From Fibrobacter sp. (GTDB lineage Bacteria > Fibrobacterota > Fibrobacteria > Fibrobacterales > Fibrobacteraceae): a stretch of DNA of 64,000 nt. The notes under the pieces were generated by a model, which saw only the letters and a list, made by a program, of their open reading frames with translations, searched no databases and was not told the origin of the DNA. Below, in pieces: positions 1 to 64,000 of the stretch. The stretch is from NCBI RefSeq assembly GCF_017551775.1, contig NZ_JAFZKX010000067.1, forward strand, positions 1-64,000, read 5' to 3'. How positions within the stretch are numbered: the stretch's first letter is position 1; every line of letters begins with the position of its first letter. The position numbers and the translations under genes are program-made.

Positions 1-2
1 AC

Positions 3-44
3 CGCCACTTTGCCGCGAATGTGGGTGCGGCGTTCTATCTGTAG
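3..44 (+). CDS. possible 3' end of an upstream gene
   Basis: One plus-strand frame is open from the left edge and ends at a TAG at 42-44, reading RHFAANVGAAFYL. The hydrophobic, aromatic-ending tail would suit the last strand of an outer-membrane barrel, but 13 residues are too few to tell. The only support is that an upstream gene is expected here and that the frame ends just before sbcD. Treat it as a guess. Confidence 0.25.
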   Translation, partial: RHFAANVGAAFYL

Positions 45-59
45 TAGGCGTTTGTACCG

Positions 60-1301
60 ATGAAATTCATCCATACTGCCGACTTGCACATTGGTAAAAT
101 AGTGTGCGAGCATTCGATGCTTGATGAGCAGAGGCATATATTGGCGCGCATCCTGGAGGCTGTCGACAGCGAGAAGCCCGATGCGGTGCTCATCGCGGGT
201 GACGTTTACGACAAGCCGGTGCCTTCGGCCGAGGCGGTCGCGGTGCTCGATGATTTTCTGGTGGAACTTGCCGCGAGAAAGGTGCGCACGTTCGTATTGA
301 GCGGGAACCACGATTCGGCGGAGCGTATCGCCTTCGGCGGGAGGCTCATGGAAAAGAGCGGCGTGCACGTGTCCCTGGTTTACGACGGGAAATTCGCGCC
401 GGTCACGCTCAGCGACGGTGAAGGCGAAGTGGACGTTTGGATGCTCCCCTTCGTGCGGCCGGTGAATGTCAGGGCCTGCCTCGCGGGCGACGACGAGCGC
501 GACGCGGTGAAGGATTACACGTCGGCCGTGAAGGCGGCCATCGCGCAGATGCATTTTACGCCGGGGCGCAGGAACGTGCTGATCGCCCACCAGTTCGTGA
601 CGGGCGCGGAACGCAGCGAGTCCGAGGAAAACGTGGGCGGGCTCGACAATGTGGACGCTACGGTTTTTGCCGCGTTCGATTACGTGGCGCTCGGGCATAT
701 ACACAAGCCGCAGAATGTACTGAAGGGCGACGACGGTACGGTGCGTGCGCGTTACAGCGGCACCCCGCTCAAGTATTCGCTTTCGGAGGCGGTGCACAAG
801 AAGTCGCTCACGGTGGTGGAACTGGGCGCATCCGCGAATGCGGTCGATGTTGCTGGTGACTTGTTTGCTGGAAAAGCTTTTGCGGACGGTGGAATGCGCG
901 CGGCCTTGCAGATCCGTGAAATCCCGCTGGTGCCGTTGCACGACGTGCGCGAAATCCGCGGGACATTTGCCGAAATCGTTTCTCCGGAATTCCGGAATGC
1001 GCAGGTTGCCGCGGGCAACAAACTTGACGATTTCGTGTACGTAAAGCTCACCGACGAAAACGACGTGCCCGACGCGGCGCAGAAGCTGCGCGGCATTTAC
1101 CCGAATTTGATGATGCTCGCCTACGACAACGAGCGCACGCGCAACCAGGCGGATGTCGGCATTGCGGAAGCTGTCGACGAAAAGAAACCGATGGAGCTGT
1201 TCGGCGAGTTTTTCGAGGGCCGCAACGGGCGCGCGATGAATGCGGAAGAAACCGAATTCGTCCAGGATTTGATCAACGGCATCTGGGGGGACAACGGATG
1301 A
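60..1301 (+). CDS. sbcD: exonuclease subunit SbcD (Mre11-type nuclease)
   Basis: 413 residues, the usual SbcD length. The N-terminal calcineurin-type phosphoesterase motifs are all visible: D8 and H10 in TADLHIG, AGDVYD, SGNHDS, LIAHQF and ALGHIHKPQ. These bind the two Mn ions of the SbcD/Mre11 nuclease. The family forms a complex with SbcC that opens hairpins and trims blocked DNA ends. The gene overlaps sbcC by 4 nt (ATGA), so the two are almost certainly translated together. The ATG at 60 is the natural start because the family's first strand (MKFIHTADLH) begins there; no strong Shine-Dalgarno precedes it. Confidence 0.97.
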   Translation: MKFIHTADLHIGKIVCEHSMLDEQRHILARILEAVDSEKPDAVLIAGDVYDKPVPSAEAVAVLDDFLVELAARKVRTFVLSGNHDSAERIAFGGRLMEKSGVHVSLVYDGKFAPVTLSDGEGEVDVWMLPFVRPVNVRACLAGDDERDAVKDYTSAVKAAIAQMHFTPGRRNVLIAHQFVTGAERSESEENVGGLDNVDATVFAAFDYVALGHIHKPQNVLKGDDGTVRARYSGTPLKYSLSEAVHKKSLTVVELGASANAVDVAGDLFAGKAFADGGMRAALQIREIPLVPLHDVREIRGTFAEIVSPEFRNAQVAAGNKLDDFVYVKLTDENDVPDAAQKLRGIYPNLMMLAYDNERTRNQADVGIAEAVDEKKPMELFGEFFEGRNGRAMNAEETEFVQDLINGIWGDNG

Positions 1302-4117
1302 GACCTACCAGGCTTGTGATTTCCGCATTCGGCCCGTATGCCGAAAAGACCGTGATAGAGCTGGACAAGCTCGGGACGAGCGGACTCTTCTTGATTTCGG
1401 GCGATACGGGTGCCGGCAAGACGACGATTTTCGATGCGATTGCTTTTGCGCTTTTCGGGACGGCGAGCGGGAGCAGCCGCAATGCGAGCGGTGACTACGC
1501 CAAGCATTTCCGTTGCCTGAACGCGACGCCCGATACCCCGACATTCGTGGACCTGACTTTCGCCTATGCGGGCAGGGAATACCGCGTGGTGCGCAATCCC
1601 GAATACGAACGCCCCAAGATGCGCGGCGAGGGCATGACGAAGGAAAGCGCGTCGGCGACTTTCTATTACCCCGAGGCCACCGGCAAGGTGGGGCCCGCGA
1701 GCCGTACGGTAAGCGGCGACAAGGCGGTGACGGAAGCGGTATACAGTATCATCAGGGTGACCGGCGAGCAGTTCTCGCAGATCGCGATGATTGCGCAGGG
1801 CGACTTTTTGAAGTTGCTGCTCACGACGACGGACGAGCGTATCGATATTTTCCGCCAGCTTTTCAAGACGGACAAGTTCGAGAAATTGCAGATTGAACTC
1901 AAGAGGCAGGCGCTTGAACTGAAAAACAAGTGCGGCGAAAGCGAGTCGCGTGCCTGCATAGAAGTTTCGCATGTGGCATGCGACGAGAAGTCCGTTTTCG
2001 CCTCCGACATCGAGGGTGCCAAGAATCTCGCTGCGGAAAGGCGCGTTGCCGACTGGAACGAACTTTGTGAATTGCTCGAGAAGGTCGTGAACGAGGATTC
2101 CTCCGCGGTCGATGCGATGAAGGAAACTCTCGACAAGTGTGCGGCGCGTATGACCGCGATGAACCAGGAACTCGGCAAGGCGCGGGGCATAGAAACTGCA
2201 CGCAAATCACTTGACGAGGCGAAGCAGAAGCACGCTAAGCTTTTGCCGGAACTTGAGCCGCTTGCGGCAGCGCTGGCGGCGGCCGAGGCGCGTAAACCCG
2301 AATGCGAAAAGTTGCAGGAAGAGGTCACGACCTTAAGGAACTTGTTGCCGGAATACGGCCGGCTCGAAGAAGCCCGCGGTATCATAAACGGCAAGGAACG
2401 CGAACTTGCGAGGGACAAGGAATCGCTTGAATCCAGAAAGAGGGATTTCGAAAAAAGGAACGGCGAAATCCAGAAGCTCGAAGAGGAATTCAAGGGTCTC
2501 TCCGATGCGGGCGAGAACAAGGCGAAACTCGACGCGCAACGGGAATCTCTCGATGCGCGCAAGAAGCAGCTCGTGCTGGTGGGCAACACGGTAAAGGAAC
2601 TCGATACCGCCGAAGATGCTCTCCGCAAGGCGCAGGACGAATACCTCGTTGCCGATAGCAAGTATAGACAAAGTAACGATATTTACGAAGCGAAAAATCG
2701 CGCGTTCCTGAACGAGCAGGCGGGCATTCTGGCCGAAACGCTCGAAGAGGGCTCCCCCTGCCCGGTTTGCGGGTCTACGGCGCACCCGCATAAGGCTTGC
2801 AAGTCGGTAGAAGCGCCGACGCAGGCGGAGCTCGAAGAACTCAAGCGCAATGTCGCGGGCCTTCTTGAATCATGGAACGCCAAGGCGGGTATAGCCTCCA
2901 GGGCGAAAGCCGCGCGCGATGCCAAACGCGAAGAACTCGAGAAAAAACTTGTGGAACTTTTCGGTGAATGCACTGTGGAAGAATGCAAGGAAAAAATCCG
3001 CAGTGAATTCGACAGCGTGAAATCGCAGTTGATCGAAGTCGTGGCGAAACTCAATGCCGAGAATGTTCGCGCGGCTCGCAAGGCCGAGCTGGAAAAATCG
3101 CTCCCCGAAATCAAGGAACAGCACGAGAAGTGCCGTACCGAAAACGAGAACCTTGCGAAGGATGTCGCGGCGGCCGAGGCGGAACTTGTAACGCAGAAAA
3201 AGCATGCCGAAGATGCGGCGAAAAAGCTCCCGTATGCGGGCAAGGCCGACGCCGAGAAGGTCATTCGCGAAAAGCAGGCGGCGGTCACCAAGCTGCAGGG
3301 CGATATCAAACTCGCCACTGAAAAGCTGAACGCGTGCAAGGAAAACCTGAAGGAACTCGAAGGCCGCGTGAAATCGCTCGAAGGCCAACTGAAAGATGCT
3401 CCGCAGTACAACCTCGAGGAACTGGAAACCAAGTGCAGGGCGCTCGCGGATGAACAGCAGGCGCTCACGCAATCCTGGAAAACTGCTTCGGGAAGGCTCG
3501 AGCAGAACAGGCGCTCGCTCAAGGAAATCCGAGGGATTGCCGAAAGCCTGGGCGTGCTCCTGAAGAAGCGCATGTGGGTCGAGAACCTCTCCGATACGGT
3601 GAACGGAACGCTCTCCGGCAAGGACAAGATGATGCTCGAGACCTACGTGCAGGGCGCATACCTGGACCGCATTTTGCGCAAGGCGAACACGCGATTCTTG
3701 CGACTTTCCAACGGGAAATACGAGCTGGTGCGTCGCGAGCAGGCTTCCAATAAGCGCAGCCAGAGCGGGCTCGACCTGAACGTGATCGACCATACCTGCG
3801 GCAAGCAGCGCGAAGTGAAAACGCTCAGCGGCGGCGAGAGTTTTTTGGCGTCGTTATCGCTGGCGCTCGGCCTCGCCGACGAGGTGCAGAGTTCTGCTGG
3901 CGGAATCGAACTTGACACGATGTTTATCGACGAAGGTTTCGGTTCGCTCGACGAAGAAATCCTGAGGGTCGCCATCGACACGCTGCAGAACTTGGCGGGC
4001 AGCAACCGCCTTGTGGGCATCATCAGCCACGTGGAAGGTCTCGAGAACAGGATAGACAAGAACGTGCGCGTGCAGAAAGACGCGAACAATATCAGCCGCG
4101 TGAAAATCGACGTGTAG
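1298..4117 (+). CDS. sbcC: exonuclease subunit SbcC (Rad50-like SMC ATPase)
   Basis: 939 residues. The Walker A motif GDTGAGKT is at residues 35-42. A long coiled coil rich in Glu, Lys and Ala follows, split near its middle by the zinc-hook CPVC at 488-491. After the second coil come the ABC signature LSGGES (around 842) and Walker B with FIDEGFGSLDEE (around 880). This is the full Rad50/SbcC layout: ATPase head, arm, hook, arm, head. It works with SbcD on DNA double-strand ends and hairpins. Nothing is missing or broken. It ends 6 nt before a convergent small gene. Confidence 0.97.
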   Translation: MRPTRLVISAFGPYAEKTVIELDKLGTSGLFLISGDTGAGKTTIFDAIAFALFGTASGSSRNASGDYAKHFRCLNATPDTPTFVDLTFAYAGREYRVVRNPEYERPKMRGEGMTKESASATFYYPEATGKVGPASRTVSGDKAVTEAVYSIIRVTGEQFSQIAMIAQGDFLKLLLTTTDERIDIFRQLFKTDKFEKLQIELKRQALELKNKCGESESRACIEVSHVACDEKSVFASDIEGAKNLAAERRVADWNELCELLEKVVNEDSSAVDAMKETLDKCAARMTAMNQELGKARGIETARKSLDEAKQKHAKLLPELEPLAAALAAAEARKPECEKLQEEVTTLRNLLPEYGRLEEARGIINGKERELARDKESLESRKRDFEKRNGEIQKLEEEFKGLSDAGENKAKLDAQRESLDARKKQLVLVGNTVKELDTAEDALRKAQDEYLVADSKYRQSNDIYEAKNRAFLNEQAGILAETLEEGSPCPVCGSTAHPHKACKSVEAPTQAELEELKRNVAGLLESWNAKAGIASRAKAARDAKREELEKKLVELFGECTVEECKEKIRSEFDSVKSQLIEVVAKLNAENVRAARKAELEKSLPEIKEQHEKCRTENENLAKDVAAAEAELVTQKKHAEDAAKKLPYAGKADAEKVIREKQAAVTKLQGDIKLATEKLNACKENLKELEGRVKSLEGQLKDAPQYNLEELETKCRALADEQQALTQSWKTASGRLEQNRRSLKEIRGIAESLGVLLKKRMWVENLSDTVNGTLSGKDKMMLETYVQGAYLDRILRKANTRFLRLSNGKYELVRREQASNKRSQSGLDLNVIDHTCGKQREVKTLSGGESFLASLSLALGLADEVQSSAGGIELDTMFIDEGFGSLDEEILRVAIDTLQNLAGSNRLVGIISHVEGLENRIDKNVRVQKDANNISRVKIDV

Positions 4118-4123
4118 CGGAGT

Positions 4124-4447
4124 CTAGATGTCCTTGCCGCTGCGGGCGCAGAATGCGAGCACTATGAACGCCGCCGCGATAATCCCGATGAGCGCCAGGT
4201 CGGCCTGCCCGTGCAGAAAGTACTTGATCAGCTTCACCAGCTGCGATGACAGGAACGCGTAACCCGCGCTGCACAGCAGCACGAAAAGTGCGAACCGCCC
4301 GAGGAAGGGGATGCTCTTCGTAATCTTCTTGAAGTAGCCGTTGATGTGCTCGCCGTAGATGATGAGCAATGTGGCGACAAGCCCCACCGAGATGGAATCC
4401 ATGTGGAGGCGCAAGAAGTTTGCGAATTGGTGAATGTAGGGCTGCAT
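4124..4447 (-). CDS. DUF3392-like small inner-membrane protein
   Basis: 107 residues with three hydrophobic segments (roughly residues 18-31, 48-68 and 83-100) and a short basic C-terminus. Its length and layout (an Ile/Leu-rich first helix ending YGEHIN, then KKITKSIPFLGRF, then two more helices) resemble the DUF3392 membrane family, whose function is unknown. That assignment is from memory of the family pattern, not a search. The gene converges on sbcC. A TATATT box lies 6 nt before the ATG, so the mRNA may be leaderless. Confidence 0.7.
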   Translation of the reverse strand: MQPYIHQFANFLRLHMDSISVGLVATLLIIYGEHINGYFKKITKSIPFLGRFALFVLLCSAGYAFLSSQLVKLIKYFLHGQADLALIGIIAAAFIVLAFCARSGKDI

Positions 4448-4453
4448 GGGAGA

Positions 4454-4459
4454 AATATA
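4454..4459 (-). promoter_or_regulatory. TATATT box 6 nt before the start at 4447
   Basis: Reading the minus strand, TATATT is followed by TCTCCC and then ATG. A -10 hexamer at this distance would place transcription at the A of the start codon. It belongs to a recurring pattern in this window. Confidence 0.5.
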
Positions 4460-4465
4460 AATAGT

Positions 4466-5680
4466 TTACTGGAGCAGATTTTCGGGGACGCATTCGGCCA
4501 TGGCCTCGTACGCCTTGGCGCTTGGGTGCAGGTGGTCTCCCGAGTCGAAACCGCCCGCGAATCGTTTCGGGTCGTCGTGCCCGCGCACGGCCATGTCGAA
4601 ATCTACGCAGCCGTCGAATTCCGGCGAGGTCCGCAGCCATGTATTGAATGCGATTCGGATGATGTCGCGGTTTTCGTTGTAGGTGCGCCAGCCGTATATG
4701 GGCAGGAGCGTGCCGCTGTATACCTTGAGCCCGAGCTTGCGCGCATGCTGAATGTAGAGCGTGCGCACCCCGTTGATGAGGTCATCTGCGGTGGGCATGT
4801 CGCTCCAGGGGCGGAACTTGTTGACTTCGACGCCGACCGGATGGATGATGTCGTTGATGCCGTGCTGCACGATTACAGTGCGGGCACCGGCGACGTTCAT
4901 TTCGATGGGGAATCGCGTGGCGCCCTTGAGGCCGTATGCCGCGTACGTGATGCAGCTGTATTCGCGGAGGATGCGCGTGCCGCTTACCGCGCGGCGGATG
5001 ATGGCGACGTTGTCGAAACCTTCTCGGGCGCAACGCAGCGTGAGGTAGTCGGGCCAGTCCTGAGCCGTGATGGAATCGCCGAAGCACACGAGCGCGAAGT
5101 TCTTCTCTTCGGTAAGGATGTCGACGGTATTGAGGAAGTAAATCCAGTTCGTTTTGCGCGTGAGGTCGTCGGGAAGGCTTGCCGCCTTCGCGAAGTTGCC
5201 GTAGCTGTACTTGCCACCGGAAAGCGGGCCCGTGATTGCCGTGCCTGCGTTCATCTGCGTGAAGTCTGCGAAGTAGAGGCTCACGTTGAAAGTTTCACCC
5301 GCGGTTACGTCGAATGCGATTTCGTCGCTCAGGATTTCTTCGCCCGCGGGGATTGTCCCGGAAGCGCTGCCGTTGAATGTGATGGCGGTCGGCGCATCTT
5401 GAGTCGGCGCATTTTTAGCCAGCGCAGCGCCTGTTTCGCCGGCAGCGGACTGCGCGCCGTTTATAGACTGCGCGGCATCTTTAGCGATATACGCCTCGCT
5501 GATGGTCACGGGTTCCGTGCCGGTGAGGTTCGAAAAATGGAACCGCAGCTTGTTGCCCGAAAAGCATGCGCGTATCGGGTAGCGCAGCGTTAAATCTTTT
5601 GCGTAGGTCGCTTCCTTGCGGTCGGTGATGGAGGTGGCGTTACCCCAGCAGGCCACCCATTTCGAAAACTTTTCTGGCAT
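4466..5680 (-). CDS. SGNH/GDSL-family hydrolase
   Basis: 404 residues from the ATG at 5680; longer versions would run into the divergent regulator gene. The first about 180 residues look like a beta-sandwich (SGNKLRFHFSNLTG). The SGNH hydrolase part follows: block I GDSIT with nucleophile Ser about 203, block III GIND, and block V DHLHPS with Asp about 382 and His about 385. The family includes lipases, carbohydrate acetyl-esterases and arylesterases; the substrate cannot be told here. No signal peptide is visible at this start. An Ala-rich stretch (residues about 68-99) is encoded by a tandem GGCGCAT-type repeat that looks inserted. It is divergent from an AraC-type regulator 46 nt away, which may control it. 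Confidence 0.85.
   Translation of the reverse strand: MPEKFSKWVACWGNATSITDRKEATYAKDLTLRYPIRACFSGNKLRFHFSNLTGTEPVTISEAYIAKDAAQSINGAQSAAGETGAALAKNAPTQDAPTAITFNGSASGTIPAGEEILSDEIAFDVTAGETFNVSLYFADFTQMNAGTAITGPLSGGKYSYGNFAKAASLPDDLTRKTNWIYFLNTVDILTEEKNFALVCFGDSITAQDWPDYLTLRCAREGFDNVAIIRRAVSGTRILREYSCITYAAYGLKGATRFPIEMNVAGARTVIVQHGINDIIHPVGVEVNKFRPWSDMPTADDLINGVRTLYIQHARKLGLKVYSGTLLPIYGWRTYNENRDIIRIAFNTWLRTSPEFDGCVDFDMAVRGHDDPKRFAGGFDSGDHLHPSAKAYEAMAECVPENLLQ
5384..5482. repeat. in-frame tandem GGCGCATTTTTAGCC-type repeat
   Basis: Imperfect copies follow one another: GGCGCATCTTGAGTC (5391-5405), GGCGCATTTTTAGCC (5406-5420), then more diverged GCGC...TTTA units to 5482. The stretch keeps the hydrolase frame open and adds about 30 Ala/Thr/Ser-rich residues. 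The same unit recurs in inverted orientation between genes at 54.98-55.05 kb. Confidence 0.65.
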
Positions 5681-5686
5681 GGCTAA

Positions 5687-5692
5687 AAAATA
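5687..5692 (-). promoter_or_regulatory. TATTTT box 6 nt before the start at 5680
   Basis: On the minus strand TATTTT is followed by six bases (TTAGCC) and then the ATG of the SGNH hydrolase. It supports the 5680 start as a leaderless transcript. The run of A/T makes it a weaker case than the TATATT examples. Confidence 0.35.
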
Positions 5693-5726
5693 ACTAATTT
5701 GGAACCGCTTTTCTAGATGGTGGTAA

Positions 5727-6392
5727 ATGTCCGAGATTTCGTACAGCAAGAAGAACGACAGGATTGAATGCGTCCGCTACAAGGACTGGCGAAAATCGTA
5801 CCCGCCGCACACGCATACGGGGCACTTGACCGTAGGCTACATCGAAGAGGGTTCGATTTGCCTGGTGATGAATGGCGTCACAGAAATCTACGGTGCTGGC
5901 GACAAGTTCCAGATTCCGCCCGACGTGCTTCACGAAATCAGGATGGTCGACGGCCAAAGTTATTCGATGGTCGTGTTGTGCATCGCGGTGGATGACGCTG
6001 CCAGCGGCGGTGCATTATCTGGTGCGCTGTCCGGCGCATTCGAAAGGGAATACGAAGATGCTGTCGCGCGCCTGAGCGAACTGCGCAAGAGCATCCTCGA
6101 AAATCCCGAGAACATTTACCTGATAGAACAGATGGCGCATGACGCGTGCATCAGCCCGTTCCACATGATTCGCGAATTCAAGAAGGCCTTCGGCCTCACG
6201 CCGCACCAGTTCCAGATGCAGTGCAAGGTCCGCAAGGCCCAAAAGCTGCTCGCCGAAAGGAGCGCGTCCGAAGTGACATTCGATGCCGGGTTTTACGACC
6301 AGAGCCACATGGACAGGTGCTTCAAAAAAGTAGTCGGGCTTTCGCCCAAAGAATACAAGAAGGCCGTAAAGCCGGCGACGGATCCCGATTGA
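5727..6392 (+). CDS. AraC-family transcriptional regulator
   Basis: 221 residues. An N-terminal cupin-type sensing domain contains PHTHTGHLTVGYIEEG (about residues 27-42), followed by the P-V-H-like turn IPPDVLHEI. The C-terminal half (about 130-218) is the AraC/XylS double helix-turn-helix, with ISPFHMIREFKKAFGLTPHQF and the second-HTH stretch ending LSPKEYKK. Such proteins sense a small ligand, often a sugar, and activate neighbouring genes; the divergent SGNH hydrolase is the obvious candidate target. Between the domains is a short Ala/Ser/Gly repeat (GALSGALSG) encoded by 12-nt direct repeats resembling the hydrolase insertion. A GGTGG ribosome site precedes the ATG. Confidence 0.9.
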   Translation: MSEISYSKKNDRIECVRYKDWRKSYPPHTHTGHLTVGYIEEGSICLVMNGVTEIYGAGDKFQIPPDVLHEIRMVDGQSYSMVVLCIAVDDAASGGALSGALSGAFEREYEDAVARLSELRKSILENPENIYLIEQMAHDACISPFHMIREFKKAFGLTPHQFQMQCKVRKAQKLLAERSASEVTFDAGFYDQSHMDRCFKKVVGLSPKEYKKAVKPATDPD

Positions 6393-6405
6393 TGATGCGC
6401 TGTTT

Positions 6406-6795
6406 TTAGCATAGTGCCGGGATGAATTTTGCGAACAGGTAAAGCCCGTCTTCACCCGCGTTGACCTCGTGCGGGACCTTCGCGGGCATAATCGAAATTA
6501 CGCCGGGAACGTATTCGATTTTGGCTCCGTCGTTCACGCATGTTCCGCTGCCCGCGATGACTTCGTGCGTCTCGAACTGCGTTTCGTGAATGTGGTTCCT
6601 GATGCTTTTGTTCGGAGCGATTCGGACGAGGTGGTAGCTGAACGTGCCGCCGGTCTCTTTCGAGGTGATGATGTGCTTGAGTTCGACGCCTTCGAAAGTC
6701 GGGTGCTTGTTCCAGGCGAGGTCCTTGAATGCCTTTGCGTTGCCGGGGAGCCTGAGTTCGCCATTGTTGAATTTTTCGAAAAGTTCCTTAGTCAT
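6406..6795 (-). CDS. cupin-domain protein
   Basis: 129 residues from the ATG at 6795, chosen because AGGAG lies 8 nt upstream. It is a single small beta-barrel: NHIHETQFETHEVIAGSG carries the His/His/Glu pattern of cupin motif 1, and PAKVPHEVNAG carries the late His of motif 2. The family binds a metal and includes isomerases, dioxygenases and sensors. No substrate can be inferred. The AraC regulator next door also has a cupin sensor, so the two may respond to related ligands, but that is speculative. Confidence 0.8.
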   Translation of the reverse strand: MTKELFEKFNNGELRLPGNAKAFKDLAWNKHPTFEGVELKHIITSKETGGTFSYHLVRIAPNKSIRNHIHETQFETHEVIAGSGTCVNDGAKIEYVPGVISIMPAKVPHEVNAGEDGLYLFAKFIPALC

Positions 6796-6976
6796 TGTAT
6801 AACTCCTTATATGTTTTGTGCACCGCAGAATGCGCTGCGCTTGCACCCGAATTCTATATAGAAGGAGCTTTTAAAAATTGGATAAAATTGCGAAAAAAGA
6901 CTCGAAAATGTCCGCATGGCGGCAAAATAATGTATTTTATAGTTAGTTCGTAATTCTCTTGCCGGAGGTAGTGAAT

Positions 6977-7168
6977 ATGATGGATTCATCTAATGAAAAG
7001 CAAGGTGTCGAAAAACAAGATGCTGAATTGCAGGCGAAAAAAGCGCGGGCCGAGCGCATAAAGAAAATGCGAGGCTGGCTTTCACCGCGCGATTCCGTGG
7101 CGGACGATTTTTCCGCCGAAGACGAGGCGCTCTATTACGGCAGCGGACACTCGGGGTGGAATCGGTAA
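6977..7168 (+). CDS. small hypothetical protein
   Basis: 63 residues. The start at 6977 has a perfect GGAGG 8 nt upstream. The protein is soluble and highly charged: a Lys/Glu/Gln-rich N-terminal half that could be helical, then SPRDSVADDFSAEDEALYYG, then a Ser/Gly/Trp end. No family was recognised. The strong ribosome site and its place between two confident genes are the main support. An A/T-only inverted repeat follows at 7176-7201 and may help end the transcript. Confidence 0.6.
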   Translation: MMDSSNEKQGVEKQDAELQAKKARAERIKKMRGWLSPRDSVADDFSAEDEALYYGSGHSGWNR

Positions 7169-7286
7169 TATTCGATAAATATTTTTTTTTCAAAAAATAT
7201 ATCAAAGTAGTGGTTTGGTTTGCGGCATGATTTGTATCTTGTCGTCATTGTGATTTATACATAATGGTTAGAGGGGATACCTTAAT

Positions 7287-8048
7287 ATGTTCAAAAAAAT
7301 CATTCTTGCAAGCATGCTTGCAGTCGTTTCGTCATTTGCCGATGAGGATGAGTACAAAGTTCTTGAAGCCCATAAAGGCCGAGTTTCGTTCGGAACGAGT
7401 TATCGTACATACGAAGTCAGAGATGTAAATTACCATTTAGTCGATATAGGAGTTAACGCTCGATATACTGTAATTCAGAATTTGGAACTTGCGCTCGATA
7501 TTCCGTATAGAGTGTTTAACTATTGGAGTGGAAATGATGATTATATGGTAGGGTTTGGAAACCTGTCTTTTTCAGCAGCTTACCAATTTATCTCCAAAAT
7601 GAATGTTTTCGCTGGTGTATCTGCCCCTGTAGAAGATTTATCCAATGATGCATGGACATTCAACGCTGGCCTGCGATTTTCAACGGAGATTAACCGATTG
7701 ATAGATTTTGGAGCGCTACTCGGAGTTGTCTCTGCTACTAAAGGCAAAGATGATTATGTGCCTGTAGTAGGAGTTGCTGATGCGAAGCTGTTTTTTAACG
7801 TCACACCGCAATTTACTCCGTTTGTAGGAATGACTTTTAATTTCCAAGAACAAATTCCTGTTTACGATTCCAAGCGTTTACACAGCAGAGAATCTATTTA
7901 CTTTGGGTCTAGCGTTGGAGCGGATTATAAATTTAACGACGTTGTGGGTATTAATGCTACGGTGGGATTACACAGATATTTTGGCTTAGGCGATCTTCCC
8001 AGTTTTTTTATAGCTGATGCAGCCTTCCACGTTTTCGTTTATTTCTAA
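7287..8048 (+). CDS. outer-membrane beta-barrel protein
   Basis: 253 residues. A signal peptide (MFKKIILASMLAVVSSFA) is followed by alternating polar/aromatic strands typical of an 8-12-strand barrel, for example VSFGTSYRTYEV and ITPFVGMTFNFQ-like segments. The C-terminus ends in aromatics (HVFVYF), the usual outer-membrane sorting signal. It probably sits in the outer membrane; the transported or bound partner is unknown. The gene is noticeably AT-richer than the ahcY or sbcCD regions. GAGGGG lies upstream of the ATG. Confidence 0.75.
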   Translation: MFKKIILASMLAVVSSFADEDEYKVLEAHKGRVSFGTSYRTYEVRDVNYHLVDIGVNARYTVIQNLELALDIPYRVFNYWSGNDDYMVGFGNLSFSAAYQFISKMNVFAGVSAPVEDLSNDAWTFNAGLRFSTEINRLIDFGALLGVVSATKGKDDYVPVVGVADAKLFFNVTPQFTPFVGMTFNFQEQIPVYDSKRLHSRESIYFGSSVGADYKFNDVVGINATVGLHRYFGLGDLPSFFIADAAFHVFVYF

Positions 8049-8060
8049 AACAGCCTTAAA

Positions 8061-8831
8061 TCAGGTAAGGTTTTTCCACTTGAAAAATAGAGTCTTCAAT
8101 TTCTGGGCGTAGAGTTTGGTCTCTTCTGGGTTTACAAAGAACGTCGCGGCGCAAACTACGAAGAACGGATTGAAAATCATGCCGAGAACCGCACCCCATA
8201 CATAATATGTGCCGAACATGTTTTCGCGGACATAATCCCAGGTGCTCCATGAAATATAGACGAACGCTATTATGGAATAGATTTTCAAGACTAGCGTGTT
8301 CTTCTTGACGAGGGCGAATGTTCCCGCTGCGATGGGAATGAGGATCATGACGATGATGTCTGCGGAGAGAGAAAAATTCAATATCGTTTCGATCAGGTTG
8401 TTTGCGGCATTGACCAAAAAGTATGCAGTGCAGAACCGGAACAGGCTCGATGAGATAAAAAATGCGGCAATATAGACGACAAGAAGTGGGTTCACGAAAA
8501 TGTTGGTGAGCGCTTCAAGGAGGTGATGGTATCCCATGCCTAAAGGTAAAAGATATTTGAAGAAGTGTACGGCATAAGAAATGGCGCCAATAGGAATCAT
8601 GATTATTGCAACAACCGCAAAGATTTTCAAAAGTCGCGGACTCTTTTTTACGAGTGCGATTGTCGCCGCAATAATGCAAATACTACTTAATAGAATTTGT
8701 GGTCCATAATTGGAAAAGAAAGGTTCGTCTTCTGTTTCTAGGGTGAAGAATGGTAATAACGTACACGCGAGGCTGTCCAATCCGTTAACGATCAGCACAA
8801 TGGCGCAAATTCTGAGCAAGGCAAGATTCAT
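8061..8831 (-). CDS. multi-spanning membrane protein with internal duplication
   Basis: 256 residues from the internal ATG at 8831 (MNLALLRICAIV), which starts the first membrane helix. It has about seven or eight hydrophobic segments. The two halves resemble each other: IALVKKSPRLLKIFAVVAI in the first matches FALVKKNTLVLKIYSIIAF in the second, each followed by an amphipathic loop and a hydrophobic FVNPLLVVYIAAFF / FNPFFVVCAATFF segment. The protein therefore probably arose by tandem duplication of a 3-4 helix unit. No family or function was recognised. Confidence 0.65.
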   Translation of the reverse strand: MNLALLRICAIVLIVNGLDSLACTLLPFFTLETEDEPFFSNYGPQILLSSICIIAATIALVKKSPRLLKIFAVVAIIMIPIGAISYAVHFFKYLLPLGMGYHHLLEALTNIFVNPLLVVYIAAFFISSSLFRFCTAYFLVNAANNLIETILNFSLSADIIVMILIPIAAGTFALVKKNTLVLKIYSIIAFVYISWSTWDYVRENMFGTYYVWGAVLGMIFNPFFVVCAATFFVNPEETKLYAQKLKTLFFKWKNLT

Positions 8832-8964
8832 ATTGCAATCAAAATAAAAAATTTTGTATATTAGGAACAGCCGGTTAAGTTGCCGAGGATAAAGGCTGGG
8901 CAAGCGAACAGGAAATGATTTCCGATTTGGCCAAGTTCAGACGCTTTAGGAAGAGGGGCTGTCG

Positions 8965-9294
8965 CTAACGTTTTTTCTTAAATCGAAAAGAAATCTTTTT
9001 GTGAGCGCTATTGTCGTACTTCGCTATGGCGTATAACCATGCCGCCATATAAATAATTAGGCAAATGATGGCATTTAAAGCTAATATATCATCGTCATTT
9101 GAGCCGAGATATTTTTCTATTGCTAGGATTGCATACATGGAAAACAAAAAACATAGCCATACCACTATTTTTGACAATTCATGAACAATTTTATTCTTGT
9201 TCTCTAGCTTGTACATCCATCCCATTAAAACGATTAGGAGAAACGACACTAAAAAAGTGTAAATGTACAAGATAAGTATCGATAAAAATATCAT
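8965..9294 (-). CDS. small hypothetical membrane protein
   Basis: 109 residues from the ATG at 9294, chosen because GGAG lies about 8 nt upstream. It has three hydrophobic segments (residues about 1-26, 40-58 and 70-85) and a strongly basic tail (HKKISFRFKKKR). It is AT-rich. No family was recognised. It follows ahcY on the same strand but is separated from it by a terminator hairpin. Confidence 0.55.
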   Translation of the reverse strand: MIFLSILILYIYTFLVSFLLIVLMGWMYKLENKNKIVHELSKIVVWLCFLFSMYAILAIEKYLGSNDDDILALNAIICLIIYMAAWLYAIAKYDNSAHKKISFRFKKKR

Positions 9295-9318
9295 TTGGAT
9301 TCTCCGAATAAAATAATA

Positions 9319-9350
9319 CAAAAAACTCCCCCGGCGATGCCGAGGGAGTT
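9319..9350 (-). terminator. rho-independent terminator after ahcY
   Basis: Stem AACTCCC...GGGAGTT (9324-9350) with an inner CCGGC/GCCG stem. Read on the minus strand it is followed by six T. On the plus strand it is followed by TTTT, so it may work both ways. Confidence 0.75.
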
Positions 9351-9364
9351 TTGCTATAAGGTGG

Positions 9365-9384
9365 CCCCGGCACTATGGCCGGGG
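9365..9384. repeat. CCCCGGC-N6-GCCGGGG hairpin repeat, copy 1
   Basis: Perfect 7-bp inverted repeat with a 6-nt loop, followed by TGACA. A second copy with the same arms, spacing and following TGA is at 14679-14698. Both lie between genes, just beyond the 3' or 5' end of minus-strand genes. Confidence 0.6.
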
Positions 9385-9398
9385 TGACAAATCAGGGA

Positions 9399-10859
9399 TT
9401 AGTAGCGGTAGTGTTCAGCCTTGTACGGGCCTTCCACGGGCACGCCGATGTAGTCGGCCTGGGCCTTGGTGAGGGTCGTCAGGTGAACGCCGAGCTTTTC
9501 CAGGTGGAGGCGAGCGACCTTTTCGTCGAGGATCTTCGGGAGCGTGTACACGACGCCGCTTTCGTACTTGATGCCTGCGACAGTCTGCTTGCCCTGAGCG
9601 TTGAGCCAGAGGTCGATCTGAGCGATGGTCTGGTTCGTGAAGCTTGCACTCATCACGAAGCTCGGGTGACCGGTAGCGCAGCCGAGGTTCAAGAGGCGGC
9701 CTTCGGCGAGCACGAGGATGCTGTGGCCGTCGGCGAAAATCCATTCGTCGTACTGCGGCTTGATTTCGTTACGCTTGATGCCCGGAATCTTCTTGAGGCC
9801 AGCCATGTCGATTTCGTTGTCGAAGTGACCGATGTTGCCGACGATGGCGCGGTTCTTCATCTTTTCCATCTGGGCGGCGGAGATGATCATGGTGTTGCCG
9901 GTGGTGGTCACGAAGATGTCGGCCATGCTCACGACTTCGTCGAGGGTCTTGACTTCGTAGCCTTCCATGGCAGCCTGCAGAGCGCAAATCGGGTCGATTT
10001 CGGTGATGATCACGCGAGCGCCCTGACCGCGGAGGGACTGGGCGCAGCCCTTACCCACGTCGCCGTAGCCGCACACGACTGCAACCTTGCCGGCCATCAT
10101 CACGTCGGAGGCGCGGTTGATGCCGTCGATCAGAGAGTGGCGGCAACCGTAAAGGTTGTCGAACTTGGACTTGGTCACGGAATCGTTCACGTTGATGGCC
10201 GGGAACTTGAGACGGCCAGCCTGGGCCATCTGGTACAGGCGATGCACGCCGGTAGTGGTTTCTTCGGAAACGCCGCGGAGAGCTTCGCGGGCGCGGGTCC
10301 ACTGCTTGGGATCCTTTTCGAAAATCTTCTTGCAGGTGGCGAGGAATACGCCCCATTCTTCGCTGTCGGTGGCCGGGTTGAACTCGGGAACCTTGCCGGC
10401 ATCTTCGAATTCTGCACCGCAGGTCACGAGCATGGTGGCGTCGCCGCCGTCATCCACGATGAGGTCGGCGGTCTTGCCGTCGGGCCACACGAGGGCGCGG
10501 GCGGTGTTTTCCCAATATTCTTCGAGGGTTTCGCCCTTCCAGGCGAACACGGGCACGCCCTGCGGATTTTCCACAGTGCCCTTCTTGCCGACCACGACGG
10601 CGGCGGCGGCGTTGTCCTGCGTGCTGAAGATGTTGCAGCTGACCCAGCGCACGTCGGCACCGAGGTCGGTAAGCGTTTCAATCAGGATGGCGGTCTGCAC
10701 GGTCATGTGGAGGCTACCCATAATGCGGGCGCCAGCCAGCGGCTTCTTGCCGGCATATTCCTTGCGGAGAGCCATGAGGCCCGGCATTTCGGTTTCGGCG
10801 AGGTCGAGTTCCTTGCGGCCTTCGATCGCAAGGTTGATATCCTTGATTTTGTATTCCAT
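9399..10859 (-). CDS. ahcY: adenosylhomocysteinase (S-adenosylhomocysteine hydrolase)
   Basis: 486 residues. The enzyme splits S-adenosylhomocysteine into adenosine and homocysteine, completing the methyl cycle in the cytoplasm. Visible family motifs include [11 protein letters not shown] and [12 protein letters not shown] near the N-terminus, the substrate region with [13 protein letters not shown], the NAD-binding [24 protein letters not shown], and the C-terminal lysine/tyrosine end KAEHYRY. The insertion around residues 150-190 (near [13 protein letters not shown]) is typical of the longer bacterial type. The ATG has AAGGAA upstream. A terminator follows. I looked for an SAH riboswitch in the 168 nt upstream and saw nothing convincing. 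Confidence 0.97.
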
Positions 10860-10921
10860 AAAAAAATTCCTTATTTATGCACAAATATAGTTATATGCAT
10901 ATTTCGCGTCAACTCGCACGT

Positions 10922-10980
10922 TGTCATCTTTGCGAAGTATGGATCCTATCGTGATTCTATCGCTACGCTCCAGAATGACA
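10922..10980. repeat. dispersed palindromic element upstream of ahcY
   Basis: A 59-nt block bounded by TGTCAT (10922-10927) and its inverse ATGACA (10975-10980), with GGATCC and TCGCTACGCTCCAGA inside. Its ends and interior resemble the short extragenic palindromes seen in many bacterial genomes. It is followed by low-complexity ACCAACAA/ACTGACCAATGACC text (10986-11025). No gene lies in 10860-11028. Confidence 0.5.
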
Positions 10981-11028
10981 GTGCTAACCAACAATTAATG
11001 ACTACTGACCAATGACCAACAACTAGAT

Positions 11029-12780
11029 TTACTCCATAAACAGTATCCCGACGAGGCGCAGGTCTCTTTCGCGTTGGTGCTTTTCGTTTTCCCATTGGCG
11101 GAATCTGATGTTTTCCACTTCGAATCTGGCGCCCTCGGTTTCGAGGACCTTTATGTCCTTATCAAGCCAGCTTTGTTTTGGTATGTAGAAACTGAAAACC
11201 GTGCTGCTTGTCGAGTCTATGTCCTTGAGCGGGTAATCGAAAAACAGTGTGTCGTTTCGCGTCACGAGGTCTTCGTGTTTGAAAGTGTAAACCACGAATG
11301 CGAATTTGCTGAAATTTTCGGGCGTCGTGTGGACACGGTCGTTTTTAATAGTCTTGGTAATTGTGCGGTATTTTTTGGAAATGTCCGCAAGGTCGCTATT
11401 TTCGGGGAAGAACTGATACAGTTTTTCGGTAGATCTTGCATGGAGTGCTTTTACTTGGTAGGCGACGATGCTTGCCTTGCGCCCGTCTTTATCCCAAAGG
11501 TCCGAGAAAAATTTTTTCGTGTCTTTTTCGCTGAGCGGGTATGCAGTGTAGCCTTCGCTGACTAGTGTTTTCTCGATGTTCTTGAGCCAGACGTTGCGGG
11601 TAACGCTTGTTGCGCTGAAGGGGCCTATCAAGGATACCGTAAGTATCGCACAGAAAATGATGATAACATATTTAGTTAGAATGATTTTGGGGATGCAGTT
11701 AAGTATAGCGAATATGCATAAGAAGATGCAAAAGCCTAATGCAAGATATAGGTTTGCCGTAATACCGTGTTCAGAAATTCTTTGGATAATTGCGATGGTT
11801 GCCGTAAAGATGGGGAAAATGCAAGTGTAGGAAAGGACCCTAGCGATTGTCTTTTCGGAAGAATGTCCGGGTTGTATAGTCGCTGGATAATATTTGTTTT
11901 GGATGATGAGTACGCAAGCTAAGACGCCGACTGCAAGGAAAAAGGTTGTTTTTGTTGGAAACTCCCATTGCAGCAGGGCTATGATGTCGCAAATATGGAC
12001 GATGACGATGAAAATGGAGTAAAGCGGTAAAAATATATGTTTGATGCTGTCGAAAGAAAAACTGAACTGCCTTGATTTTATCTTCAATTTTATGGTGGTT
12101 ACAAAATTTTCTAATGTGGGTGTTTCTTCGGTGCGTTTGTCGATGGATGGTAAGCCCGCCATGCACAGGATGGGGAACATTGTGAAAATGATTACAAACC
12201 CAAACGAGGCTGAATTGGAGTCTGTATTGTTTGATATGGAGTTGATTGCATTTAGTAGTGCAAATGATGCGATGCTAAATAAAATTACAATAAAAAGAGA
12301 TGCGAAGATGGAGTCGCTTATTTTGTTGCCAAATGTCCATAGAGCGTTGTCGTTCTTTTGATTCCAGAATGGTCCGTAAATCAAGGCGATTCCAATAAGG
12401 CTGTAAATGCAGATGGTTATATGCCCTATGGTTTCTTTATCACCCCAGTTGTCTGCAGAGATAAAACAAAGGCTGAGTGTCACCGAAATGACTAGCCAAC
12501 TCACGCTCGTAAGAATTTGCGGCATCTTGCGTGTGCTTTTTCGAGATTCCTGGATGAGCGATGTTGCAAGAGCGATGAACATGGCTGCGACAGGGTAAAT
12601 AAGTAACCATATATCAAGGATTCGGCTAAAGGTCGTTCTTGTGGGGAATACCTTGGGTAACCCATCAACGCAGAATATGAACGCAACTGATGTCAAGAAC
12701 GCAAACGCGATGGCGAGGGGGAACCGCTTGAACGCGGCCAAAATCAAGCTTGGGTATTTTTTGAATGTGTCAAGTACCAT
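11029..12780 (-). CDS. DUF4153-like polytopic membrane protein (paralogue 1)
   Basis: 583 residues with about ten to twelve hydrophobic segments in the first about 390 residues, then a soluble C-terminal domain of about 190 residues. It starts MVLDTFKKYPSLILAAFKRFPLAIAFAFL, matching the N-terminus of its downstream-coded paralogue (12849-14654) almost motif for motif. Later shared segments include TYIAYPLSEKDTKKF/TEFPLSKEDSRQF and the closing RLVGILFME/RIRGILFVE. The layout fits DUF4153, a bacterial membrane family of unknown role. The C-terminal domain probably lies outside the membrane. The two genes sit head-to-tail 68 nt apart and may be co-transcribed. Confidence 0.75.
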   Translation of the reverse strand: MVLDTFKKYPSLILAAFKRFPLAIAFAFLTSVAFIFCVDGLPKVFPTRTTFSRILDIWLLIYPVAAMFIALATSLIQESRKSTRKMPQILTSVSWLVISVTLSLCFISADNWGDKETIGHITICIYSLIGIALIYGPFWNQKNDNALWTFGNKISDSIFASLFIVILFSIASFALLNAINSISNNTDSNSASFGFVIIFTMFPILCMAGLPSIDKRTEETPTLENFVTTIKLKIKSRQFSFSFDSIKHIFLPLYSIFIVIVHICDIIALLQWEFPTKTTFFLAVGVLACVLIIQNKYYPATIQPGHSSEKTIARVLSYTCIFPIFTATIAIIQRISEHGITANLYLALGFCIFLCIFAILNCIPKIILTKYVIIIFCAILTVSLIGPFSATSVTRNVWLKNIEKTLVSEGYTAYPLSEKDTKKFFSDLWDKDGRKASIVAYQVKALHARSTEKLYQFFPENSDLADISKKYRTITKTIKNDRVHTTPENFSKFAFVVYTFKHEDLVTRNDTLFFDYPLKDIDSTSSTVFSFYIPKQSWLDKDIKVLETEGARFEVENIRFRQWENEKHQRERDLRLVGILFME

Positions 12781-12848
12781 GATTTTCCTCTTTGAATTCT
12801 TCGGCGCGCATTAATCCGCATCAACCTGCGTCAACCGAGGTCGCGCGC

Positions 12849-14654
12849 TTATTCCACAAACAATATTCCGCGGATGCGTAGCGTCTTGCTGCTCTTCGAC
12901 TCTTCTTCCGCATGCAGGTATTTTATCCCGAACGTCGCCCCGTCGGTCTTGATTTGCCTTATGGAATCTTGCTTGAGCGTCTGCCTGTCGACGGTGAAGC
13001 TGTAGACGGGCGCGGGCGCTTCTTCGCAGGCATCGGTCGAGTCGCTTTGGCAACTGCAGCCGCTGTCTTCTTTCAGCGAGATGCGGAACGTGAGCGTGTC
13101 GCCCGCGAATTCGAATTCGTCGTTGTTGAAGTAATGATCTATGGCGACGGCGCCCTTCGTGCCGCGGGGAACCTGGAGCATCGCCTTGTCGGGGTACTCT
13201 ATGCTGACTTCGAACTGGTCGAACGGTTCTTCGCCGGTGCTGTCCGAACCTTCATTGCAACATACGTCTTCGGTGAGGTCGTTGGTGAATGCGTAGTCGT
13301 ATCTGGTGATGTTAATATATTCCGCGATGTCTTTGTCGGGAATGCGTGCAAGTTCACTTATCCGTGAAACGAGAAGTGCCGATTCCTTGTCGCCCTTTTG
13401 CCGCAAGTCCCAGACAAACTGCCTGGAGTCTTCCTTGCTCAGCGGGAACTCGGTGTAACCCTGTTCGGCAAGTGCGCTCTTGACGCTTTCCATCCATACA
13501 TGGCGCGTGATTTTTGACGCCTTCAGCGGGGAAACCATGAAGATGAACAGTAATGCGCAAAAGATGACGGCGATGTACCTGGACTTGCACTTGATTTTGT
13601 CGATGAGGAATATGGTGATGATGACATAGAAGAATATGTTGACCACTACGGCATAGATGCGCAGTTCGGAGATGCCGTATTCACTTATCCTGCGGATGAG
13701 CCCGACGGACATCATGACCACGAGGGGGATGCACGCGGCGGGGAAAATTTTCAGGAGCTTCTTCTCGAAGGTGGAACCGGGGTGGAGCCGCGCGGGGTAA
13801 AGGACGGTGACGAGCGCGAGCATGTAGACCATGAATCCCGAGACGAAGTACGACACCATTCCCTGCGGCATGTCCCACAGCAGGATGAACTTGGCGATGT
13901 AGGCGTAGAAGAGGAGGATGGCGAGGGTGAGTACCGGCACGAAGAGGAAGCGGATGGTGCTCGTTACGAACTTGCTTAGTTTGGGCGTTTCGCTGTGGCA
14001 TTCCTCGATGGAGGGGATGCCGGTGAAGTACAGTATGGGGAAGACGGTGCTCGCGCAGAAGTAGAAAATGTAGAAATACACCTTCTCATCGAATTCATGT
14101 TCGAAAAGTGCACCAAAACAGAAGACGAGCGCTTCTACGGATGCGAGCAAAATGCCTGCCACCAGGGCGGCGACAAGCAGAGCCTTGATGTTCTTGAACG
14201 TAAAAATCCAGAAGGCGTTTTCGTCTTTCTGTTTCCAGAATGGTGCGATGAATAGGCCAAGGAATACGGCTACATATATGAAAAAGATTGTGTTGGGTAC
14301 GAACTCGTTTGAGAAAAAATCTGGTTGATAATCGGTGAAACCGAAATAGACGAGTGCTGTCGAGATGATGAACCAGGCGGCGCTGGCGACAATCTGGGGA
14401 ACATTGCTACGTTTGTTTAGGGATTCCTGGACAAGCGATGTCGTGAGGGATATGAGTATTGCCGCGATGGGATAAATGCCGGACCATATAATGAACTTGG
14501 CTATCGGCGAACCGACAGCGATGTCGATGTATTCGAAAAATTCGGTGTCAACGACAAGCGAGAAGAAAGTGAAGAGGGCGAACGCCGATGCGACCGGGAA
14601 CCGCCTGAATGCGCTCGAAATTTGGCTGGGATATTTTTTGAAAGCGTCTAACAT
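12849..14654 (-). CDS. DUF4153-like polytopic membrane protein (paralogue 2)
   Basis: 601 residues, paralogous to the neighbouring 583-residue protein throughout. It is GC-richer than that copy, which suggests an old duplication with independent drift, or transfer of one copy. The first about 400 residues contain many membrane helices. The soluble tail carries a short Asp/Ser/Cys-rich loop (SGCSCQSDSTDAC) absent from the paralogue; its two Cys pairs could form disulfides if the domain faces the periplasm. The start at 14654 has a TATATT box 8 nt upstream and no clear ribosome site, so a leaderless message is likely. Confidence 0.75.
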   Translation of the reverse strand: MLDAFKKYPSQISSAFRRFPVASAFALFTFFSLVVDTEFFEYIDIAVGSPIAKFIIWSGIYPIAAILISLTTSLVQESLNKRSNVPQIVASAAWFIISTALVYFGFTDYQPDFFSNEFVPNTIFFIYVAVFLGLFIAPFWKQKDENAFWIFTFKNIKALLVAALVAGILLASVEALVFCFGALFEHEFDEKVYFYIFYFCASTVFPILYFTGIPSIEECHSETPKLSKFVTSTIRFLFVPVLTLAILLFYAYIAKFILLWDMPQGMVSYFVSGFMVYMLALVTVLYPARLHPGSTFEKKLLKIFPAACIPLVVMMSVGLIRRISEYGISELRIYAVVVNIFFYVIITIFLIDKIKCKSRYIAVIFCALLFIFMVSPLKASKITRHVWMESVKSALAEQGYTEFPLSKEDSRQFVWDLRQKGDKESALLVSRISELARIPDKDIAEYINITRYDYAFTNDLTEDVCCNEGSDSTGEEPFDQFEVSIEYPDKAMLQVPRGTKGAVAIDHYFNNDEFEFAGDTLTFRISLKEDSGCSCQSDSTDACEEAPAPVYSFTVDRQTLKQDSIRQIKTDGATFGIKYLHAEEESKSSKTLRIRGILFVE

Positions 14655-14662
14655 TTGTTCTA

Positions 14663-14668
14663 AATATA
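14663..14668 (-). promoter_or_regulatory. TATATT box 8 nt before the start at 14654
   Basis: On the minus strand TATATT is followed by TAGAACAA and then ATG. The position fits a -10 box for a leaderless transcript of the DUF4153-like gene. Confidence 0.55.
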
Positions 14669-14678
14669 AGATAAGTTG

Positions 14679-14698
14679 CCCCGGCGCTGAGGCCGGGG
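14679..14698. repeat. CCCCGGC-N6-GCCGGGG hairpin repeat, copy 2
   Basis: Same arms, same 6-nt spacer and same trailing TGA as the copy at 9365-9384. It lies between the Fib_succ_major lipoprotein gene and the promoter of the DUF4153-like gene. Confidence 0.6.
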
Positions 14699-14711
14699 TG
14701 AAAGTGGTCGC

Positions 14712-16799
14712 CTACTTCTTTACGCAGCGTACTGCGAAGAATGACAGATTGGTGAATGCCGCCGGTTCTGTATCGGGAAAGACATTCTGGTAGGTTCGCG
14801 GATTGGTGTAGTATCCCCAGAATTCAACTTTGTAGAACGATATATTGGCGACAAGTCGATCCTTTTTCTCATTCGTCTCGTTCATCCAGAGGAGCGCTGA
14901 GAATCCTTGCCAAGGTGAATAGGGCTCATCGGTATCGATAATTCGTCCGCTCAGTATAAAGCTCAGCCCGTATGTATCGGGTGCCGAATAGTTGCTGCCC
15001 GTGCCGCCGAGCTGCGATAAGAGATGCTCGGTTTCGGGTTGCCTTGTGCCGAGCGAGACTATGTCGCTGGAATCCGGGAGGTTCCAGCCATCGGGGCAAA
15101 CTTCGCCCGCGACGTTTATGCTGTAGTACCGCCCGACATTCTTGCAGCTGTCCGCGAGGCAGCGGGTTTCTTTTGCCAGCACGCTGCTTGAAAATCCGGC
15201 GTACTTCATGTTCTCCGCAATCCACGTGCGGCCCTTGAAATTGATGGTGTGGTAAACGTAGTTGTCGCGCGGGTCCTTGAAGCTCCCGTAATTGATTTCG
15301 GGGTTGAAGTAGTAATCGGCTGGGTATTCCACGTGCCATTCGTAGGTGGGGCGCCATGTCTTGTCGTAGCAGATGTATTCTACATACCCGTAAGTGTTTT
15401 GGGCTTTTATTTTTATGCGCTTGTTGTCGGTGTCGCAGGGCCTGTTGTAGAACTCGCTCCATTTACCGTTCTGGCAGACATAGTACATGTTCGGGTCGGT
15501 ATTGCTTGTTTGCGTCTGCCCGTCGGTTGAGCATTCCGCCTGTGCCATCTCGAGGTCGTTCTTGCTGGCGTAATCCCAGCCTTCGTCCATGCAGGGGGCG
15601 TCAGCATTGTAGAAGTCGTAATGCCTGCAGAAGGGTTCCTTGCGGCACACATAGGTCTTGGTCGGGTTGTCCGGGTTCGTGTACAGTTTGCCGTGCTCGT
15701 CGCAGGGCACATCGAAGGTTTCCGCATCGATAGTTTCCGCTACGTACCAGCCCGAGTCGAGACTGCATACAAACGATTGGCTGATGGGCTTGCCCCCGTA
15801 GAATACGTCCTTGCCTTCCTTGTCGCACTCGATCCCGAAGGTTGTCTTTTCCATTGCGTTGGCGCCGTCCCAGCCCGAAGCCCTGCATGTGAAGAGTTTT
15901 TCTGCGGAATTGTACTTTGCCTTGACGGTCGTGCCGATTTTGGAACTGTCGCACTTAGGCATATCGTAGCACTTGGTGTTGACAACCTCCACAATCCTTG
16001 ACGGGATGAGCAGCGTGCCCTTGCAGTTCCTAGAATTGTACATGGTATATTCGTAAAGGATGTGTCCGGGGAATCCGTTGCCCGTGTATCCGGTCAACGG
16101 GAGTTTGTCTTCCGGGGTCTCGGCGCGGTCGGCGAAGTTGCAGTAGTGCTCCTTCGAGAGGGTGCCGGTTTCCGTGAAGGTCGCCTCGACGCTCTTGTAG
16201 AACTCGGATTTGACCGTGCCGCCGAAGATGTAGTTGATGAGATTGCTGATGAACTTCGACTGGTCGGGCTGCTCGATGAGCAGAGAGTCGATTCCGAGCG
16301 CCGCGAACAGTTCTGCCTGTGCGGTGGTGCGAGCTTGCTTTAGGGTGAGTCCCGTCTCTATGAGTTTTTCGGTGCGGCCCGAAATGAACCTGCTGAGCAT
16401 GATGGTGTTCTCGAGGGCCTGGGTAACCACTGTGCTGTCTGGGCAGTTGATCATTCCGCCGCCGCCAAAACCGCCGCTGCTGGGAGGGTTGAATATGAGA
16501 TTGTCGTTGTTGATAGATTGCTCTATAATGCTGTAGCTGCTCGAACTGGCGACTATGCTGATATTGCTTGAACTGCCGAACCCGAAGTGGTTCGAACTGG
16601 AGGAGGTTTCGGTGCAGTTGTTGCAGGGGATGGTATCGTGGATGTTTGTTTCTTCTGTGGTGCCGCCGCTAGAGGAGCTTTCATCGTTGGCAAGGGCGTT
16701 GTCGGTTTCCGTGGAACCGGCGAACATTTGGGAACAGGCAAAAAACGCCGTAGCGAACGTTACGGAAATGGCCGAAAAAAGAAATTTCCTGAAATTCAT
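14712..16799 (-). CDS. Fib_succ_major-domain Cys-rich lipoprotein
   Basis: 695 residues from the ATG at 16799, which has GAGGAG about 8 nt upstream. A signal peptide ends at a lipobox-like FFAC (Cys about 22), followed by a Ser/Gly/Asn-rich linker and a helical region (about 95-170). From about 270 to 500 come five or six imperfect modules, each with a Cys before G.W and a CD..G after it (FTCRASGWDG, FVCSLDSGWY, YVCQNGKW, YICYDKTW). The last about 190 residues (INFKGRTWIAENMKYAG to FFAVRCVKK) are the Fibrobacter succinogenes major paralogous domain, known from many surface proteins of that genus and of unknown function. It is probably exposed on the outer membrane. This gene is the strongest taxonomic marker in the window. 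Confidence 0.9.
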   Translation of the reverse strand: MNFRKFLFSAISVTFATAFFACSQMFAGSTETDNALANDESSSSGGTTEETNIHDTIPCNNCTETSSSSNHFGFGSSSNISIVASSSSYSIIEQSINNDNLIFNPPSSGGFGGGGMINCPDSTVVTQALENTIMLSRFISGRTEKLIETGLTLKQARTTAQAELFAALGIDSLLIEQPDQSKFISNLINYIFGGTVKSEFYKSVEATFTETGTLSKEHYCNFADRAETPEDKLPLTGYTGNGFPGHILYEYTMYNSRNCKGTLLIPSRIVEVVNTKCYDMPKCDSSKIGTTVKAKYNSAEKLFTCRASGWDGANAMEKTTFGIECDKEGKDVFYGGKPISQSFVCSLDSGWYVAETIDAETFDVPCDEHGKLYTNPDNPTKTYVCRKEPFCRHYDFYNADAPCMDEGWDYASKNDLEMAQAECSTDGQTQTSNTDPNMYYVCQNGKWSEFYNRPCDTDNKRIKIKAQNTYGYVEYICYDKTWRPTYEWHVEYPADYYFNPEINYGSFKDPRDNYVYHTINFKGRTWIAENMKYAGFSSSVLAKETRCLADSCKNVGRYYSINVAGEVCPDGWNLPDSSDIVSLGTRQPETEHLLSQLGGTGSNYSAPDTYGLSFILSGRIIDTDEPYSPWQGFSALLWMNETNEKKDRLVANISFYKVEFWGYYTNPRTYQNVFPDTEPAAFTNLSFFAVRCVKK

Positions 16800-16874
16800 C
16801 CCTGTTCTCCTCTTCAACCCTATAATTTATCATATATGAATAGGGAAATCAAGAAAAGAACAGAAAATTTACAA

Positions 16875-17522
16875 TTATTGCACTTTTTTGACGAATTCTC
16901 GGCATACGGCCTCGGGATCGGGCTTGCCGAAGATGGCGGAACCCACCACGAACACGTTTGCGCCCGCTTCCTTGCAGTCGAGGATGTTGTCGAGCTTCAC
17001 GCCGCCGTCGATCTGGATGTCGAGTTCCGGCTTCATCTGGCGGAGCTCGCGAATCTTGTCGAGGCAGTACGGGATGAGGCTCTGGCCGCCGAATCCGGGG
17101 TTCACCGACATGATGAGCACCATGTCCACGATGTCGAGCACGTACTTGATGGCTTCGAGCGGGGTCGCCGGGTTGATGGCCACAGCGGGCTTCACGCCGA
17201 GTTCCCTGATCTGGTGCAGCAGGCGGTCGAGGTGGTTCGTGGTTTCGGCGTGCACGCTGATGATGCTGGCGCCTGCCTTCGCGAACTCGCCCACGTAGTT
17301 CTCGGGATTCTCGATCATCAGGTGGCAATCGAGCGGGAGGCTCGTGCCCTTGCCGATGCATGCCGAGATGCCCGGTCCGAAGCTGATATTTGGTACAAAG
17401 TGCCCGTCCATGATGTCGAGATGGACGAGACCCGCGCCGCCTTTTTCGATGGCCTTGACGCCGTCACCGAGTGTGAGGAAATTCGCGTTTAGAACGCTGG
17501 GGGCGATAATTTGCTTCAACAT
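16875..17522 (-). CDS. rpe: ribulose-phosphate 3-epimerase
   Basis: 215 residues from the ATG at 17522, matching the family length; a longer version would add a non-family tail. The enzyme interconverts ribulose-5-phosphate and xylulose-5-phosphate in the pentose phosphate pathway. Motifs follow the TIM-barrel order: APSVLNANF, HLDIMDGHFVPNISFG with the metal His/Asp, DCHLMIENPENY, MSVNPGFGGQ, QIDGGVKLDN and VGSAIFG. No ribosome site is clear; a TACCTT box lies 7 nt upstream. The 75 nt between it and the lipoprotein gene upstream in sequence hold no gene. Confidence 0.96.
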   Translation of the reverse strand: MLKQIIAPSVLNANFLTLGDGVKAIEKGGAGLVHLDIMDGHFVPNISFGPGISACIGKGTSLPLDCHLMIENPENYVGEFAKAGASIISVHAETTNHLDRLLHQIRELGVKPAVAINPATPLEAIKYVLDIVDMVLIMSVNPGFGGQSLIPYCLDKIRELRQMKPELDIQIDGGVKLDNILDCKEAGANVFVVGSAIFGKPDPEAVCREFVKKVQ

Positions 17523-17529
17523 GCCTAAA

Positions 17530-17535
17530 AAGGTA
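17530..17535 (-). promoter_or_regulatory. TACCTT box 7 nt before rpe
   Basis: On the minus strand TACCTT is followed by TTTAGGC and then ATG. It is a weaker member of the TANNNT-near-start pattern. Confidence 0.35.
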
Positions 17536-17662
17536 GAAAAAAGCCGGCTCGGGCGTGCGCCGGTATCGGGAAAATCGATAATTAACGATATTATTTTATA
17601 TCTAGCCACGAAACTTATTTTTTACTAACTTTATCCGAGTTATTATTAGCAGGAGATGAAAA

Positions 17663-18058
17663 ATGGCTAAGACAACAACAAACAAGGCCGCCAAGGCCCC
17701 GGTGAAGAAGGCCGCCGCAAAGCCGGCTGCCGAAAAGAAGGCTTGCACCAAGGCTTGTGCAAAGCCCGCCGCCAAGAAGGCTGCCCCGAAGGCCGCTGCC
17801 GAGAAGAAGGCCCCGGCTCCGAAGGCTGCTGCGAAGAAGGTCACGGTTGAATTTATCGCCGATTGCCCGCTCGCAACGACCGTTTCTGTCGCCGGTACTT
17901 TCAACAACTGGGCTGTCGACAAGGACATGCTCAAGAAGGACAAGAAGACCGGTCTCTGGACTGCCAAGATGGCTCTCGCTGCTGGCGATTACGAATACAA
18001 GTTCGTGTGCGACGGCAAGAACTGGGACGCGGGCGACAACAAGATCAAGCACGTCTAA
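17663..18058 (+). CDS. histone-H1-like Lys/Ala tail fused to a CBM48-type domain
   Basis: 131 residues. The first about 58 are almost only Lys, Ala, Pro and Glu, with AAK/KAPAKK-type repeats like the tails of histone H1 and bacterial H1-like proteins, plus three Cys. The rest (about 59-131) is a single glycogen-binding early-set domain (CBM48/AMPK type): VTVEFIADCPLATTVSVAGTFNNW, then TGLWTAKMALAAGDYEYKFVCDG with the sugar-contact Trp and Phe residues, ending KIKHV. No signal peptide is present, so it should act in the cytoplasm. It may sit on stored glycogen, or link glycogen to DNA or to acidic partners. AGGAG lies 8 nt before the ATG and a terminator follows, so it is probably a single-gene transcript. 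Confidence 0.85.
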   Translation: MAKTTTNKAAKAPVKKAAAKPAAEKKACTKACAKPAAKKAAPKAAAEKKAPAPKAAAKKVTVEFIADCPLATTVSVAGTFNNWAVDKDMLKKDKKTGLWTAKMALAAGDYEYKFVCDGKNWDAGDNKIKHV

Positions 18059-18082
18059 TCGCGCTTTTTGCAATAACGGATG

Positions 18083-18108
18083 CGCCGGGCCAATCGCTCG
18101 GCGTTTTT
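18083..18108 (+). terminator. terminator after the H1/CBM48 gene
   Basis: CGCCG...CGGCG stem with an inner GC/GC pair, followed by TTTTT, 25 nt after the stop codon. Confidence 0.6.
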
Positions 18109-18202
18109 CATTTTGTGTAAAGAGTGGCGCGGGCCGGCAAATCGTGCGGGCCCTTCCTGAAATTCTCTAGTAACTGGGAACTAAGAACTTGGAACTATTT
18201 TC

Positions 18203-18208
18203 TATCTT
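18203..18208 (+). promoter_or_regulatory. TATCTT box 7 nt before lysA
   Basis: TATCTT, then TGTCCCC, then ATG at 18216. There is no purine-rich ribosome site, so translation of a leaderless message is likely. Just upstream (18170-18195) is low-complexity text of the type AACTGGGAACTAAGAACTTG. Confidence 0.55.
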
Positions 18209-18215
18209 TGTCCCC

Positions 18216-19475
18216 ATGAATTATTCTATCCCTCAAGAAGTTTTTGTCAAGGCTGCCGAACAGTACGGCACCCCGCTCTGGATTTACGACCGCGCCACCA
18301 TCGAGAAGTGCGTGAAAGATGTCCAGGTTTTTGACACCGTTCGTTTTGCCCAGAAGGCATGCCCGAACCTCTCCGTGGTTTCGCTCATCCGCAAGCTCGG
18401 CTGCGTCGTCGACGCCGTCTCTGCCGGTGAAATCGTCCGCGCCCTCAAGGCCGGATTCAAGGGCGGCCAGCAGAAGGGCAAGGCTCCCGAGATTGTCTAC
18501 ACCGCCGATATCTTCGACAAGGATGCCCTCGAGCTCGTGAAGGAACACAACATCGCCGTGAACGTGGGTTCGCCGGACATGATCCAGCAGCTCGCCGATT
18601 TCGGCGTGAAGTCCGAACTTACCATCCGTGTGAACCCGGGCTTCGGCCACGGCCATTCCCGCAAGACCAACACCGGTGGCGACCTTTCCAAGCACGGCAT
18701 TTGGCACGAACAGATCAAGGACTGCATCAAGCTCGCGCAGGCGAACGGCATGTGGATTACCGGCCTGCACATGCACATCGGTTCCGGCACGGACTTCGAA
18801 CACCTCGCGCAAGTTTGCGACGCCATGGTCGATGCTAGCCGCCGCCTGGGCAGCCATCTCCGCACCATCAGTGCAGGGGGCGGCCTCCCGATTCCGTACC
18901 ACGAAGAGGAAAAAGGCAACCGCATCGACGTGAACGCCTACTACAAGCTGTGGGATGACGCCCGCAAAAAAATCCAGCAGAGCATCGGCCACGAGGTTCA
19001 CCTGGAAGTCGAACCGGGCCGTTACTTGGTGGCCGAGAGTGGTTACCTGATGGCTGAAATCCGCGCGGTCAAGAAGCAGGGCGACAACCTGTTCTACCTG
19101 GTGGACGCCGGCTTTACCGACCTGGTGCGCCCGAGTTTCTACGGCAGCTACCACGGCATTTCCATCATCGCCCGCGACGGTCGCGAACTGAACGAGACGG
19201 TCGATGCAGTGGTGGCAGGCCCGCTATGCGAATCCGGTGACGTGTTCACTCAGGAAGAAGGTGGCTTCGTCGTGACGCGCAAGCTCCCGAAGGCGAAGGT
19301 CGGCGACTTGTTGATTCTCCATGACGCGGGTGCCTACGGCGCCGCCATGAGCAGCAACTACAATAGCCGTCGTTACGCTGCCGAAACGATGTACACGAAC
19401 GGCGAATTGAAGGTAGTGCGCGAACGCCAGAGCTTCGAACAATTATTGCAGAACGACCGCATTATCGATTTATAA
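18216..19475 (+). CDS. lysA: diaminopimelate decarboxylase
   Basis: 419 residues from the ATG at 18216. The enzyme removes CO2 from meso-diaminopimelate to give lysine, using pyridoxal phosphate. The PLP lysine is K47 in RFAQKACPN; the family often has Y-A-x-K-A-N here, so RFAQKAC is slightly unusual. Other motifs: HMHIGSGTDF, the phosphate-binding SAGGGLPIPY, EPGRYLVAESG, GPLCESGDVF with the active-site Cys, and HDAGAYGAAMSSNYNSR. It is a fold-type III enzyme, normally dimeric and cytoplasmic. The gene stands alone and is not in a lysine operon. Confidence 0.95.
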   Translation: MNYSIPQEVFVKAAEQYGTPLWIYDRATIEKCVKDVQVFDTVRFAQKACPNLSVVSLIRKLGCVVDAVSAGEIVRALKAGFKGGQQKGKAPEIVYTADIFDKDALELVKEHNIAVNVGSPDMIQQLADFGVKSELTIRVNPGFGHGHSRKTNTGGDLSKHGIWHEQIKDCIKLAQANGMWITGLHMHIGSGTDFEHLAQVCDAMVDASRRLGSHLRTISAGGGLPIPYHEEEKGNRIDVNAYYKLWDDARKKIQQSIGHEVHLEVEPGRYLVAESGYLMAEIRAVKKQGDNLFYLVDAGFTDLVRPSFYGSYHGISIIARDGRELNETVDAVVAGPLCESGDVFTQEEGGFVVTRKLPKAKVGDLLILHDAGAYGAAMSSNYNSRRYAAETMYTNGELKVVRERQSFEQLLQNDRIIDL

Positions 19476-19497
19476 GCGGCGTATAACTTCGTTGCTT

Positions 19498-19532
19498 GCC
19501 TTTTCGCGTACTTCTATGTACGCCACGAAGGC
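19498..19532. repeat. inverted repeat downstream of lysA
   Basis: A two-part hairpin: GCCTT...AAGGC outside and GCGTAC-TTCTAT-GTACGC inside. No T-run follows directly. It could be a terminator variant or a dispersed element. The rest of 19476-19712 contains a T-rich run (19570-19580) and nothing else recognisable. Confidence 0.4.
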
Positions 19533-19712
19533 TCGCGCCTTGTTCTACTTGCTTCTAAATCAATAATTAGATGCGTTTTTTTTTGTTGCATCTCGATAAT
19601 TAAAACATTGAGTTTCAAAAATCGGGCGGCGCCATGGTGCGTTGCCCCTTTTCAATTTAAAAGGAAATTTCTATTTTTCGCCCCGTAGAACATACCCTTC
19701 CAAGGAGCTTTT

Positions 19713-21191
19713 ATGGGCGGCTTTTGTGGTGTTGTTTCCAAGTCAGATTGCGTATGCGATCTTTTCTTCGGGACTGACTATCATTCGCATCTCGGGACGC
19801 ATCGCGGCGGCATGGCCGTGTTGAAGTCCGACGGAAATTTCCATCGTTCCATCCACAACATCCAGAACACGCCGTTCCGCAGCAAGTTCGAACACGATTT
19901 GGCAACCTTCGCCGGTAACGTCGGTGTGGGCGTCATTTCCGATACCGACCCGCAGCCGCTGGTGATGAGCACCAAGCTCGGGACTTTTGCGATCGTGACC
20001 GTGGGCCTCATCGCGAACATCGAGGAACTGAAGGAAGAACTCTTCCACAACAACTGCATGCAGCTGCAGTACTCCACCACTAGCGGGATGGTCGGCCCGA
20101 CCGAAGTCGTTTCCGCTCTCATCGCGACGCAGGCTTCCATCGTGGATGGCCTCAAGTATGTGCACGAGAAGGTGAAGGGCAGCTGCTCCGTGCTGCTCAT
20201 GGATAGCACGGGCCGCTTCTACGCGAGCCGCGACAAGTGGGGCCGCACGCCGATTATCCTCGGTAAGAAAGAAGGCTCGATGATTGCCGTGCAGGAAAGC
20301 TGCGCGCTCCCGAACCTCGGCTACGAGTACGTGCGCGACATGGGCCCGGGCGAGGTGGTCGAGCTCACTGCTGAAAAGGACATCTGCCTGGTCGAACCGC
20401 GCAAGAAGATGGCCATCTGCTCGTTCCTCTGGGTCTACTACGGTTACCCGGCCTCGAGCTACGAAGGCCGCAATGTGGAAATGACGCGCTACCGCTGTGG
20501 TTCCGCGCTTGCCAAGCGCACTCCCACCGAGGCCGACGCCGCCTGCGGTATTCCGGATTCCGGCACGTCTCATGCTCTCGGTTATGCGCACGAGGCCGGC
20601 GTGAAGTTCGCCCGCCCGTTCGTGAAGTACACGCCCACGTGGGCCCGCTCCTTTATGCCGCAGGACCAGCGCCAGCGCGAACATGTGGCTTCCATGAAGC
20701 TCATCCCGGTTCCGGGACTCATCCGCGACCGCCGTCTCGTGTTTTGCGACGACTCCATCGTGCGCGGTACGCAGCTCGGCAAGCAGGCCGCCAAGCTCTA
20801 CTCCCTCGGCTGCAAGGAAACGCACATGCGCATCGCCTGCCCGCCGTTAGTTTATCCGTGCAAGTTCATCAACTTCTCGCGTTCCAAGAGCGTCTACGAC
20901 CTCATCACGCGCCGTTACATCCGCGAAAAGGAAGGCGAGAACGCCGATATCGCGAAGTACACCGACCCGGATAGCGAAGCCTACCAGGGAATGGTCGAAT
21001 ACATCCGCAAGAACCTGAACTTGACGACGCTCGCGTTCCAGCGCATCGACGACCTGGTTCATGCCATCGGTCTCCCTGCCGAACAGCTCTGCACCTACTG
21101 CTGGAGCGGTAAGGACTATGCCGAGACGGGTGACTGCTACCATTGCCCCTGCGAAGATGGCGAATGCCACTGCAAGGAGAAGGACAAGTAA
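19713..21191 (+). CDS. purF: amidophosphoribosyltransferase
   Basis: 492 residues. It makes 5-phosphoribosylamine from PRPP and glutamine, the first step of purine synthesis. The N-terminal Ntn glutaminase starts MGGFCGVV, so the catalytic Cys would be Cys5 and four residues must be removed to expose it. The phosphoribosyl half shows RSFMPQDQRQR and the PRPP loop VFCDDSIVRGTQLGKQ (about 345-360). Near the end, LCTYCWSGKD corresponds to the Cys pair that ligates the 4Fe-4S cluster in Bacillus-type PurF. An extra Cys-rich tail follows (CYHCPCEDGECHC). The ATG has AAGGAG upstream. A strong terminator follows the gene. Confidence 0.93.
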   Translation: MGGFCGVVSKSDCVCDLFFGTDYHSHLGTHRGGMAVLKSDGNFHRSIHNIQNTPFRSKFEHDLATFAGNVGVGVISDTDPQPLVMSTKLGTFAIVTVGLIANIEELKEELFHNNCMQLQYSTTSGMVGPTEVVSALIATQASIVDGLKYVHEKVKGSCSVLLMDSTGRFYASRDKWGRTPIILGKKEGSMIAVQESCALPNLGYEYVRDMGPGEVVELTAEKDICLVEPRKKMAICSFLWVYYGYPASSYEGRNVEMTRYRCGSALAKRTPTEADAACGIPDSGTSHALGYAHEAGVKFARPFVKYTPTWARSFMPQDQRQREHVASMKLIPVPGLIRDRRLVFCDDSIVRGTQLGKQAAKLYSLGCKETHMRIACPPLVYPCKFINFSRSKSVYDLITRRYIREKEGENADIAKYTDPDSEAYQGMVEYIRKNLNLTTLAFQRIDDLVHAIGLPAEQLCTYCWSGKDYAETGDCYHCPCEDGECHCKEKDK

Positions 21192-21214
21192 GGTCCTTGG
21201 CATAGTTTTTTGAG

Positions 21215-21252
21215 AATGCGTCCGAGGCGGCATGCCCCGGATGCATTTTTTT
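21215..21252 (+). terminator. terminator after purF
   Basis: Long stem AATGCGTCCGAGGC / GCCCCGGATGCATT with two non-Watson-Crick positions, then a T7 run, starting 24 nt after the stop codon. Confidence 0.8.
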
Positions 21253-21328
21253 GTGCGTAATTTGCGGATTCCCTGTGGCGTCTGCGGTGCGTTTGCTCCC
21301 CCGCGGCGACCGGCTCTCCCTTTTTAAC

Positions 21329-21334
21329 TATATT
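21329..21334 (+). promoter_or_regulatory. TATATT box 9 nt before the start at 21344
   Basis: TATATT, then TGGCACACT, then ATG. It supports the 21344 start for the nucleotidyltransferase-like gene, which has no ribosome site. Confidence 0.5.
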
Positions 21335-21343
21335 TGGCACACT

Positions 21344-21664
21344 ATGGCACTATGCTTAGAAACTGAACAGCTGGAAACAGTCCAGCGGATTCTCGCCCTC
21401 CATTTCGACGGGTTGGAAGTTTGGGCTTACGGCCCCCGGCTCACGGGCGTGGATCTGACTCCCGAAACAGAATTGGACCTTGCGGTTATCGCCGAGCGCC
21501 CCCTGTCGTTCGAGGCTATGACCGCCGTGGAAAAGGCCTTCGCCGATAGCGGCCTCCCGTTCAGGGTGGATGTCATCGACTGGGTCAAGCTCCCGGAATC
21601 CATGCAGAAGAAAATAAAGAAAGAACACGAAGTGGTTCAGGCCGCTGACGAAGAAGCTCGGTAG
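21344..21664 (+). CDS. nucleotidyltransferase-like (MNT-fold) protein
   Basis: 106 residues from the ATG at 21344. The core VWAYGPRLTGVDLTPETELDLAVIA lines up with the minimal nucleotidyltransferase motif (GSR..G......D.D...). Two key positions differ: Pro replaces the usual Ser after Gly, and Glu replaces the first Asp of DxD (ELD). FRVDVIDWVKLPESMQKKI matches the third-Asp strand and the following helix of the family. It may therefore be a weak or inactive transferase, or have altered metal binding. Such proteins are often half of MNT/HEPN toxin-antitoxin pairs, but no HEPN partner is adjacent. The next gene starts 7 nt later on the same strand. Confidence 0.65.
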   Translation: MALCLETEQLETVQRILALHFDGLEVWAYGPRLTGVDLTPETELDLAVIAERPLSFEAMTAVEKAFADSGLPFRVDVIDWVKLPESMQKKIKKEHEVVQAADEEAR

Positions 21665-21670
21665 ATTATT

Positions 21671-23524
21671 ATGAATCGACTCACAACCCTCCTCCTAGTG
21701 TGTGCGCTTTCGGGTTCGCTTTTTGCCCAGGACGATATTTCCAGGGCCAAGGCGATGATTCGTGACGGCAGGTATGCCGAAGCGATTGCCCCCCTCCAGA
21801 AAATTGCCGATTCCAAGAACTTCCGCAAGCACGAAGGCGCTCAGGCCTCTGTGCTCCTTACGGAATGTTACCTGCGCGAGCACAGGCGCGATGACGCCCT
21901 GAAGCTTGCCTCCAAGTTCCTGGAATACCACATGGCATCCGAGTACCGTGAACGCATGGAACTCGCCCGTGCCATCGCGCTCGTGGAGAAGGGCTCCGTG
22001 TACGAGGGTGTCGAGGCCATGCTGCGCATCCTGGCCTATACCAAGAATCCGGCCGCCAAGGGCCACACCAAGGAAGTCGCCATCCAGACGCTTGCCGCGA
22101 GCCTCCTGAATGCCGACCAGCTCCAGGCGCTTTTGGAAAAGTACCCGGTGGACAAGGACGTTGTGGGCTGGATCCAGCTGCAGATGGGTCGCGAATGCCA
22201 GAATGTGAAGCGCTACCGCGCCGCCCGCTACTGGTACAAGAAGGTTGTTAGCGGCGGTGTTGCCGAAAACCTTACCGCTACCGCCCAGCAGGGCCTGGAA
22301 TCCATCGAGGGTCTCGGTGCCGGCATGCCGACGGTGCTCGTGCTCGCTCCGCTTTCGGGCGACTTCGCCGAGTTCGGTACGGCCGCGGTGCAGGGCGTTT
22401 ACCTCGCCCACGAACAGGCGGGCCTTGCAGGCAAGGTGCGCATCCGCACTGCCGATACCCGCGCCGATGCCTCCATCGCGCTCATGCGCACTCAGCAGGC
22501 GGTTAACCAGGACAGCATCGTCGCCGTGATCGGCCCCATCATGAGCGCCCCCGCGGCGACCGTGGCCGCCTGGCTCGGCAGCAACTTCCAGAATATCCCG
22601 ATGCTCACGCCTACCGCGACCGACGACGGCATCGCGAAGATGGGCCCGAACATTTTCCAGGTGAACATCACCATGGACAACCTCGCCCACAAGATTGCGG
22701 ACTTCGCCACGAAGTGCCTCGATATCCGCGAGTTTGCCGTGCTCAGCCCCATCGGGGACTACGGCTCGGCGATGTCCCAGAGCTTCACGCGTGCCGTGGA
22801 GCGTCGCGGTGGAAAGATTTCCGCCTTCAGGAACTACGTCGAAGGCCGTCCGGATTACTCCACCGAGTTCAAGCTTCTGCGCGACGTGCGCTTCAAGCAG
22901 GAAAACCGCAGGCGCAATATCGCCCGCGGCGCGTCTGACCTGGATGCCGTTGGCGCCCGCGAACGCCGCGACTACCTGGCCGATTCCACCATGGAAATTC
23001 CCGGCATCTTCATCCCGTCGACGAACCCGGGCGATGCTGGCCTCATGGTCGGGCAGGTCGCCTACAACAAGATCAAGGGAACGATGCTCGGTACTTCGGG
23101 CTGGTACGGCCGTGAACTCCTGATTCAGGGCAAGCACCTGGTGGACAGCACGTACTTCAGCGTGCCGGGCCTGGACCTCTCGGGTAACAAAGAAGCCTAC
23201 GAGAACTTCTCGAAGGCGTTCAAGGAAAAGTGGGGCGAAGCTCCGGCCGAAGACAAGGTGAGCGGCCTCAGCTACGACGCCGCCAACATCGTGTTCTCCG
23301 GTATCCAGAAGAAGGTCGAGAGCCTCACGAAGTACCTCAACAACACGTCCGTTTTCCAGAGCGTGTACGGCGAAATCAAGTTCACGCGCGGCGCGAACAC
23401 GAACACCAAGGTGGTGACCGTTCGCAAGGGCAAGTTCTACGTGATGGAAGGCTGCAACCTTCCGTCCAATGCGCTCCCCTCGGACGACAAGAAGAAGGAC
23501 GACAAGAAGTCATCCAAGAAATAG
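21671..23524 (+). CDS. periplasmic-binding-protein-fold protein with helical-repeat N-terminus (LppC/PBP-activator-like)
   Basis: 617 residues. A signal peptide ends at SLFA (about residue 20). Residues about 22-215 are TPR-like helical pairs (ARYAEAIAPLQKIA, CQNVKRYRAARYWYKK). From about 217 to 580 comes a type I periplasmic-binding fold of the Leu/Ile/Val kind: VLVLAPLSGDFAEFGTAAVQGVYLA, VAVIGPIMSAPAATVAAWL, FAVLSPIGDYGSAM. The C-terminus is Lys/Asp/Ser-rich. A TPR front end plus this fold matches the LpoA/LppC penicillin-binding-protein activators, so a cell-wall role is possible; ligand binding is the alternative. It starts 7 nt after the preceding gene, so co-transcription is likely. Confidence 0.75.
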   Translation: MNRLTTLLLVCALSGSLFAQDDISRAKAMIRDGRYAEAIAPLQKIADSKNFRKHEGAQASVLLTECYLREHRRDDALKLASKFLEYHMASEYRERMELARAIALVEKGSVYEGVEAMLRILAYTKNPAAKGHTKEVAIQTLAASLLNADQLQALLEKYPVDKDVVGWIQLQMGRECQNVKRYRAARYWYKKVVSGGVAENLTATAQQGLESIEGLGAGMPTVLVLAPLSGDFAEFGTAAVQGVYLAHEQAGLAGKVRIRTADTRADASIALMRTQQAVNQDSIVAVIGPIMSAPAATVAAWLGSNFQNIPMLTPTATDDGIAKMGPNIFQVNITMDNLAHKIADFATKCLDIREFAVLSPIGDYGSAMSQSFTRAVERRGGKISAFRNYVEGRPDYSTEFKLLRDVRFKQENRRRNIARGASDLDAVGARERRDYLADSTMEIPGIFIPSTNPGDAGLMVGQVAYNKIKGTMLGTSGWYGRELLIQGKHLVDSTYFSVPGLDLSGNKEAYENFSKAFKEKWGEAPAEDKVSGLSYDAANIVFSGIQKKVESLTKYLNNTSVFQSVYGEIKFTRGANTNTKVVTVRKGKFYVMEGCNLPSNALPSDDKKKDDKKSSKK

Positions 23525-23534
23525 CGCCGGGCGC

Positions 23535-23774
23535 CTAGCCGGCGTCGGCGTAATCGTCATCGAAGTCGATGTTCGGGCCCGCGATGCTTGCGGCCACGAA
23601 GTCGGCTGATTCTCCCGAACGGTATAAGGACTGCAGGCTCGCATCGTCGATGAGCGACTCGAGCGAAATGCTGCTGATGGCTCCCAGTTCCTCGCGGATG
23701 CGGTTCTTGAATGCCTGGAACCCGGAGTTGATCAGGTAGAAGGATATCGCGGATGTCTTATGGATCGGTTTCAT
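23535..23774 (-). CDS. small hypothetical protein
   Basis: 79 residues from the ATG at 23774, chosen because GGGGGA lies just upstream. It has a helical N-terminal half (MKPIHKTSAISFYLINSGFQAFKNRIREEL) and an acidic C-terminus (GPNIDFDDDYADAG). There is no signal peptide and no recognised family. It converges on the preceding gene with only 10 nt between stops. Confidence 0.5.
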   Translation of the reverse strand: MKPIHKTSAISFYLINSGFQAFKNRIREELGAISSISLESLIDDASLQSLYRSGESADFVAASIAGPNIDFDDDYADAG

Positions 23775-24184
23775 GTTTTCCCCCATACTGTTTCGCAATG
23801 TTCTACGGTATGCCGTGCCGGTCTTGCCCTGCCGTGGCTGTTGGTGGCACGCATGTTAAAAGATTGTTGATTACCTGTTTCTATTATACCTTTTGCGCCC
23901 CTCTCCAGACAAGTGACAGCCGTCAAATAGCGAATTTATAATATTCCACAATGTCGCGCAAAAAACGTGTTTTTCGTACGAAAATGGAAGAAAATGGGAA
24001 CGCCTAACATGGTGAACATCAACACGATACGCTTTGCGCATTTTGTTAGTTTGTTTGTAACAAATGAAACAAGAAAAGCTATTCCACTTTGGATTAATAT
24101 TTCGCCGCTTTGCGTGCGCCTTTGGCCGTTGCGTGCGCCTCTTTTGTATATTTGGGAGCGTTGAATCATTGTGGATTGATTGTC
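23775..24184. other. 410-nt intergenic region between divergent genes
   Basis: No gene is supported here. It contains a perfect inverted repeat TTTGTTA (24042-24048) / TAACAAA (24058-24064) that could be an operator, AT-rich text around 23930-23950 (TTTATAATATTCC), and a TATATT at 24149-24154 about 30 nt upstream of the TPR gene start. The promoters of both flanking genes must lie in it. Confidence 0.4.
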
Positions 24185-25126
24185 ATGTACCGTATATTTC
24201 TTGTCGCTTTGACTTTTGCCTCGCTCGCCTTTGGCGGGTCGCCCGCGCCTACGCTTTCGCTTCCTTCGCCTATCGCGGAAATCGCTGAACGGGTGACCGA
24301 GCGTAACATGGCGCTCGATTACGACAGCGCCTTCGCACTTGCGAAGCAGGTGAGCGCGAAGAATGCGGGCGTGGGATGCGTGCTCGAGAACGTGGTGCTC
24401 GTGAGCCGCTACGACGACCTGGGCGATACGGCCGCGCTTGAATCGGCGGGGAAGAATCTCGAGAAGTGTGCGTCTACCGGGCTCTGGGAAGCCGTGCGCA
24501 AGTTCGAACTCGGTTACGTGCAGATTGAACTGGGCCATTCGGTGAAGGGCGCCATGACGACGCGTTCGGGTGCTAAGTTGTTCGAAGAATCGTCCGAGCT
24601 GGATGCGCAGGCCTTCTACGCCCTCTACGCGTACTACATGGACAAGAGTTTCAGCTGGCTTCCCTTCAAGACGGATCGCCGCGTCGAGTACCTCGCCGTG
24701 GTGGATTCCGCCGCTTCGGTTTCCAAGCAGTTCTGGCCCCTCTTCCTTACCTCGCTCGCCTGGATGTACTACGACAAGGGCGATTACAACGCGGGGCTCA
24801 GGATATTGAAGGTGGGCTTCGGCAAGGCGCCGAACCATCCGGTGCTTCTGCAGCTCAAGGCTGACATGCTCTACAAGCTCAAGCGCTACAAGGAAGCCGC
24901 GGACATCTACGAGAAGAGCGCTACCGATTACCTTGCACGTACCGGGAAGTCCATCCGTTACTGGTGCGCGGCGCTGAACCTGGTGCGCATCTATGCCGAC
25001 ATGGGCGACAAGGAGAAGTCCGCTCGCTGGAAGAAGGCGCTCGACGATCCGGAATACAAGAGGCTCGAACGCCGCATGCCGGAATCGCTCATGGACGACC
25101 TCGAAAGCAGGGACCTGCTGGATTAG
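24185..25126 (+). CDS. secreted TPR-repeat protein
   Basis: 313 residues from the ATG at 24185, which begins a signal peptide (MYRIFLVALTFASLAFG). The rest is helical, with tetratricopeptide-like pairs clearest at the C-terminal side (YNAGLRILKVGFGKAPNHPVLLQLKADML, RYKEAADIYEKSATDYL). TPR proteins are scaffolds, and a periplasmic location fits the signal. No catalytic motif was seen. It is flanked by a long upstream region and is probably a single-gene unit. Confidence 0.65.
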   Translation: MYRIFLVALTFASLAFGGSPAPTLSLPSPIAEIAERVTERNMALDYDSAFALAKQVSAKNAGVGCVLENVVLVSRYDDLGDTAALESAGKNLEKCASTGLWEAVRKFELGYVQIELGHSVKGAMTTRSGAKLFEESSELDAQAFYALYAYYMDKSFSWLPFKTDRRVEYLAVVDSAASVSKQFWPLFLTSLAWMYYDKGDYNAGLRILKVGFGKAPNHPVLLQLKADMLYKLKRYKEAADIYEKSATDYLARTGKSIRYWCAALNLVRIYADMGDKEKSARWKKALDDPEYKRLERRMPESLMDDLESRDLLD

Positions 25127-25219
25127 TTTTGTAAAAACTGCACGTAAACAAAAAATTTACGGCTCATTTTGGGGGGCAAATCCGTTTTAAGGATAGAGAC
25201 ACTTTAAAACGGAGTACCC

Positions 25220-25831
25220 ATGAAAAAAAGTCCGCTGAGGCTGTTCTTCTTTGTGGACGGCTATACGCTGAAGAAGGTGAACGAATTCTACAGGTTTCAC
25301 CACCCTTACCACTCGCGAATCGATTTCCGCTCGCTCAAGAACTGGGCGCGCCACGAGGCCCTGCGCGTGTTTGCGCCCGGCAGCACCTACGCGGTGATGG
25401 ACTGCCACTACTACCACCCGTACAAGGATCCGCACATGTACGGCGGAACGTGGGGCCTTTCGTGCTTCGAGCGGGAGCTGCGTTTCGCGGGATACCAGAT
25501 ACACTACTGCGACCAGGTGGGGCCCGAGGGCGTGAGGCCGAACATGGCCCTGCTCGAGGATGCGCTGCTGTTCGCGAGCTACCGCAAGATGGACGCGGTG
25601 GTGCTGCTCAGTACGCAGGGGCAGTATGCGCCGCTGCCTGACAGGCTGCGCATGATGGGGCTCCCGATGCTTTTGCTCGGGTGGCAGTTCTCGTACTCGA
25701 AGGAGAACCGCTTGGTGCGCTGGAAGACGGACCCGTACCTGCAGGAGCTCGCCACCTTCTACGTGGCGATGGACCGCGTCGCCGAGAGGGGAATCAGCGC
25801 CGCCGACGGTGGCCTGTTCTGCGACGGATAG
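25220..25831 (+). CDS. NYN/LabA-like (PIN-fold) protein
   Basis: 203 residues. The start RLFFFVDGYTLKKVNEFYRF matches the first acidic strand of NYN domains, where N or T often follows D-G. ARHEALRVF, then GPEGVRPNMALLEDALLFASYRKMDAVVLLSTQGQYAPLPDRLRMMG matches the central region that carries the D-x-x-L and later D/S-G-D residues. In typical nucleases the second site reads SGDGDF; here it is STQGQY, so some acidic ligands are lost and catalysis is doubtful. Roles in RNA processing are known for the family. CGGAG lies before the ATG. Confidence 0.7.
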   Translation: MKKSPLRLFFFVDGYTLKKVNEFYRFHHPYHSRIDFRSLKNWARHEALRVFAPGSTYAVMDCHYYHPYKDPHMYGGTWGLSCFERELRFAGYQIHYCDQVGPEGVRPNMALLEDALLFASYRKMDAVVLLSTQGQYAPLPDRLRMMGLPMLLLGWQFSYSKENRLVRWKTDPYLQELATFYVAMDRVAERGISAADGGLFCDG

Positions 25832-25836
25832 CAAAA

Positions 25837-25858
25837 GCCCCAGTTGTTGAACTGGGGC
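25837..25858. terminator. 9-bp hairpin after the NYN-like gene
   Basis: GCCCCAGTT-GTTG-AACTGGGGC. Four A precede it on the plus strand, so it reads as stem plus TTTT in the minus direction. In the plus direction no T-run follows. Confidence 0.55.
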
Positions 25859-25870
25859 GGTTGAAAAGTT

Positions 25871-25907
25871 ACCGGAGGTTCAGTCCCCGAAACGACGAGT
25901 GCTCGGG
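25871..25907 (+). repeat. ACCGGAGGTTCAG repeat, copy 1
   Basis: Begins ACCGGAGGTTCAGTCCCC, continues GAAACGACGAGTGCTCGG. It is near-identical to copy 3 (26143-26180); copy 2 (26047-26085) is more diverged. Downstream TGCTC...GAGCA (25900-25918) could form a short hairpin. Confidence 0.75.
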
Positions 25908-26046
25908 CATCCGTGAGCAACAAACGCCTCGTATTGCGATTACATCGCATAAACCGGCGCCTCAACAATAGAAACAAGTAAACTTTTTTCTGCTGTACTC
26001 GGCTTAGGTTTATTTAACGAGGCGTGGTTGCGAGAGCGAGTGAGAA

Positions 26047-26085
26047 ACCGGAGGTTTCAACACCTAAAATGTCGAACGAGCGGTC
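26047..26085 (+). repeat. ACCGGAGGTT repeat, copy 2 (diverged)
   Basis: Begins ACCGGAGGTTTCAACACC, continues TAAAATGTCGAACGAGCGG and ends GTC like copy 3. It keeps the conserved ends while the middle differs, as expected for a structured element. Confidence 0.6.
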
Positions 26086-26098
26086 TTCTGTGAACGGA

Positions 26099-26122
26099 AA
26101 AGGCTCGTATCAACGAGCCTTT
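26099..26122. terminator. 10-bp hairpin between repeat copies
   Basis: AAAGGCTCGT-ATCA-ACGAGCCTTT, a perfect stem with A/T-rich outer ends, so it could stop transcription either way. It lies 60 nt beyond the stop of the minus-strand outer-membrane gene and is its likeliest terminator. Confidence 0.6.
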
Positions 26123-26142
26123 GCAGTGAGAGAGCACGAGCT

Positions 26143-26180
26143 ACCGGAGGTTCAGTCCCCGAAACATCGAGTGCTCGGTC
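26143..26180 (+). repeat. ACCGGAGGTTCAG repeat, copy 3
   Basis: Begins ACCGGAGGTTCAGTCCCC and continues GAAACATCGAGTGCTCGG. GAGCAC at 26132-26137 can pair with GTGCTC at 26171-26176, enclosing the repeat core in a stem. It ends only 4 nt before the stop codon of the adjacent minus-strand gene. Confidence 0.75.
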
Positions 26181-26183
26181 TTA

Positions 26184-27038
26184 TTACAACTTATCGGCTT
26201 GCTTGCGCTGCCAGTCGCTCTTGAACGTCCAGGTAGCGCGCACACCCACAAACCAGGTGTCGCCGCTATTATCTGTATCGTAGGGCTTGTTCACGAGGAC
26301 GTGTTCTTCAATCTCGATGTCGCTATAGTCTACATGGCGGTAGCCGCCGTAGATACCGATGGCGATGGGGTTGATTTCCAGGCGGAGTTCGAGTTCGCCG
26401 GTGACGGTCGCATCCATGGTGCTGTAGTAGCGGTCGCGGGCATTTACGAAATTGCCGCTTTCTTCGACAAAGGTGAAGAGGGATGCGAAGTGGAAGTTGA
26501 TGAGGTTGAAGCCGACACCGACGGCGGGGATCAGGTTGATGACGGTGTTTTCGCCGAAGAGCTTCCAGCCGAACATCCAGTCGACACCGTAGGTGAACCA
26601 CTTGACGTCAAACAAGGGGGCCTTCTGCACGTCGCCGCTTTCGATGCTGGTAACGTTGTAGGTTTTGGACGGGCGTTCAGAAATCTGGGTCGGCATGGCG
26701 TTGATGTTGAACCAGGTGAGGAACTGCTTGTACTGCGCACCGATGTTCATGTGCAGTCCGAGGTAGTAGTCGTAGAATTCGGCGTATTCGAAGGAGCCGT
26801 GATAGGTTTCTTCTGCGTGGGTCTTTTGGTTTTCCATGACGATACGGCCGTTGTAGCGAGCAATGGTGTTCACATAGTTGTGAAAATCCCCGAACATGCC
26901 ACGGTAGTCGGCACCGACGGAGATGAAGCCGCGGACGTGGTTCTTTTCGTAGAAACCGTTCTCCGAATCCGCGAAGGCGCTGGTCGCGAATGTGAGTGCG
27001 CACAGGAGCGAAACCAAGTAAACTATTTTTGTCTTCAT
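26184..27038 (-). CDS. outer-membrane beta-barrel protein
   Basis: 284 residues with a signal peptide (MKTKIVYLVSLLCALTFATSAFA). The mature part consists of amphipathic strands with many aromatics (FISVGADYRGMFGDF, YYLGLHMNIGAQYKQFLTWFN, VKWFTYGVDWMFGWKLF), as in outer-membrane barrels. It does not end in Phe, because a short charged tail (SDWQRKQADKL) follows the last strand. Function unknown. GGAG lies upstream of the ATG. Its start region overlaps the 5' region of the divergent binding-protein gene, so the two promoters must interleave. Confidence 0.7.
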   Translation of the reverse strand: MKTKIVYLVSLLCALTFATSAFADSENGFYEKNHVRGFISVGADYRGMFGDFHNYVNTIARYNGRIVMENQKTHAEETYHGSFEYAEFYDYYLGLHMNIGAQYKQFLTWFNINAMPTQISERPSKTYNVTSIESGDVQKAPLFDVKWFTYGVDWMFGWKLFGENTVINLIPAVGVGFNLINFHFASLFTFVEESGNFVNARDRYYSTMDATVTGELELRLEINPIAIGIYGGYRHVDYSDIEIEEHVLVNKPYDTDNSGDTWFVGVRATWTFKSDWQRKQADKL

Positions 27039-27064
27039 ACAAGACTCCGTATAAGGAATTGACG

Positions 27065-28411
27065 ATGTATAAAATACATTATGTTTTGCGAATGTGCATC
27101 GAAATTTTTCATAAGATGTTAAAAATCAACGATTTACGTGCTTTTTTGAGGGCGTTCCTGGGGGGGCGGTTGGGCCGAATTGTGCCTGGGGTCGCCTTGC
27201 CGGGGGTCGTTTGCCTCGCAATTTGTGCCTGCGGGGGGGCGGATTCCCCGGAGGCGAGGGCCAAAGGGGAGGCCATGTGCTCGGATTCCGTGCAGTTTTC
27301 CCCGCAGTTGTACAGCAATTTGTTCCGCATGGGCAGTTCCTGCGGCCAAAGTCTGGTCGAAATCCGCTCCGAAGTGGGGCGCGATACCCTCGTGAAGCGC
27401 TTCGTGCTGGCCGATTCCGCCTTCGTTGCGGATACGGCGAAGCTCAGGCGGGTTTCGGCGGGCAAGGAATGGCGGGGGGCGACCGTCGTCCGGGTGCCGG
27501 TACGCCGTGCGGTGGTGCTCTCGTCGGCGCAGCTCGGGTTCATGCTCCGCCTCGGGGTCGAAGACCGCATCGTGGGCGTGGGCGCGGGCGCCTACATCGT
27601 GGATAGCGCGCTTGCCGCGAAGGTCGCGCAGGGCAAGGTGCTCGAGGTGGGCAACGGGCCGCAGGTGTCGCTCGAGAAGGTAATCTCGCTCAAGCCCGAC
27701 CTGGTGATGACGTTTGCGACGGGCGGCGCGTACGACGATTACGACAGGCTTTCGACCCTCGGGCTTCCGCTGATGCTCACTTCCGAATGGCAGGAGAACA
27801 ACCCGTTCGCGAAATTCGACTGGATTAGTTTGTTTGCAAAACTCTTCGGCGCGGAAGCGCGGGCGGCGCAGATTCTGGAGCCGTATGCGCAGGTGATTCC
27901 CGAGATGGCGAAAAAGGAAGCGGACCCGCTTGTCGCCTGCAGGGAGAACGGCCCGCGCGTAATCGCGGGCATGGCGTACGGCGGCGTGTGGTATGCGCCC
28001 GGCGGAAGGAGCTACACCGCGAGCCTTATAAGGCAGGCGGGCGGCTGCTACCTGTGGGCTGGCGATACCACCCGCGAGATGAAGTTCTCGCTCGAGGAAA
28101 TCTTCGCGGTGGCCGACAGCGCCGACGTGTGGGTGAACCCGGGAATATACGGGACGCCCGATGACATAATCGCGGCGGAACCGAGGCTCGGTCGCATCAG
28201 GCCGTTCAGGGAGAAGCGCGTGTGCCAGAACGATGCCCGCAAGAGCGCTGGCGGCGGGAACGACTTCTTCGAGAGTGCGGTCTCGAGGCCGGTGGAACTG
28301 GTCCGGAACCTCCACGAATGCGTTTTCGGCATAAAAGAGGGCGAATCCGGCACCATCTCGGAGGACCCGCCCTACAAATGGTATAGAAATATTTATAATT
28401 TTGCATTATGA
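27065..28411 (+). CDS. periplasmic metal-chelate binding lipoprotein (ABC transporter, Peripla_BP_2/TroA type)
   Basis: 448 residues from the ATG at 27065 (AAGGA 8 nt upstream); the ATG at 27116 would give a more ordinary signal peptide. A hydrophobic stretch ends at AICACGG, a lipobox-like site. The binding domain shows RAVVLSSAQLGFMLRLGVEDRIVGVG, then VSLEKVISLKPDLVMTF, then MAYGGVWYAPGGRSYTASLIRQAGG, the pattern of Fe-siderophore and cobalamin binding proteins. No permease or ATPase gene is adjacent, so it is an orphan component. Its stop overlaps the next start by 4 nt. Confidence 0.8.
   Translation: MYKIHYVLRMCIEIFHKMLKINDLRAFLRAFLGGRLGRIVPGVALPGVVCLAICACGGADSPEARAKGEAMCSDSVQFSPQLYSNLFRMGSSCGQSLVEIRSEVGRDTLVKRFVLADSAFVADTAKLRRVSAGKEWRGATVVRVPVRRAVVLSSAQLGFMLRLGVEDRIVGVGAGAYIVDSALAAKVAQGKVLEVGNGPQVSLEKVISLKPDLVMTFATGGAYDDYDRLSTLGLPLMLTSEWQENNPFAKFDWISLFAKLFGAEARAAQILEPYAQVIPEMAKKEADPLVACRENGPRVIAGMAYGGVWYAPGGRSYTASLIRQAGGCYLWAGDTTREMKFSLEEIFAVADSADVWVNPGIYGTPDDIIAAEPRLGRIRPFREKRVCQNDARKSAGGGNDFFESAVSRPVELVRNLHECVFGIKEGESGTISEDPPYKWYRNIYNFAL
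28394..28399 (+). promoter_or_regulatory. TATAAT box 8 nt before the start at 28408
   Basis: TATAAT, then TTTGCATT, then ATG, lying inside the 3' end of the upstream coding sequence. It could give the cNMP/DUF4388 gene its own leaderless transcript in addition to read-through. Confidence 0.5.
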
Positions 28412-29211
28412 TGAAGTCGACTACTGGTATTGGTGAATGGATTGCCTCCAGCTACGAAGCGAGTGTTCCGTTTTTGCAGCAGGTGCCGCGAGATTGTGCT
28501 GACTATTTACTGCTGAATGCGCAGATTCGCGAGTATGACGCTGGCGAAATCATCGTGCAGGGCGGCGTGGAAGGCGAGTACTTCTGCGTGATGCAGAGTG
28601 GTCGGGCCCAGGTTTGCGGACAGATTCTGCCGGACGGACACTATACCGTAGTCGCCTATATCGAGAGTGGCGCGTGCTTTGCCGAGATGTCCATCCTGTG
28701 TAACGAGCCTACGAGCAATACCATCATCGCCGCCGAAGACGGCTGCACGGTGCTGCTCATCCCGAAGGCCGAATTCGTGAAGTTCCTCGACAAGAACCCG
28801 AATATCATGGTGTACCTTTACAAGGTCGTTTGCGACAGCCTCCGCACGAAGAACAAGGCGTTCGACGAGTTCCAGCGGCTTTCGCTCCTTGCCTCGGGCA
28901 CGGTGCTCCCCTTCATCGATTTTGCGCAGACCATGGAAAAGAGCCGCATCACCGGTACGGTGATTTGCGAATCCCAGTTCGGGTCCGGCTTTGTGGCCTT
29001 CGAGGACGGCCGCATCTGCTGTGCCAAGTGCGGCAAGCATACCGGCCAGGATGCCCTCGAGGATATCCTCTCTTGGGGCGACGAGTCCATGTACAAGCTC
29101 GATACGCACCTGATGCCGGGTACGGTGAACATCAACCAGATGGCCGATACCACGAGCCTCATTCTGGATGCGCTCAGGAATATTGACGAAAAACAAGGTG
29201 CCCGCAAGTAG
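28408..29211 (+). CDS. cyclic-nucleotide-binding-like domain plus DUF4388 protein
   Basis: 267 residues. Residues about 20-135 are a cNMP-binding beta-barrel: LLLNAQIREYDAGEIIVQGGVEGEYFCVMQSG, then YIESGACFAEMSILCNEPTSNTIIAAEDG, matching the phosphate-binding cassette region but without the Arg of true cAMP binders. Residues about 155-255 match DUF4388 (LPFIDFAQTMEKSRITGTVIC, GFVAFEDGRICCAKCGKHTGQDALEDILSW), a domain common in delta-proteobacterial and FCB signalling proteins. No DNA-binding domain is present, so it is likely a protein-level sensor. It overlaps the upstream gene by 4 nt and precedes purM by 39 nt. Confidence 0.8.
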   Translation: MMKSTTGIGEWIASSYEASVPFLQQVPRDCADYLLLNAQIREYDAGEIIVQGGVEGEYFCVMQSGRAQVCGQILPDGHYTVVAYIESGACFAEMSILCNEPTSNTIIAAEDGCTVLLIPKAEFVKFLDKNPNIMVYLYKVVCDSLRTKNKAFDEFQRLSLLASGTVLPFIDFAQTMEKSRITGTVICESQFGSGFVAFEDGRICCAKCGKHTGQDALEDILSWGDESMYKLDTHLMPGTVNINQMADTTSLILDALRNIDEKQGARK

Positions 29212-29250
29212 GGCAAAACATAGTGCCCGATTCTGGGCAAAGGAAAGAAG

Positions 29251-30276
29251 ATGAATTACGCAGACGCAGGAGTATCCTTGGCACGTGCCGACGAAGCAAT
29301 GGTCGGTGTCAAGAAATCCGTACGTACTACATTCAACCAGGGCGTTCTGGGCGACGTCGGCAATTTCGGCGGCCTCTTTACGCTCAACCACCTCGGCATG
29401 AAGGACCCTGTTCTCGTGAGTTCCGTCGACGGCGTGGGCACCAAGCTCAAGGTCGATATCGAAATGGGCACGCACGAACTGCCGGGCCAGGACATCGTGA
29501 ACCACTGCTGCGACGATATCCTCGTGCAGGGCGCGCGTCCGCTGTTCTTCCTTGACTATGTGGCTACCGGCCGCTTGGAACCGGGTGTCATGGACAAGCT
29601 CGTCGCCGGTATGGCCAAGGCCTGCCGCGAGAACGACCTCGTGCTCATCGGCGGTGAAACTGCCGAAATGCCGGGCTTCTACGGTCCGGGTGACTACGAC
29701 ATTTCCGGCACCATCGTCGGCGTCGTGGAACGCGAAAACATCATCGACGGCAAGAAGATCAAGCCGGGTACCATCATCCTCGGTCTGCCTTCCACCGGAT
29801 TGCATACAAACGGCTACTCGCTTGCTCGTAAGGTGCTCTTCGACGTGGCCGGCTACAAGGTCGATACCCTCGTCGACGGCATGGACAAGACCATCGGTGA
29901 AGCGCTCGCCGTGCCGCATCGCAGCTACTACCCGAGCCTCATCGATCTTTGCAACAAGAAGATCATTCAGGGCCTCGCCCACATCACGGGTTCGGGCTAC
30001 CAGGGCAACATCCCGCGTATCCTCCCGGACGATGTCGACGTGATCATCGACCGCACCACGTGGGATCCTCCGATGATCTTCAAGCTCATCCAGCAGGCCG
30101 GCTCCGTGGAGAAGGACGAGATGTACTCTACCTTCAACATGGGTATGGGCATGCTCATCTTCATCGACCCGGCTGACAAGGCCGAAGTCACTGCCCACCT
30201 CGAAGCCAAGGGCGAAAAGTGGGTGCAGATCGGTGAAGTCGTCGCCGGTACCAAGCAGGTGAAGTTCAGGGACTAA
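29251..30276 (+). CDS. purM: phosphoribosylformylglycinamidine cyclo-ligase (AIR synthetase)
   Basis: 341 residues. The enzyme closes the imidazole ring of AIR in the fifth step of purine synthesis, using ATP. Motifs include the opening MNYADAGVSLARADEAM, DPVLVSSVDGVGTKLKVD, the metal/nucleotide stretch HCCDDILVQGARPLFFLDY, GGETAEMPGFYG, GLPSTGLHTNGYSLAR and HITGSGYQGNIPRIL. It is in the same purine pathway as purF, about 8 kb away. GGAAAGAAG precedes the ATG. Two hairpins follow the stop. Confidence 0.97.
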   Translation: MNYADAGVSLARADEAMVGVKKSVRTTFNQGVLGDVGNFGGLFTLNHLGMKDPVLVSSVDGVGTKLKVDIEMGTHELPGQDIVNHCCDDILVQGARPLFFLDYVATGRLEPGVMDKLVAGMAKACRENDLVLIGGETAEMPGFYGPGDYDISGTIVGVVERENIIDGKKIKPGTIILGLPSTGLHTNGYSLARKVLFDVAGYKVDTLVDGMDKTIGEALAVPHRSYYPSLIDLCNKKIIQGLAHITGSGYQGNIPRILPDDVDVIIDRTTWDPPMIFKLIQQAGSVEKDEMYSTFNMGMGMLIFIDPADKAEVTAHLEAKGEKWVQIGEVVAGTKQVKFRD

Positions 30277-30303
30277 TTGCACCAATGGTGCATTTGTAAC
30301 TCG

Positions 30304-30336
30304 AAAAAGGCGTCCACGATAGTGGAGCCTTTTTTT
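30304..30336 (+). terminator. terminator after purM
   Basis: AAAAGGC(G)TCCAC-GATA-GTGGAGCCTTTT with one bulged G, then more T. A smaller perfect hairpin, TGCACC-AAT-GGTGCA, lies just before it at 30278-30292. The remaining about 140 nt to the next gene are its promoter region, with AAGGAAG as ribosome site. Confidence 0.8.
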
Positions 30337-30476
30337 CGCGGCTTTTTTTTGCGTAAAACTGTGAGGTCAAGCACGCCCGGGCACATTTTGGGAACATATT
30401 AATGTTTCAAATTGCTTTTTTGCGTGCGTAAGTGGCCCCACGAATATATTTTTAAGGTTGTATAAAAGGAAGTTCT

Positions 30477-31835
30477 ATGAAAAAACGTATTACGAAGCTT
30501 ATGATTGCAGCGGGTGCTGTGGCGCTCGTGTGCGCCTGTTCCGACGACCCGTCCAATAGCATGGGTTCTGAAACCTGCAATTCGCTTACCGGCTGCGATG
30601 GTTCCAGCGCGGTGATTGACCCGAACTCCAGCGCGACAATCAACCCGAATTCTAGCGGCACCGTTATTCCCGGCTCCAGCACGGTTGTCGACCCGAACTC
30701 CAGCGCGACCGTTCCTGGCTCCAGCACGGTTGTCGACCCGAATTCCAGCGCGACTGTTCCCGGCTCCAGCGCTTCGATTGACCCGAACTCCAGTGCGACC
30801 GTGCAGGTTAGCAGTTCCAGCGACGTTCCGCGCGACGAAAACGGATTCCCGACCATCGAATCTTACGGCCCGCCTCCTGAGGCCTACACCAAGGACATTT
30901 TGAACAACGGAAAAACAGGTTGGAGCAGCCGTTACTGGGATGCTTGCAAGCCGCACTGTTCTTGGCTCAGCAGCGTCGATACCACGAGCGAAGAAAAATA
31001 CCAGGAAGGCATGACCGTGGCGCGTAACTGCAACATTCACGACGTGGAAGTCCCTGCCTTTACGCTTGGCCATGCGGTACAGCAGTACTGGATGGGCTAC
31101 GAAGGCACGAACAGCGCCTGTGTGAACTCGAATGCCGGCGGCACTTACACCTGCACCGACATGGCTCCTATCCAGGTGACCGAAAACCTTTCTTACGGCT
31201 ACGTGGCTGCTCCGGGCGCACAGTTCGGCGGCGGTTGCGGCAAGTGCTTCCATTTGCAGTTTAACGGTGGCAACCATGCAAACGACGTGAAGGCCACGCA
31301 CAAGGCTCTCAAGGGCAAGCACATGATCGTGATGGCATCCAACATCGGTTACGACGTGGAAGCCGGCCAGTACGACATGCTCGTGCCGGGCGGTGGCGTG
31401 GGTGCATTCAACGCGCTCTCTACCCAGATTGGCGTGCCTGCAAGCGGCCTCGGCGCAAACGGCGGCGGATTCATGACGGAATGCCAGCAGAGCCTCGGCT
31501 GGGATAACACTGTGGAAGCCTACCAGGAATGCGTGCTCAAGAAGTGCGACGAAGTATTCAAGGATTGGCCGAACCTGCTGCGCGGCTGCCGCTGGTATGC
31601 TGAATGGTACATGACCGCCGACAACCCGACCTACAACTGGGAAGAGGTGGAATGCCCGCAGTACCTGATTGACCATTACATGACCTCGTTCAATACGACC
31701 AGGGAAAACCGCTGGCGTTGGAAGGATGACTGGTCTGACTACAAGAAGGGTGACGTGCTCGATACCGTTTACTGCTGGAAGGATGGCGAAAACCCGAACG
31801 ATCCGAACGGCAAGGGCGCTGGCTGCGCTCCGTAA
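30477..31835 (+). CDS. GH45 endoglucanase lipoprotein (copy 1)
   Basis: 452 residues. The signal peptide ends at VCAC (Cys about 21), so it is probably lipid-anchored. Residues about 35-115 are a Ser/Asn/Pro linker of repeated PNSSATV/PGSSTVVD units. The catalytic domain begins at about 140 with GWSSRYWDACKPHCSW, the GH45 signature, with the predicted base Asp155. The acid is Asp300 in QYDMLVPGGGVGAF. GKCFHLQF and many Cys match the disulfide-rich GH45 barrel. The family cuts beta-1,4-glucan by inversion. It lies 9 nt before its paralogue, in one operon, and is probably exposed at the cell surface to act on cellulose. Confidence 0.92.
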   Translation: MKKRITKLMIAAGAVALVCACSDDPSNSMGSETCNSLTGCDGSSAVIDPNSSATINPNSSGTVIPGSSTVVDPNSSATVPGSSTVVDPNSSATVPGSSASIDPNSSATVQVSSSSDVPRDENGFPTIESYGPPPEAYTKDILNNGKTGWSSRYWDACKPHCSWLSSVDTTSEEKYQEGMTVARNCNIHDVEVPAFTLGHAVQQYWMGYEGTNSACVNSNAGGTYTCTDMAPIQVTENLSYGYVAAPGAQFGGGCGKCFHLQFNGGNHANDVKATHKALKGKHMIVMASNIGYDVEAGQYDMLVPGGGVGAFNALSTQIGVPASGLGANGGGFMTECQQSLGWDNTVEAYQECVLKKCDEVFKDWPNLLRGCRWYAEWYMTADNPTYNWEEVECPQYLIDHYMTSFNTTRENRWRWKDDWSDYKKGDVLDTVYCWKDGENPNDPNGKGAGCAP

Positions 31836-31844
31836 CGAGGATTT

Positions 31845-33230
31845 ATGAAACGTAAACTGTTTGGCTCGTTGATTGTGGCAAGTGCAGTCGCCATGATTTG
31901 CGCTTGCGGCGATGATACTGGTTCGAGCAATGCACCCGACCTGATGGGCAACGAGCCGGGTTCCAGCGTGATTGACAACCCGGCTTCGTCCGGCGCGGTT
32001 AATCCGGGCTCTAGCGCGGTTGTTCCTGGTTCTAGCACCACGATCGACCCGAATTCCAGCACTTCGGTCAACCCGAATTCTAGCACGACCGTTCCGGGCT
32101 CCAGCGGCTCTGTCATCGGTTCCAGTGCCGATGCGGGTCCCGAAAGTTCCAGCAGCAAGGAACCGGAACTTGACGCGAGCGGATTCCCGACTCTTGAATC
32201 TTACGGGCCGCCTCCGGCCGAATACACCAAGGACATCAGCGCTACGGCGAAGCGCGGTTGGAATACCCGCTACTGGGACGCCTGCAAGCCGCACTGCTCT
32301 TGGCTTAGGGAAAACCCTAACGATGTGACTCGTGCGGACACGTCTTCCGATGCGGCCTACATTGCCGACTTTGGCACTGCGCGTAACTGCAACATTCACG
32401 ACGTGGAAGTCCCTACCTTTACCTTGGGTGACGTATCGAAATCCTGGTTCGGTTACAACGGGACCAGAAGCGCTTGCGGCGACGAAAAGGAAAAGGGCGT
32501 GTTCACCTGCACGGACATGGCGCCTATTGCCGTGAACGACACTCTTTCTTATGGGTACGTTGCGGGTACTGCCGACAGCAAGTGCGGCAAGTGCTATCAC
32601 CTGCAGTACGACGGTCACTTCGCGAACGAGATGGAAAACAACCCGCCAAGGGAAACTCACCGGGCGCTCAAGGGCAAGCACATGATCGTGATGGCCTCCA
32701 ACATCGGTAACGACGTGGCGGGCGGCAATGCTAATCTTCCGGCAGGCCAGTTTGATTTGATGGTGCCGGGTGGTGGCGTGGGCGCCTTTGACGCCCTCAC
32801 TGTCCAGGTGAACAAAGGCCGCGACTTTAACTGGGGCGCAGGCTTTGGCGGATTCTTGACCGAATGCCAGAACAAGCTCGGCTACGAGGCTACTCTCGTC
32901 GCGTACCAGACCTGCATCAAGGATATGTGCGACGCGGCTTTCGGCGACGCCGGCCTTCCGAACCTTTTGCGCGGTTGCCACTGGTTTGCCGACTGGTACA
33001 AGGCTGCGGACAATCCGACCTACTACATCGAAGAAGTGGAATGCCCGCAGTACCTGATCGATCATTACATGAGCCGATTCAACACCACTACGGTAACCAA
33101 CATCAAGAAGGTGACGGACTGGTCCACTTACAAGGAAGGCGACGTGCTCGACACGCTCCATTGCTGGAAGGCGGGCGAAGCTCCTCCGGAAGACGGTTGG
33201 GTCAACCCGAGCGCCGGCTGTGCTCCGTAA
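31845..33230 (+). CDS. GH45 endoglucanase lipoprotein (copy 2)
   Basis: 461 residues, same layout as copy 1: signal ending ICAC, a PNSSTT/PGSS linker, then the catalytic domain GWNTRYWDACKPHCSW with predicted Asp145, and QFDLMVPGGGVGAF with predicted Asp304. GKCYHLQYD and the C-terminal ECPQYLIDHYM segment are shared with copy 1. The catalytic domains differ enough (for example RENPNDVTRADT near the active-site loop) that they may have different substrate preferences. GAGG lies before the ATG. A strong terminator follows. Confidence 0.92.
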   Translation: MKRKLFGSLIVASAVAMICACGDDTGSSNAPDLMGNEPGSSVIDNPASSGAVNPGSSAVVPGSSTTIDPNSSTSVNPNSSTTVPGSSGSVIGSSADAGPESSSSKEPELDASGFPTLESYGPPPAEYTKDISATAKRGWNTRYWDACKPHCSWLRENPNDVTRADTSSDAAYIADFGTARNCNIHDVEVPTFTLGDVSKSWFGYNGTRSACGDEKEKGVFTCTDMAPIAVNDTLSYGYVAGTADSKCGKCYHLQYDGHFANEMENNPPRETHRALKGKHMIVMASNIGNDVAGGNANLPAGQFDLMVPGGGVGAFDALTVQVNKGRDFNWGAGFGGFLTECQNKLGYEATLVAYQTCIKDMCDAAFGDAGLPNLLRGCHWFADWYKAADNPTYYIEEVECPQYLIDHYMSRFNTTTVTNIKKVTDWSTYKEGDVLDTLHCWKAGEAPPEDGWVNPSAGCAP

Positions 33231-33248
33231 GTAGACAAAAATTTGGAT

Positions 33249-33276
33249 AAAGCCCCGTCTCGCACGGGGCTTTTTG
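33249..33276 (+). terminator. terminator after the GH45 pair
   Basis: AAGCCCCGT-CTCGC-ACGGGGCTT followed by TTT; clean stem starting about 18 nt after the stop. Confidence 0.88.
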
Positions 33277-33349
33277 CATTCTATCCTTGCTTTTTGCCGG
33301 ATTATCGCTAACTGCAAATTAGGTTATTGGCAAATAGATTCTTTGACCT

Positions 33350-33355
33350 TATATT
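33350..33355 (+). promoter_or_regulatory. TATATT box 6 nt before the start at 33362, with TTGGCA upstream
   Basis: TATATT, then ACGAGC, then ATG. TTGGCA at 33326-33331 lies 18 nt upstream of the box, so both halves of a sigma-70-type promoter are present and the transcript would begin at or next to the start codon. Confidence 0.65.
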
Positions 33356-33361
33356 ACGAGC

Positions 33362-33718
33362 ATGAGAGTGTTGAAAGTTGTTATTTGTGTATTGCTTGCC
33401 TTGAGCCTTGTGGGCTGCGCCATGAGCAGGAACCCTAATCCCATGATTCGTTATGGGGTGAATACTGGTGTGGCTTTGTCGGGTCCGGGCCTTATCGCCT
33501 TGTGCGTGGCCGGGGCCGTGGCGGAAGAAACTGGCCCGGATTCAGAATGGGGTCAATTGGCCTTTTGGGGAATTGCCGCCGCTGCTGGCGGTTTTATGGT
33601 GGGCGCAGCTTTGGGCGGGACGGTAGGTTTTTTCAAGTGGATGTTCAACGGGTTTAAAGACGACAATGTTGAATCGGCTTACGATCTGCCAGAAGAAATA
33701 ATGCCGCCCGCCGAGTGA
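33362..33718 (+). CDS. small lipoprotein with glycine-rich hydrophobic segments
   Basis: 118 residues. The signal peptide has a clear lipobox LVGC (Cys19). The mature part has two hydrophobic Gly/Ala-rich segments (GVALSGPGLIALCVAGAVA and GIAAAAGGFMVGAALGGTVGFF) of glycine-zipper type, then a charged end with DLPEEIMPPAE. Such proteins often insert into or associate with membranes. No specific family was recognised. It has its own promoter-like boxes and its own terminator, so it is a single-gene unit. Confidence 0.65.
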   Translation: MRVLKVVICVLLALSLVGCAMSRNPNPMIRYGVNTGVALSGPGLIALCVAGAVAEETGPDSEWGQLAFWGIAAAAGGFMVGAALGGTVGFFKWMFNGFKDDNVESAYDLPEEIMPPAE

Positions 33719-33739
33719 TGTTTTGTAATTTGTCTGTTG

Positions 33740-33762
33740 ACCCCGATCAGTCGGGGTTTTTA
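33740..33762 (+). terminator. terminator after the small lipoprotein
   Basis: ACCCCGA-TCAG-TCGGGGT followed by TTTTA, about 20 nt after the stop codon. Confidence 0.85.
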
Positions 33763-33803
33763 TTTTTGATTTGCGGGATGTGAATGCGTTAGGAGGATTC
33801 CTT

Positions 33804-34724
33804 ATGAGAAACGGAATGAACAAGTTGTTGACCGTGACGGCTGTGCTTGCGAGTGTTTGCATGTGGGGGTGTACGGATGTGGATTTCCGTTGGGAAAAAA
33901 ATCGCAGTAGCGAGAAAGTTGTTGGTTTCGTTGATGATTCTCTTGTAATGGTGGGCGATTATCGGTGCTGGCTGGAAACAAGAGATTATTGGTTTGCGCT
34001 GAATGAGGAATCGAGTAACTGTGGTCGTGAACGTCTGTGCGTTTATAATTATCGTGTCCAAGAAGATGGTCCGAGATGGTGTGATTCGCTTTCTAGCAAA
34101 AAGATGACGGGTATATTTGCTGGACAAATGACGGATTCCGTGATTTGGGGCGGTGAAGTCTCGAAATCAGTTCGATTGTGGAAAATTGGCGAGAGACCGC
34201 ATGAAATCAAATTGACAAAAGAGAGCGATGGTTGCTCCGTAGAGTTTAGGATAAGCTCGTTAAAGCCGTGGCTAGACGGAACTTTCATTGGAAGGAGCGG
34301 TGAATCCCTGGCTGCTGATGGCGATACATGCAATTACGTGGTTTTGGATACGCTTTTGAGGAGTCTGACCTACAAGCGGCTGGACAAGGATTTGGAATGG
34401 ATAAAGAAGTGTGATGACGTGAGAGCGTGGGGCGAGGATGTGTATTGCTTGTGGAAAAATGATGATAAATCTGGTTTCTATTTAGAAGTGAATAATCAAA
34501 AAAAGGATTCTGTGCTTGTTGCAAATGTACCGCATACAACGGACTTGTGGAAGTCTTTTGAATTTGGCTTTATGGGGGATATGCTTTATTTTGGACATAA
34601 TATTAATTCTATAGATGTTGAGAATAAGCGGATTATCATATACCCAAATATCAAGGCAAAAAGCGCCTTTAATTATGTAGATGAAAATAACAATAATGTG
34701 AATTATGAGTTTGTTCAAGAATGA
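33804..34724 (+). CDS. hypothetical lipoprotein, paralogue A
   Basis: 306 residues from the ATG at 33804, where AGGAGG lies 7 nt upstream. The signal peptide ends at MWGC (Cys about 23). The mature protein is predicted beta-rich and shares long segments with paralogue B (35071-35952): CTDVDF, IDDSLV/VDDSLV, NYRVQEDGPRW, and EWIKKCDDVRAWGEDVYCL, which is identical. About 60 nt of leader plus signal codons are nearly identical between the two. No known family. It is AT-rich. The next coding text begins inside its stop codon with the remnant of a duplicated large gene. Confidence 0.7.
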   Translation: MRNGMNKLLTVTAVLASVCMWGCTDVDFRWEKNRSSEKVVGFVDDSLVMVGDYRCWLETRDYWFALNEESSNCGRERLCVYNYRVQEDGPRWCDSLSSKKMTGIFAGQMTDSVIWGGEVSKSVRLWKIGERPHEIKLTKESDGCSVEFRISSLKPWLDGTFIGRSGESLAADGDTCNYVVLDTLLRSLTYKRLDKDLEWIKKCDDVRAWGEDVYCLWKNDDKSGFYLEVNNQKKDSVLVANVPHTTDLWKSFEFGFMGDMLYFGHNINSIDVENKRIIIYPNIKAKSAFNYVDENNNNVNYEFVQE

Positions 34725-34819
34725 TTATGCGTAATCTATTGATTTTTTTTCTTGCGTCAACGGCGTATATTTGGGCTGTTTCTAAACCAATGGAGTCCAT
34801 TGAAAATTACAATGGGTAA
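34721..34819 (+). pseudogene. truncated N-terminus of a duplicate of the giant lipase-like gene
   Basis: From ATG 34721 (or 34727) the frame reads MRNLLIFFLASTAYIWA, then VSKPMESIENYNG and stop. The giant protein 1.2 kb downstream begins with a signal peptide and then IPKPMESIENYNV, so PMESIENYN is identical. The copy stops exactly where the giant protein's lipase fold begins (LLVHGAYG). This is either a deletion remnant of a second giant gene or a partial duplication. It overlaps the stop of paralogue A by 4 nt, and a terminator follows. Confidence 0.75.
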
Positions 34820-34831
34820 TAATTGAAGTCA

Positions 34832-34857
34832 AATCCAATCCTTTGATTGGATTTTTT
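34832..34857 (+). terminator. terminator after the truncated gene
   Basis: AATCCAATC-CTTT-GATTGGATT followed by TTTT. A second hairpin, ACTTTGT-AATA-ACAAAGT, lies at 34874-34891. The remaining sequence to 35070 is AT-rich and includes the promoter region of paralogue B. Confidence 0.8.
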
Positions 34858-35070
34858 ACAATATTTTTAGAGGACTTTGTAATAACAAAGTAAGTTTTGC
34901 GCTGGTTGTAAATCAAATCAAAGGCAGTCTATCGTCAATTTAAGAACGGCTATCATGAGTTTACAAAAACATTCTTGATGTTGCGTTGCGGTTTATGTAA
35001 ATTTGTATTGGTAAATTGCATGAAAAATCATCCCTTTGGGCGATGTGTGAATGCGTTAGGAGGATTCCTT

Positions 35071-35952
35071 ATGAGAAACGGAATGAACAAGTTGTTGGCC
35101 GTGATGGCTGTGCTTGCTTGCGCATGCATGTGGGGGTGTACGGATGTGGATTTTAAATGGAGTGATGGTCGGGGGACTCCGTTAATCGCCGGTTTCATAG
35201 ACGATTCGTTAGTTGTTGCGTACGATTGCAGAGAGTGGCTTGAAACTACGGAAACCTGGTCCATCGGGGACGGGTATAGCGAAAAATCGTCATGTGGCCA
35301 TGATCGATTGCTTGTCTACAATTACCGCGTGCAGGAAGATGGTCCGCGTTGGAGTGATTCCCTTACGAATAAAAGCGGCGGCTACCGATGGTACCAACTG
35401 ACGGATTCCATTTTTTGGCGTTGGGAGGGGAATAACATTCTTTTATGGAAGCTTGGCGGGACTGCTCATGAGATGAAAATTTCAAGAAAGAATGAAGGAT
35501 GTTCGCAATCTTCTAAAATAGAACGAATGCATCAATGGCTAGATGGGACATTTATTGCACTGGGAGGAAATCTTTCTGCGGGTAACGACAGTTGTCAATA
35601 TGCGGTGCTGGATACGGTGGCGGGTACGCTGACCTATATGCGGCTGGATGAGGATTTGGAATGGATTAAGAAGTGTGATGACGTGAGAGCGTGGGGTGAG
35701 GATGTGTATTGCTTGAAATTTGATAAAGAGGAGAGAACGTCCTCGTTGTTTATAAATGATAGCTTGGGACACGTTTTGGAAAATAATTATTTCTGGACTG
35801 CGGGGGCTGTTTTGCAATTTCAGGGGCATATTCTCTTATTGGAACGAGATGTTTGTCAGTTAGAGAATGGAGAAATTAAGTGCTTTGCATCAGCTTCGTC
35901 TAATGGAATTTCTTTTAAGAATAAAGATGAAAATGTGTACATCACATATTAG
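35071..35952 (+). CDS. hypothetical lipoprotein, paralogue B
   Basis: 293 residues from the ATG at 35071, with the same AGGAGG leader as paralogue A. Signal peptide MRNGMNKLLAVMAVLACACMWGC. It shares with A the segments NYRVQEDGPRW, HQWLDGTFI/KPWLDGTFI and EWIKKCDDVRAWGEDVYCL; the C-terminal 60 residues differ. No family was recognised. It lies 21 nt before the giant gene, so the two are probably co-transcribed and may form one surface assembly. In the upstream copy the same order (lipoprotein, then giant-gene start) is seen, which strengthens the link. Confidence 0.7.
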   Translation: MRNGMNKLLAVMAVLACACMWGCTDVDFKWSDGRGTPLIAGFIDDSLVVAYDCREWLETTETWSIGDGYSEKSSCGHDRLLVYNYRVQEDGPRWSDSLTNKSGGYRWYQLTDSIFWRWEGNNILLWKLGGTAHEMKISRKNEGCSQSSKIERMHQWLDGTFIALGGNLSAGNDSCQYAVLDTVAGTLTYMRLDEDLEWIKKCDDVRAWGEDVYCLKFDKEERTSSLFINDSLGHVLENNYFWTAGAVLQFQGHILLLERDVCQLENGEIKCFASASSNGISFKNKDENVYITY

Positions 35953-35973
35953 CGTTTTGAAAAAGGTTGAATA

Positions 35974-38900
35974 ATGAAGCGATTGGTTGTATTTCTTTTT
36001 TTGATGGCTTTCCCTTCTATATCTTGGTCCATCCCCAAGCCGATGGAATCCATCGAAAACTACAATGTGCTTTTGGTGCATGGCGCATATGGATCTGATA
36101 AAGGCATTTCTGAGAATACGGACTATGTCTCTGCTTATGAGGATACGACTTTTTTGGGTAACGCTACGCTTGGGGATTACACATCGAATAATCGAATCAC
36201 GAAGTGGATTGCTGAAAAAATATTTGAAGAAGATGTGAGTGAAAAGAATTACGAGAATGCTCGTAATTCCTATGTGTACAACTGGCGCTCATTCACAAAT
36301 CCGGCGAATACTTCGCTGAATAACGCTCATGAAATGGGGGACCGAACATGGAATGTCCTAACAAATGGCTCCTCTAAATTCGGAAAGCGAAGATCTCTGT
36401 TTGAAGAAGCGCAAGAAGTGAAAGCCCGGTTTGTTATAGATCCAAATGATACTTCAAAGGACTTATATGGCCAAGAAGCTCTTGATTCTATACGCAATCA
36501 TTCCGATTTTTATCGTCAACTACCTTCCCGCTATATTCTTATCGGCCACTCAATGGGTGGCGTTGTATCCCGCGAGTATGTGCAAGGTAACTTCTACAAT
36601 GGTGATGTAGACAAGATTATAACGCTTGATAGCCCCCATGAAGGAACAGGGGCGATGAATATGACAGTAAAAATGAATGCAACGAGTGACATTTGGGGAC
36701 ATTTTGGAGACAACCTCAAATCCACTGTACTTTCCGTTGTTCCGCGGATGCTTGTGTTGGGGAATCTCGGCGATATTGGTTTTGCCATCTCTTCCATTTC
36801 CTCGAATTTTCTGAAGAAAGAAATTGGAGATCTTCTTGCGACAGCGTTTGCCCCTGAGTGTTATGTTGAAAGTGATTCTCTAGTCCACTATGTGGATCCG
36901 AAACAGACCGGTTTTGGGACCATAGACTCCTTGAATCATTTGCATTATGAAGCGGATTCCATGCCCATGATCAGAATTTTATCCGGACGACATGGAATGA
37001 CCTTTTCGGATCCAGGCGATCTTGATGAAGGTTTTGTTGGCGGAATACGCACTTTTATTCCTGATTACGCAGCAATGCCATATTTGAACTATAATGCCCA
37101 ACTGGAAGGATCGGGCGATATGTCTGCAAGGTATGTCAATGCTTTGACTTCGTTTATGATGGGCTATGCGGGTATTCCTGTGCAAAAAAATGGTAGTAGC
37201 ATAGTTCCCGATTCTTCTAGCAATGGTTCTGGAGTTAATGTTCTGAATGATCCTATGGTTGATGTTGAGCGGGCGTATTTCAATGCGGCTCCGCGTGCCT
37301 CAGGCACTCTAGGTGATGTTGCTGTAATTATTGAATCCATAACTAATCAAGTGAGAGATTTGGACCTTACATTGGGTTATATATGCCCTCCGTGTGCAAG
37401 CGCCACAAAAGTTGCACTCGGCTTTGCTGGCGCAGAACAGGCAGCACCATCCATAATCCCTGCTGCCATAGCAGGATTTTTTGATTTGAAGGAGTCTCAT
37501 CAAATACCATTGTATCGAATTAATTTGGATACAATGAAGGCCGATGCCAATACGTATTCCCTGCAAACAGGCGCATCAACTTACACCCCATACCTTATGG
37601 AAGATTTCCTTTACGAGCGCCCGTTCGTAAACCTTGCGTTGAACGATATCCGTACATTGAATATGCTTTCCCCATTGAGTCCGGATTCTATCGAAAAGTC
37701 GCCTTTGAACCGCAATTGCTATTATATTGGTTCGAAATCCGGTAAGACATGTGCCATCGGCTTGTTCAGTCGTAAAGACACCTTGAATTCTTTCCAGCAG
37801 GAACAGAACCTTTCCGCCTTGACTCCGCTCCTTTTCAAGTCGGAATCGGATTGGTCCAAGATGGGCGTAAAGGTTGACCGTTGGGAAATGGTGGATGGTT
37901 TGCATCCCGATGGGTCGTTGAACAAGAAAGGGGTCCCTATCCGCCATGTGGAACGTTACGTGGTTCCCGACAATATCGTGGCGCAAGACTTCATTGAACA
38001 GTATTCGTTCGTCATCGACGACTTGATGCCGCACCGCATGCGTAAAATCTATATGAACTTCAATTTCCAACAGGAACTCGCTTGGGAATGCGATATAGAA
38101 AAGGATCCTGCTGATAATACTGCCTGTAAGGTATATAAGAGAAAAGTCGGGACGCCATGGCCGGCAGAGCCGCAGATGACTGTTCGGCACCCTGTGTTAA
38201 AAAATGGACGGTTTGATTTTAATGCGAAGGATTATTTTAACGAAAGATTCGGTGATAACCTTTCCGCTATACAGAAGGGAAACCAGAATACAATCATCAT
38301 ATCTCTCATAAACAAGATTGGACTTTCGAATACGCAGCGATTCAGCTATCTGTTCGGGACGGCCAGGGATCCATTTCAGCCTAGCTGGCCATTACAGGAT
38401 ATTGTAGTGAACAAGATAGAAGGGTTTGGTGGAACCGCGAGCTATCAAGGTCTTGGCATTGTGGGTGCGAAGGATTCTATTTTCCGTTGCTTGGATAAAG
38501 ATTGCCGCTCGACGAATTCCGTTACCTCGAGGAGTGCGATGACCATGTCGGTTACGCAGGCGGATAATCATTTTGCTTCGGGCCAGGTTGTGAACAATCC
38601 GGCGGAGGGCCAGTTCTTTTGGGCCTTCAATGCGATAGTCGATAACAAGGGTTCGCTCGATAGCAACGATGTGAGCCTGGTATCCTTTGTTGTGGATACG
38701 ACAGCCCCGAAGTTCTCATTGTGGACGGACAATCACAGCGTCAACCCGGATAGTTCCGTATTTTTAGCCCGTGTAAATGTAAATGACGATGGTTCTGCAA
38801 CTTCAGGGAAAAAGGATGCCGCCGACATTCGTGCCATGCGCTGGATACTGGAACGGAAGAACGGCAGTGTATTTAACAAGGTTGCGGACCTGCCTTATCT

Positions 38901-41900
38901 TTACGATGTCGCATCGAAAAATTTCGCCATAGGCTGGGATGGTGTTGACAAGAAATCGTTGACTGACGGCGTTTACCGTGTGAAGGCGACAGCGATAGAT
39001 TACGCCCTGCCGAACATGGATGCCTATGACGCGGTGAACGCCCTTTCCGAAAAGATTATTGGTAAGACCGTAAGCGGAACGGATTGGGACAATGTCATCC
39101 TCCACCATAAGCTGAATGTGGCCCGTGATTCTGTGGAATTTCTCGTGGATAGGACTGCGCCGTCTCTGCGAGGGATTGATCTGGGGGTAGTGCCGGTAGA
39201 ACTGGGAAAAAATCCCAAATATGCATTCCTGCCGAAACCTGCACGTCAGGGGAACCAGTACGTGTATGTTTCTAAGGACAGTCTCTTGAACATATCGTAT
39301 ACTGTCTATGAAAAGCAGGAAGACCATAGAGCAACGCCTGTATTCATCAACTGGAGCCTCACGCATATGCCCGACAGCAATGCGGTTGAACATGCCGGAG
39401 ATTCAATATGGATTACTAATGATACGATTTCGGGAATGTGGGGTGAAAAAGCGGAGCTTTTGCTGAAGGATGGAGAATATCGTATATCCGCCGTCGTTCG
39501 CGATCAGGCCAAGAATGTGTCGACTCCGACGACGGTGCCGAAGAGATTACGTATTGACCGCACTGCACCGCAGGTTGAAAATGTCATAAGCACGCTTCCT
39601 GTGTATGATTATGCGTCTAACAAGCCGTTCAAAGCTTCCGTCACGGTGTCTGAAGGCGGAGATGTTGCCGTCAATCGCACCGGGATGAGGTGCAGCTACA
39701 GGGTTATCGGCGGGGGATCCGATAATACCTGGCGCGAGATTTCCGATTCCGATTTGCATTCAGGAACGCATGCGTTCAATGTGGACGTGAATTTGATAGG
39801 GAGAAATGACGGAAAACGCTATCTCGAAACTGCTTGCGTTGACATGGTAGGGAATGTCGGCGTGGCGACAAGTTTGTTCCATGCTGGCAAACGGCATCCG
39901 AATATCGTCTTCCCGACAGAATCGGATTATTTGCAAATGCCGGTTATTCCGATTGTGGGCATTGCCCCGCCTGATTTTGGCGATGCAGAAAATACCGCTG
40001 TTTATCGCCTGAGGTATAGGGAAGAAAATTCTAGGGATTGGAAAACGGACAAAATCATGACTGTCGCTTCTAACCGTTCGAAGGACAAAGCGAACATATC
40101 GAAGATTGCACAGAGCAATGAGGGGGTGTTGGGGTATTTCTACCGCGACTCCATCTACGACAAGCGATATGTTATAGAGTTGGGAGTCAAGCCTTGTGAA
40201 TATTGTAGCTGGCGTACGGATTCTGTTCGCGTGACTTTGGGTAAAATCGTAGCAGACAGTATAAGGCCCGCTGTTGCGTTCAAGATATCGAAAACGTCCA
40301 TGGTTATCGGGAGGGATTCTGTAGATATGTCGCTCCGTGTGACAGGGAATGCTTCGGGGACGTACATGTTGCGTGTTTATGCAGAAGACGAGAGTGGTGC
40401 CGGTATTTTTGATAAGTCGGTTGAGCGTGCGTGGGCGAATCCGTATTATGGCGAGCCATACGATGTGACTGCCGGTTTGACTTATGATGCGACAAAGCCC
40501 CCTGTGGGAGTGTGGTTTTATCAGGTTGATAGCCTGTATCACTTGAGGTGGTCTGGCTTGCCGGATACTTCTGATTTGCGCGTTTTGTTCCTTGGCTCCA
40601 CTTTTGGTGAAACGTGCTTGGCGTTGAGAGGGGAAAATATTATGAATCTCAACAAGGGGTGCCGCGTTGAACCGCTAAATAATCATTCCTTTGATGTTGC
40701 CTCGGAATATTTGAACGATTATCCGCTGCTGGTTTTGCCGACGTATACTGATAGTGTCATGATTCTTTCGGGAGAATCGGGGCATGTCGTAATGGAATCT
40801 AAAGGCTCGTTCAGGGTTGTCGGAAAAAATGTTGGCATGGTGGGTTCGCATAATATTCCGGTGTATTTTGGATCTAGCGAAATGGCTGGCCTGCCTATTT
40901 CGGGACAAAGCGTCGGTGCAGATGATGTGAATGTGCTGAAGAATGGATGGAATATACATCCGAACAAATTCAGTTTGTCGTTTACCTGGGATGGATCCAT
41001 GGATTCGAAGTCTTTCCCGGCTGAAGGAACGATGAAAGTTTACGCCGAAGTGACCAGCCTTGATGGAGGAAATGCTTTTGCAGACGTGAAAATGCAGGAA
41101 ATCGCCCTGAGTCCGGATACCTTGAGGATAGCTTTGGACAGCTTGCTTCCAAAATTCTCGTTGAGGGATCAAATTGGTTCGGTGATAACGCTGCGAGCTG
41201 TAAGTATACCCTATGGCATTCTTTATAGGGATGCACTTGTGACCATTAAAATTAAAAATTCTTCGGGCATATATGTTAGGACTTTGCTGAAGGATGAATT
41301 TGTCAAGGCGCACCCGGATGAACAGGCTCATTCGGTAATTTGGAATGGAAAGAATGACGAAGGCAATCCCGTTGACGTCGGCACTTATACAGTCGAAATT
41401 TCTGCACGTCCGGCTGCAAATGCTAATGACACCACAGAAATAAAGCAGGCCTTTGCTATGTTGCCGGTGACCGCTGGTAGAACACTAATCGACATGACTC
41501 CAGGAGATCGGTCACATACGGATTCTGTAAGTATCTATGTTTCTGAAGCGGTAACTGATTCGAGTTCAGGGAGAGTGATCAACAGGTACGAACCTATTGC
41601 CGACTTCATTGTGGATGCAGAATTGAGGGGTAAGTATCTCCCTGAGAACGCTCGCACGGCGGAACTCGTTACGGAGTTCACCGGAACGCAGCACCCGCTG
41701 CGTTTTTTACCGGAACGTTTTAGCTTAGACATCAAGAGGCAAAGGGAACATTTGAAATTGGTTGCCGTTTATTGGGTGGATCGATGGATTCAATCATGTT
41801 CAGATATTTCCTGTGATACGACAGGTTCTAAAAAAAATGAACCGCTTGTTGACGTCCAGGAATTCAATTTCAATGCGCACCACTTGCAGGATACTATAAA

Positions 41901-44900
41901 TGTTAATTATGATGCGCCGGACACATACGGCTATTTGGGAATAAAGGATTTGCAATTGTATGGTGAACAAACAGGATTCCACATGTTTGTTATTTCTTGG
42001 AAGGATTATGCGCAGTGGAGGGAAAATAACGTTTGGGAAAGTAATCCTGAGTTTTTCCTGAAAATGAAGGAGGATTTAGGTGAAAATATCTTATGGGATA
42101 TCTCTAATGCGGGTGTAGATGAAGTTGTTATCCCAGCTCCCAGCATGGGTGGGTACATACCGTTGTTCCCGCAAGATCTGAAGTCTTGCGGACCGGATGG
42201 TAACCCCTTTATAGTGGAACTTGTCGGAAATTCTGAGAGCAATTTTTATGACAACAAAGGAAAAATAAAACCGGATAAATGTGAAAACGAGCGCTACAGG
42301 ACACTGAATTTCAACATTGTTCTATCGATTCCTTCTGTTTACTGGAATGCAGACATCGATTGTGATAACCTTGTGAACCGAACTGTCCACTTTGGTTCGG
42401 ATAATGAGTTGCTTTATGATGAGTCTAGTGGATATTTCCATACGCTTGCGGCAAAGAAAGCGAATTCAAGTAGGGCGGTAAATTTATTTGATGGGTCGCA
42501 TTGGCTACGTGAATCGGCTTATGGTTTTTTGACTCCGTTCGAGGTGCAGCATTTGCCGTTCTTTAGTGTTAATGATTTTAATGAGGAAAATCTATTCCGC
42601 TTCCCAGATGAGTATAACGGTTATGCCCAAAAATCTCGATTTACATTGAAATTTGGAATGGATCAGAACGATGCTCTATATAGAAGTCGGCACTTTGTTG
42701 CACACGTGTTCGCTCCGCTGGCGGGGTATCCGCTAAGCCTAACGAATAATGGAGACAGCTTGGTGACTGAGTACATGGATGCTGGTGAGATAGATTTTTA
42801 TGTCAGCATGAACAAGACTTATGGTGCCGTACTTGCTGAAAATGCCGATAAACCTGATACGGTCGTATATCCTGCAAAGGGTGTAAAACCGGCGAATAAG
42901 GAAGAAGGTAAATATTACCTGCTTGGTTCAAAAATACATCATTACTATAATGACTATAGCGATAGTGCCTGGTTTAGGTTGTTTACCTTGGGCGGGAATT
43001 CGGCAAGCTATTTCAAGAATCTTTCCAATTCAGGCGCATCTTCTGAAAATTTCTACAAAATACCTAATTCGCCAAATGATCCGGATTCGTTGAATTTGTT
43101 GATTCCTGATATGTCAAAGATGACGACAGACAATACTCTTATCAGGCGCTTGTCTCAGGATGTGTTTTTTGATCCAGATTCCTATGACGAGAGTACGAAT
43201 AAATTTAGTGTCAATGTGGCACTGCCGGCTCCGATAAGCGGTGGTATTGAAGTGAAGGATACGACATACCTTAGGGTCGATGGTCTCCCGACTGTACAGA
43301 GCAGTTTTGCCAATGATACGCTCTATATAGATGCGGTTGATTGGGCACAGAATGTGCGCTACCGCCGTTCCCTGGATTCTACGTTCCAGTTGCCGGAACG
43401 ATCCAGTGCCGTAGAACTGCCGTTGAGCCATCTGTACCGATATCAAAGCGATGTGACGAGTAGGACGTTCTCCGATAGCAGCCTGTATTTTGGCGAAGCG
43501 ACCTCGAAGGAATGGACGCGAAACAGGTGGATTAAGGATGTCGATGTCATAGCATCGAGATTGACGCATCTGGATGATTCGGAACATTCCCATCTAAATG
43601 CTGTCAGGAATGCAGGTACATCGTCGAGCCTGAATATTCAGTACAGAAATGAAATCAACGAAAATCGGCCTTTGGAGTTAGTTGAGTTGCGGGCGAATTT
43701 GGTTCGTGGCAAATATCGTCTGCAGTATTTGAAAGATTCGGTGTACTATACGATTGTTGATACGGTCATTGAAACAAATGGCAATTACAGGCTTGCCTGG
43801 TTCAATGTGAATAGATTGCAGGGAAATACCCAGTTCCTTTTGACATGGGCCAATGATACGACCGAAGAAAAATATAGTTGCAGCCATTATAACTTGGTTG
43901 TAGGAAAACTTGTCAAGAAAAATACGCAGGGCACAGTTTCTTCTTTGTTTGGGGAACTTTCTGTTTCGTTCCCTGAAGGCGCCCTTAATACAAACGATGA
44001 TTTTACGGTTCGGACAACTGGTGCTGACAAATATGATTTCAGTGTTTTCAATGGTATGCCTATAACAGGGCCCATCATGGAAGTGCTTCCGTCAATGACG
44101 TTCCATAATAATGCCTTGCCGCGTATACAAATAAAAATATCCAAGTCCGAAATGGTTAATATGAAGGTCACGCCGAGTACATTGAAACTTTACAAGGTTG
44201 ACTTTGCCAAAAAGATGTTTGTCCCATTGGACAAGGTCCTGTACGGCTATCTAGATAAAGACGGGCATGCAGCGGTTGCCAATGGGTTCGATACGGCGAA
44301 ATGCGAAACTTGGAATGATTCTACATGTTATCCGGGTAATGATGATTTGTGGGAATATATCTTGATTTCTGGCGTGACAAAGACATTCTCGATTTTTGCC
44401 GCGATTGATTCAAGATTGGTTGAAAGTTCTGGTTTTGATCTGGAAATTCTGCCTGTTGTTGCGACTACGCCGGAACGCGATATCCGAATAAATGGTTTGG
44501 CTAATTTTGACCTGTATGTCGATAATGATTCCCTGTGGAGTGACAGTAACGATATAACTCCGGTAAAGCTTTTGCCGTATACTTTAAACGCTGACGGGAT
44601 TGTGCATGTGCAGTTGCCAAGACGCGGGACAGGGATAGATACGAACTATGTATTTGTCATTGCTAGGAACGATACCGCTCAATTGCCTTTAGCTCCTGCC
44701 GTTGCCCGCGCATTGACTGTCCCTACTGAATTTGCGTGTTCTGTTCCGTCTGATTCCGTATGGCTTGGCCTTGATAACGGCTACATGGCGTATGGAGCGA
44801 CTTGTAACCAGCCTGGCAATGGAACGCTCTCGTTGTACTTGAATAATAAACTTGTGACGGAAATACGTTCTGAAATTCCGGATACCATTATTTACGATGG

Positions 44901-46929
44901 CTCGAGAAAGATAGGGTCGTCTGTCGTGGGAAAGATTGGCAAGGGCGTGTATGAATCGCGTTATTTGGGAATGTCTGTTCTGGGGAACGAGATGCAGATG
45001 GTTGGGCCGAAGGTTTATACTGATTCTGCCCGTCCTAAAGTATCTCTCTGGAATGTCGCAGATTCCTCGGATGTCCTGAGCAGAATCTTTGTGGTTTCTG
45101 CGAAGATTGAGGATTCTGAATCGGGAATTGCCAAGGTTGAAGTCCGTCCGACATTAGGCTCTGTGCCGCTTAAGGCGGTTATGGTACAGCCCGATTCTAA
45201 TGGAATGATATCGGCTGCAATTCGGTTGAGTCGTAAGCAACTGTCAAATTGCGTTGGATGTAATCTCGCGATTACCATGCGAACGGAAGATTATGGCCAT
45301 AACTATGAAGAAGAGACCTACATGTCCCAGAGCCTCTATCCTTATCCGAAATCGCTGGCATTGTGGTACCCTGCAAAGGAAGGCATTGGATGGGTTTCTC
45401 GAGAAATGCTTGGAACGCAGCATGATTTGAATTTGTCAATGTACAAGCCTTGGCTTAGCAATATCGGCCTGTATTTCTATCGAGACAGGGATAGGGCGGT
45501 TGGCAACGGGAATGTCTATATTGGAACTTCCAATTCGTATGCATTTGAAGCTCGTGTGAACTTCGGCTATCCTCAAGACAGTGAATGGCGTCGCGTTATG
45601 GGCTTTTCTGGTGCTGACCTTGATATGGAAATCCAAGTCAGGAATCGCGATTTGCGTCTAGTAGAACAGGGCCGTGGTTGGGTCGCAGAGAATGTGCTGC
45701 CTCAAGAAAAGGCGTGGAGCCATGTTGTTGTCTCTGTAGATGCTGACAATGTTAATTTCTATGTAGATGGAAATTTGGTGGCGACAAAAGTATCGGGTAT
45801 TACTGCGAACCGCGAATTCAATGGAATATTCTCGATAGGTGAAAGTTCGACCATGGAAAATTTTGTCGGTCATATTGCGGATGTCCGTTTTTATCTGTCT
45901 GCCTTGAGCGACGAACAAGTGATGGAGTTGTCGAAGCCGGTTTCGGACGAGGGCGAAGAAGCTCAGTTGATAATCGTTAATGTGAAAGATATGGACATTA
46001 CAAGCGGGTTCAATCGTCTGTTTACCTGCTCGGTTGCCGGCAATAATTTCTTCCGTTCGACGGGTGCGAATGCGAAATTGAATATGTCGGTTGATGTTGC
46101 CCATGCTGGAAAATACAACCTTGTGCTTTATGCCCGTTCCGCAAAATTGAATGGAGCCGAAGTAGAGTTCGGAGGCTCATCAAAACAGAAAGGGACGATA
46201 CCCTTGGCTTCTGTATGGAAGGCTTATATGGTTCCTGATGTCGCTCTTGATCTCAGTTCGGGATTGCAGAATCTGGAATTGTCTGTACCTGCCGGGGTCG
46301 ATATCGCTGGCTTGGCCTTGGCTACGGAGAGTATCCCTGCCTCGGATATTGCATGGAATGTGACGGATGATGACGGAATAACGCCGATGCAATCTGCCAA
46401 AGTCAAGACGTTTGTGCGTTATGAAGATTTTGCCAACACGGCGATGTTGCGCCCTCGTATTCGTATTGAGAATATATCCGGCGAAGTGATTAATGGTTTC
46501 TCTGTACGATATTATTTCCGCGGAGAAGCACCTTCAATGTGTCAGACATCAGCGTTTTTCCCGCAAGATGGTTCTGCACTATCAGTTCATTCGGAAAGTA
46601 ATAATACTGGATATGTTGAATGGAAATTCCCGGATGTCGTGATTCAGGAGAATGGAACGCCGTTTGCTGGCGCTGGTCCGCATTTTGGGTTGAATACCAT
46701 TGGTTGGGATAACTGGTATTCAGACGATGATCCGTCTTTCGTCCCAAATGCAGCTCATAGCTTTGTCGAAGACAAGGGAATAATAGTTCTCGATAATGAT
46801 AATAATCTGATAGGAGGCTCTTGTGCTGAGATGGAGGATGAAATCGAGGATTCTGGGAATAACGGCTGGATATTGACATATGGAATTAACTTTGGTACGC
46901 CTGCAAAAAAGACGTGGGTAAAGGATTAA
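35974..46929 (+). CDS. giant secreted protein: N-terminal lipase fold, many beta-sandwich modules, C-terminal lectin/CBM-like modules
   Basis: 3651 residues. The signal peptide ends near SISWS (about 19). An alpha/beta-hydrolase follows: VLLVHGAYG (32-40, oxyanion HG) and GHSMGG (191-196, nucleophile Ser193), as in PGAP1-like lipases; His340 in SGRHGM is a candidate catalytic His. Ig-like modules with VDTTAPKF, VDRTAPSL and IDRTAPQV start at about 905, 1054 and 1190. A FlgD-type Ig module with VIWNGKNDEGNPVDVGTYTV is at about 1736-1813. Another Ig-like module begins at about 3015. A laminin-G/ConA-like domain lies at about 3128-3323 (SHVVVSVDADNVNFYVDG), then a galactose-binding/CBM-like domain (about 3331-3453), and a CBM3-like end (RIRIENISGEVINGFSVRYYF). 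It is probably a surface or released enzyme-adhesin. The start has AAGG upstream. No frameshift was seen. Substrate unknown. Confidence 0.8.
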   Translation: MKRLVVFLFLMAFPSISWSIPKPMESIENYNVLLVHGAYGSDKGISENTDYVSAYEDTTFLGNATLGDYTSNNRITKWIAEKIFEEDVSEKNYENARNSYVYNWRSFTNPANTSLNNAHEMGDRTWNVLTNGSSKFGKRRSLFEEAQEVKARFVIDPNDTSKDLYGQEALDSIRNHSDFYRQLPSRYILIGHSMGGVVSREYVQGNFYNGDVDKIITLDSPHEGTGAMNMTVKMNATSDIWGHFGDNLKSTVLSVVPRMLVLGNLGDIGFAISSISSNFLKKEIGDLLATAFAPECYVESDSLVHYVDPKQTGFGTIDSLNHLHYEADSMPMIRILSGRHGMTFSDPGDLDEGFVGGIRTFIPDYAAMPYLNYNAQLEGSGDMSARYVNALTSFMMGYAGIPVQKNGSSIVPDSSSNGSGVNVLNDPMVDVERAYFNAAPRASGTLGDVAVIIESITNQVRDLDLTLGYICPPCASATKVALGFAGAEQAAPSIIPAAIAGFFDLKESHQIPLYRINLDTMKADANTYSLQTGASTYTPYLMEDFLYERPFVNLALNDIRTLNMLSPLSPDSIEKSPLNRNCYYIGSKSGKTCAIGLFSRKDTLNSFQQEQNLSALTPLLFKSESDWSKMGVKVDRWEMVDGLHPDGSLNKKGVPIRHVERYVVPDNIVAQDFIEQYSFVIDDLMPHRMRKIYMNFNFQQELAWECDIEKDPADNTACKVYKRKVGTPWPAEPQMTVRHPVLKNGRFDFNAKDYFNERFGDNLSAIQKGNQNTIIISLINKIGLSNTQRFSYLFGTARDPFQPSWPLQDIVVNKIEGFGGTASYQGLGIVGAKDSIFRCLDKDCRSTNSVTSRSAMTMSVTQADNHFASGQVVNNPAEGQFFWAFNAIVDNKGSLDSNDVSLVSFVVDTTAPKFSLWTDNHSVNPDSSVFLARVNVNDDGSATSGKKDAADIRAMRWILERKNGSVFNKVADLPYLYDVASKNFAIGWDGVDKKSLTDGVYRVKATAIDYALPNMDAYDAVNALSEKIIGKTVSGTDWDNVILHHKLNVARDSVEFLVDRTAPSLRGIDLGVVPVELGKNPKYAFLPKPARQGNQYVYVSKDSLLNISYTVYEKQEDHRATPVFINWSLTHMPDSNAVEHAGDSIWITNDTISGMWGEKAELLLKDGEYRISAVVRDQAKNVSTPTTVPKRLRIDRTAPQVENVISTLPVYDYASNKPFKASVTVSEGGDVAVNRTGMRCSYRVIGGGSDNTWREISDSDLHSGTHAFNVDVNLIGRNDGKRYLETACVDMVGNVGVATSLFHAGKRHPNIVFPTESDYLQMPVIPIVGIAPPDFGDAENTAVYRLRYREENSRDWKTDKIMTVASNRSKDKANISKIAQSNEGVLGYFYRDSIYDKRYVIELGVKPCEYCSWRTDSVRVTLGKIVADSIRPAVAFKISKTSMVIGRDSVDMSLRVTGNASGTYMLRVYAEDESGAGIFDKSVERAWANPYYGEPYDVTAGLTYDATKPPVGVWFYQVDSLYHLRWSGLPDTSDLRVLFLGSTFGETCLALRGENIMNLNKGCRVEPLNNHSFDVASEYLNDYPLLVLPTYTDSVMILSGESGHVVMESKGSFRVVGKNVGMVGSHNIPVYFGSSEMAGLPISGQSVGADDVNVLKNGWNIHPNKFSLSFTWDGSMDSKSFPAEGTMKVYAEVTSLDGGNAFADVKMQEIALSPDTLRIALDSLLPKFSLRDQIGSVITLRAVSIPYGILYRDALVTIKIKNSSGIYVRTLLKDEFVKAHPDEQAHSVIWNGKNDEGNPVDVGTYTVEISARPAANANDTTEIKQAFAMLPVTAGRTLIDMTPGDRSHTDSVSIYVSEAVTDSSSGRVINRYEPIADFIVDAELRGKYLPENARTAELVTEFTGTQHPLRFLPERFSLDIKRQREHLKLVAVYWVDRWIQSCSDISCDTTGSKKNEPLVDVQEFNFNAHHLQDTINVNYDAPDTYGYLGIKDLQLYGEQTGFHMFVISWKDYAQWRENNVWESNPEFFLKMKEDLGENILWDISNAGVDEVVIPAPSMGGYIPLFPQDLKSCGPDGNPFIVELVGNSESNFYDNKGKIKPDKCENERYRTLNFNIVLSIPSVYWNADIDCDNLVNRTVHFGSDNELLYDESSGYFHTLAAKKANSSRAVNLFDGSHWLRESAYGFLTPFEVQHLPFFSVNDFNEENLFRFPDEYNGYAQKSRFTLKFGMDQNDALYRSRHFVAHVFAPLAGYPLSLTNNGDSLVTEYMDAGEIDFYVSMNKTYGAVLAENADKPDTVVYPAKGVKPANKEEGKYYLLGSKIHHYYNDYSDSAWFRLFTLGGNSASYFKNLSNSGASSENFYKIPNSPNDPDSLNLLIPDMSKMTTDNTLIRRLSQDVFFDPDSYDESTNKFSVNVALPAPISGGIEVKDTTYLRVDGLPTVQSSFANDTLYIDAVDWAQNVRYRRSLDSTFQLPERSSAVELPLSHLYRYQSDVTSRTFSDSSLYFGEATSKEWTRNRWIKDVDVIASRLTHLDDSEHSHLNAVRNAGTSSSLNIQYRNEINENRPLELVELRANLVRGKYRLQYLKDSVYYTIVDTVIETNGNYRLAWFNVNRLQGNTQFLLTWANDTTEEKYSCSHYNLVVGKLVKKNTQGTVSSLFGELSVSFPEGALNTNDDFTVRTTGADKYDFSVFNGMPITGPIMEVLPSMTFHNNALPRIQIKISKSEMVNMKVTPSTLKLYKVDFAKKMFVPLDKVLYGYLDKDGHAAVANGFDTAKCETWNDSTCYPGNDDLWEYILISGVTKTFSIFAAIDSRLVESSGFDLEILPVVATTPERDIRINGLANFDLYVDNDSLWSDSNDITPVKLLPYTLNADGIVHVQLPRRGTGIDTNYVFVIARNDTAQLPLAPAVARALTVPTEFACSVPSDSVWLGLDNGYMAYGATCNQPGNGTLSLYLNNKLVTEIRSEIPDTIIYDGSRKIGSSVVGKIGKGVYESRYLGMSVLGNEMQMVGPKVYTDSARPKVSLWNVADSSDVLSRIFVVSAKIEDSESGIAKVEVRPTLGSVPLKAVMVQPDSNGMISAAIRLSRKQLSNCVGCNLAITMRTEDYGHNYEEETYMSQSLYPYPKSLALWYPAKEGIGWVSREMLGTQHDLNLSMYKPWLSNIGLYFYRDRDRAVGNGNVYIGTSNSYAFEARVNFGYPQDSEWRRVMGFSGADLDMEIQVRNRDLRLVEQGRGWVAENVLPQEKAWSHVVVSVDADNVNFYVDGNLVATKVSGITANREFNGIFSIGESSTMENFVGHIADVRFYLSALSDEQVMELSKPVSDEGEEAQLIIVNVKDMDITSGFNRLFTCSVAGNNFFRSTGANAKLNMSVDVAHAGKYNLVLYARSAKLNGAEVEFGGSSKQKGTIPLASVWKAYMVPDVALDLSSGLQNLELSVPAGVDIAGLALATESIPASDIAWNVTDDDGITPMQSAKVKTFVRYEDFANTAMLRPRIRIENISGEVINGFSVRYYFRGEAPSMCQTSAFFPQDGSALSVHSESNNTGYVEWKFPDVVIQENGTPFAGAGPHFGLNTIGWDNWYSDDDPSFVPNAAHSFVEDKGIIVLDNDNNLIGGSCAEMEDEIEDSGNNGWILTYGINFGTPAKKTWVKD

Positions 46930-46944
46930 AGCAAGGTAAGCATT

Positions 46945-47613
46945 ATGAAAAGAATGGTTAGATTTGTGGGTCTTGGAATTTTGCTGGTGGCAACGCAGTC
47001 GTTCGCCTTGGATTTGAAGACTGTATTTAACAATCAGGCGAAATCTGCTTTTCCGGATACATGCGAAATGCAAATTCGGACTCTGATTACGTTCCCGAAT
47101 CAAAAAACTCAGTCTATCGATATGTCCGTGATTAATGCAGGCAATGATAAGTCTATGATGACAATTTATTCCCGTGCTTTCAGGATGAAGACCATTCAGA
47201 ACGGAAATAGAATAAAGGTCATTGATTTGAAATCGGGAAAGACGCTTCCGTCTCAAAATGTAAAACAGCAAAATCCGGCTGACATAAATAAAAATATGGG
47301 TACTCCTGCCGATTATAAAAATCCGGTCAAGGAAGGAAATCTTTGGAAGATTGTTCCTAAGGACGAAACTAAACCGATTCTATACTATTCCGCGGCAAAG
47401 AAGCGGGTCGTAAAGATGGCGACGCAGATTAACGGGGCGAATACCGAAAGTTCGTTTGAATACTGCGACAATTCGTGTACGCTTCCCGGTACACTCAAGA
47501 AGGTTGAAATAAAAACTATTCTTGCCGATGGAAATACGACCAAGATAGTGATGGATATCATGGAAGCGGAAAGAAGAAGGGTTCTTCCGCCCAAGATGTT
47601 CGATATGGATTAG
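46945..47613 (+). CDS. LolA-like periplasmic protein (outer-membrane lipoprotein-sorting type)
   Basis: 222 residues with a signal peptide (MKRMVRFVGLGILLVATQSFA). The mature part alternates strands and short helices as in the LolA/LolB fold: FRMKTIQNGNRIKVIDLKSGK, NLWKIVPKDETKPILYYSAAKKRVVKM and TTKIVMDIMEAERRRVLPPKMFDM. The family binds acylated proteins or lipids. It starts 15 nt after the giant gene, so it is likely in its operon and could help export or surface placement of that protein or its lipoprotein partners; this is inference. It converges on murJ with 4 nt between stops. Confidence 0.6.
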   Translation: MKRMVRFVGLGILLVATQSFALDLKTVFNNQAKSAFPDTCEMQIRTLITFPNQKTQSIDMSVINAGNDKSMMTIYSRAFRMKTIQNGNRIKVIDLKSGKTLPSQNVKQQNPADINKNMGTPADYKNPVKEGNLWKIVPKDETKPILYYSAAKKRVVKMATQINGANTESSFEYCDNSCTLPGTLKKVEIKTILADGNTTKIVMDIMEAERRRVLPPKMFDMD

Positions 47614-47617
47614 GGCT

Positions 47618-49210
47618 TTACTTGGCCAGGTGAAGCTTGCGGAGCACCTTGCCGAGGAGTTCGTTCAGGATGTCCTTCGCGTCTTTGCTGCCGAGGTAGC
47701 GCTGGATGATGAGCGTGAGCGTGAATAGCGCGATGCCGGCGGCGCAGGCGTAGATGACGAGCAGTACAAGGCTCGTGTTGCGGACGAACTCGCCGGAGAC
47801 GCGGTCGAGGCCGATGGCGGCGAATATCATGATGCCGAAGGCGACGAGCGCGCGGCCCATGTTGAGGAGCGCGTCCTTCATGCCGTCGGTGCCGTTCTTC
47901 TTGGCCCACATGAATATCATGGAGAGCACCTGCAGTATGGCGCCCGTAGCGCCTACGATGGGCACGCTCTTGATGCCGAGTCCCACTTCGGGAGCGCCGA
48001 GCAAAATGTACGCGGGAATGGTCGCGGCGAAGATGCCGGTGTTGAGGAGGGTGGGCACCCACATGCGTTCGCAGGCGTAGAAGCTACGCACGAGAACCGC
48101 CTGCAGGCAGAGCCCGAGGCTTACGGGCAGGTACCAGCGGAGGATTTCGGAAATGGCTTCGGTGGTTTCGCGCTGGAAGGCGCCGCGCTCGAACAATATG
48201 CGCACCGCCGGGAAGCTCAGGGCCCACACGGCGACCACTGCGGGGATCAATATGCAGAACATGCGCGAGAGGCTCTTCCAGATTTTGCGGTTGAGCTGCG
48301 GGAAGTCGCCTTCTTTTACGAGGCGCGCCATGTCGGGGTAGCTCGTGACGCTTACGGAGAACCCGAACACTGCCACCAGCGTGTACATGACGCGGTAGGC
48401 GTAGTTGAGGCTCGAAATGCCGCCGGTGCCGAAGTTCGCGCCGAAGCTCCTGATGATGAATTCGAGCCCGAACATGGAGCCCACGCCGAGCGACATCGGG
48501 AGCATCATCTTGAAGTAGCGCACGATATCGGGATGGGTGGGCTGCACGATAAGCTCGTAGTGCACGCCGCCACGCCGGGCGCCGAGAATCTGGAGCGCGA
48601 AGAAGCCGACGAAGGCGCCCACCGGCACGCCCCAGGCGAATCCTTCCAGGCCGTAATCCGTGCCGGTGTACTTGCCGAGCGCGATACCCGCGATGCCGCC
48701 GAGCACGATGGCCACGTTGTAGATGAGGCCCGTGAGCGAGGGAATCAGGAACTGCTTGCGGGTGTGCTGCACTGCAACCAGGATGCTGCCCACGAAGATG
48801 AACACCTGGCCCGGCAAGATAATGCGGCCATAGTACGTGGCGCGCTCGATAAGTTCCGGCGTGGCGCCGTCTACGGTAAGCAACTGCAAGAGTTCCTGCA
48901 TCCAGATGAATGCGGGAACCACGAGAATCAGGAGCGCGATGCCGAAGGTGTTCAGGACGTTGCTGAAGAATTTCCAGCCGCCCTTCTCGTCGCCTGCCAC
49001 CTTGTAGCCCGTGAAAATCGGGATGAAGATGATGGAGAGGAATCCGGTACTCACCACATGGTTCAGGATGTCCGGAACCATGAAGGCGAGGTCGAGCGCG
49101 TTCTTTTCGAGAGAGACGCCCGCTGCGTGTGCGAGCAGCATTTCACGGAAAATTCCGAGAACGCGGCTCAGGAGCATGGATACGGCGACAATTATGGCGG
49201 CTTTGTTCAT
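47618..49210 (-). CDS. murJ: lipid II flippase MurJ (MviN)
   Basis: 530 residues, about 14 hydrophobic segments, the MurJ size. It opens MNKAAIIVAVSMLLSRVLGIFREMLLAHAAG, the classic family start with the conserved Arg residues (SR..G..RE). Later segments include FIPIFTGY, ARRGGVHYELIVQPTHPDIVRYFKMMLP and LFERGAFQRETTEAISEIL. The protein flips the peptidoglycan precursor lipid II across the inner membrane. A TATCTT box lies 8 nt before the ATG, without a ribosome site. Confidence 0.95.
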   Translation of the reverse strand: MNKAAIIVAVSMLLSRVLGIFREMLLAHAAGVSLEKNALDLAFMVPDILNHVVSTGFLSIIFIPIFTGYKVAGDEKGGWKFFSNVLNTFGIALLILVVPAFIWMQELLQLLTVDGATPELIERATYYGRIILPGQVFIFVGSILVAVQHTRKQFLIPSLTGLIYNVAIVLGGIAGIALGKYTGTDYGLEGFAWGVPVGAFVGFFALQILGARRGGVHYELIVQPTHPDIVRYFKMMLPMSLGVGSMFGLEFIIRSFGANFGTGGISSLNYAYRVMYTLVAVFGFSVSVTSYPDMARLVKEGDFPQLNRKIWKSLSRMFCILIPAVVAVWALSFPAVRILFERGAFQRETTEAISEILRWYLPVSLGLCLQAVLVRSFYACERMWVPTLLNTGIFAATIPAYILLGAPEVGLGIKSVPIVGATGAILQVLSMIFMWAKKNGTDGMKDALLNMGRALVAFGIMIFAAIGLDRVSGEFVRNTSLVLLVIYACAAGIALFTLTLIIQRYLGSKDAKDILNELLGKVLRKLHLAK

Positions 49211-49218
49211 GACACCAT

Positions 49219-49224
49219 AAGATA
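49219..49224 (-). promoter_or_regulatory. TATCTT box 8 nt before murJ
   Basis: On the minus strand TATCTT is followed by ATGGTGTC and then the murJ ATG. It fits the leaderless pattern. Confidence 0.5.
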
Positions 49225-49252
49225 GAAAGTTATCGCGCGTACCGGGCTATGG

Positions 49253-50638
49253 TTACGGGATGTTGTTGGGCGTGATTCCGTATTCGCGTGCGGCTTGCAG
49301 GAAGAAGACGATGGAACTGCCGTTCTCGAAGTTGCCTTCTTCCTGTTGCTTTACGAATTCGTTGGACGCCGATTCGTAGGCGTCCTCGAATGTCGCGTTT
49401 TCATGAGCGAGCATGGTCGTTTCGAGGAATCCGAGCGCCGTGCTGCCCTTTTCGCCGGCCCAGCCGATGAACATGTGGTTCGTGGTGATTACGATATACA
49501 CCTGGAACCCGATGGCTTCGAGGACGGATGCCACGAGGTACGAGAACTCGTTGCATATGGCCTGCTTGCTGCGGAGCACTTCGATGGGGTAGTTTACCTT
49601 CTGCCCGATGCTGCCCGCGCCGTTATTTTCGATGTAGTGGATTTTGCGCTTCTGCAACACTTCGAAAACGGCCTTCACCACGCGCGAGGAACTCTGCATC
49701 ATTGTTTCGTCTTCGGGATACTGCTGATAGACCTTGAGCGTGTTTCCCGGAAGGAGCGCGGCCACCTCGTCGAGGATTTGCGGGATGGAGTCCATGTTCG
49801 GGGTTACCCACACGGCCGAGTACCATTCGCGATTCTTGACGCCGTCGACTTCGCCGCCGTTAATTTGCATGGGATTTATGGTCACCTGTTCGGTGGCGGA
49901 GTAGAAGAGGATTTCGTGATCGTTTTCGAGCGCGTAGGCTTCGACCTGGATGCTCGCCTTCGTCGGGGTCGTAATTGCGAGGAGGGCGTCGTTGTTGAAC
50001 TTGAAGACGGGGGTGAGCGTGATTGTGGCGTCGGGGTTGAGGGAACCCGTGACGGTAGCCGTATCGGTGAATCCCTCGATCCAGGACTTGACCATCACCT
50101 TTTTCCAGCGGCAGGAGGTCGAGACGGTGCGGTCGCATGTTTGGCGCAGGCCCACGCCGATAGGTATGCCCGATCCGTTGCCCTCTTCACCGGCGAATTC
50201 CCTGTACATGAGCGGGTAGAGGTTCGCGAAGGCGCCGTTGATGTTTGGCTTGATCGAAGCGATCCAGCCGGCGAGAGTGTGGATCACGTCTCGCGAATAG
50301 ATGTCGGTGTAGACGCTGTCGTAGAGCTTTTCGTAGAGCGAGTCGTAGTCGGCGAGCTTGAGGCTGTCGAGGAGCGCGTCGCGGACGGAATCCATCCAGG
50401 CGTCGGCGAATGCGTTGTTGAAGAGGACTTTGTAGACCGTGTCGACGTAGGGTTTGGCATAGAGGCTGTCCCAGAGGGTGCCGGTGATTTCCTCGCGGAG
50501 CACGTCGGCGAGCGAGTCAACGTTGACTTCGGCGGCGTCCTTGCCGTCTACGCCGTCCACGCCATCTGCGCCGCTACAGGCGCCGAGGATTGCGAGAGCC
50601 GATACAATCGCTACTTTCGTGAAAATTTTTTTCAGCAT
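49253..50638 (-). CDS. lipoprotein with transglutaminase-like core
   Basis: 461 residues. Signal peptide with lipobox LGAC (Cys21), then a short collagen-like GADGVDGVDGKDAAEV. Residues about 40-130 are helical and rich in D-S-L-Y-E-K repeats. Towards the C-terminus, LRSKQAICNEFSYLVASVLEAIGFQVYIVI and TTNHMFIGW look like the Cys and His parts of a transglutaminase-like (papain-fold) domain; a matching Asp is not obvious. It may be a protease-like or cross-linking enzyme, or an inactive relative, on the periplasmic side. AGGAG lies 6 nt before the ATG. It sits between murJ and a glycosyltransferase on the same strand. Confidence 0.65.
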   Translation of the reverse strand: MLKKIFTKVAIVSALAILGACSGADGVDGVDGKDAAEVNVDSLADVLREEITGTLWDSLYAKPYVDTVYKVLFNNAFADAWMDSVRDALLDSLKLADYDSLYEKLYDSVYTDIYSRDVIHTLAGWIASIKPNINGAFANLYPLMYREFAGEEGNGSGIPIGVGLRQTCDRTVSTSCRWKKVMVKSWIEGFTDTATVTGSLNPDATITLTPVFKFNNDALLAITTPTKASIQVEAYALENDHEILFYSATEQVTINPMQINGGEVDGVKNREWYSAVWVTPNMDSIPQILDEVAALLPGNTLKVYQQYPEDETMMQSSSRVVKAVFEVLQKRKIHYIENNGAGSIGQKVNYPIEVLRSKQAICNEFSYLVASVLEAIGFQVYIVITTNHMFIGWAGEKGSTALGFLETTMLAHENATFEDAYESASNEFVKQQEEGNFENGSSIVFFLQAAREYGITPNNIP

Positions 50639-50673
50639 TGAGTCTCCTTCTTTTTTTTTGCTTTTTTAGCAAT

Positions 50674-52008
50674 CTATGTTTTTTTCGCCGTTCCGGCAAC
50701 CCTGTTGTAGGTTTCGATTTGCCGTGCGACGATACCATCCCAGGTAAAACATTCGGCGATGCGCCTGCGGCTGCCTTCGAGCAGCTGCTGTACGAGCGCG
50801 GGGTCGCTTTCGAGTCGCTTGTATGCGTTTGCGAGGGCCTGCGGGTCTTTTTCCGGCACGAGAATGCCGCTTTCGCCGTCCACGACTACGTCGGGGATGC
50901 CGCCGACGTCGCTGGCCACTACGGGGAGCCCGAGTTCCATCGCCTCGATGAGCACGACGCCGAGGCCTTCGGTATCGCCCTTGTTGTCGACGATGGCGGG
51001 AAGCGTGAACACGTTCGCGGTCTTGTATTCGTTGGCGAGCGCTTCCGGCGAAAGCTTGCCGGTGAAAATGATTTCTGCGGGCCCTTCGGCATGACGTGCG
51101 GCAGGTGTGTCCACTGCTTTTGCCAGTTCCTTCAGTTTTTCCGTCAGGTCGCCCACGCCCACGATGCGGATTTCGAACTTGTCGCGGGGCAGGTACTTCG
51201 CGGCCTCGATGAGGTAGCAGATGCCCTTGCGCTCGATGTGGCGGCCTACGAAAAGAATCTTGAACTTGCCTGTTACTTTGTGCGGAACGGGGCGTTGCGG
51301 GGTGCCCTCCACCATCCGGGGACCATGCGCACTAAGCGATGAATCGCTAAGTGCTGTCCGCCCGCTAGAAGGGGTAGCGGATGCCGCGTCTGCGGCAGGA
51401 GCGAGGGGGAGGCTTCCCCCTTCCAGTGTAGTCCCGTACGGGCTCCATTCCACGTTCACGTTGCGGAGCGCCTTGATTTTGCCCGCGGTAAAGCTCGAGT
51501 TCGCGAACACCGCCTGCGCCTGGCCGATGGCGAATTTGAGGAACGGCTTCACCCATTTCTTTTTGCGGATGAGCAGGAGTTCGGCCCCGTGGAAATTGAG
51601 CACCAGGGGGATTCGGAAAAGCTTGGCGGCGCCGAGAGCGATGTAGGCGTGCGGGAAGGGCCAGTGGGCGTGAATCACGTCGGGCTTCCACCTGCGGCAG
51701 ATGGAGAGACACCTGAAGAACCCGCTGATGATGTAGGGGATGGCGAGGAGTTGCAGCCAGGGCTTGCTTGCCATCTTGGAGGGGGCGCCTTCTTCGTGCG
51801 TGAGGATTTCCCAGCTCGCGGGCGCGTAGCGGAAGCGGTTCACTTTCACGCCGTCGATTTCGTGGCTCTTGAGGCCTTTGTAGGCGGGCGCGAGTATCTG
51901 GATGCCGATGCCCGCTTTTTTGAGGTGAGCGACGGATGCCCTTAACCACGGGACTTCTGCGTCTTCGTGGAACCTGGGGTAGACGGAGCCTATGACGAGG
52001 ACTTTCAT
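50674..52008 (-). CDS. GT4-family glycosyltransferase with in-frame insertion
   Basis: 444 residues. GT-B fold: N-terminal VLVIGSVYPRFHEDAEVPWLRA and DVIHAHWPFPHAYIALGAAKL, then C-terminal FKILFVGRHIERKGICYLIEA, and the sugar-nucleotide motif DTEGLGVVLIEAMELGLPVVAS, in which the Glu pair spaced by seven residues marks GT4 enzymes. It moves a sugar from a nucleotide donor onto a lipid or glycan acceptor; which one is unknown. Residues 198-247 are an extra Ala/Ser/Pro-rich segment in the interdomain region, encoded by palindromic DNA, absent from ordinary members. The upstream hypothetical gene ends 1 nt before this start, so the two form an operon. Confidence 0.88.
   Translation of the reverse strand: MKVLVIGSVYPRFHEDAEVPWLRASVAHLKKAGIGIQILAPAYKGLKSHEIDGVKVNRFRYAPASWEILTHEEGAPSKMASKPWLQLLAIPYIISGFFRCLSICRRWKPDVIHAHWPFPHAYIALGAAKLFRIPLVLNFHGAELLLIRKKKWVKPFLKFAIGQAQAVFANSSFTAGKIKALRNVNVEWSPYGTTLEGGSLPLAPAADAASATPSSGRTALSDSSLSAHGPRMVEGTPQRPVPHKVTGKFKILFVGRHIERKGICYLIEAAKYLPRDKFEIRIVGVGDLTEKLKELAKAVDTPAARHAEGPAEIIFTGKLSPEALANEYKTANVFTLPAIVDNKGDTEGLGVVLIEAMELGLPVVASDVGGIPDVVVDGESGILVPEKDPQALANAYKRLESDPALVQQLLEGSRRRIAECFTWDGIVARQIETYNRVAGTAKKT
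51268..51417. repeat. palindromic element inserted in frame in the glycosyltransferase gene
   Basis: 150 nt (50 codons) made of several hairpins: GCACTAAGCGAT / ATCGCTAAGTGC (one mismatch), TGCCGC-GTC-TGCGGCA, and GAGGGGGAGGCTTCCCCCTT. Frame is kept, so the enzyme gains a low-complexity loop. Both edges fall exactly between conserved strands of the family fold. Confidence 0.7.
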
Positions 52009-52009
52009 C

Positions 52010-52510
52010 TTACGTTGCGGAGGTGGCGGAAAACGCGTTGGCGAGTTCCTGCGATACGGCGGAAATGGCGTTCAGGTCTTGCGCGTCGGCGATGCAGGTG
52101 GGGTAGACGATGGGCCTCACGGTGTTCGCGAGTACGGTGACTGTGGACGGGAGTCCCAGGCTGTCGGCCATCTGGAGGATTCTGCCCCTCACGCGGATCC
52201 AGCCTTCGATCTTGGAATCGAGCAGGAGCATGCCGAGCCCCGCGTCGTTCTCGAGGAACCCGAGGATGTCGCTTCCGCGGTTGTTCTTGTTCAGCGCCGA
52301 GAGGAAAACCTCCCAGAATAGCGAGCTCTCTTCTTCGGTGGGGAGGATTTTGCGTATGGACGAAAAGTCGAATTCTATGTAGACGAAGGAACTTTTATCC
52401 TCGTCGCTGCGGATAATTTCTTCCTGGCAGCGCCTTTCGAATATTTCCGACGTGTAGATGGAAATATTAAAGCGGTGCTTTCTAATCAATTTGAAGAGTT
52501 CTTGCTTCAT
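52010..52510 (-). CDS. hypothetical protein, possibly a degenerate GGDEF-like fold
   Basis: 166 residues, soluble, no signal peptide. The spacing FVYIEFDFSSIRKI ... LFWEVFLSALNKNNRGSDILGFLENDAGLGMLLLDSKIEGWIRVRGRI echoes a GGDEF domain (first strand, R-x-x-D-x-x-G, the GG(D/E)EF hairpin, then xLLxxT), but the signature itself is missing, so it would not make cyclic di-GMP. Such degenerate domains are found beside surface-polysaccharide genes. Its stop is 1 nt from the GT4 start, so a regulatory role for that enzyme is plausible. It is divergent from the DUF4954 gene by 31 nt. Confidence 0.55.
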   Translation of the reverse strand: MKQELFKLIRKHRFNISIYTSEIFERRCQEEIIRSDEDKSSFVYIEFDFSSIRKILPTEEESSLFWEVFLSALNKNNRGSDILGFLENDAGLGMLLLDSKIEGWIRVRGRILQMADSLGLPSTVTVLANTVRPIVYPTCIADAQDLNAISAVSQELANAFSATSAT

Positions 52511-52529
52511 CGCACACGTAAAATTAGTC

Positions 52530-52535
52530 TATTTT
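52530..52535 (+). promoter_or_regulatory. TATTTT box 6 nt before the start at 52542
   Basis: TATTTT, then TTGAAT, then ATG. It supports the 52542 start for the DUF4954 gene over any longer version. Confidence 0.45.
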
Positions 52536-52541
52536 TTGAAT

Positions 52542-54413
52542 ATGCAACGTTTGCTCAAATTGAAAAAAGTGCTGAAGAACAGTGTTTTGTCGTCGCTCTC
52601 CGAAGGATTGAAGGCGGCGAAGGCCAACGGCGGAAAGTTCCGTTCCCTTTCTGCAGAAGAAATCTCTGCGCTCGAGAAGGACGGCAACCGTTGTGAGGAC
52701 TGGAGCCGCGTCCAGGTCGACGCGAATTTCGCTCCCGGCCGTATACGCAATTCCGTTTTCATGGGCGACGTCCGCCTGCCCGCTTTTTACGGCACGCTCC
52801 TTTTGCCGGGCGATGTCTCGTTCCCGACGGGAATTTACGATAGCCTCGTGTACAACAGCATTGTCGAGAACGCGCTCGTGTACAAGGTGGGCATGCTCTG
52901 CAACGTGCTGGTGCGCAACAGCGCGGTGGTGCAGAACGTGGGTTCGCTGGTGAGCAGCGGCAAGATTAATTACATGATCGGTTCCTCTATCGCGGTGGGC
53001 AACGAGATGGGTGCGCGCAAGGTGCGCGTGTTCCCGGACATCACCGCCGACCTCGTGGACGTGCAGCTTTTCCACAAGGGCGAACCCGACGTCGAGGCCG
53101 CGTTCGACGAGCAGCTGAAGCTGTTCCGCGAAGAGACGGCGCTGCCGTTCGGCGTGGTGGGCAAGGGAGCCGTGGTGAGCAACACGAACATTGTCCGCAA
53201 CAGCTGGATTGGTTCGCACGCGCGAATCGAGGGCGCGTCCAAGATTCGCAATACGGTCATTTTGAGTTCGCTCGAGGAATCGACGCACATCTACGATTCC
53301 GTCATCATCGAGAATTCCGACGTGCAGATGGGCGTGAAGGTGCATACCGGCGCCGAGGTGCAGGGCAGCGTGCTCATGAGCCGCGTGAAGGTGGGCTGCA
53401 AGGCGATTGTCAAGTCTTCCATTCTGGCGCCGTGCTGCCATATCGAGGAAGGCGAGGTCAACAGTTCGTACGTGGGCCCGCTCGTGCAGATGCATCACCA
53501 TTCGCTTTTGATTGCGGCGCTCTGGCCCGACGGCTGCGGCAATATCGGCTACGGCGCGAATGTCGGGAGCAACCATACGGGACGTATGCCCGACCAGGAA
53601 ATCATGCCCGGGCAGGGGATGTTCTTCGGGCTCGGCGTGAACATCAAGTTCCCGGCGAACTACCGCGAGTCTCCCTACACGCTCGTCGCGAGCGGGGTGA
53701 CGACGTTGCCGCAGAGGCTCAAGTTCCCGTTCTCGCTCATACGCCCGGGTGACCCGCAGCTGATGGGCGTGCCCGCGCGCCTCAACGAGATTGTGCCCGG
53801 CTGGAACTACACGCGCAACGCCTATGCGCTCGACCGCAACTTCTTCAAGTATTCCCAGCGCGGCAAGGGCTGCGTGTCCGCCTCGTTCTTCGGCATGTTC
53901 CATCCGGAGACGGTGCGCCAGGTGTTCGACGCCTACAACCGCCTGCAGGTGACGCAGGTGCGCGACTTGTACACGAAGGAACATGTCGACGGCCTGGGCG
54001 AGAATTTTATGCGCGAACGCGTGCGCCAGGATGCGCTGCATGCTTACAGTGAGTACCTGGAACGCTACGTGCTCGAATTGCTGATTGCGCTTGTGGAAAG
54101 CGACGAGACGCTGTTGAAGCAGACCCCGCGCGAGCTGCGCAAGCTTTTGACCGGGGATTTGAACCGCGACGTGGCCCGCGTAATCGCCTTGCCCGATACG
54201 CTCGACGAACTGGTGAAGCGCTACCGCATTCTCGAGAAGAACTGGTTCGAGAACGTGTTCCACGGGCTCGACAAGGATATCGAGCGCGGCCGTGAAATAT
54301 TCGACGACTACGACAGCGCGCATCCGGTGGATACCGCCTTCTTGGAGTGGGAAAAGGCCCGCTTCGAGGAATCGGTGAAGCGCCTTTCGAACGTGCTCAA
54401 GAACATCGGGTAG
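52542..54413 (+). CDS. DUF4954-family left-handed beta-helix protein
   Basis: 623 residues from the ATG at 52542. The central part (about 70-420) consists of hexapeptide-like repeats of a left-handed beta-helix, for example SLVYNSIVENALVYKVGMLCNVLVRNSAVV and TVILSSLEESTHIYDSVIIENSDVQMGVKVHTGAEV, as in acyl- and nucleotidyl-transferases. The conserved GCGNIGYGANVGSNHTGRMPDQE and KFPFSLIRPGD stretches are typical of DUF4954, found in Bacteroidetes, Spirochaetes and relatives. The last about 150 residues are helical. No signal peptide. A sugar-nucleotide or acyl-transfer role is likely from the fold but unproven. Confidence 0.85.
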   Translation: MQRLLKLKKVLKNSVLSSLSEGLKAAKANGGKFRSLSAEEISALEKDGNRCEDWSRVQVDANFAPGRIRNSVFMGDVRLPAFYGTLLLPGDVSFPTGIYDSLVYNSIVENALVYKVGMLCNVLVRNSAVVQNVGSLVSSGKINYMIGSSIAVGNEMGARKVRVFPDITADLVDVQLFHKGEPDVEAAFDEQLKLFREETALPFGVVGKGAVVSNTNIVRNSWIGSHARIEGASKIRNTVILSSLEESTHIYDSVIIENSDVQMGVKVHTGAEVQGSVLMSRVKVGCKAIVKSSILAPCCHIEEGEVNSSYVGPLVQMHHHSLLIAALWPDGCGNIGYGANVGSNHTGRMPDQEIMPGQGMFFGLGVNIKFPANYRESPYTLVASGVTTLPQRLKFPFSLIRPGDPQLMGVPARLNEIVPGWNYTRNAYALDRNFFKYSQRGKGCVSASFFGMFHPETVRQVFDAYNRLQVTQVRDLYTKEHVDGLGENFMRERVRQDALHAYSEYLERYVLELLIALVESDETLLKQTPRELRKLLTGDLNRDVARVIALPDTLDELVKRYRILEKNWFENVFHGLDKDIERGREIFDDYDSAHPVDTAFLEWEKARFEESVKRLSNVLKNIG

Positions 54414-54422
54414 TTTTTCCGC

Positions 54423-54971
54423 ATGCTCCTCGTTATTCTGCTTTGCCTGGAATTCGTGTTGCGCCTCGTGCTCGAGGTGCGCGAGTGCCGTGCCGTGCAG
54501 GCCCGCGTAAATGCGTTTACGGTGATGCGCCTGATTCCGCTGGTAAACGATATCGTGCCGCTTCCGGAAAACCGCGAGCAGCCGCAGGTCGGCAACTTCG
54601 TGGCGATGCACGAGGAAGGGCACAAGAACCTGCACCATTCCATTCTGCGGAACTTGGTGAAGGTCGCCATCGCGCTTGTGGCCATCTGGTTTTTGGCCGC
54701 GTTGATGGTCCGCTGGCAGGCGAATTTTGTGGAAGCCGTTTTGTGGCTGCATTTGGCCGCGATACCGTTCCGCGTGTTCTTCCATTTTTACTGCTGGACC
54801 CAGGAATACGAGGCCGACGGTTACGCGTTAAAGAAGACCGACAAGAAGATTGCGAAGAACGCCTTGCAGGAACTTGTGCGCTGCGAGTATCCGCATACGC
54901 CGCTGTTCGCGCTCGTTTATAGGGAGCACCCGACCGCGGTGCTGCGCAAGAAGAGATTGCTGAATAAGTAG
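54423..54971 (+). CDS. minimal M48-like membrane zinc metalloprotease
   Basis: 182 residues. It has a hydrophobic N-terminal helix (MLLVILLCLEFVLRLVLE), then the zinc motif HEEGH at 63-67 (HExxH), two hydrophobic segments (about 81-98 and 105-122), and EYEADGYALKK at 128-138, where E128/D132 fit the third zinc ligand and following Asp of M48 (HtpX/Ste24) proteases. M48 enzymes are normally about 280 residues or more, so this is an unusually compact version. It probably clips membrane or envelope proteins. It starts 9 nt after the DUF4954 gene and is likely in its operon. Confidence 0.7.
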   Translation: MLLVILLCLEFVLRLVLEVRECRAVQARVNAFTVMRLIPLVNDIVPLPENREQPQVGNFVAMHEEGHKNLHHSILRNLVKVAIALVAIWFLAALMVRWQANFVEAVLWLHLAAIPFRVFFHFYCWTQEYEADGYALKKTDKKIAKNALQELVRCEYPHTPLFALVYREHPTAVLRKKRLLNK

Positions 54972-54980
54972 AGGGACGCG

Positions 54981-55050
54981 CGAAGATTGCGCGGGTATAA
55001 AATGCGCGCCCTGTATTATAAAGTGCGCGGGTTTAAAATGCGCCGGCTCT
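54981..55050. repeat. GGCGCATTTTAAACCC-type repeat array between genes
   Basis: Read on the minus strand: GGCGCATTTTAAACCC (55029-55044), GCGCACTTTATAATACAG, then GCGCGCATTTTATACCC (54993-55009). It is the same unit as the in-frame repeat at 5384-5482 (GGCGCATTTTTAGCC). It overlaps the end of the symporter gene by 2 nt. Confidence 0.6.
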
Positions 55051-56485
55051 AGTTGGTCTTTTTTTCGCGGCCGACTGCGAGGATAATCGCGTTCACGATA
55101 AATGCCGCAACCATCAGAAAATCGCCCGTATGCGCGCCGAGAGCTCCTGGCAGCGCGGGGCAGAACTTGCCTGCGAGTGCGAGCGCGCCGCCCGCGATGA
55201 TTGCCGCCGCGACGAACTTCGGTTTTGCCTTGAGCCCCAGGAGCCCCCACAGGATGGGCACCGTGAAGGCACCCGCATAGACGGCGAGCGCGAGCAGCAG
55301 CGTCCCGATGATATCCGTGAACACCAGCGCGATGAGAAGCGCCACGATGCCGTTCAGCAGGATTACGACGCGCGCCTTCGCGAGCTGCCCCAATGTCATC
55401 CTGGAGCCGCAGGCGATAGGATCCATGGCGCTCTTGTTGCCGCCAACACCCAACAACCCGCAAATAATCACCGAGCTGCTGAGCAGCGTGGTATCGGCGC
55501 TCGAAAGCACCACGCTCAAAAGCGCAAGCGCAAACAGCGGGATAAGCGCGGGCGGGAACACCGCATTCGCGATTGCCGTGATGCGAGCTCCCTGCACTTC
55601 GCCGAGACCCGCGCCATAGACCGCGAGGAACCCGATGACGAACGCCACCGGGATGAGCGTGCAGGCCGCAGCAGCGATGGCCTTCTTTGCCGTCGCGACA
55701 TCCTTCGCGCAGAACATGCGGCTGAAAATGTCGGGCCCCGCAGTGTACGTGGTGCCGTAGGTGAGAATCAGCAGGAACAAGTCGAACGGCGTGAAGTTCG
55801 CATGGAACGGGAACGGCGGTATGTTAACCGCGCTTGCGGCATCCGATGCGCCTGCCGTGGCGAGCGTGCCCGCGGTCTGCGTGATGTCGGTAACCTGCGA
55901 AGCGTCAGTGAACAGCGCGAAACCCGCGAGCACCAGCAAACCGACGATGATCAGGCACGCCTGGAAAAAGTCCGTGCGCAGAATGGAGAACTGCCCGCCC
56001 GCGAGCGTGTAGCCCGTGAATACCGCCGCCGCCGTAATTGCCGCCGCCGTGTAGCTCATCGGCGTGAAAGTCATCAGGAGCTTTGCCGCCGCGATAATCT
56101 GTGCCGCCACGATGCCCGTCCAGGCGACGGGAATCACGATGGATGCGACGAGCCGCGGGCCCTTGCCGTAAAGATTTTCTACCAGGTCGGGCAATGCGTA
56201 TTTCCCGTGACTGTATGCCCGCGAAGCAAACGGAATGAGCGCCAGGAGCCCGAGCGCACCCGTGAGCATGAACCAGCTCGCGGCCCCGCCGAGCCTCGTT
56301 CCGGAATCGACTGCACCGATGACGGCCGACCCGCCGAGAATCGTGGCCACGAGACTCCCCGCGACCGCCTTTGCCGACGCACCCTTGCGCGCCACGAAAA
56401 AGTCGGGAATGTCCTTCACGCGCCGCGCACTGCGCACCGCGATCACCACCAGGACAACGAGATAGACAATCAATGCAATGTTCAC
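55049..56485 (-). CDS. sodium:solute symporter family protein (SSS)
   Basis: 478 residues, about 12-13 membrane helices. The start MNIALIVYLVVLVVIAVRSARRVKDIPDFFVARKG and the following TILGGSAVIGAVDSG, SYTAAAITAAAVFTGYTLAGGQFSILRTDFFQ and TYTAGPDIFSRMFCAKD match the SSS (LeuT-fold, Na+-coupled) family. The substrate cannot be read from sequence. A loop of about 35 residues (TQTAGTLATAGASDAASAV) between two helices is Ala/Thr-rich and resembles the repeat-encoded insertions seen in two other genes. The start has no strong ribosome site. Confidence 0.88.
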   Translation of the reverse strand: MNIALIVYLVVLVVIAVRSARRVKDIPDFFVARKGASAKAVAGSLVATILGGSAVIGAVDSGTRLGGAASWFMLTGALGLLALIPFASRAYSHGKYALPDLVENLYGKGPRLVASIVIPVAWTGIVAAQIIAAAKLLMTFTPMSYTAAAITAAAVFTGYTLAGGQFSILRTDFFQACLIIVGLLVLAGFALFTDASQVTDITQTAGTLATAGASDAASAVNIPPFPFHANFTPFDLFLLILTYGTTYTAGPDIFSRMFCAKDVATAKKAIAAAACTLIPVAFVIGFLAVYGAGLGEVQGARITAIANAVFPPALIPLFALALLSVVLSSADTTLLSSSVIICGLLGVGGNKSAMDPIACGSRMTLGQLAKARVVILLNGIVALLIALVFTDIIGTLLLALAVYAGAFTVPILWGLLGLKAKPKFVAAAIIAGGALALAGKFCPALPGALGAHTGDFLMVAAFIVNAIILAVGREKKTN

Positions 56486-56551
56486 GATGTACCCCGCGAA
56501 TTAAATCCGCTGGCAAAGATAGAATTTAAAAGTGGGGGCTGATTTGTTTAC

Positions 56552-56839
56552 CTAATATCGTTCGTTTATTTCCCAGTGCCCGCCCCGATCTCCTCCAATT
56601 CGAGATATTTGACCGGAATTTTCGAGACTTTTTAATTGCCATTTTACTCCGCTATCAGATATCCCACAGATTTCTGACAGCTCTGACCTAGTCACATTTG
56701 GATTGTTCGATATTGCGTCAAGTATTTTCTGGGCAGTTTTCTGGGTAGTTTTCTGGGTAGTTTTTTGCCTGTCACGTTTAGTAGCAATTTCCGCAGAAGG
56801 AAAAGCTAGTACTGCCTGGACAGTTGGGGTAACAAAAGG
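56552..56839 (-). pseudogene. C-terminal winged-helix remnant of an AlbA_2/Schlafen-type regulator
   Basis: An open minus-strand frame of 95 codons with no suitable start, ending at the TAG at 56552-56554. It reads TKRDRQ, KTTQKTTQKTAQKIL, then a winged helix: NPNVTRSELSEICGISDSGV, KWQLKSLENSGQISRIGG and GGHWEINERY. The K-TTQ-K repeat followed by this wHTH is the usual end of AlbA_2-domain ATP-binding regulators common in FCB genomes. The front of the gene is gone, cut at the palindromic repeat at 56838-56874. It marks gene turnover beside the defence genes. Confidence 0.7.
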
Positions 56840-56874
56840 TCACTGAGCCTGCCGAAGTGCTCGTCGAAGTGACC
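56838..56874. repeat. GGTCACT...AGTGACC dispersed palindrome
   Basis: GGTCACT (56838-56844) and AGTGACC (56868-56874) bound GAGCCTGCCGAAGTGCTCG-type text, a common extragenic palindrome motif (GAGCCTG.CGAAG). It sits exactly at the truncation point of the winged-helix remnant. Confidence 0.55.
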
Positions 56875-56902
56875 GAGTAAAAATGAAGGGAGCTCGTGTT
56901 CA

Positions 56903-56936
56903 GTGGTTGTCAAGTATTCTTTGACAACCACTTTTT
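56903..56936 (+). terminator. 11-bp terminator-like hairpin
   Basis: GTGGTTGTCAA-GTATTCT-TTGACAACCAC followed by TTTTT on the plus strand. The neighbouring genes are on the minus strand, so it is oddly oriented. It may block plus-strand read-through into the defence genes or end an unseen RNA; the stem alone may serve the minus-strand gene. The full gap 56486-56941 contains this, the repeat and the remnant gene. Confidence 0.6.
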
Positions 56937-56941
56937 GGTTA

Positions 56942-57658
56942 TTACATAAACGCTAATCCGAAATTCGTGCGTCTTTCCAGAGAGTTTTTTCCCACCTGGA
57001 TTTCTTTCCATGATTCCTTGTGATTTTCCGTCAGGGATAATTCTGGCTTCATCTTATACGAGAAATCAGACTTCGAAATGAAGTCGATAAAATCGGGAAT
57101 GCTTTCCCTGTAGTGCAAGGCGAATTTTATGGCGTCGTTCTCTTTGTCCTTGTCGTTGGAATTCTGCTTGTTGTAAAGTACGTGGTCCAAGTTGCAGGAC
57201 ATGTAATAGGCGTTGTAGGGGACTTTCCAAATCGTCGGAGTGCTTGACAAACGCGAAAGGTTCTTTGCCTTTCTTGAATTGCGCTCGATGATATTTTCCC
57301 GAACAGGGCACAGGATTTTATCCAGGGTGTAGAAGGGGGCATCTACATCGCCTTGCACAACATAGTCTTCTGTAACGAACGCTCCATCGGTATCTACGAT
57401 GTGGATGATGCATTCAAAGTGCTCCGGTTTCAAGCGATAGGAATCTGCCCACTTCTTGACGACCTCGGCGATCTTCTTCGTGATGTCTGATGAACCGACT
57501 TTTTGGCGCGTGTCCTTGTCGTATTCCGTAGTGATATCGCAATGCATCACGTGGGTATAGACTGTATCCTTGTCAAAATGGCGGGAAAGGAGCACGCCGA
57601 GGGCGGTTTCGTCGGAAGGCCCTTCTACGATTACGAATACGACTTTTTTACGAGGCAT
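56942..57658 (-). CDS. TOPRIM-like protein paired with an AAA ATPase (candidate anti-phage effector)
   Basis: 238 residues from the ATG at 57658, which has GGAGGG just upstream. It begins RKKVVFVIVEGPSDETALGVLLSRHF: the VEG-S-D with Glu is TOPRIM motif 1. About 75 residues later HIVDTDGAFV gives the DxD of motif 2. The remainder (YNAYYMSCNLDHVLYN ... SWKEIQVG) matches nothing I recognise. TOPRIM-like partners of AAA ATPases occur in OLD, PARIS (AriB) and AbiL/RloB-type defence systems, where they act as nucleases or toxins. It overlaps the ATPase gene's end by 11 nt, showing tight translational coupling. It could be a new lineage of such effectors. Confidence 0.65.
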   Translation of the reverse strand: MPRKKVVFVIVEGPSDETALGVLLSRHFDKDTVYTHVMHCDITTEYDKDTRQKVGSSDITKKIAEVVKKWADSYRLKPEHFECIIHIVDTDGAFVTEDYVVQGDVDAPFYTLDKILCPVRENIIERNSRKAKNLSRLSSTPTIWKVPYNAYYMSCNLDHVLYNKQNSNDKDKENDAIKFALHYRESIPDFIDFISKSDFSYKMKPELSLTENHKESWKEIQVGKNSLERRTNFGLAFM

Positions 57659-59021
57659 TGGACCCTCCGGCAAGTTTGAAGGCCAGGGCGATTTCGGAAT
57701 TGTTTGTTGATTCGTAAACAGGTTCGCTCTGTTCGCCCAGGATAATATCGCGGTAATAGAAGTCGCGCAGGTTGTTGGTCGTCTTCACACCGCTGAAGCG
57801 GATGTACCTGTTCATCGGGTTTGTGGTTGTGAACACGATGAAGTTCTTGTCCAGCGTTTCGAGGGGCCGCAGGTTGTGCGACGTGAACAGCAGCTGCCCC
57901 TTGCCCTTCTCGGAAATAACTCGGAGAATTTCGCCCAGCAGGTATTCAAAGATGCCGGAATCGAGCTCGTCTATGGCGACCGTGATGGAGCGGTTGTTAT
58001 AGACGTCGATAAGCAGGGAGAGTATGGATATGATTTTTTTGATGCCATCGGATTCCATCACGAGCGGGAATTCATGGCCTTCCTTGCAAGATGTCAATTG
58101 CACGATATGGCCCGGTAAACCATCGCGCATCAGTTCTCTGCCGAGAATCTTTAAACCAACCTTGAGATTGGGGACAATCTGCGGTAGGACGATGTTCATA
58201 CTTTTGATGGTTCTTTCCAGAACTTGCAAAATATCTATCGCAATTGTGGTAGGCCGGTTTAATGGGATCAGCAAACTTGCAGATTTGTGATTAGTGGCAT
58301 GGTCCAGAGAGATATGGAGAGGCATATCGTTTAAACTGATACGTCCTGTGACTGCCGTTCTAATTGCAAAAAGTTCGCGTGCGCCATACCATGCCAAACG
58401 TGCCAGAATAGAATTAGTTTCTCCAGGCATAATGGCATCGTTCATTTCTTTTGAGAAAATAAAGGAGGCGGTATTTGCTTCGGCCATTTTTTTTGCAACA
58501 AGCAGGGCGTTTTTTTTGTTTTTGTCTTTGCCCATGAGCATGTCGTATTTTGCCTTGGGGACAAAGGGGGATTCGCTGTTGGTATCTATGTAGTCGACAA
58601 ACTTTGTTGCGGTATCTTTGCTCTTGCTCGAATAAGAAATTTTTTCATTGTAAATGACTAACTTGGCGTAATTTTCGCTATTGCCTTTTTTTATTGAAAA
58701 ACCATAGACAACTTTATAGCTAGTTTCGTTATCGTTGTCTTCGATGGCAAACTCGAACTCGAACCGGGCGGCTTCGCTATCGACATTGATGCAAGATGCA
58801 ATGTAGTTTCCGTCGCCCGCCTCTAACGGGTATCCCATAAGGCAATGTTTCAGCAAGACCAATGCTTCGATAATCGCCGTTTTGCCGGAACCGTTTTGCC
58901 CGTAAATACCGGCAATGCAGGCTCCGTTTTCGTCTTTGCGGATCAAGGAAATTTCGCCTTTTTTGACGTTTTTGAAGTCCTCGAGGAGGATTTTCTTTAA
59001 AATGACGGTAGAGTTTTTCAT
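57648..59021 (-). CDS. AAA-family ATPase (AAA_15/AAA_21, OLD/RloA/AbiL-type)
   Basis: 457 residues from the ATG at 59021 (TATTTT lies 6 nt upstream; an ATG 6 nt earlier is possible). It begins ILLEDFKNVKKGEISL, an ABC-like first strand, then Walker A GQNGSGKT at about 41-48. A variable middle follows. The end has VAIDELDSGIFEYLLGEILRVI (Walker B, about 349-354) and LLFTSHN with the switch His, then a short tail. This layout is that of the ATPase half of RloA/AbiLi and PARIS AriA modules, which sense phage or restriction-inhibitor proteins and release a toxic partner. It sits beside a type I restriction system, the usual home of such modules. Confidence 0.8.
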   Translation of the reverse strand: MKNSTVILKKILLEDFKNVKKGEISLIRKDENGACIAGIYGQNGSGKTAIIEALVLLKHCLMGYPLEAGDGNYIASCINVDSEAARFEFEFAIEDNDNETSYKVVYGFSIKKGNSENYAKLVIYNEKISYSSKSKDTATKFVDYIDTNSESPFVPKAKYDMLMGKDKNKKNALLVAKKMAEANTASFIFSKEMNDAIMPGETNSILARLAWYGARELFAIRTAVTGRISLNDMPLHISLDHATNHKSASLLIPLNRPTTIAIDILQVLERTIKSMNIVLPQIVPNLKVGLKILGRELMRDGLPGHIVQLTSCKEGHEFPLVMESDGIKKIISILSLLIDVYNNRSITVAIDELDSGIFEYLLGEILRVISEKGKGQLLFTSHNLRPLETLDKNFIVFTTTNPMNRYIRFSGVKTTNNLRDFYYRDIILGEQSEPVYESTNNSEIALAFKLAGGSNAS

Positions 59022-59143
59022 GTCCATAAAATAGTTTAATTAGCTGAAAAAGTCAATATCAAACACAAAAACGATATAAAAAATATCGAAAATCGGTTTG
59101 GTTGTGCTAAAATTGGGCGGATAGGCTCAGAGAAGAGGCGTTT

Positions 59144-59308
59144 TCACCCCTTTTTCACCAATATTTGTATATCGAGCAGCTTTTCCCAATCTGCTTTGGT
59201 GCGTTTTTCGCGGGGGATGCTCCAGAAGTTTTTCCAGATTTCGTTGTTGAGGGAATCGATTTCGGCGGCTTCGGCGTCGGTGACGGTGCCATTGGCGGTG
59301 CTGTACAT
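59144..59308 (-). CDS. small hypothetical protein
   Basis: 54 residues from the ATG at 59308, which has AGGAG 7 nt upstream; longer versions lack a ribosome site. The sequence MYSTANGTVTDAEAAEIDSLNNEIWKNF and PREKRTKADWEKLLDIQILVKKG is acidic then basic and probably helical. No family was recognised. It lies alone between the ATPase gene and hsdR, and a small antitoxin or regulator is conceivable but unsupported. Flanking gaps 59028-59143 and 59309-59521 hold AT-rich promoter text, including TATATT at 59475-59480 about 40 nt before hsdR. Confidence 0.5.
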   Translation of the reverse strand: MYSTANGTVTDAEAAEIDSLNNEIWKNFWSIPREKRTKADWEKLLDIQILVKKG

Positions 59309-59521
59309 TTTGTGCTCCTTTCTGCGTACAAGCTTTATAAACGCAGATGTTTTAAACGACCATCTAAAACTACACTTTTGTGCACTATTCGTCAAGAGGT
59401 AAGATTGATTTTTTTTCAAATGCGTCGAAAGTCAATATTTTTTTCACGATGACACTTTACTGACAGCATAAAAACTTATATTCTCGAAGAGCGTTTTATA
59501 CACACAAGCGATATTGTTTTT

Positions 59522-62500
59522 ATGCCAGGTCTTTTTACGGAAGCGACGCGCGTTCAACTGACTGCGATTCAGCATTTGGCTCGCATCGGCTATACGTATT
59601 TGGGAAAAATTTCGGAGTCCGGCGCACTAGGCGCAACGCCGGCGAATATCGCGTTTGACCCGGAAACGAACATTCTTGTAGATATTTTTGCGGAGCAGTT
59701 CAAGAAGCTGAATCCGGCTGCGACAGTTTCTGCGCAGAGCGTGCTTTCGGACATTCAGAAGGAACTGGATGACGACGATTTGGGCCAGCAGTTCTACAAG
59801 CGCTTGACCAGCTATTCTCCGCTTCGCCTAGTTGATTTTGAACACCCAGAAAATAACACGTACCATTGCACGGCGGAATTTAGTTGCAAGAATGGCGATG
59901 AAAGTTTCCGCCCCGACATTACGTTGTTCATTAACGGGCTCCCGCTCGTGTTTATCGAGGTCAAGAAGCCGAATAACGTAGGCGGCATGGTGGCCGAAAG
60001 CAAGCGGATGAACGACGAGCGCTTTCCGAAGAAAAAGTTCCGCCGTTTTATCAACATCACGCAGTTGATGATTTTCTCCAACAACATGGAGTACGATGCC
60101 AAGGGCGGCGTTGTCCCGATTGAAGGCGTGTTCTATTGCACGGCTGCGAAAAACGAAGCGCGTTTCAACTGCTTCAGGGAAGAGAACCCCAAGCGTGCGG
60201 CAATCGCGCCGTTCCACGCCAATTATCCTTATTTGCCGATTCCTGCGGATCTCGAAAAGAGAGTCCTGATGGATTTCAATGTTCCGGTCTTGAAAGAGAA
60301 TCCGGAATACAAGACGAATCTCGATATCAACACGCCCACGAACCGCGTGCTTACTTCTATGGTGAGCCCGGAGCGTTTGCTCTTTTTGCTTAAGTACGGC
60401 ATCGCTTACTTGCATGTCGAAAAAGAGAAGGATGGCCAAATTGAGAGCCGCCACGAAAAGCACATCATGCGTTACCAGCAATTTTTTGCGGCCATGATTA
60501 TCCGTGAAAAACTGGCAGCGGGTGCGACATCTGGCATTGTGTGGCATACGCAGGGTTCGGGCAAGACGGCGCTTTCTTTCCACTTGAGCAAAGTACTCAA
60601 GGATTATTACGCCAAGCAGAATAAGGTTGCGAAATTTTACTTTATTGTGGACCGCCTGGATTTGCTGGAGCAGGCGACCGAGGAATTGAGCAATCGCGGC
60701 CTCAAGGTGACAACGGCAAATTCCCGCACGGAACTCATGGAACAGTTCCGCACGCAGCAGGCCTTGCAGGGCAACGCCGGTGTCGATGAAATTACCGTGG
60801 TGAACATCCAGAAGTTTGAAAATGACACCGAGAAAGTGGAAATCCCGAATTACGCCACGAATTTGCAACGCGTGTTCATTATGGACGAAGCGCATCGCGG
60901 CTACAAACCGGGCGGATGTTTCCTTTCGAACCTCTTCAATGCCGACAAGAACTCCATCAAGATTGCGCTTACCGGCACACCGCTCATCGGGAGTGAAAAG
61001 GCGAGTTGCAAGGTCTTTGGCGATTACTTCCACACGTATTATTACGACCGTTCCATTCAAGACGGCTATACGTTAAAGATTATCCGCGAAGATATCGAAA
61101 CAAGTTACCGCAAAAAGCTGAACGATGCTTACGAAAGCGTACAGAAACTGGTGGAGAAGGGTTCTGTCTCGAAGGACATGATTATTCGGCACCCCACATA
61201 CGTTAAGGCGTTGCTCCGCTACATCATCAACGATTTGGCGAAGTTCCGTGCCATGCAGGGCGATAACGACCTTGGCGGCATGATTATTGCTGAATCTTCG
61301 GAACAGGCACGAAACTTGTACAAGTTCTTCAATGAGATTCAGGACGAACTCAATGAAAACCGCATCCAGAAAATCAACTTGAAAGCGGGCCTGATTCTCT
61401 TCGATAGCGATGACAAGGAAACCCGCAAGCAGATTATCAACGATTTCAAGAAGAACTACACGATTGATATTCTGATTGTTTTCAACATGTTGCTGACGGG
61501 ATTTGATGCGCCGCGTCTTAAGCGTTTGTATTTCGGTCGCAAAATCGAAGATCATAATTTGTTGCAGGCAATTACACGCGTGAATCGCCCGTACAAGAAC
61601 ATGAAACGCGGATTCTTGATTGACTTTGCCGACATCAAGAAGAATTTCGACGAGACCAATGCCGCGTATTTGCAGGAACTGAACCGCTACAACGATGCCG
61701 ATACTGACCCGGACGACAACTTGCCCGACATGTACAGCCAAGTCATGGAAGACAAGGAAGCCCTTATCAACCACATGAAGGTGGCACGTCAGGCTTTGTT
61801 CAGTTATACCACCGACAACGCGGAAGTTTTCTCTACAGAGATTTCTAGCCTTGAAGACAAGAAGGTTTTGATAGAACTGCGCAAGGCGTTGGAACTGGCA
61901 AAAGATGCTGTGAACCTTGTGCGGACTTTTGGTGATGATGCACTTAAGAAAGACTTTGAGAAATTGAGCATTGAAAAACTCCCGCAGATGCTTTCGGAAG
62001 TGAACCACCGCATTGCTATTATCAACCAGAAAGAAGCCTGGAATAATAGCGATGCCACGCAGTTTGCGGTGAACGAAGCCATGATGAATATCGAGTTCAA
62101 TTTCAGTTGCATCGGCACCGAAGAACTGAAAATTATCGACAACGGTACGGAACTGCGTGAAAAATACAAGCGCGCACTCCGCGGATTTCTGGATAACTTC
62201 GACCACGAAGACCCCGTATTTGTTGAATTGGAACAGGAGTTCAAGCGCATCTTTGACAAGCACGGCTTTACCCCGGAAAACCTTGCCGTTTATAACGAGC
62301 AGAACCGTGCTATGGACGATATTTTGAAGCGTCTTGAAGAACTTCGCAAGAATAACGAGGTCCTTCTGCGTAAGTACAATGGCGACACGAAATTCGCCTA
62401 TGTCCACAAGCGCATCCGCGAAGAGAACAAGGCTCGCGAACCCAAGCACCAGGCCCCCATTATCTCGAGGTTCGACGAAGATATCGTGCAGGCCCTTTTG

Positions 62501-62710
62501 ACCATCAAGGGCTCCATCGATACCAAGGTCTATGACCGCAACGACATCCTCAAACAAGATGCCTATTTCGGTAAGACTGTGATGAAGGAAATTGCAGATG
62601 GACTTGCGCTATTCCCGCAAATCAAGCCTGAAATGCCTGATTACCAGTTTATTCAGCAGCGTATTGCTAAACAGTATATTAACCAGTATAACTCCTACTA
62701 CGGAAATTAA
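59522..62710 (+). CDS. hsdR: type I restriction endonuclease subunit R
   Basis: 1062 residues, the usual HsdR length. The nuclease part has D132 in PDITLF and E146-V-K148 in VFIEVKK, the PD-(D/E)XK active site. The translocase has Walker A QGSGKT (344-349), DEAH at 455-458, LTGTPLIG, and FNMLLTGFDAPRL ... ITRVNRP for the later superfamily-2 helicase motifs. The C-terminal third is helical and contacts the methylase core. It translocates DNA and cuts unmodified sites using ATP, together with HsdM and HsdS. The next gene, hsdM, starts immediately after its stop codon (TAAATG). Confidence 0.96.
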   Translation: MPGLFTEATRVQLTAIQHLARIGYTYLGKISESGALGATPANIAFDPETNILVDIFAEQFKKLNPAATVSAQSVLSDIQKELDDDDLGQQFYKRLTSYSPLRLVDFEHPENNTYHCTAEFSCKNGDESFRPDITLFINGLPLVFIEVKKPNNVGGMVAESKRMNDERFPKKKFRRFINITQLMIFSNNMEYDAKGGVVPIEGVFYCTAAKNEARFNCFREENPKRAAIAPFHANYPYLPIPADLEKRVLMDFNVPVLKENPEYKTNLDINTPTNRVLTSMVSPERLLFLLKYGIAYLHVEKEKDGQIESRHEKHIMRYQQFFAAMIIREKLAAGATSGIVWHTQGSGKTALSFHLSKVLKDYYAKQNKVAKFYFIVDRLDLLEQATEELSNRGLKVTTANSRTELMEQFRTQQALQGNAGVDEITVVNIQKFENDTEKVEIPNYATNLQRVFIMDEAHRGYKPGGCFLSNLFNADKNSIKIALTGTPLIGSEKASCKVFGDYFHTYYYDRSIQDGYTLKIIREDIETSYRKKLNDAYESVQKLVEKGSVSKDMIIRHPTYVKALLRYIINDLAKFRAMQGDNDLGGMIIAESSEQARNLYKFFNEIQDELNENRIQKINLKAGLILFDSDDKETRKQIINDFKKNYTIDILIVFNMLLTGFDAPRLKRLYFGRKIEDHNLLQAITRVNRPYKNMKRGFLIDFADIKKNFDETNAAYLQELNRYNDADTDPDDNLPDMYSQVMEDKEALINHMKVARQALFSYTTDNAEVFSTEISSLEDKKVLIELRKALELAKDAVNLVRTFGDDALKKDFEKLSIEKLPQMLSEVNHRIAIINQKEAWNNSDATQFAVNEAMMNIEFNFSCIGTEELKIIDNGTELREKYKRALRGFLDNFDHEDPVFVELEQEFKRIFDKHGFTPENLAVYNEQNRAMDDILKRLEELRKNNEVLLRKYNGDTKFAYVHKRIREENKAREPKHQAPIISRFDEDIVQALLTIKGSIDTKVYDRNDILKQDAYFGKTVMKEIADGLALFPQIKPEMPDYQFIQQRIAKQYINQYNSYYGN

Positions 62711-64000
62711 ATGAATATCAAAGACAAAACCATCGCCCTTATTGATTCCTTGAAGGCAACATGCCAAACTTATGGTATGGGCAATGATGGCAACGAATAC
62801 AAGATTATCACCCAGGTGTTTTTGTACAAGTTTATGGCCGACAAGTTCGGCTTTGAACTCAAGAAAATTAATGACCCCTGCCTTAAGGCTTTGAAAAAGT
62901 CTGAAAAATGGGAAGAAGAATATGCCAAACTCAGCAAAGCTGATCGTGAAAAGATAAGCCTGTTCTTGCCACCCGAAGTTCCTGTATTCAAGCCTGATTA
63001 CTTGATTGCAAACCTTTGGAATAAACAGGCCAAGGGTGACTTTGACGTGATTTTTGACGAGACGATGGTCGCCATTGCCAAAGACAACTTGGATGTGTTC
63101 TACACCAAGACTGCTCAGGAAACAAAAATCCCTATCTTTGAAAAGCTGACCATCTTTGTGACCGACGATGCCCAGCGTGCAAACTTCGCCCGCGCCTTGG
63201 TGGACAAACTGGTGAACTTCAGCTTCGAAGAAGCCTTTAGCGAACATTACGACTTTTTCTCGGACATCTTTGAATACCTGCTCAAGGATTATAACACCGC
63301 TGGCGGCGGCAAGTACGCCGAATACTATACGCCCAAGGCCATCGCGAAAATCATGGCACGCCTCTTGGTGGGGGACAACGCCGATTTGCACAACGTAGAA
63401 TGTTACGACCCTAGCGCTGGTACTGGCACGCTCCTTATGGCGCTCAGCCACCAGATTGGCGAAGACCGCTGCACCATCTTTGCTCAGGATATTTCTCAGC
63501 GAAGCAATAAGATGCTCAAACTGAACCTGCTTTTGAACGGGCTTGTCTCTAGCTTGGATCATGCGGTGCAGGGCGATACCCTCTTGGAACCTTATCACAA
63601 GAGCAACGACGGCAAGAGCCTCAAGCAGTTCGATTATGTGGTGAGCAATCCGCCTTTCAAGATGGATTTTAGCGACACCCGCGACGACATCGAAAGCAAG
63701 TGGGGCAGCACTCGATTTAGAGATGGCGTCCCGAAAGTCCCGAACAAGAAAAAAGAATCCATGGCAATTTACACGTGCTTTATCCAGCATGTGGTCAATA
63801 GCATCAAGGAAGGTGGCAAGGGCGCCATCGTAATCCCTACCGGGTTCATTACCGCCAAATCGGGAATTGAGCATAAAATTTTGGAACACATCGTCGATGA
63901 GCACATTGTGTATGGCGTGGTGAGTATGCCGAGCAATGTGTTTGCAAACACCGGCACTAACGTGAGCGTTCTCTTTTTCGACAAGACCAAGAAAAAGACC
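62711..64000 (+). CDS. hsdM: type I restriction-modification system methyltransferase subunit M (partial, runs off the window)
   Basis: 430 codons are visible and the frame is open to the edge. The N-terminal helical domain (residues about 1-190) leads to AGGGKYAEYYTPKAIAKIMARLL, then motif I DPSAGTGTLL (Asp233) for S-adenosylmethionine binding and motif IV NPPF (Asn313), typical of N6-adenine methylases. GGKGAIVIPTGFI follows as a further conserved strand. It methylates the recognition sequence chosen by HsdS, which should lie just beyond the window. The ATG abuts the hsdR stop, so both are one operon. Confidence 0.95.
   Translation, partial: MNIKDKTIALIDSLKATCQTYGMGNDGNEYKIITQVFLYKFMADKFGFELKKINDPCLKALKKSEKWEEEYAKLSKADREKISLFLPPEVPVFKPDYLIANLWNKQAKGDFDVIFDETMVAIAKDNLDVFYTKTAQETKIPIFEKLTIFVTDDAQRANFARALVDKLVNFSFEEAFSEHYDFFSDIFEYLLKDYNTAGGGKYAEYYTPKAIAKIMARLLVGDNADLHNVECYDPSAGTGTLLMALSHQIGEDRCTIFAQDISQRSNKMLKLNLLLNGLVSSLDHAVQGDTLLEPYHKSNDGKSLKQFDYVVSNPPFKMDFSDTRDDIESKWGSTRFRDGVPKVPNKKKESMAIYTCFIQHVVNSIKEGGKGAIVIPTGFITAKSGIEHKILEHIVDEHIVYGVVSMPSNVFANTGTNVSVLFFDKTKKKT

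Follow-up and report, generated by a model that had tools for sequence, protein, structure and literature searches.

The gene at positions 17663-18058 (+ strand) of the analysed stretch of Fibrobacter sp. DNA (64,000 nucleotides, here called the window) encodes a protein of 131 amino acids in which a histone-H1-like tail is joined to an AMPK-type CBM48 domain. The reading we favour, with a probability of about 0.5, is that this protein tethers glycogen to the nucleoid, working like PhaF, PhaM, AlgP and MLDS. It is favoured because the protein is built like the known one-protein tethers between granule and nucleoid, with the granule module swapped for a glycogen-binding module. The protein is small, is expected to be cytoplasmic and is probably abundant. 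Its C-terminal AMPK-type CBM48 domain is predicted to bind glycogen, and its histone-H1-like Lys/Ala/Pro tail, at the N-terminus, to bind DNA of any sequence. Glycogen granules would thereby be tethered to the nucleoid and spread along it, with a possible effect on their spacing and inheritance. The protein would then be the glycogen counterpart of PhaF and PhaM for PHA granules, AlgP for polyphosphate and MLDS for lipid droplets.

The gene and its product

The reading frame is uninterrupted and is backed by Pfam matches and by orthologs. The two-part design described in the first-pass annotation, a Lys/Ala/Pro tail of 58 residues followed by a CBM48 domain in one 131-residue protein, was confirmed. 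A ribosome-binding site, AGGAG (17651-17655, +), can be read directly from the sequence 7 nt 5' of the ATG, and a similar GGAG or AGGAG lies at the same spacing 5' of essentially all orthologs, in line with the strong ribosome site first proposed. The proposal that the gene has its own terminator also stands, as a pattern match only: a stem of 9 pairs, 7 of them G-C, followed by a T-rich run resembles an intrinsic terminator 3' of the gene (18082-18114, +; stem and T-run at 18082-18104). The N-terminus, MAKTTTNK, has on direct reading no visible signal peptide, so a cytoplasmic location is expected. Antisense ORFs overlie the bases of 17663-18058. An antisense or chance ORF was ruled out, codon usage, orthologs, position-specific GC and selection all favouring the + frame.

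The Rfam scan of the 64-kb window gave no match and neither did the check for plasmid carriage. Elsewhere in the window, 35974-46929 (+) is a single uninterrupted reading frame of 3,651 residues with a signal-peptide-like start. The assembly carries the gene for ribosomal protein S3 twice, on contigs C20 and C58, which suggests a small strain mixture or contamination.

The carbohydrate-binding domain

The protein belongs to the AMPK1_CBM/CBM48 domain family. Residues 59-131 (17837-18055, +), which carry a net charge of +1, score 37.3 bits against the Pfam model AMPK1_CBM (curated cut-off 26.8, E 3e-9) and 28.9 bits against CBM_48 (curated cut-off 22.4, E 1.5e-6). A profile search against solved structures returned the glycogen-binding domain of AMPK beta2 at 6e-17. 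The AlphaFold2 model is a six-strand early-set beta-sandwich with pLDDT values of ~84-91 over most of the domain. Foldseek placed it ~2 Å from the AMPK beta glycogen-binding domain structures 1z0m and 4yef (1.9-2.0 Å for 1z0m), with TM scores on the target of 0.69-0.73 (0.73 for 1z0m), and the SEX4 glucan phosphatase and branching enzymes were also among the closest folds. The median dN/dS of the domain is ~0.15, indicating purifying selection.

The AMPK residues W100, K126, W133 and N150 are critical carbohydrate contacts (PMC4032982), and glycogen binding by AMPK is abolished by W100G and K126Q (PMC6274970). In alignments with AMPK beta1 these correspond to W83 (17909-17911, +), K113 (17999-18001, +), W121 (18023-18025, +) and N126 (18038-18040, +). 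The equivalents of W100, K126 and N150 are invariant in 68/68 orthologs and that of W133 is kept in 66/68, with Tyr in the other two.

The domain had been described as complete. It does pass both Pfam cut-offs, but it is a compact AMPK-type domain, ~13 residues short before the last strand. This segment is missing in Fibrobacter and the nearest genera and retained in other genera of the Fibrobacteraceae. It covers the equivalents of AMPK L146-T148, a loop next to the glucan site that is a feature of AMPK and is not required for membership of the domain family. Because the region is lost, glucan affinity may be weaker, or affinity and preference altered, in the Fibrobacter domain. The reading of the protein as a glycogen binder with a polycation is nevertheless well supported by sequence, since the two-part design is old and selected and the glucan-contact residues are intact.

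The histone-H1-like tail

Residues 1-58 (17663-17836, +) are set apart by their composition and by low confidence in the AlphaFold2 model (pLDDT ~48-60 over most of the tail). Lys, Ala and Pro make up 81% of the tail (29%, 41% and 10%, respectively), the net charge is +15 and neither Arg nor any aromatic residue is present. The motif KPAA occurs twice, and PAAKKA and PVKKA once each. Among the 37 proteins of the window (18,310 residues), the best 58-residue stretch has 83% K+A+P here versus 45% in the next-best protein. The likeness to histone H1 is compositional only, the curated H1-like model hist_H1_lk_Burk giving 18.1 bits against a cut-off of 80. That the protein is one of several H1-tailed proteins in its genome was rejected, as a search with the tail matched only its own gene at E <= 0.1, a search in which composition filters may hide further tails.

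A long basic tail is kept in all 68 distinct Fibrobacterota orthologs. Its length varies from 34 to 133 aa (median 73), its charge from +10 to +36 (median +19), its K+A+P content from 50 to 87% (median 80%) and its Lys content from 22 to 40%. Arg is absent in 65/68, no tail contains an aromatic residue, and 55/68 have KPAA or PAKKA. With the low pLDDT of the tail, these features match those of the long, disordered H1-like tails of bacteria. Between closely related tails synonymous differences exceed non-synonymous ones, e.g. pN 0.06 versus pS 0.40. Since composition is constant despite the change in length and synonymous differences are in excess, the tail has the look of a polymer-like ligand site rather than of a decaying sequence. 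Lys-rich tails are able to bind any polyanion. Tails of this kind bind DNA in MLDS, AlgP, PhaF and PhaM. DNA is the ligand that we predict here; other suitable ligands would be RNA, polyphosphate and acidic proteins. Cys pairs are scattered in the tails, CTKAC here, CAKC in one genus (g4) and CKC in others, at positions that are not conserved.

Conservation, gene order and expression

Of the 151 Fibrobacterota genomes, 99 gave a match to the full-length protein as query. The domain model matched 60/60 Fibrobacteraceae genomes that were at least 90% complete, and 56/56 when contamination was also limited to at most 5%. The search for the same fusion in other genomes, which the first-pass annotation had put forward, thus found it in every near-complete genome of the family. 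The gene is single-copy in all 60 but one, the exception being an assembly with 8% listed contamination. It is a core gene of the Fibrobacteraceae, and this status together with its conserved location rules out a horizontally acquired oddity.

The neighbours are a divergent rpe, encoding ribulose-phosphate 3-epimerase (16875-17522, -; Pfam 1e-76), and downstream a lysA-like gene for a PLP-dependent decarboxylase (18216-19475, +; Pfam), both assignments being backed by synteny. No operon with a glycogen gene was seen at this locus. Most of the Fibrobacteraceae, as well as the sister family within the order, show the arrangement rpe, CBM gene, lysA-like gene. Some genera other than Fibrobacter have an 8-nt overlap between the CBM gene and the beginning of the lysA-like gene. 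In Fibrobacter there is mostly a gap of 72 nt to 4 kb with T-runs between them, or they are not found side by side. Because Fibrobacter itself mostly separates the two genes, the adjacency of lysA is ancestral gene order with no sign of function, and a functional lysA link was ruled out as the main idea. The link to rpe is likewise one of order only. In several genera (loci L088-L096 and L103) the CBM stop overlaps or nearly touches the lysA-like start, and the Lys-rich tail may there share an mRNA with a probable lysine-biosynthesis enzyme.

The codon adaptation index, relative to a ribosomal-protein set, is 0.78 for the whole gene and 0.83 for the domain alone. This is rank 2 of the ~40 ORFs of the window, where ribosomal proteins reach 0.5-0.8; glgB has 0.65. 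High expression is likely, since the index is level with that of ribosomal proteins.

Glycogen metabolism and relatives of the domain

Fibrobacter stores glycogen and continuously turns it over during cellulose digestion. The genome encodes GlgC (contig C97, over the cut-off) and a full GlgB of 738 aa. In F. succinogenes the glycogen synthases and the phosphorylase are highly expressed whatever the substrate or growth rate (PMC6204037). Rosette-shaped glycogen (alpha) particles have been reported for this species, and a 2021 review calls the glycogen-associated proteins of prokaryotes an untouched topic (PMC8116748). A glgC match is present in each of the 151 Fibrobacterota genomes (above the cut-off in 112), also in those without the tail-CBM gene, so co-occurrence of the two genes is uninformative. 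Some relatives within the class have glgC and lack the tail-CBM gene, so glycogen can be stored without the tail-CBM protein.

Stand-alone AMPK1_CBM proteins also occur in Latescibacterota, Omnitrophota, Lentisphaerota and Verrucomicrobiota. They too have a single CBM in ~90-100 aa, often behind a short basic leader, but among the matches listed these leaders are ~6-17 aa long, against 34-133 aa for the tails of Fibrobacterota, and the rpe/lysA context is absent. The long tail could plausibly have started out as such a leader, a point on which the domain tree, with its small number of columns, gives no resolution.

Other designs around the same domain were seen within the Fibrobacterota. A class relative of family f5 (L125, ~5194-5934) encodes a protein of ~245 aa with apolipoprotein/LEA-like amphipathic helices followed by AMPK1_CBM (Pfam Apolipoprotein 4e-4, below the cut-off; AMPK1_CBM 1e-16), which again resembles a granule coat and has a front half like that of a phasin. 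In other families of the phylum (L126, from ~5004, and L127, on the minus strand) AMPK1_CBM is preceded by a Cys-rich segment of anti-sigma-like character and by what is likely a transmembrane helix, a layout that suggests transmembrane glucan sensing.

Alternative readings

Several points count against a glycogen-nucleoid tether: the gene is not adjacent to glycogen genes, the loss of the L146-T148 region may weaken or alter glucan binding, some relatives within the class keep glgC without the tail-CBM gene, and the tail may have a polyanion other than DNA as its ligand. The most serious alternative, which we consider unlikely, is a coat or assembly factor of glycogen granules whose tail acts off the chromosome. 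The CBM would sit on the granule and the tail would bind RNA or ribosomes, polyphosphate or acidic enzymes, or govern the packing of rosettes. The broad affinity of Lys-rich tails for polyanions would allow this, as would the basic leaders of ~6-17 aa on the same domain in other phyla, whose length does not suffice for an H1-like mode. A coat would also fit the rosettes reported in F. succinogenes and the description of prokaryotic glycogen-associated proteins as unstudied (PMC8116748). However, the make-up of the tail is that of DNA-tethering tails, with KPAA and PAKKA and with Lys nearly excluding Arg, and not that of a generic basic patch. Less probable again is a nucleoid-associated protein that carries a sensor of glucan. 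Here the tail would reside on DNA and the CBM would read the level of alpha-glucan, so that glycogen pulls the protein off the chromosome or alters gene expression, as it modulates AMPK. The parts list is identical and the codon usage is that of an abundant protein, and AMPK is inhibited by glycogen via such a CBM (PMC6274970). Yet there is no DNA-recognition fold in the protein, only the low-confidence tail, nor any conserved link to regulators.

We give a little less credence still to a domain that does not bind alpha-glucan and serves as a small scaffold, which would make the protein a nucleoid protein of H1-like type capped by an early-set fold. The absence of ~13 residues ahead of the last strand in Fibrobacter and its nearest genera could be taken this way, and early-set folds also occur in non-glucan roles, such as a weak match to a T9SS plug. 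Against it, all four glucan-contact residues are kept family-wide while other positions diverge. A role linked to lysine, in which the tail serves as a sink for lysine or, through its translation, senses the supply of lysine on behalf of lysA, seems to us very improbable indeed. The 8 nt overlap of cbm stop and lysA-like start in some genera and a tail of 22-40% Lys would suit it, but in Fibrobacter the tail persists where the genes are mostly 72 nt to 4 kb apart with T-runs or not found adjacent, and the conserved CBM is left without an explanation.

Comparison with known tethers and with AMPK

The first-pass annotation knew of no described protein of this design. For glycogen this holds in the literature searched, but the design is known with other granule-binding modules. 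In open-licence literature no paper was found that combines CBM48 with a histone-H1-like segment, and nothing relevant was found for glycogen, nucleoid and tethering together. Glycogen is absent from a 2025 review of how organelles are positioned (PMC13052382). As far as found in this literature, granule-nucleoid tethering is known for PHA, polyphosphate and lipid droplets and there is no case for glycogen. We put slightly below even the chance that the protein is the first glycogen-to-nucleoid tether and among the first structural proteins dedicated to glycogen granules in prokaryotes, core in the Fibrobacteraceae. The question opened is whether bacterial glycogen granules are organised, and by what, and it is answerable via one small gene. 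If the tether reading is true, the positioning of granules by H1-like tails has evolved in bacteria for one more storage polymer.

Both modules of a tether, a putative granule-binding domain and an H1-like tail, are recognised by sequence in the 131-aa protein. PhaM, PhaF and PhaH have one end on PHB granules and the other on DNA (PMC13052382). PhaF of Pseudomonas putida and PhaM of Ralstonia eutropha / Cupriavidus necator likewise combine a storage-granule module and a histone-like tail in one protein, and their tail binds DNA non-specifically; the proteins organise the position of PHA granules. In PhaF an amphipathic helix, and not a CBM, serves as the granule module, and in PhaF and PhaM the tail is C-terminal and the cargo a polyester, while here the tail is N-terminal and the predicted cargo is glycogen. 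AlgP of Pseudomonas aeruginosa positions polyphosphate granules and its KPAA-type tail is required for their spacing (PMC9239181). It differs from the Fibrobacterota proteins, whose tails carry +10 to +36 and are joined to a CBM48, in its helical N-terminal domain, net charge of +55 and polyphosphate cargo. MLDS of Rhodococcus jostii also has a Lys-rich tail and a separate granule-targeting domain. Its PAKKA tail binds DNA by gel shift and this activity is gone on replacement of Lys by Glu (PMC5504291). Unlike the present protein, it has a lipid-droplet targeting domain, a C-terminal tail and neutral lipid as cargo. The 131-aa protein is not a member of the PhaF, PhaM, AlgP or MLDS families: it has no phasin domain (no phasin model among the Pfam or NCBIfam matches at E <= 1), its tail is at the opposite end and its score against the H1-like model is far below the cut-off. 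It has no granule-binding domain in common with PhaF or AlgP. With the glycogen-binding domain of AMPK beta it has the fold and the four glucan-contact residues in common. AMPK beta is part of a kinase complex, whereas the Fibrobacter protein has no kinase complex, lacks the L146-T148 segment and carries an H1-like tail.
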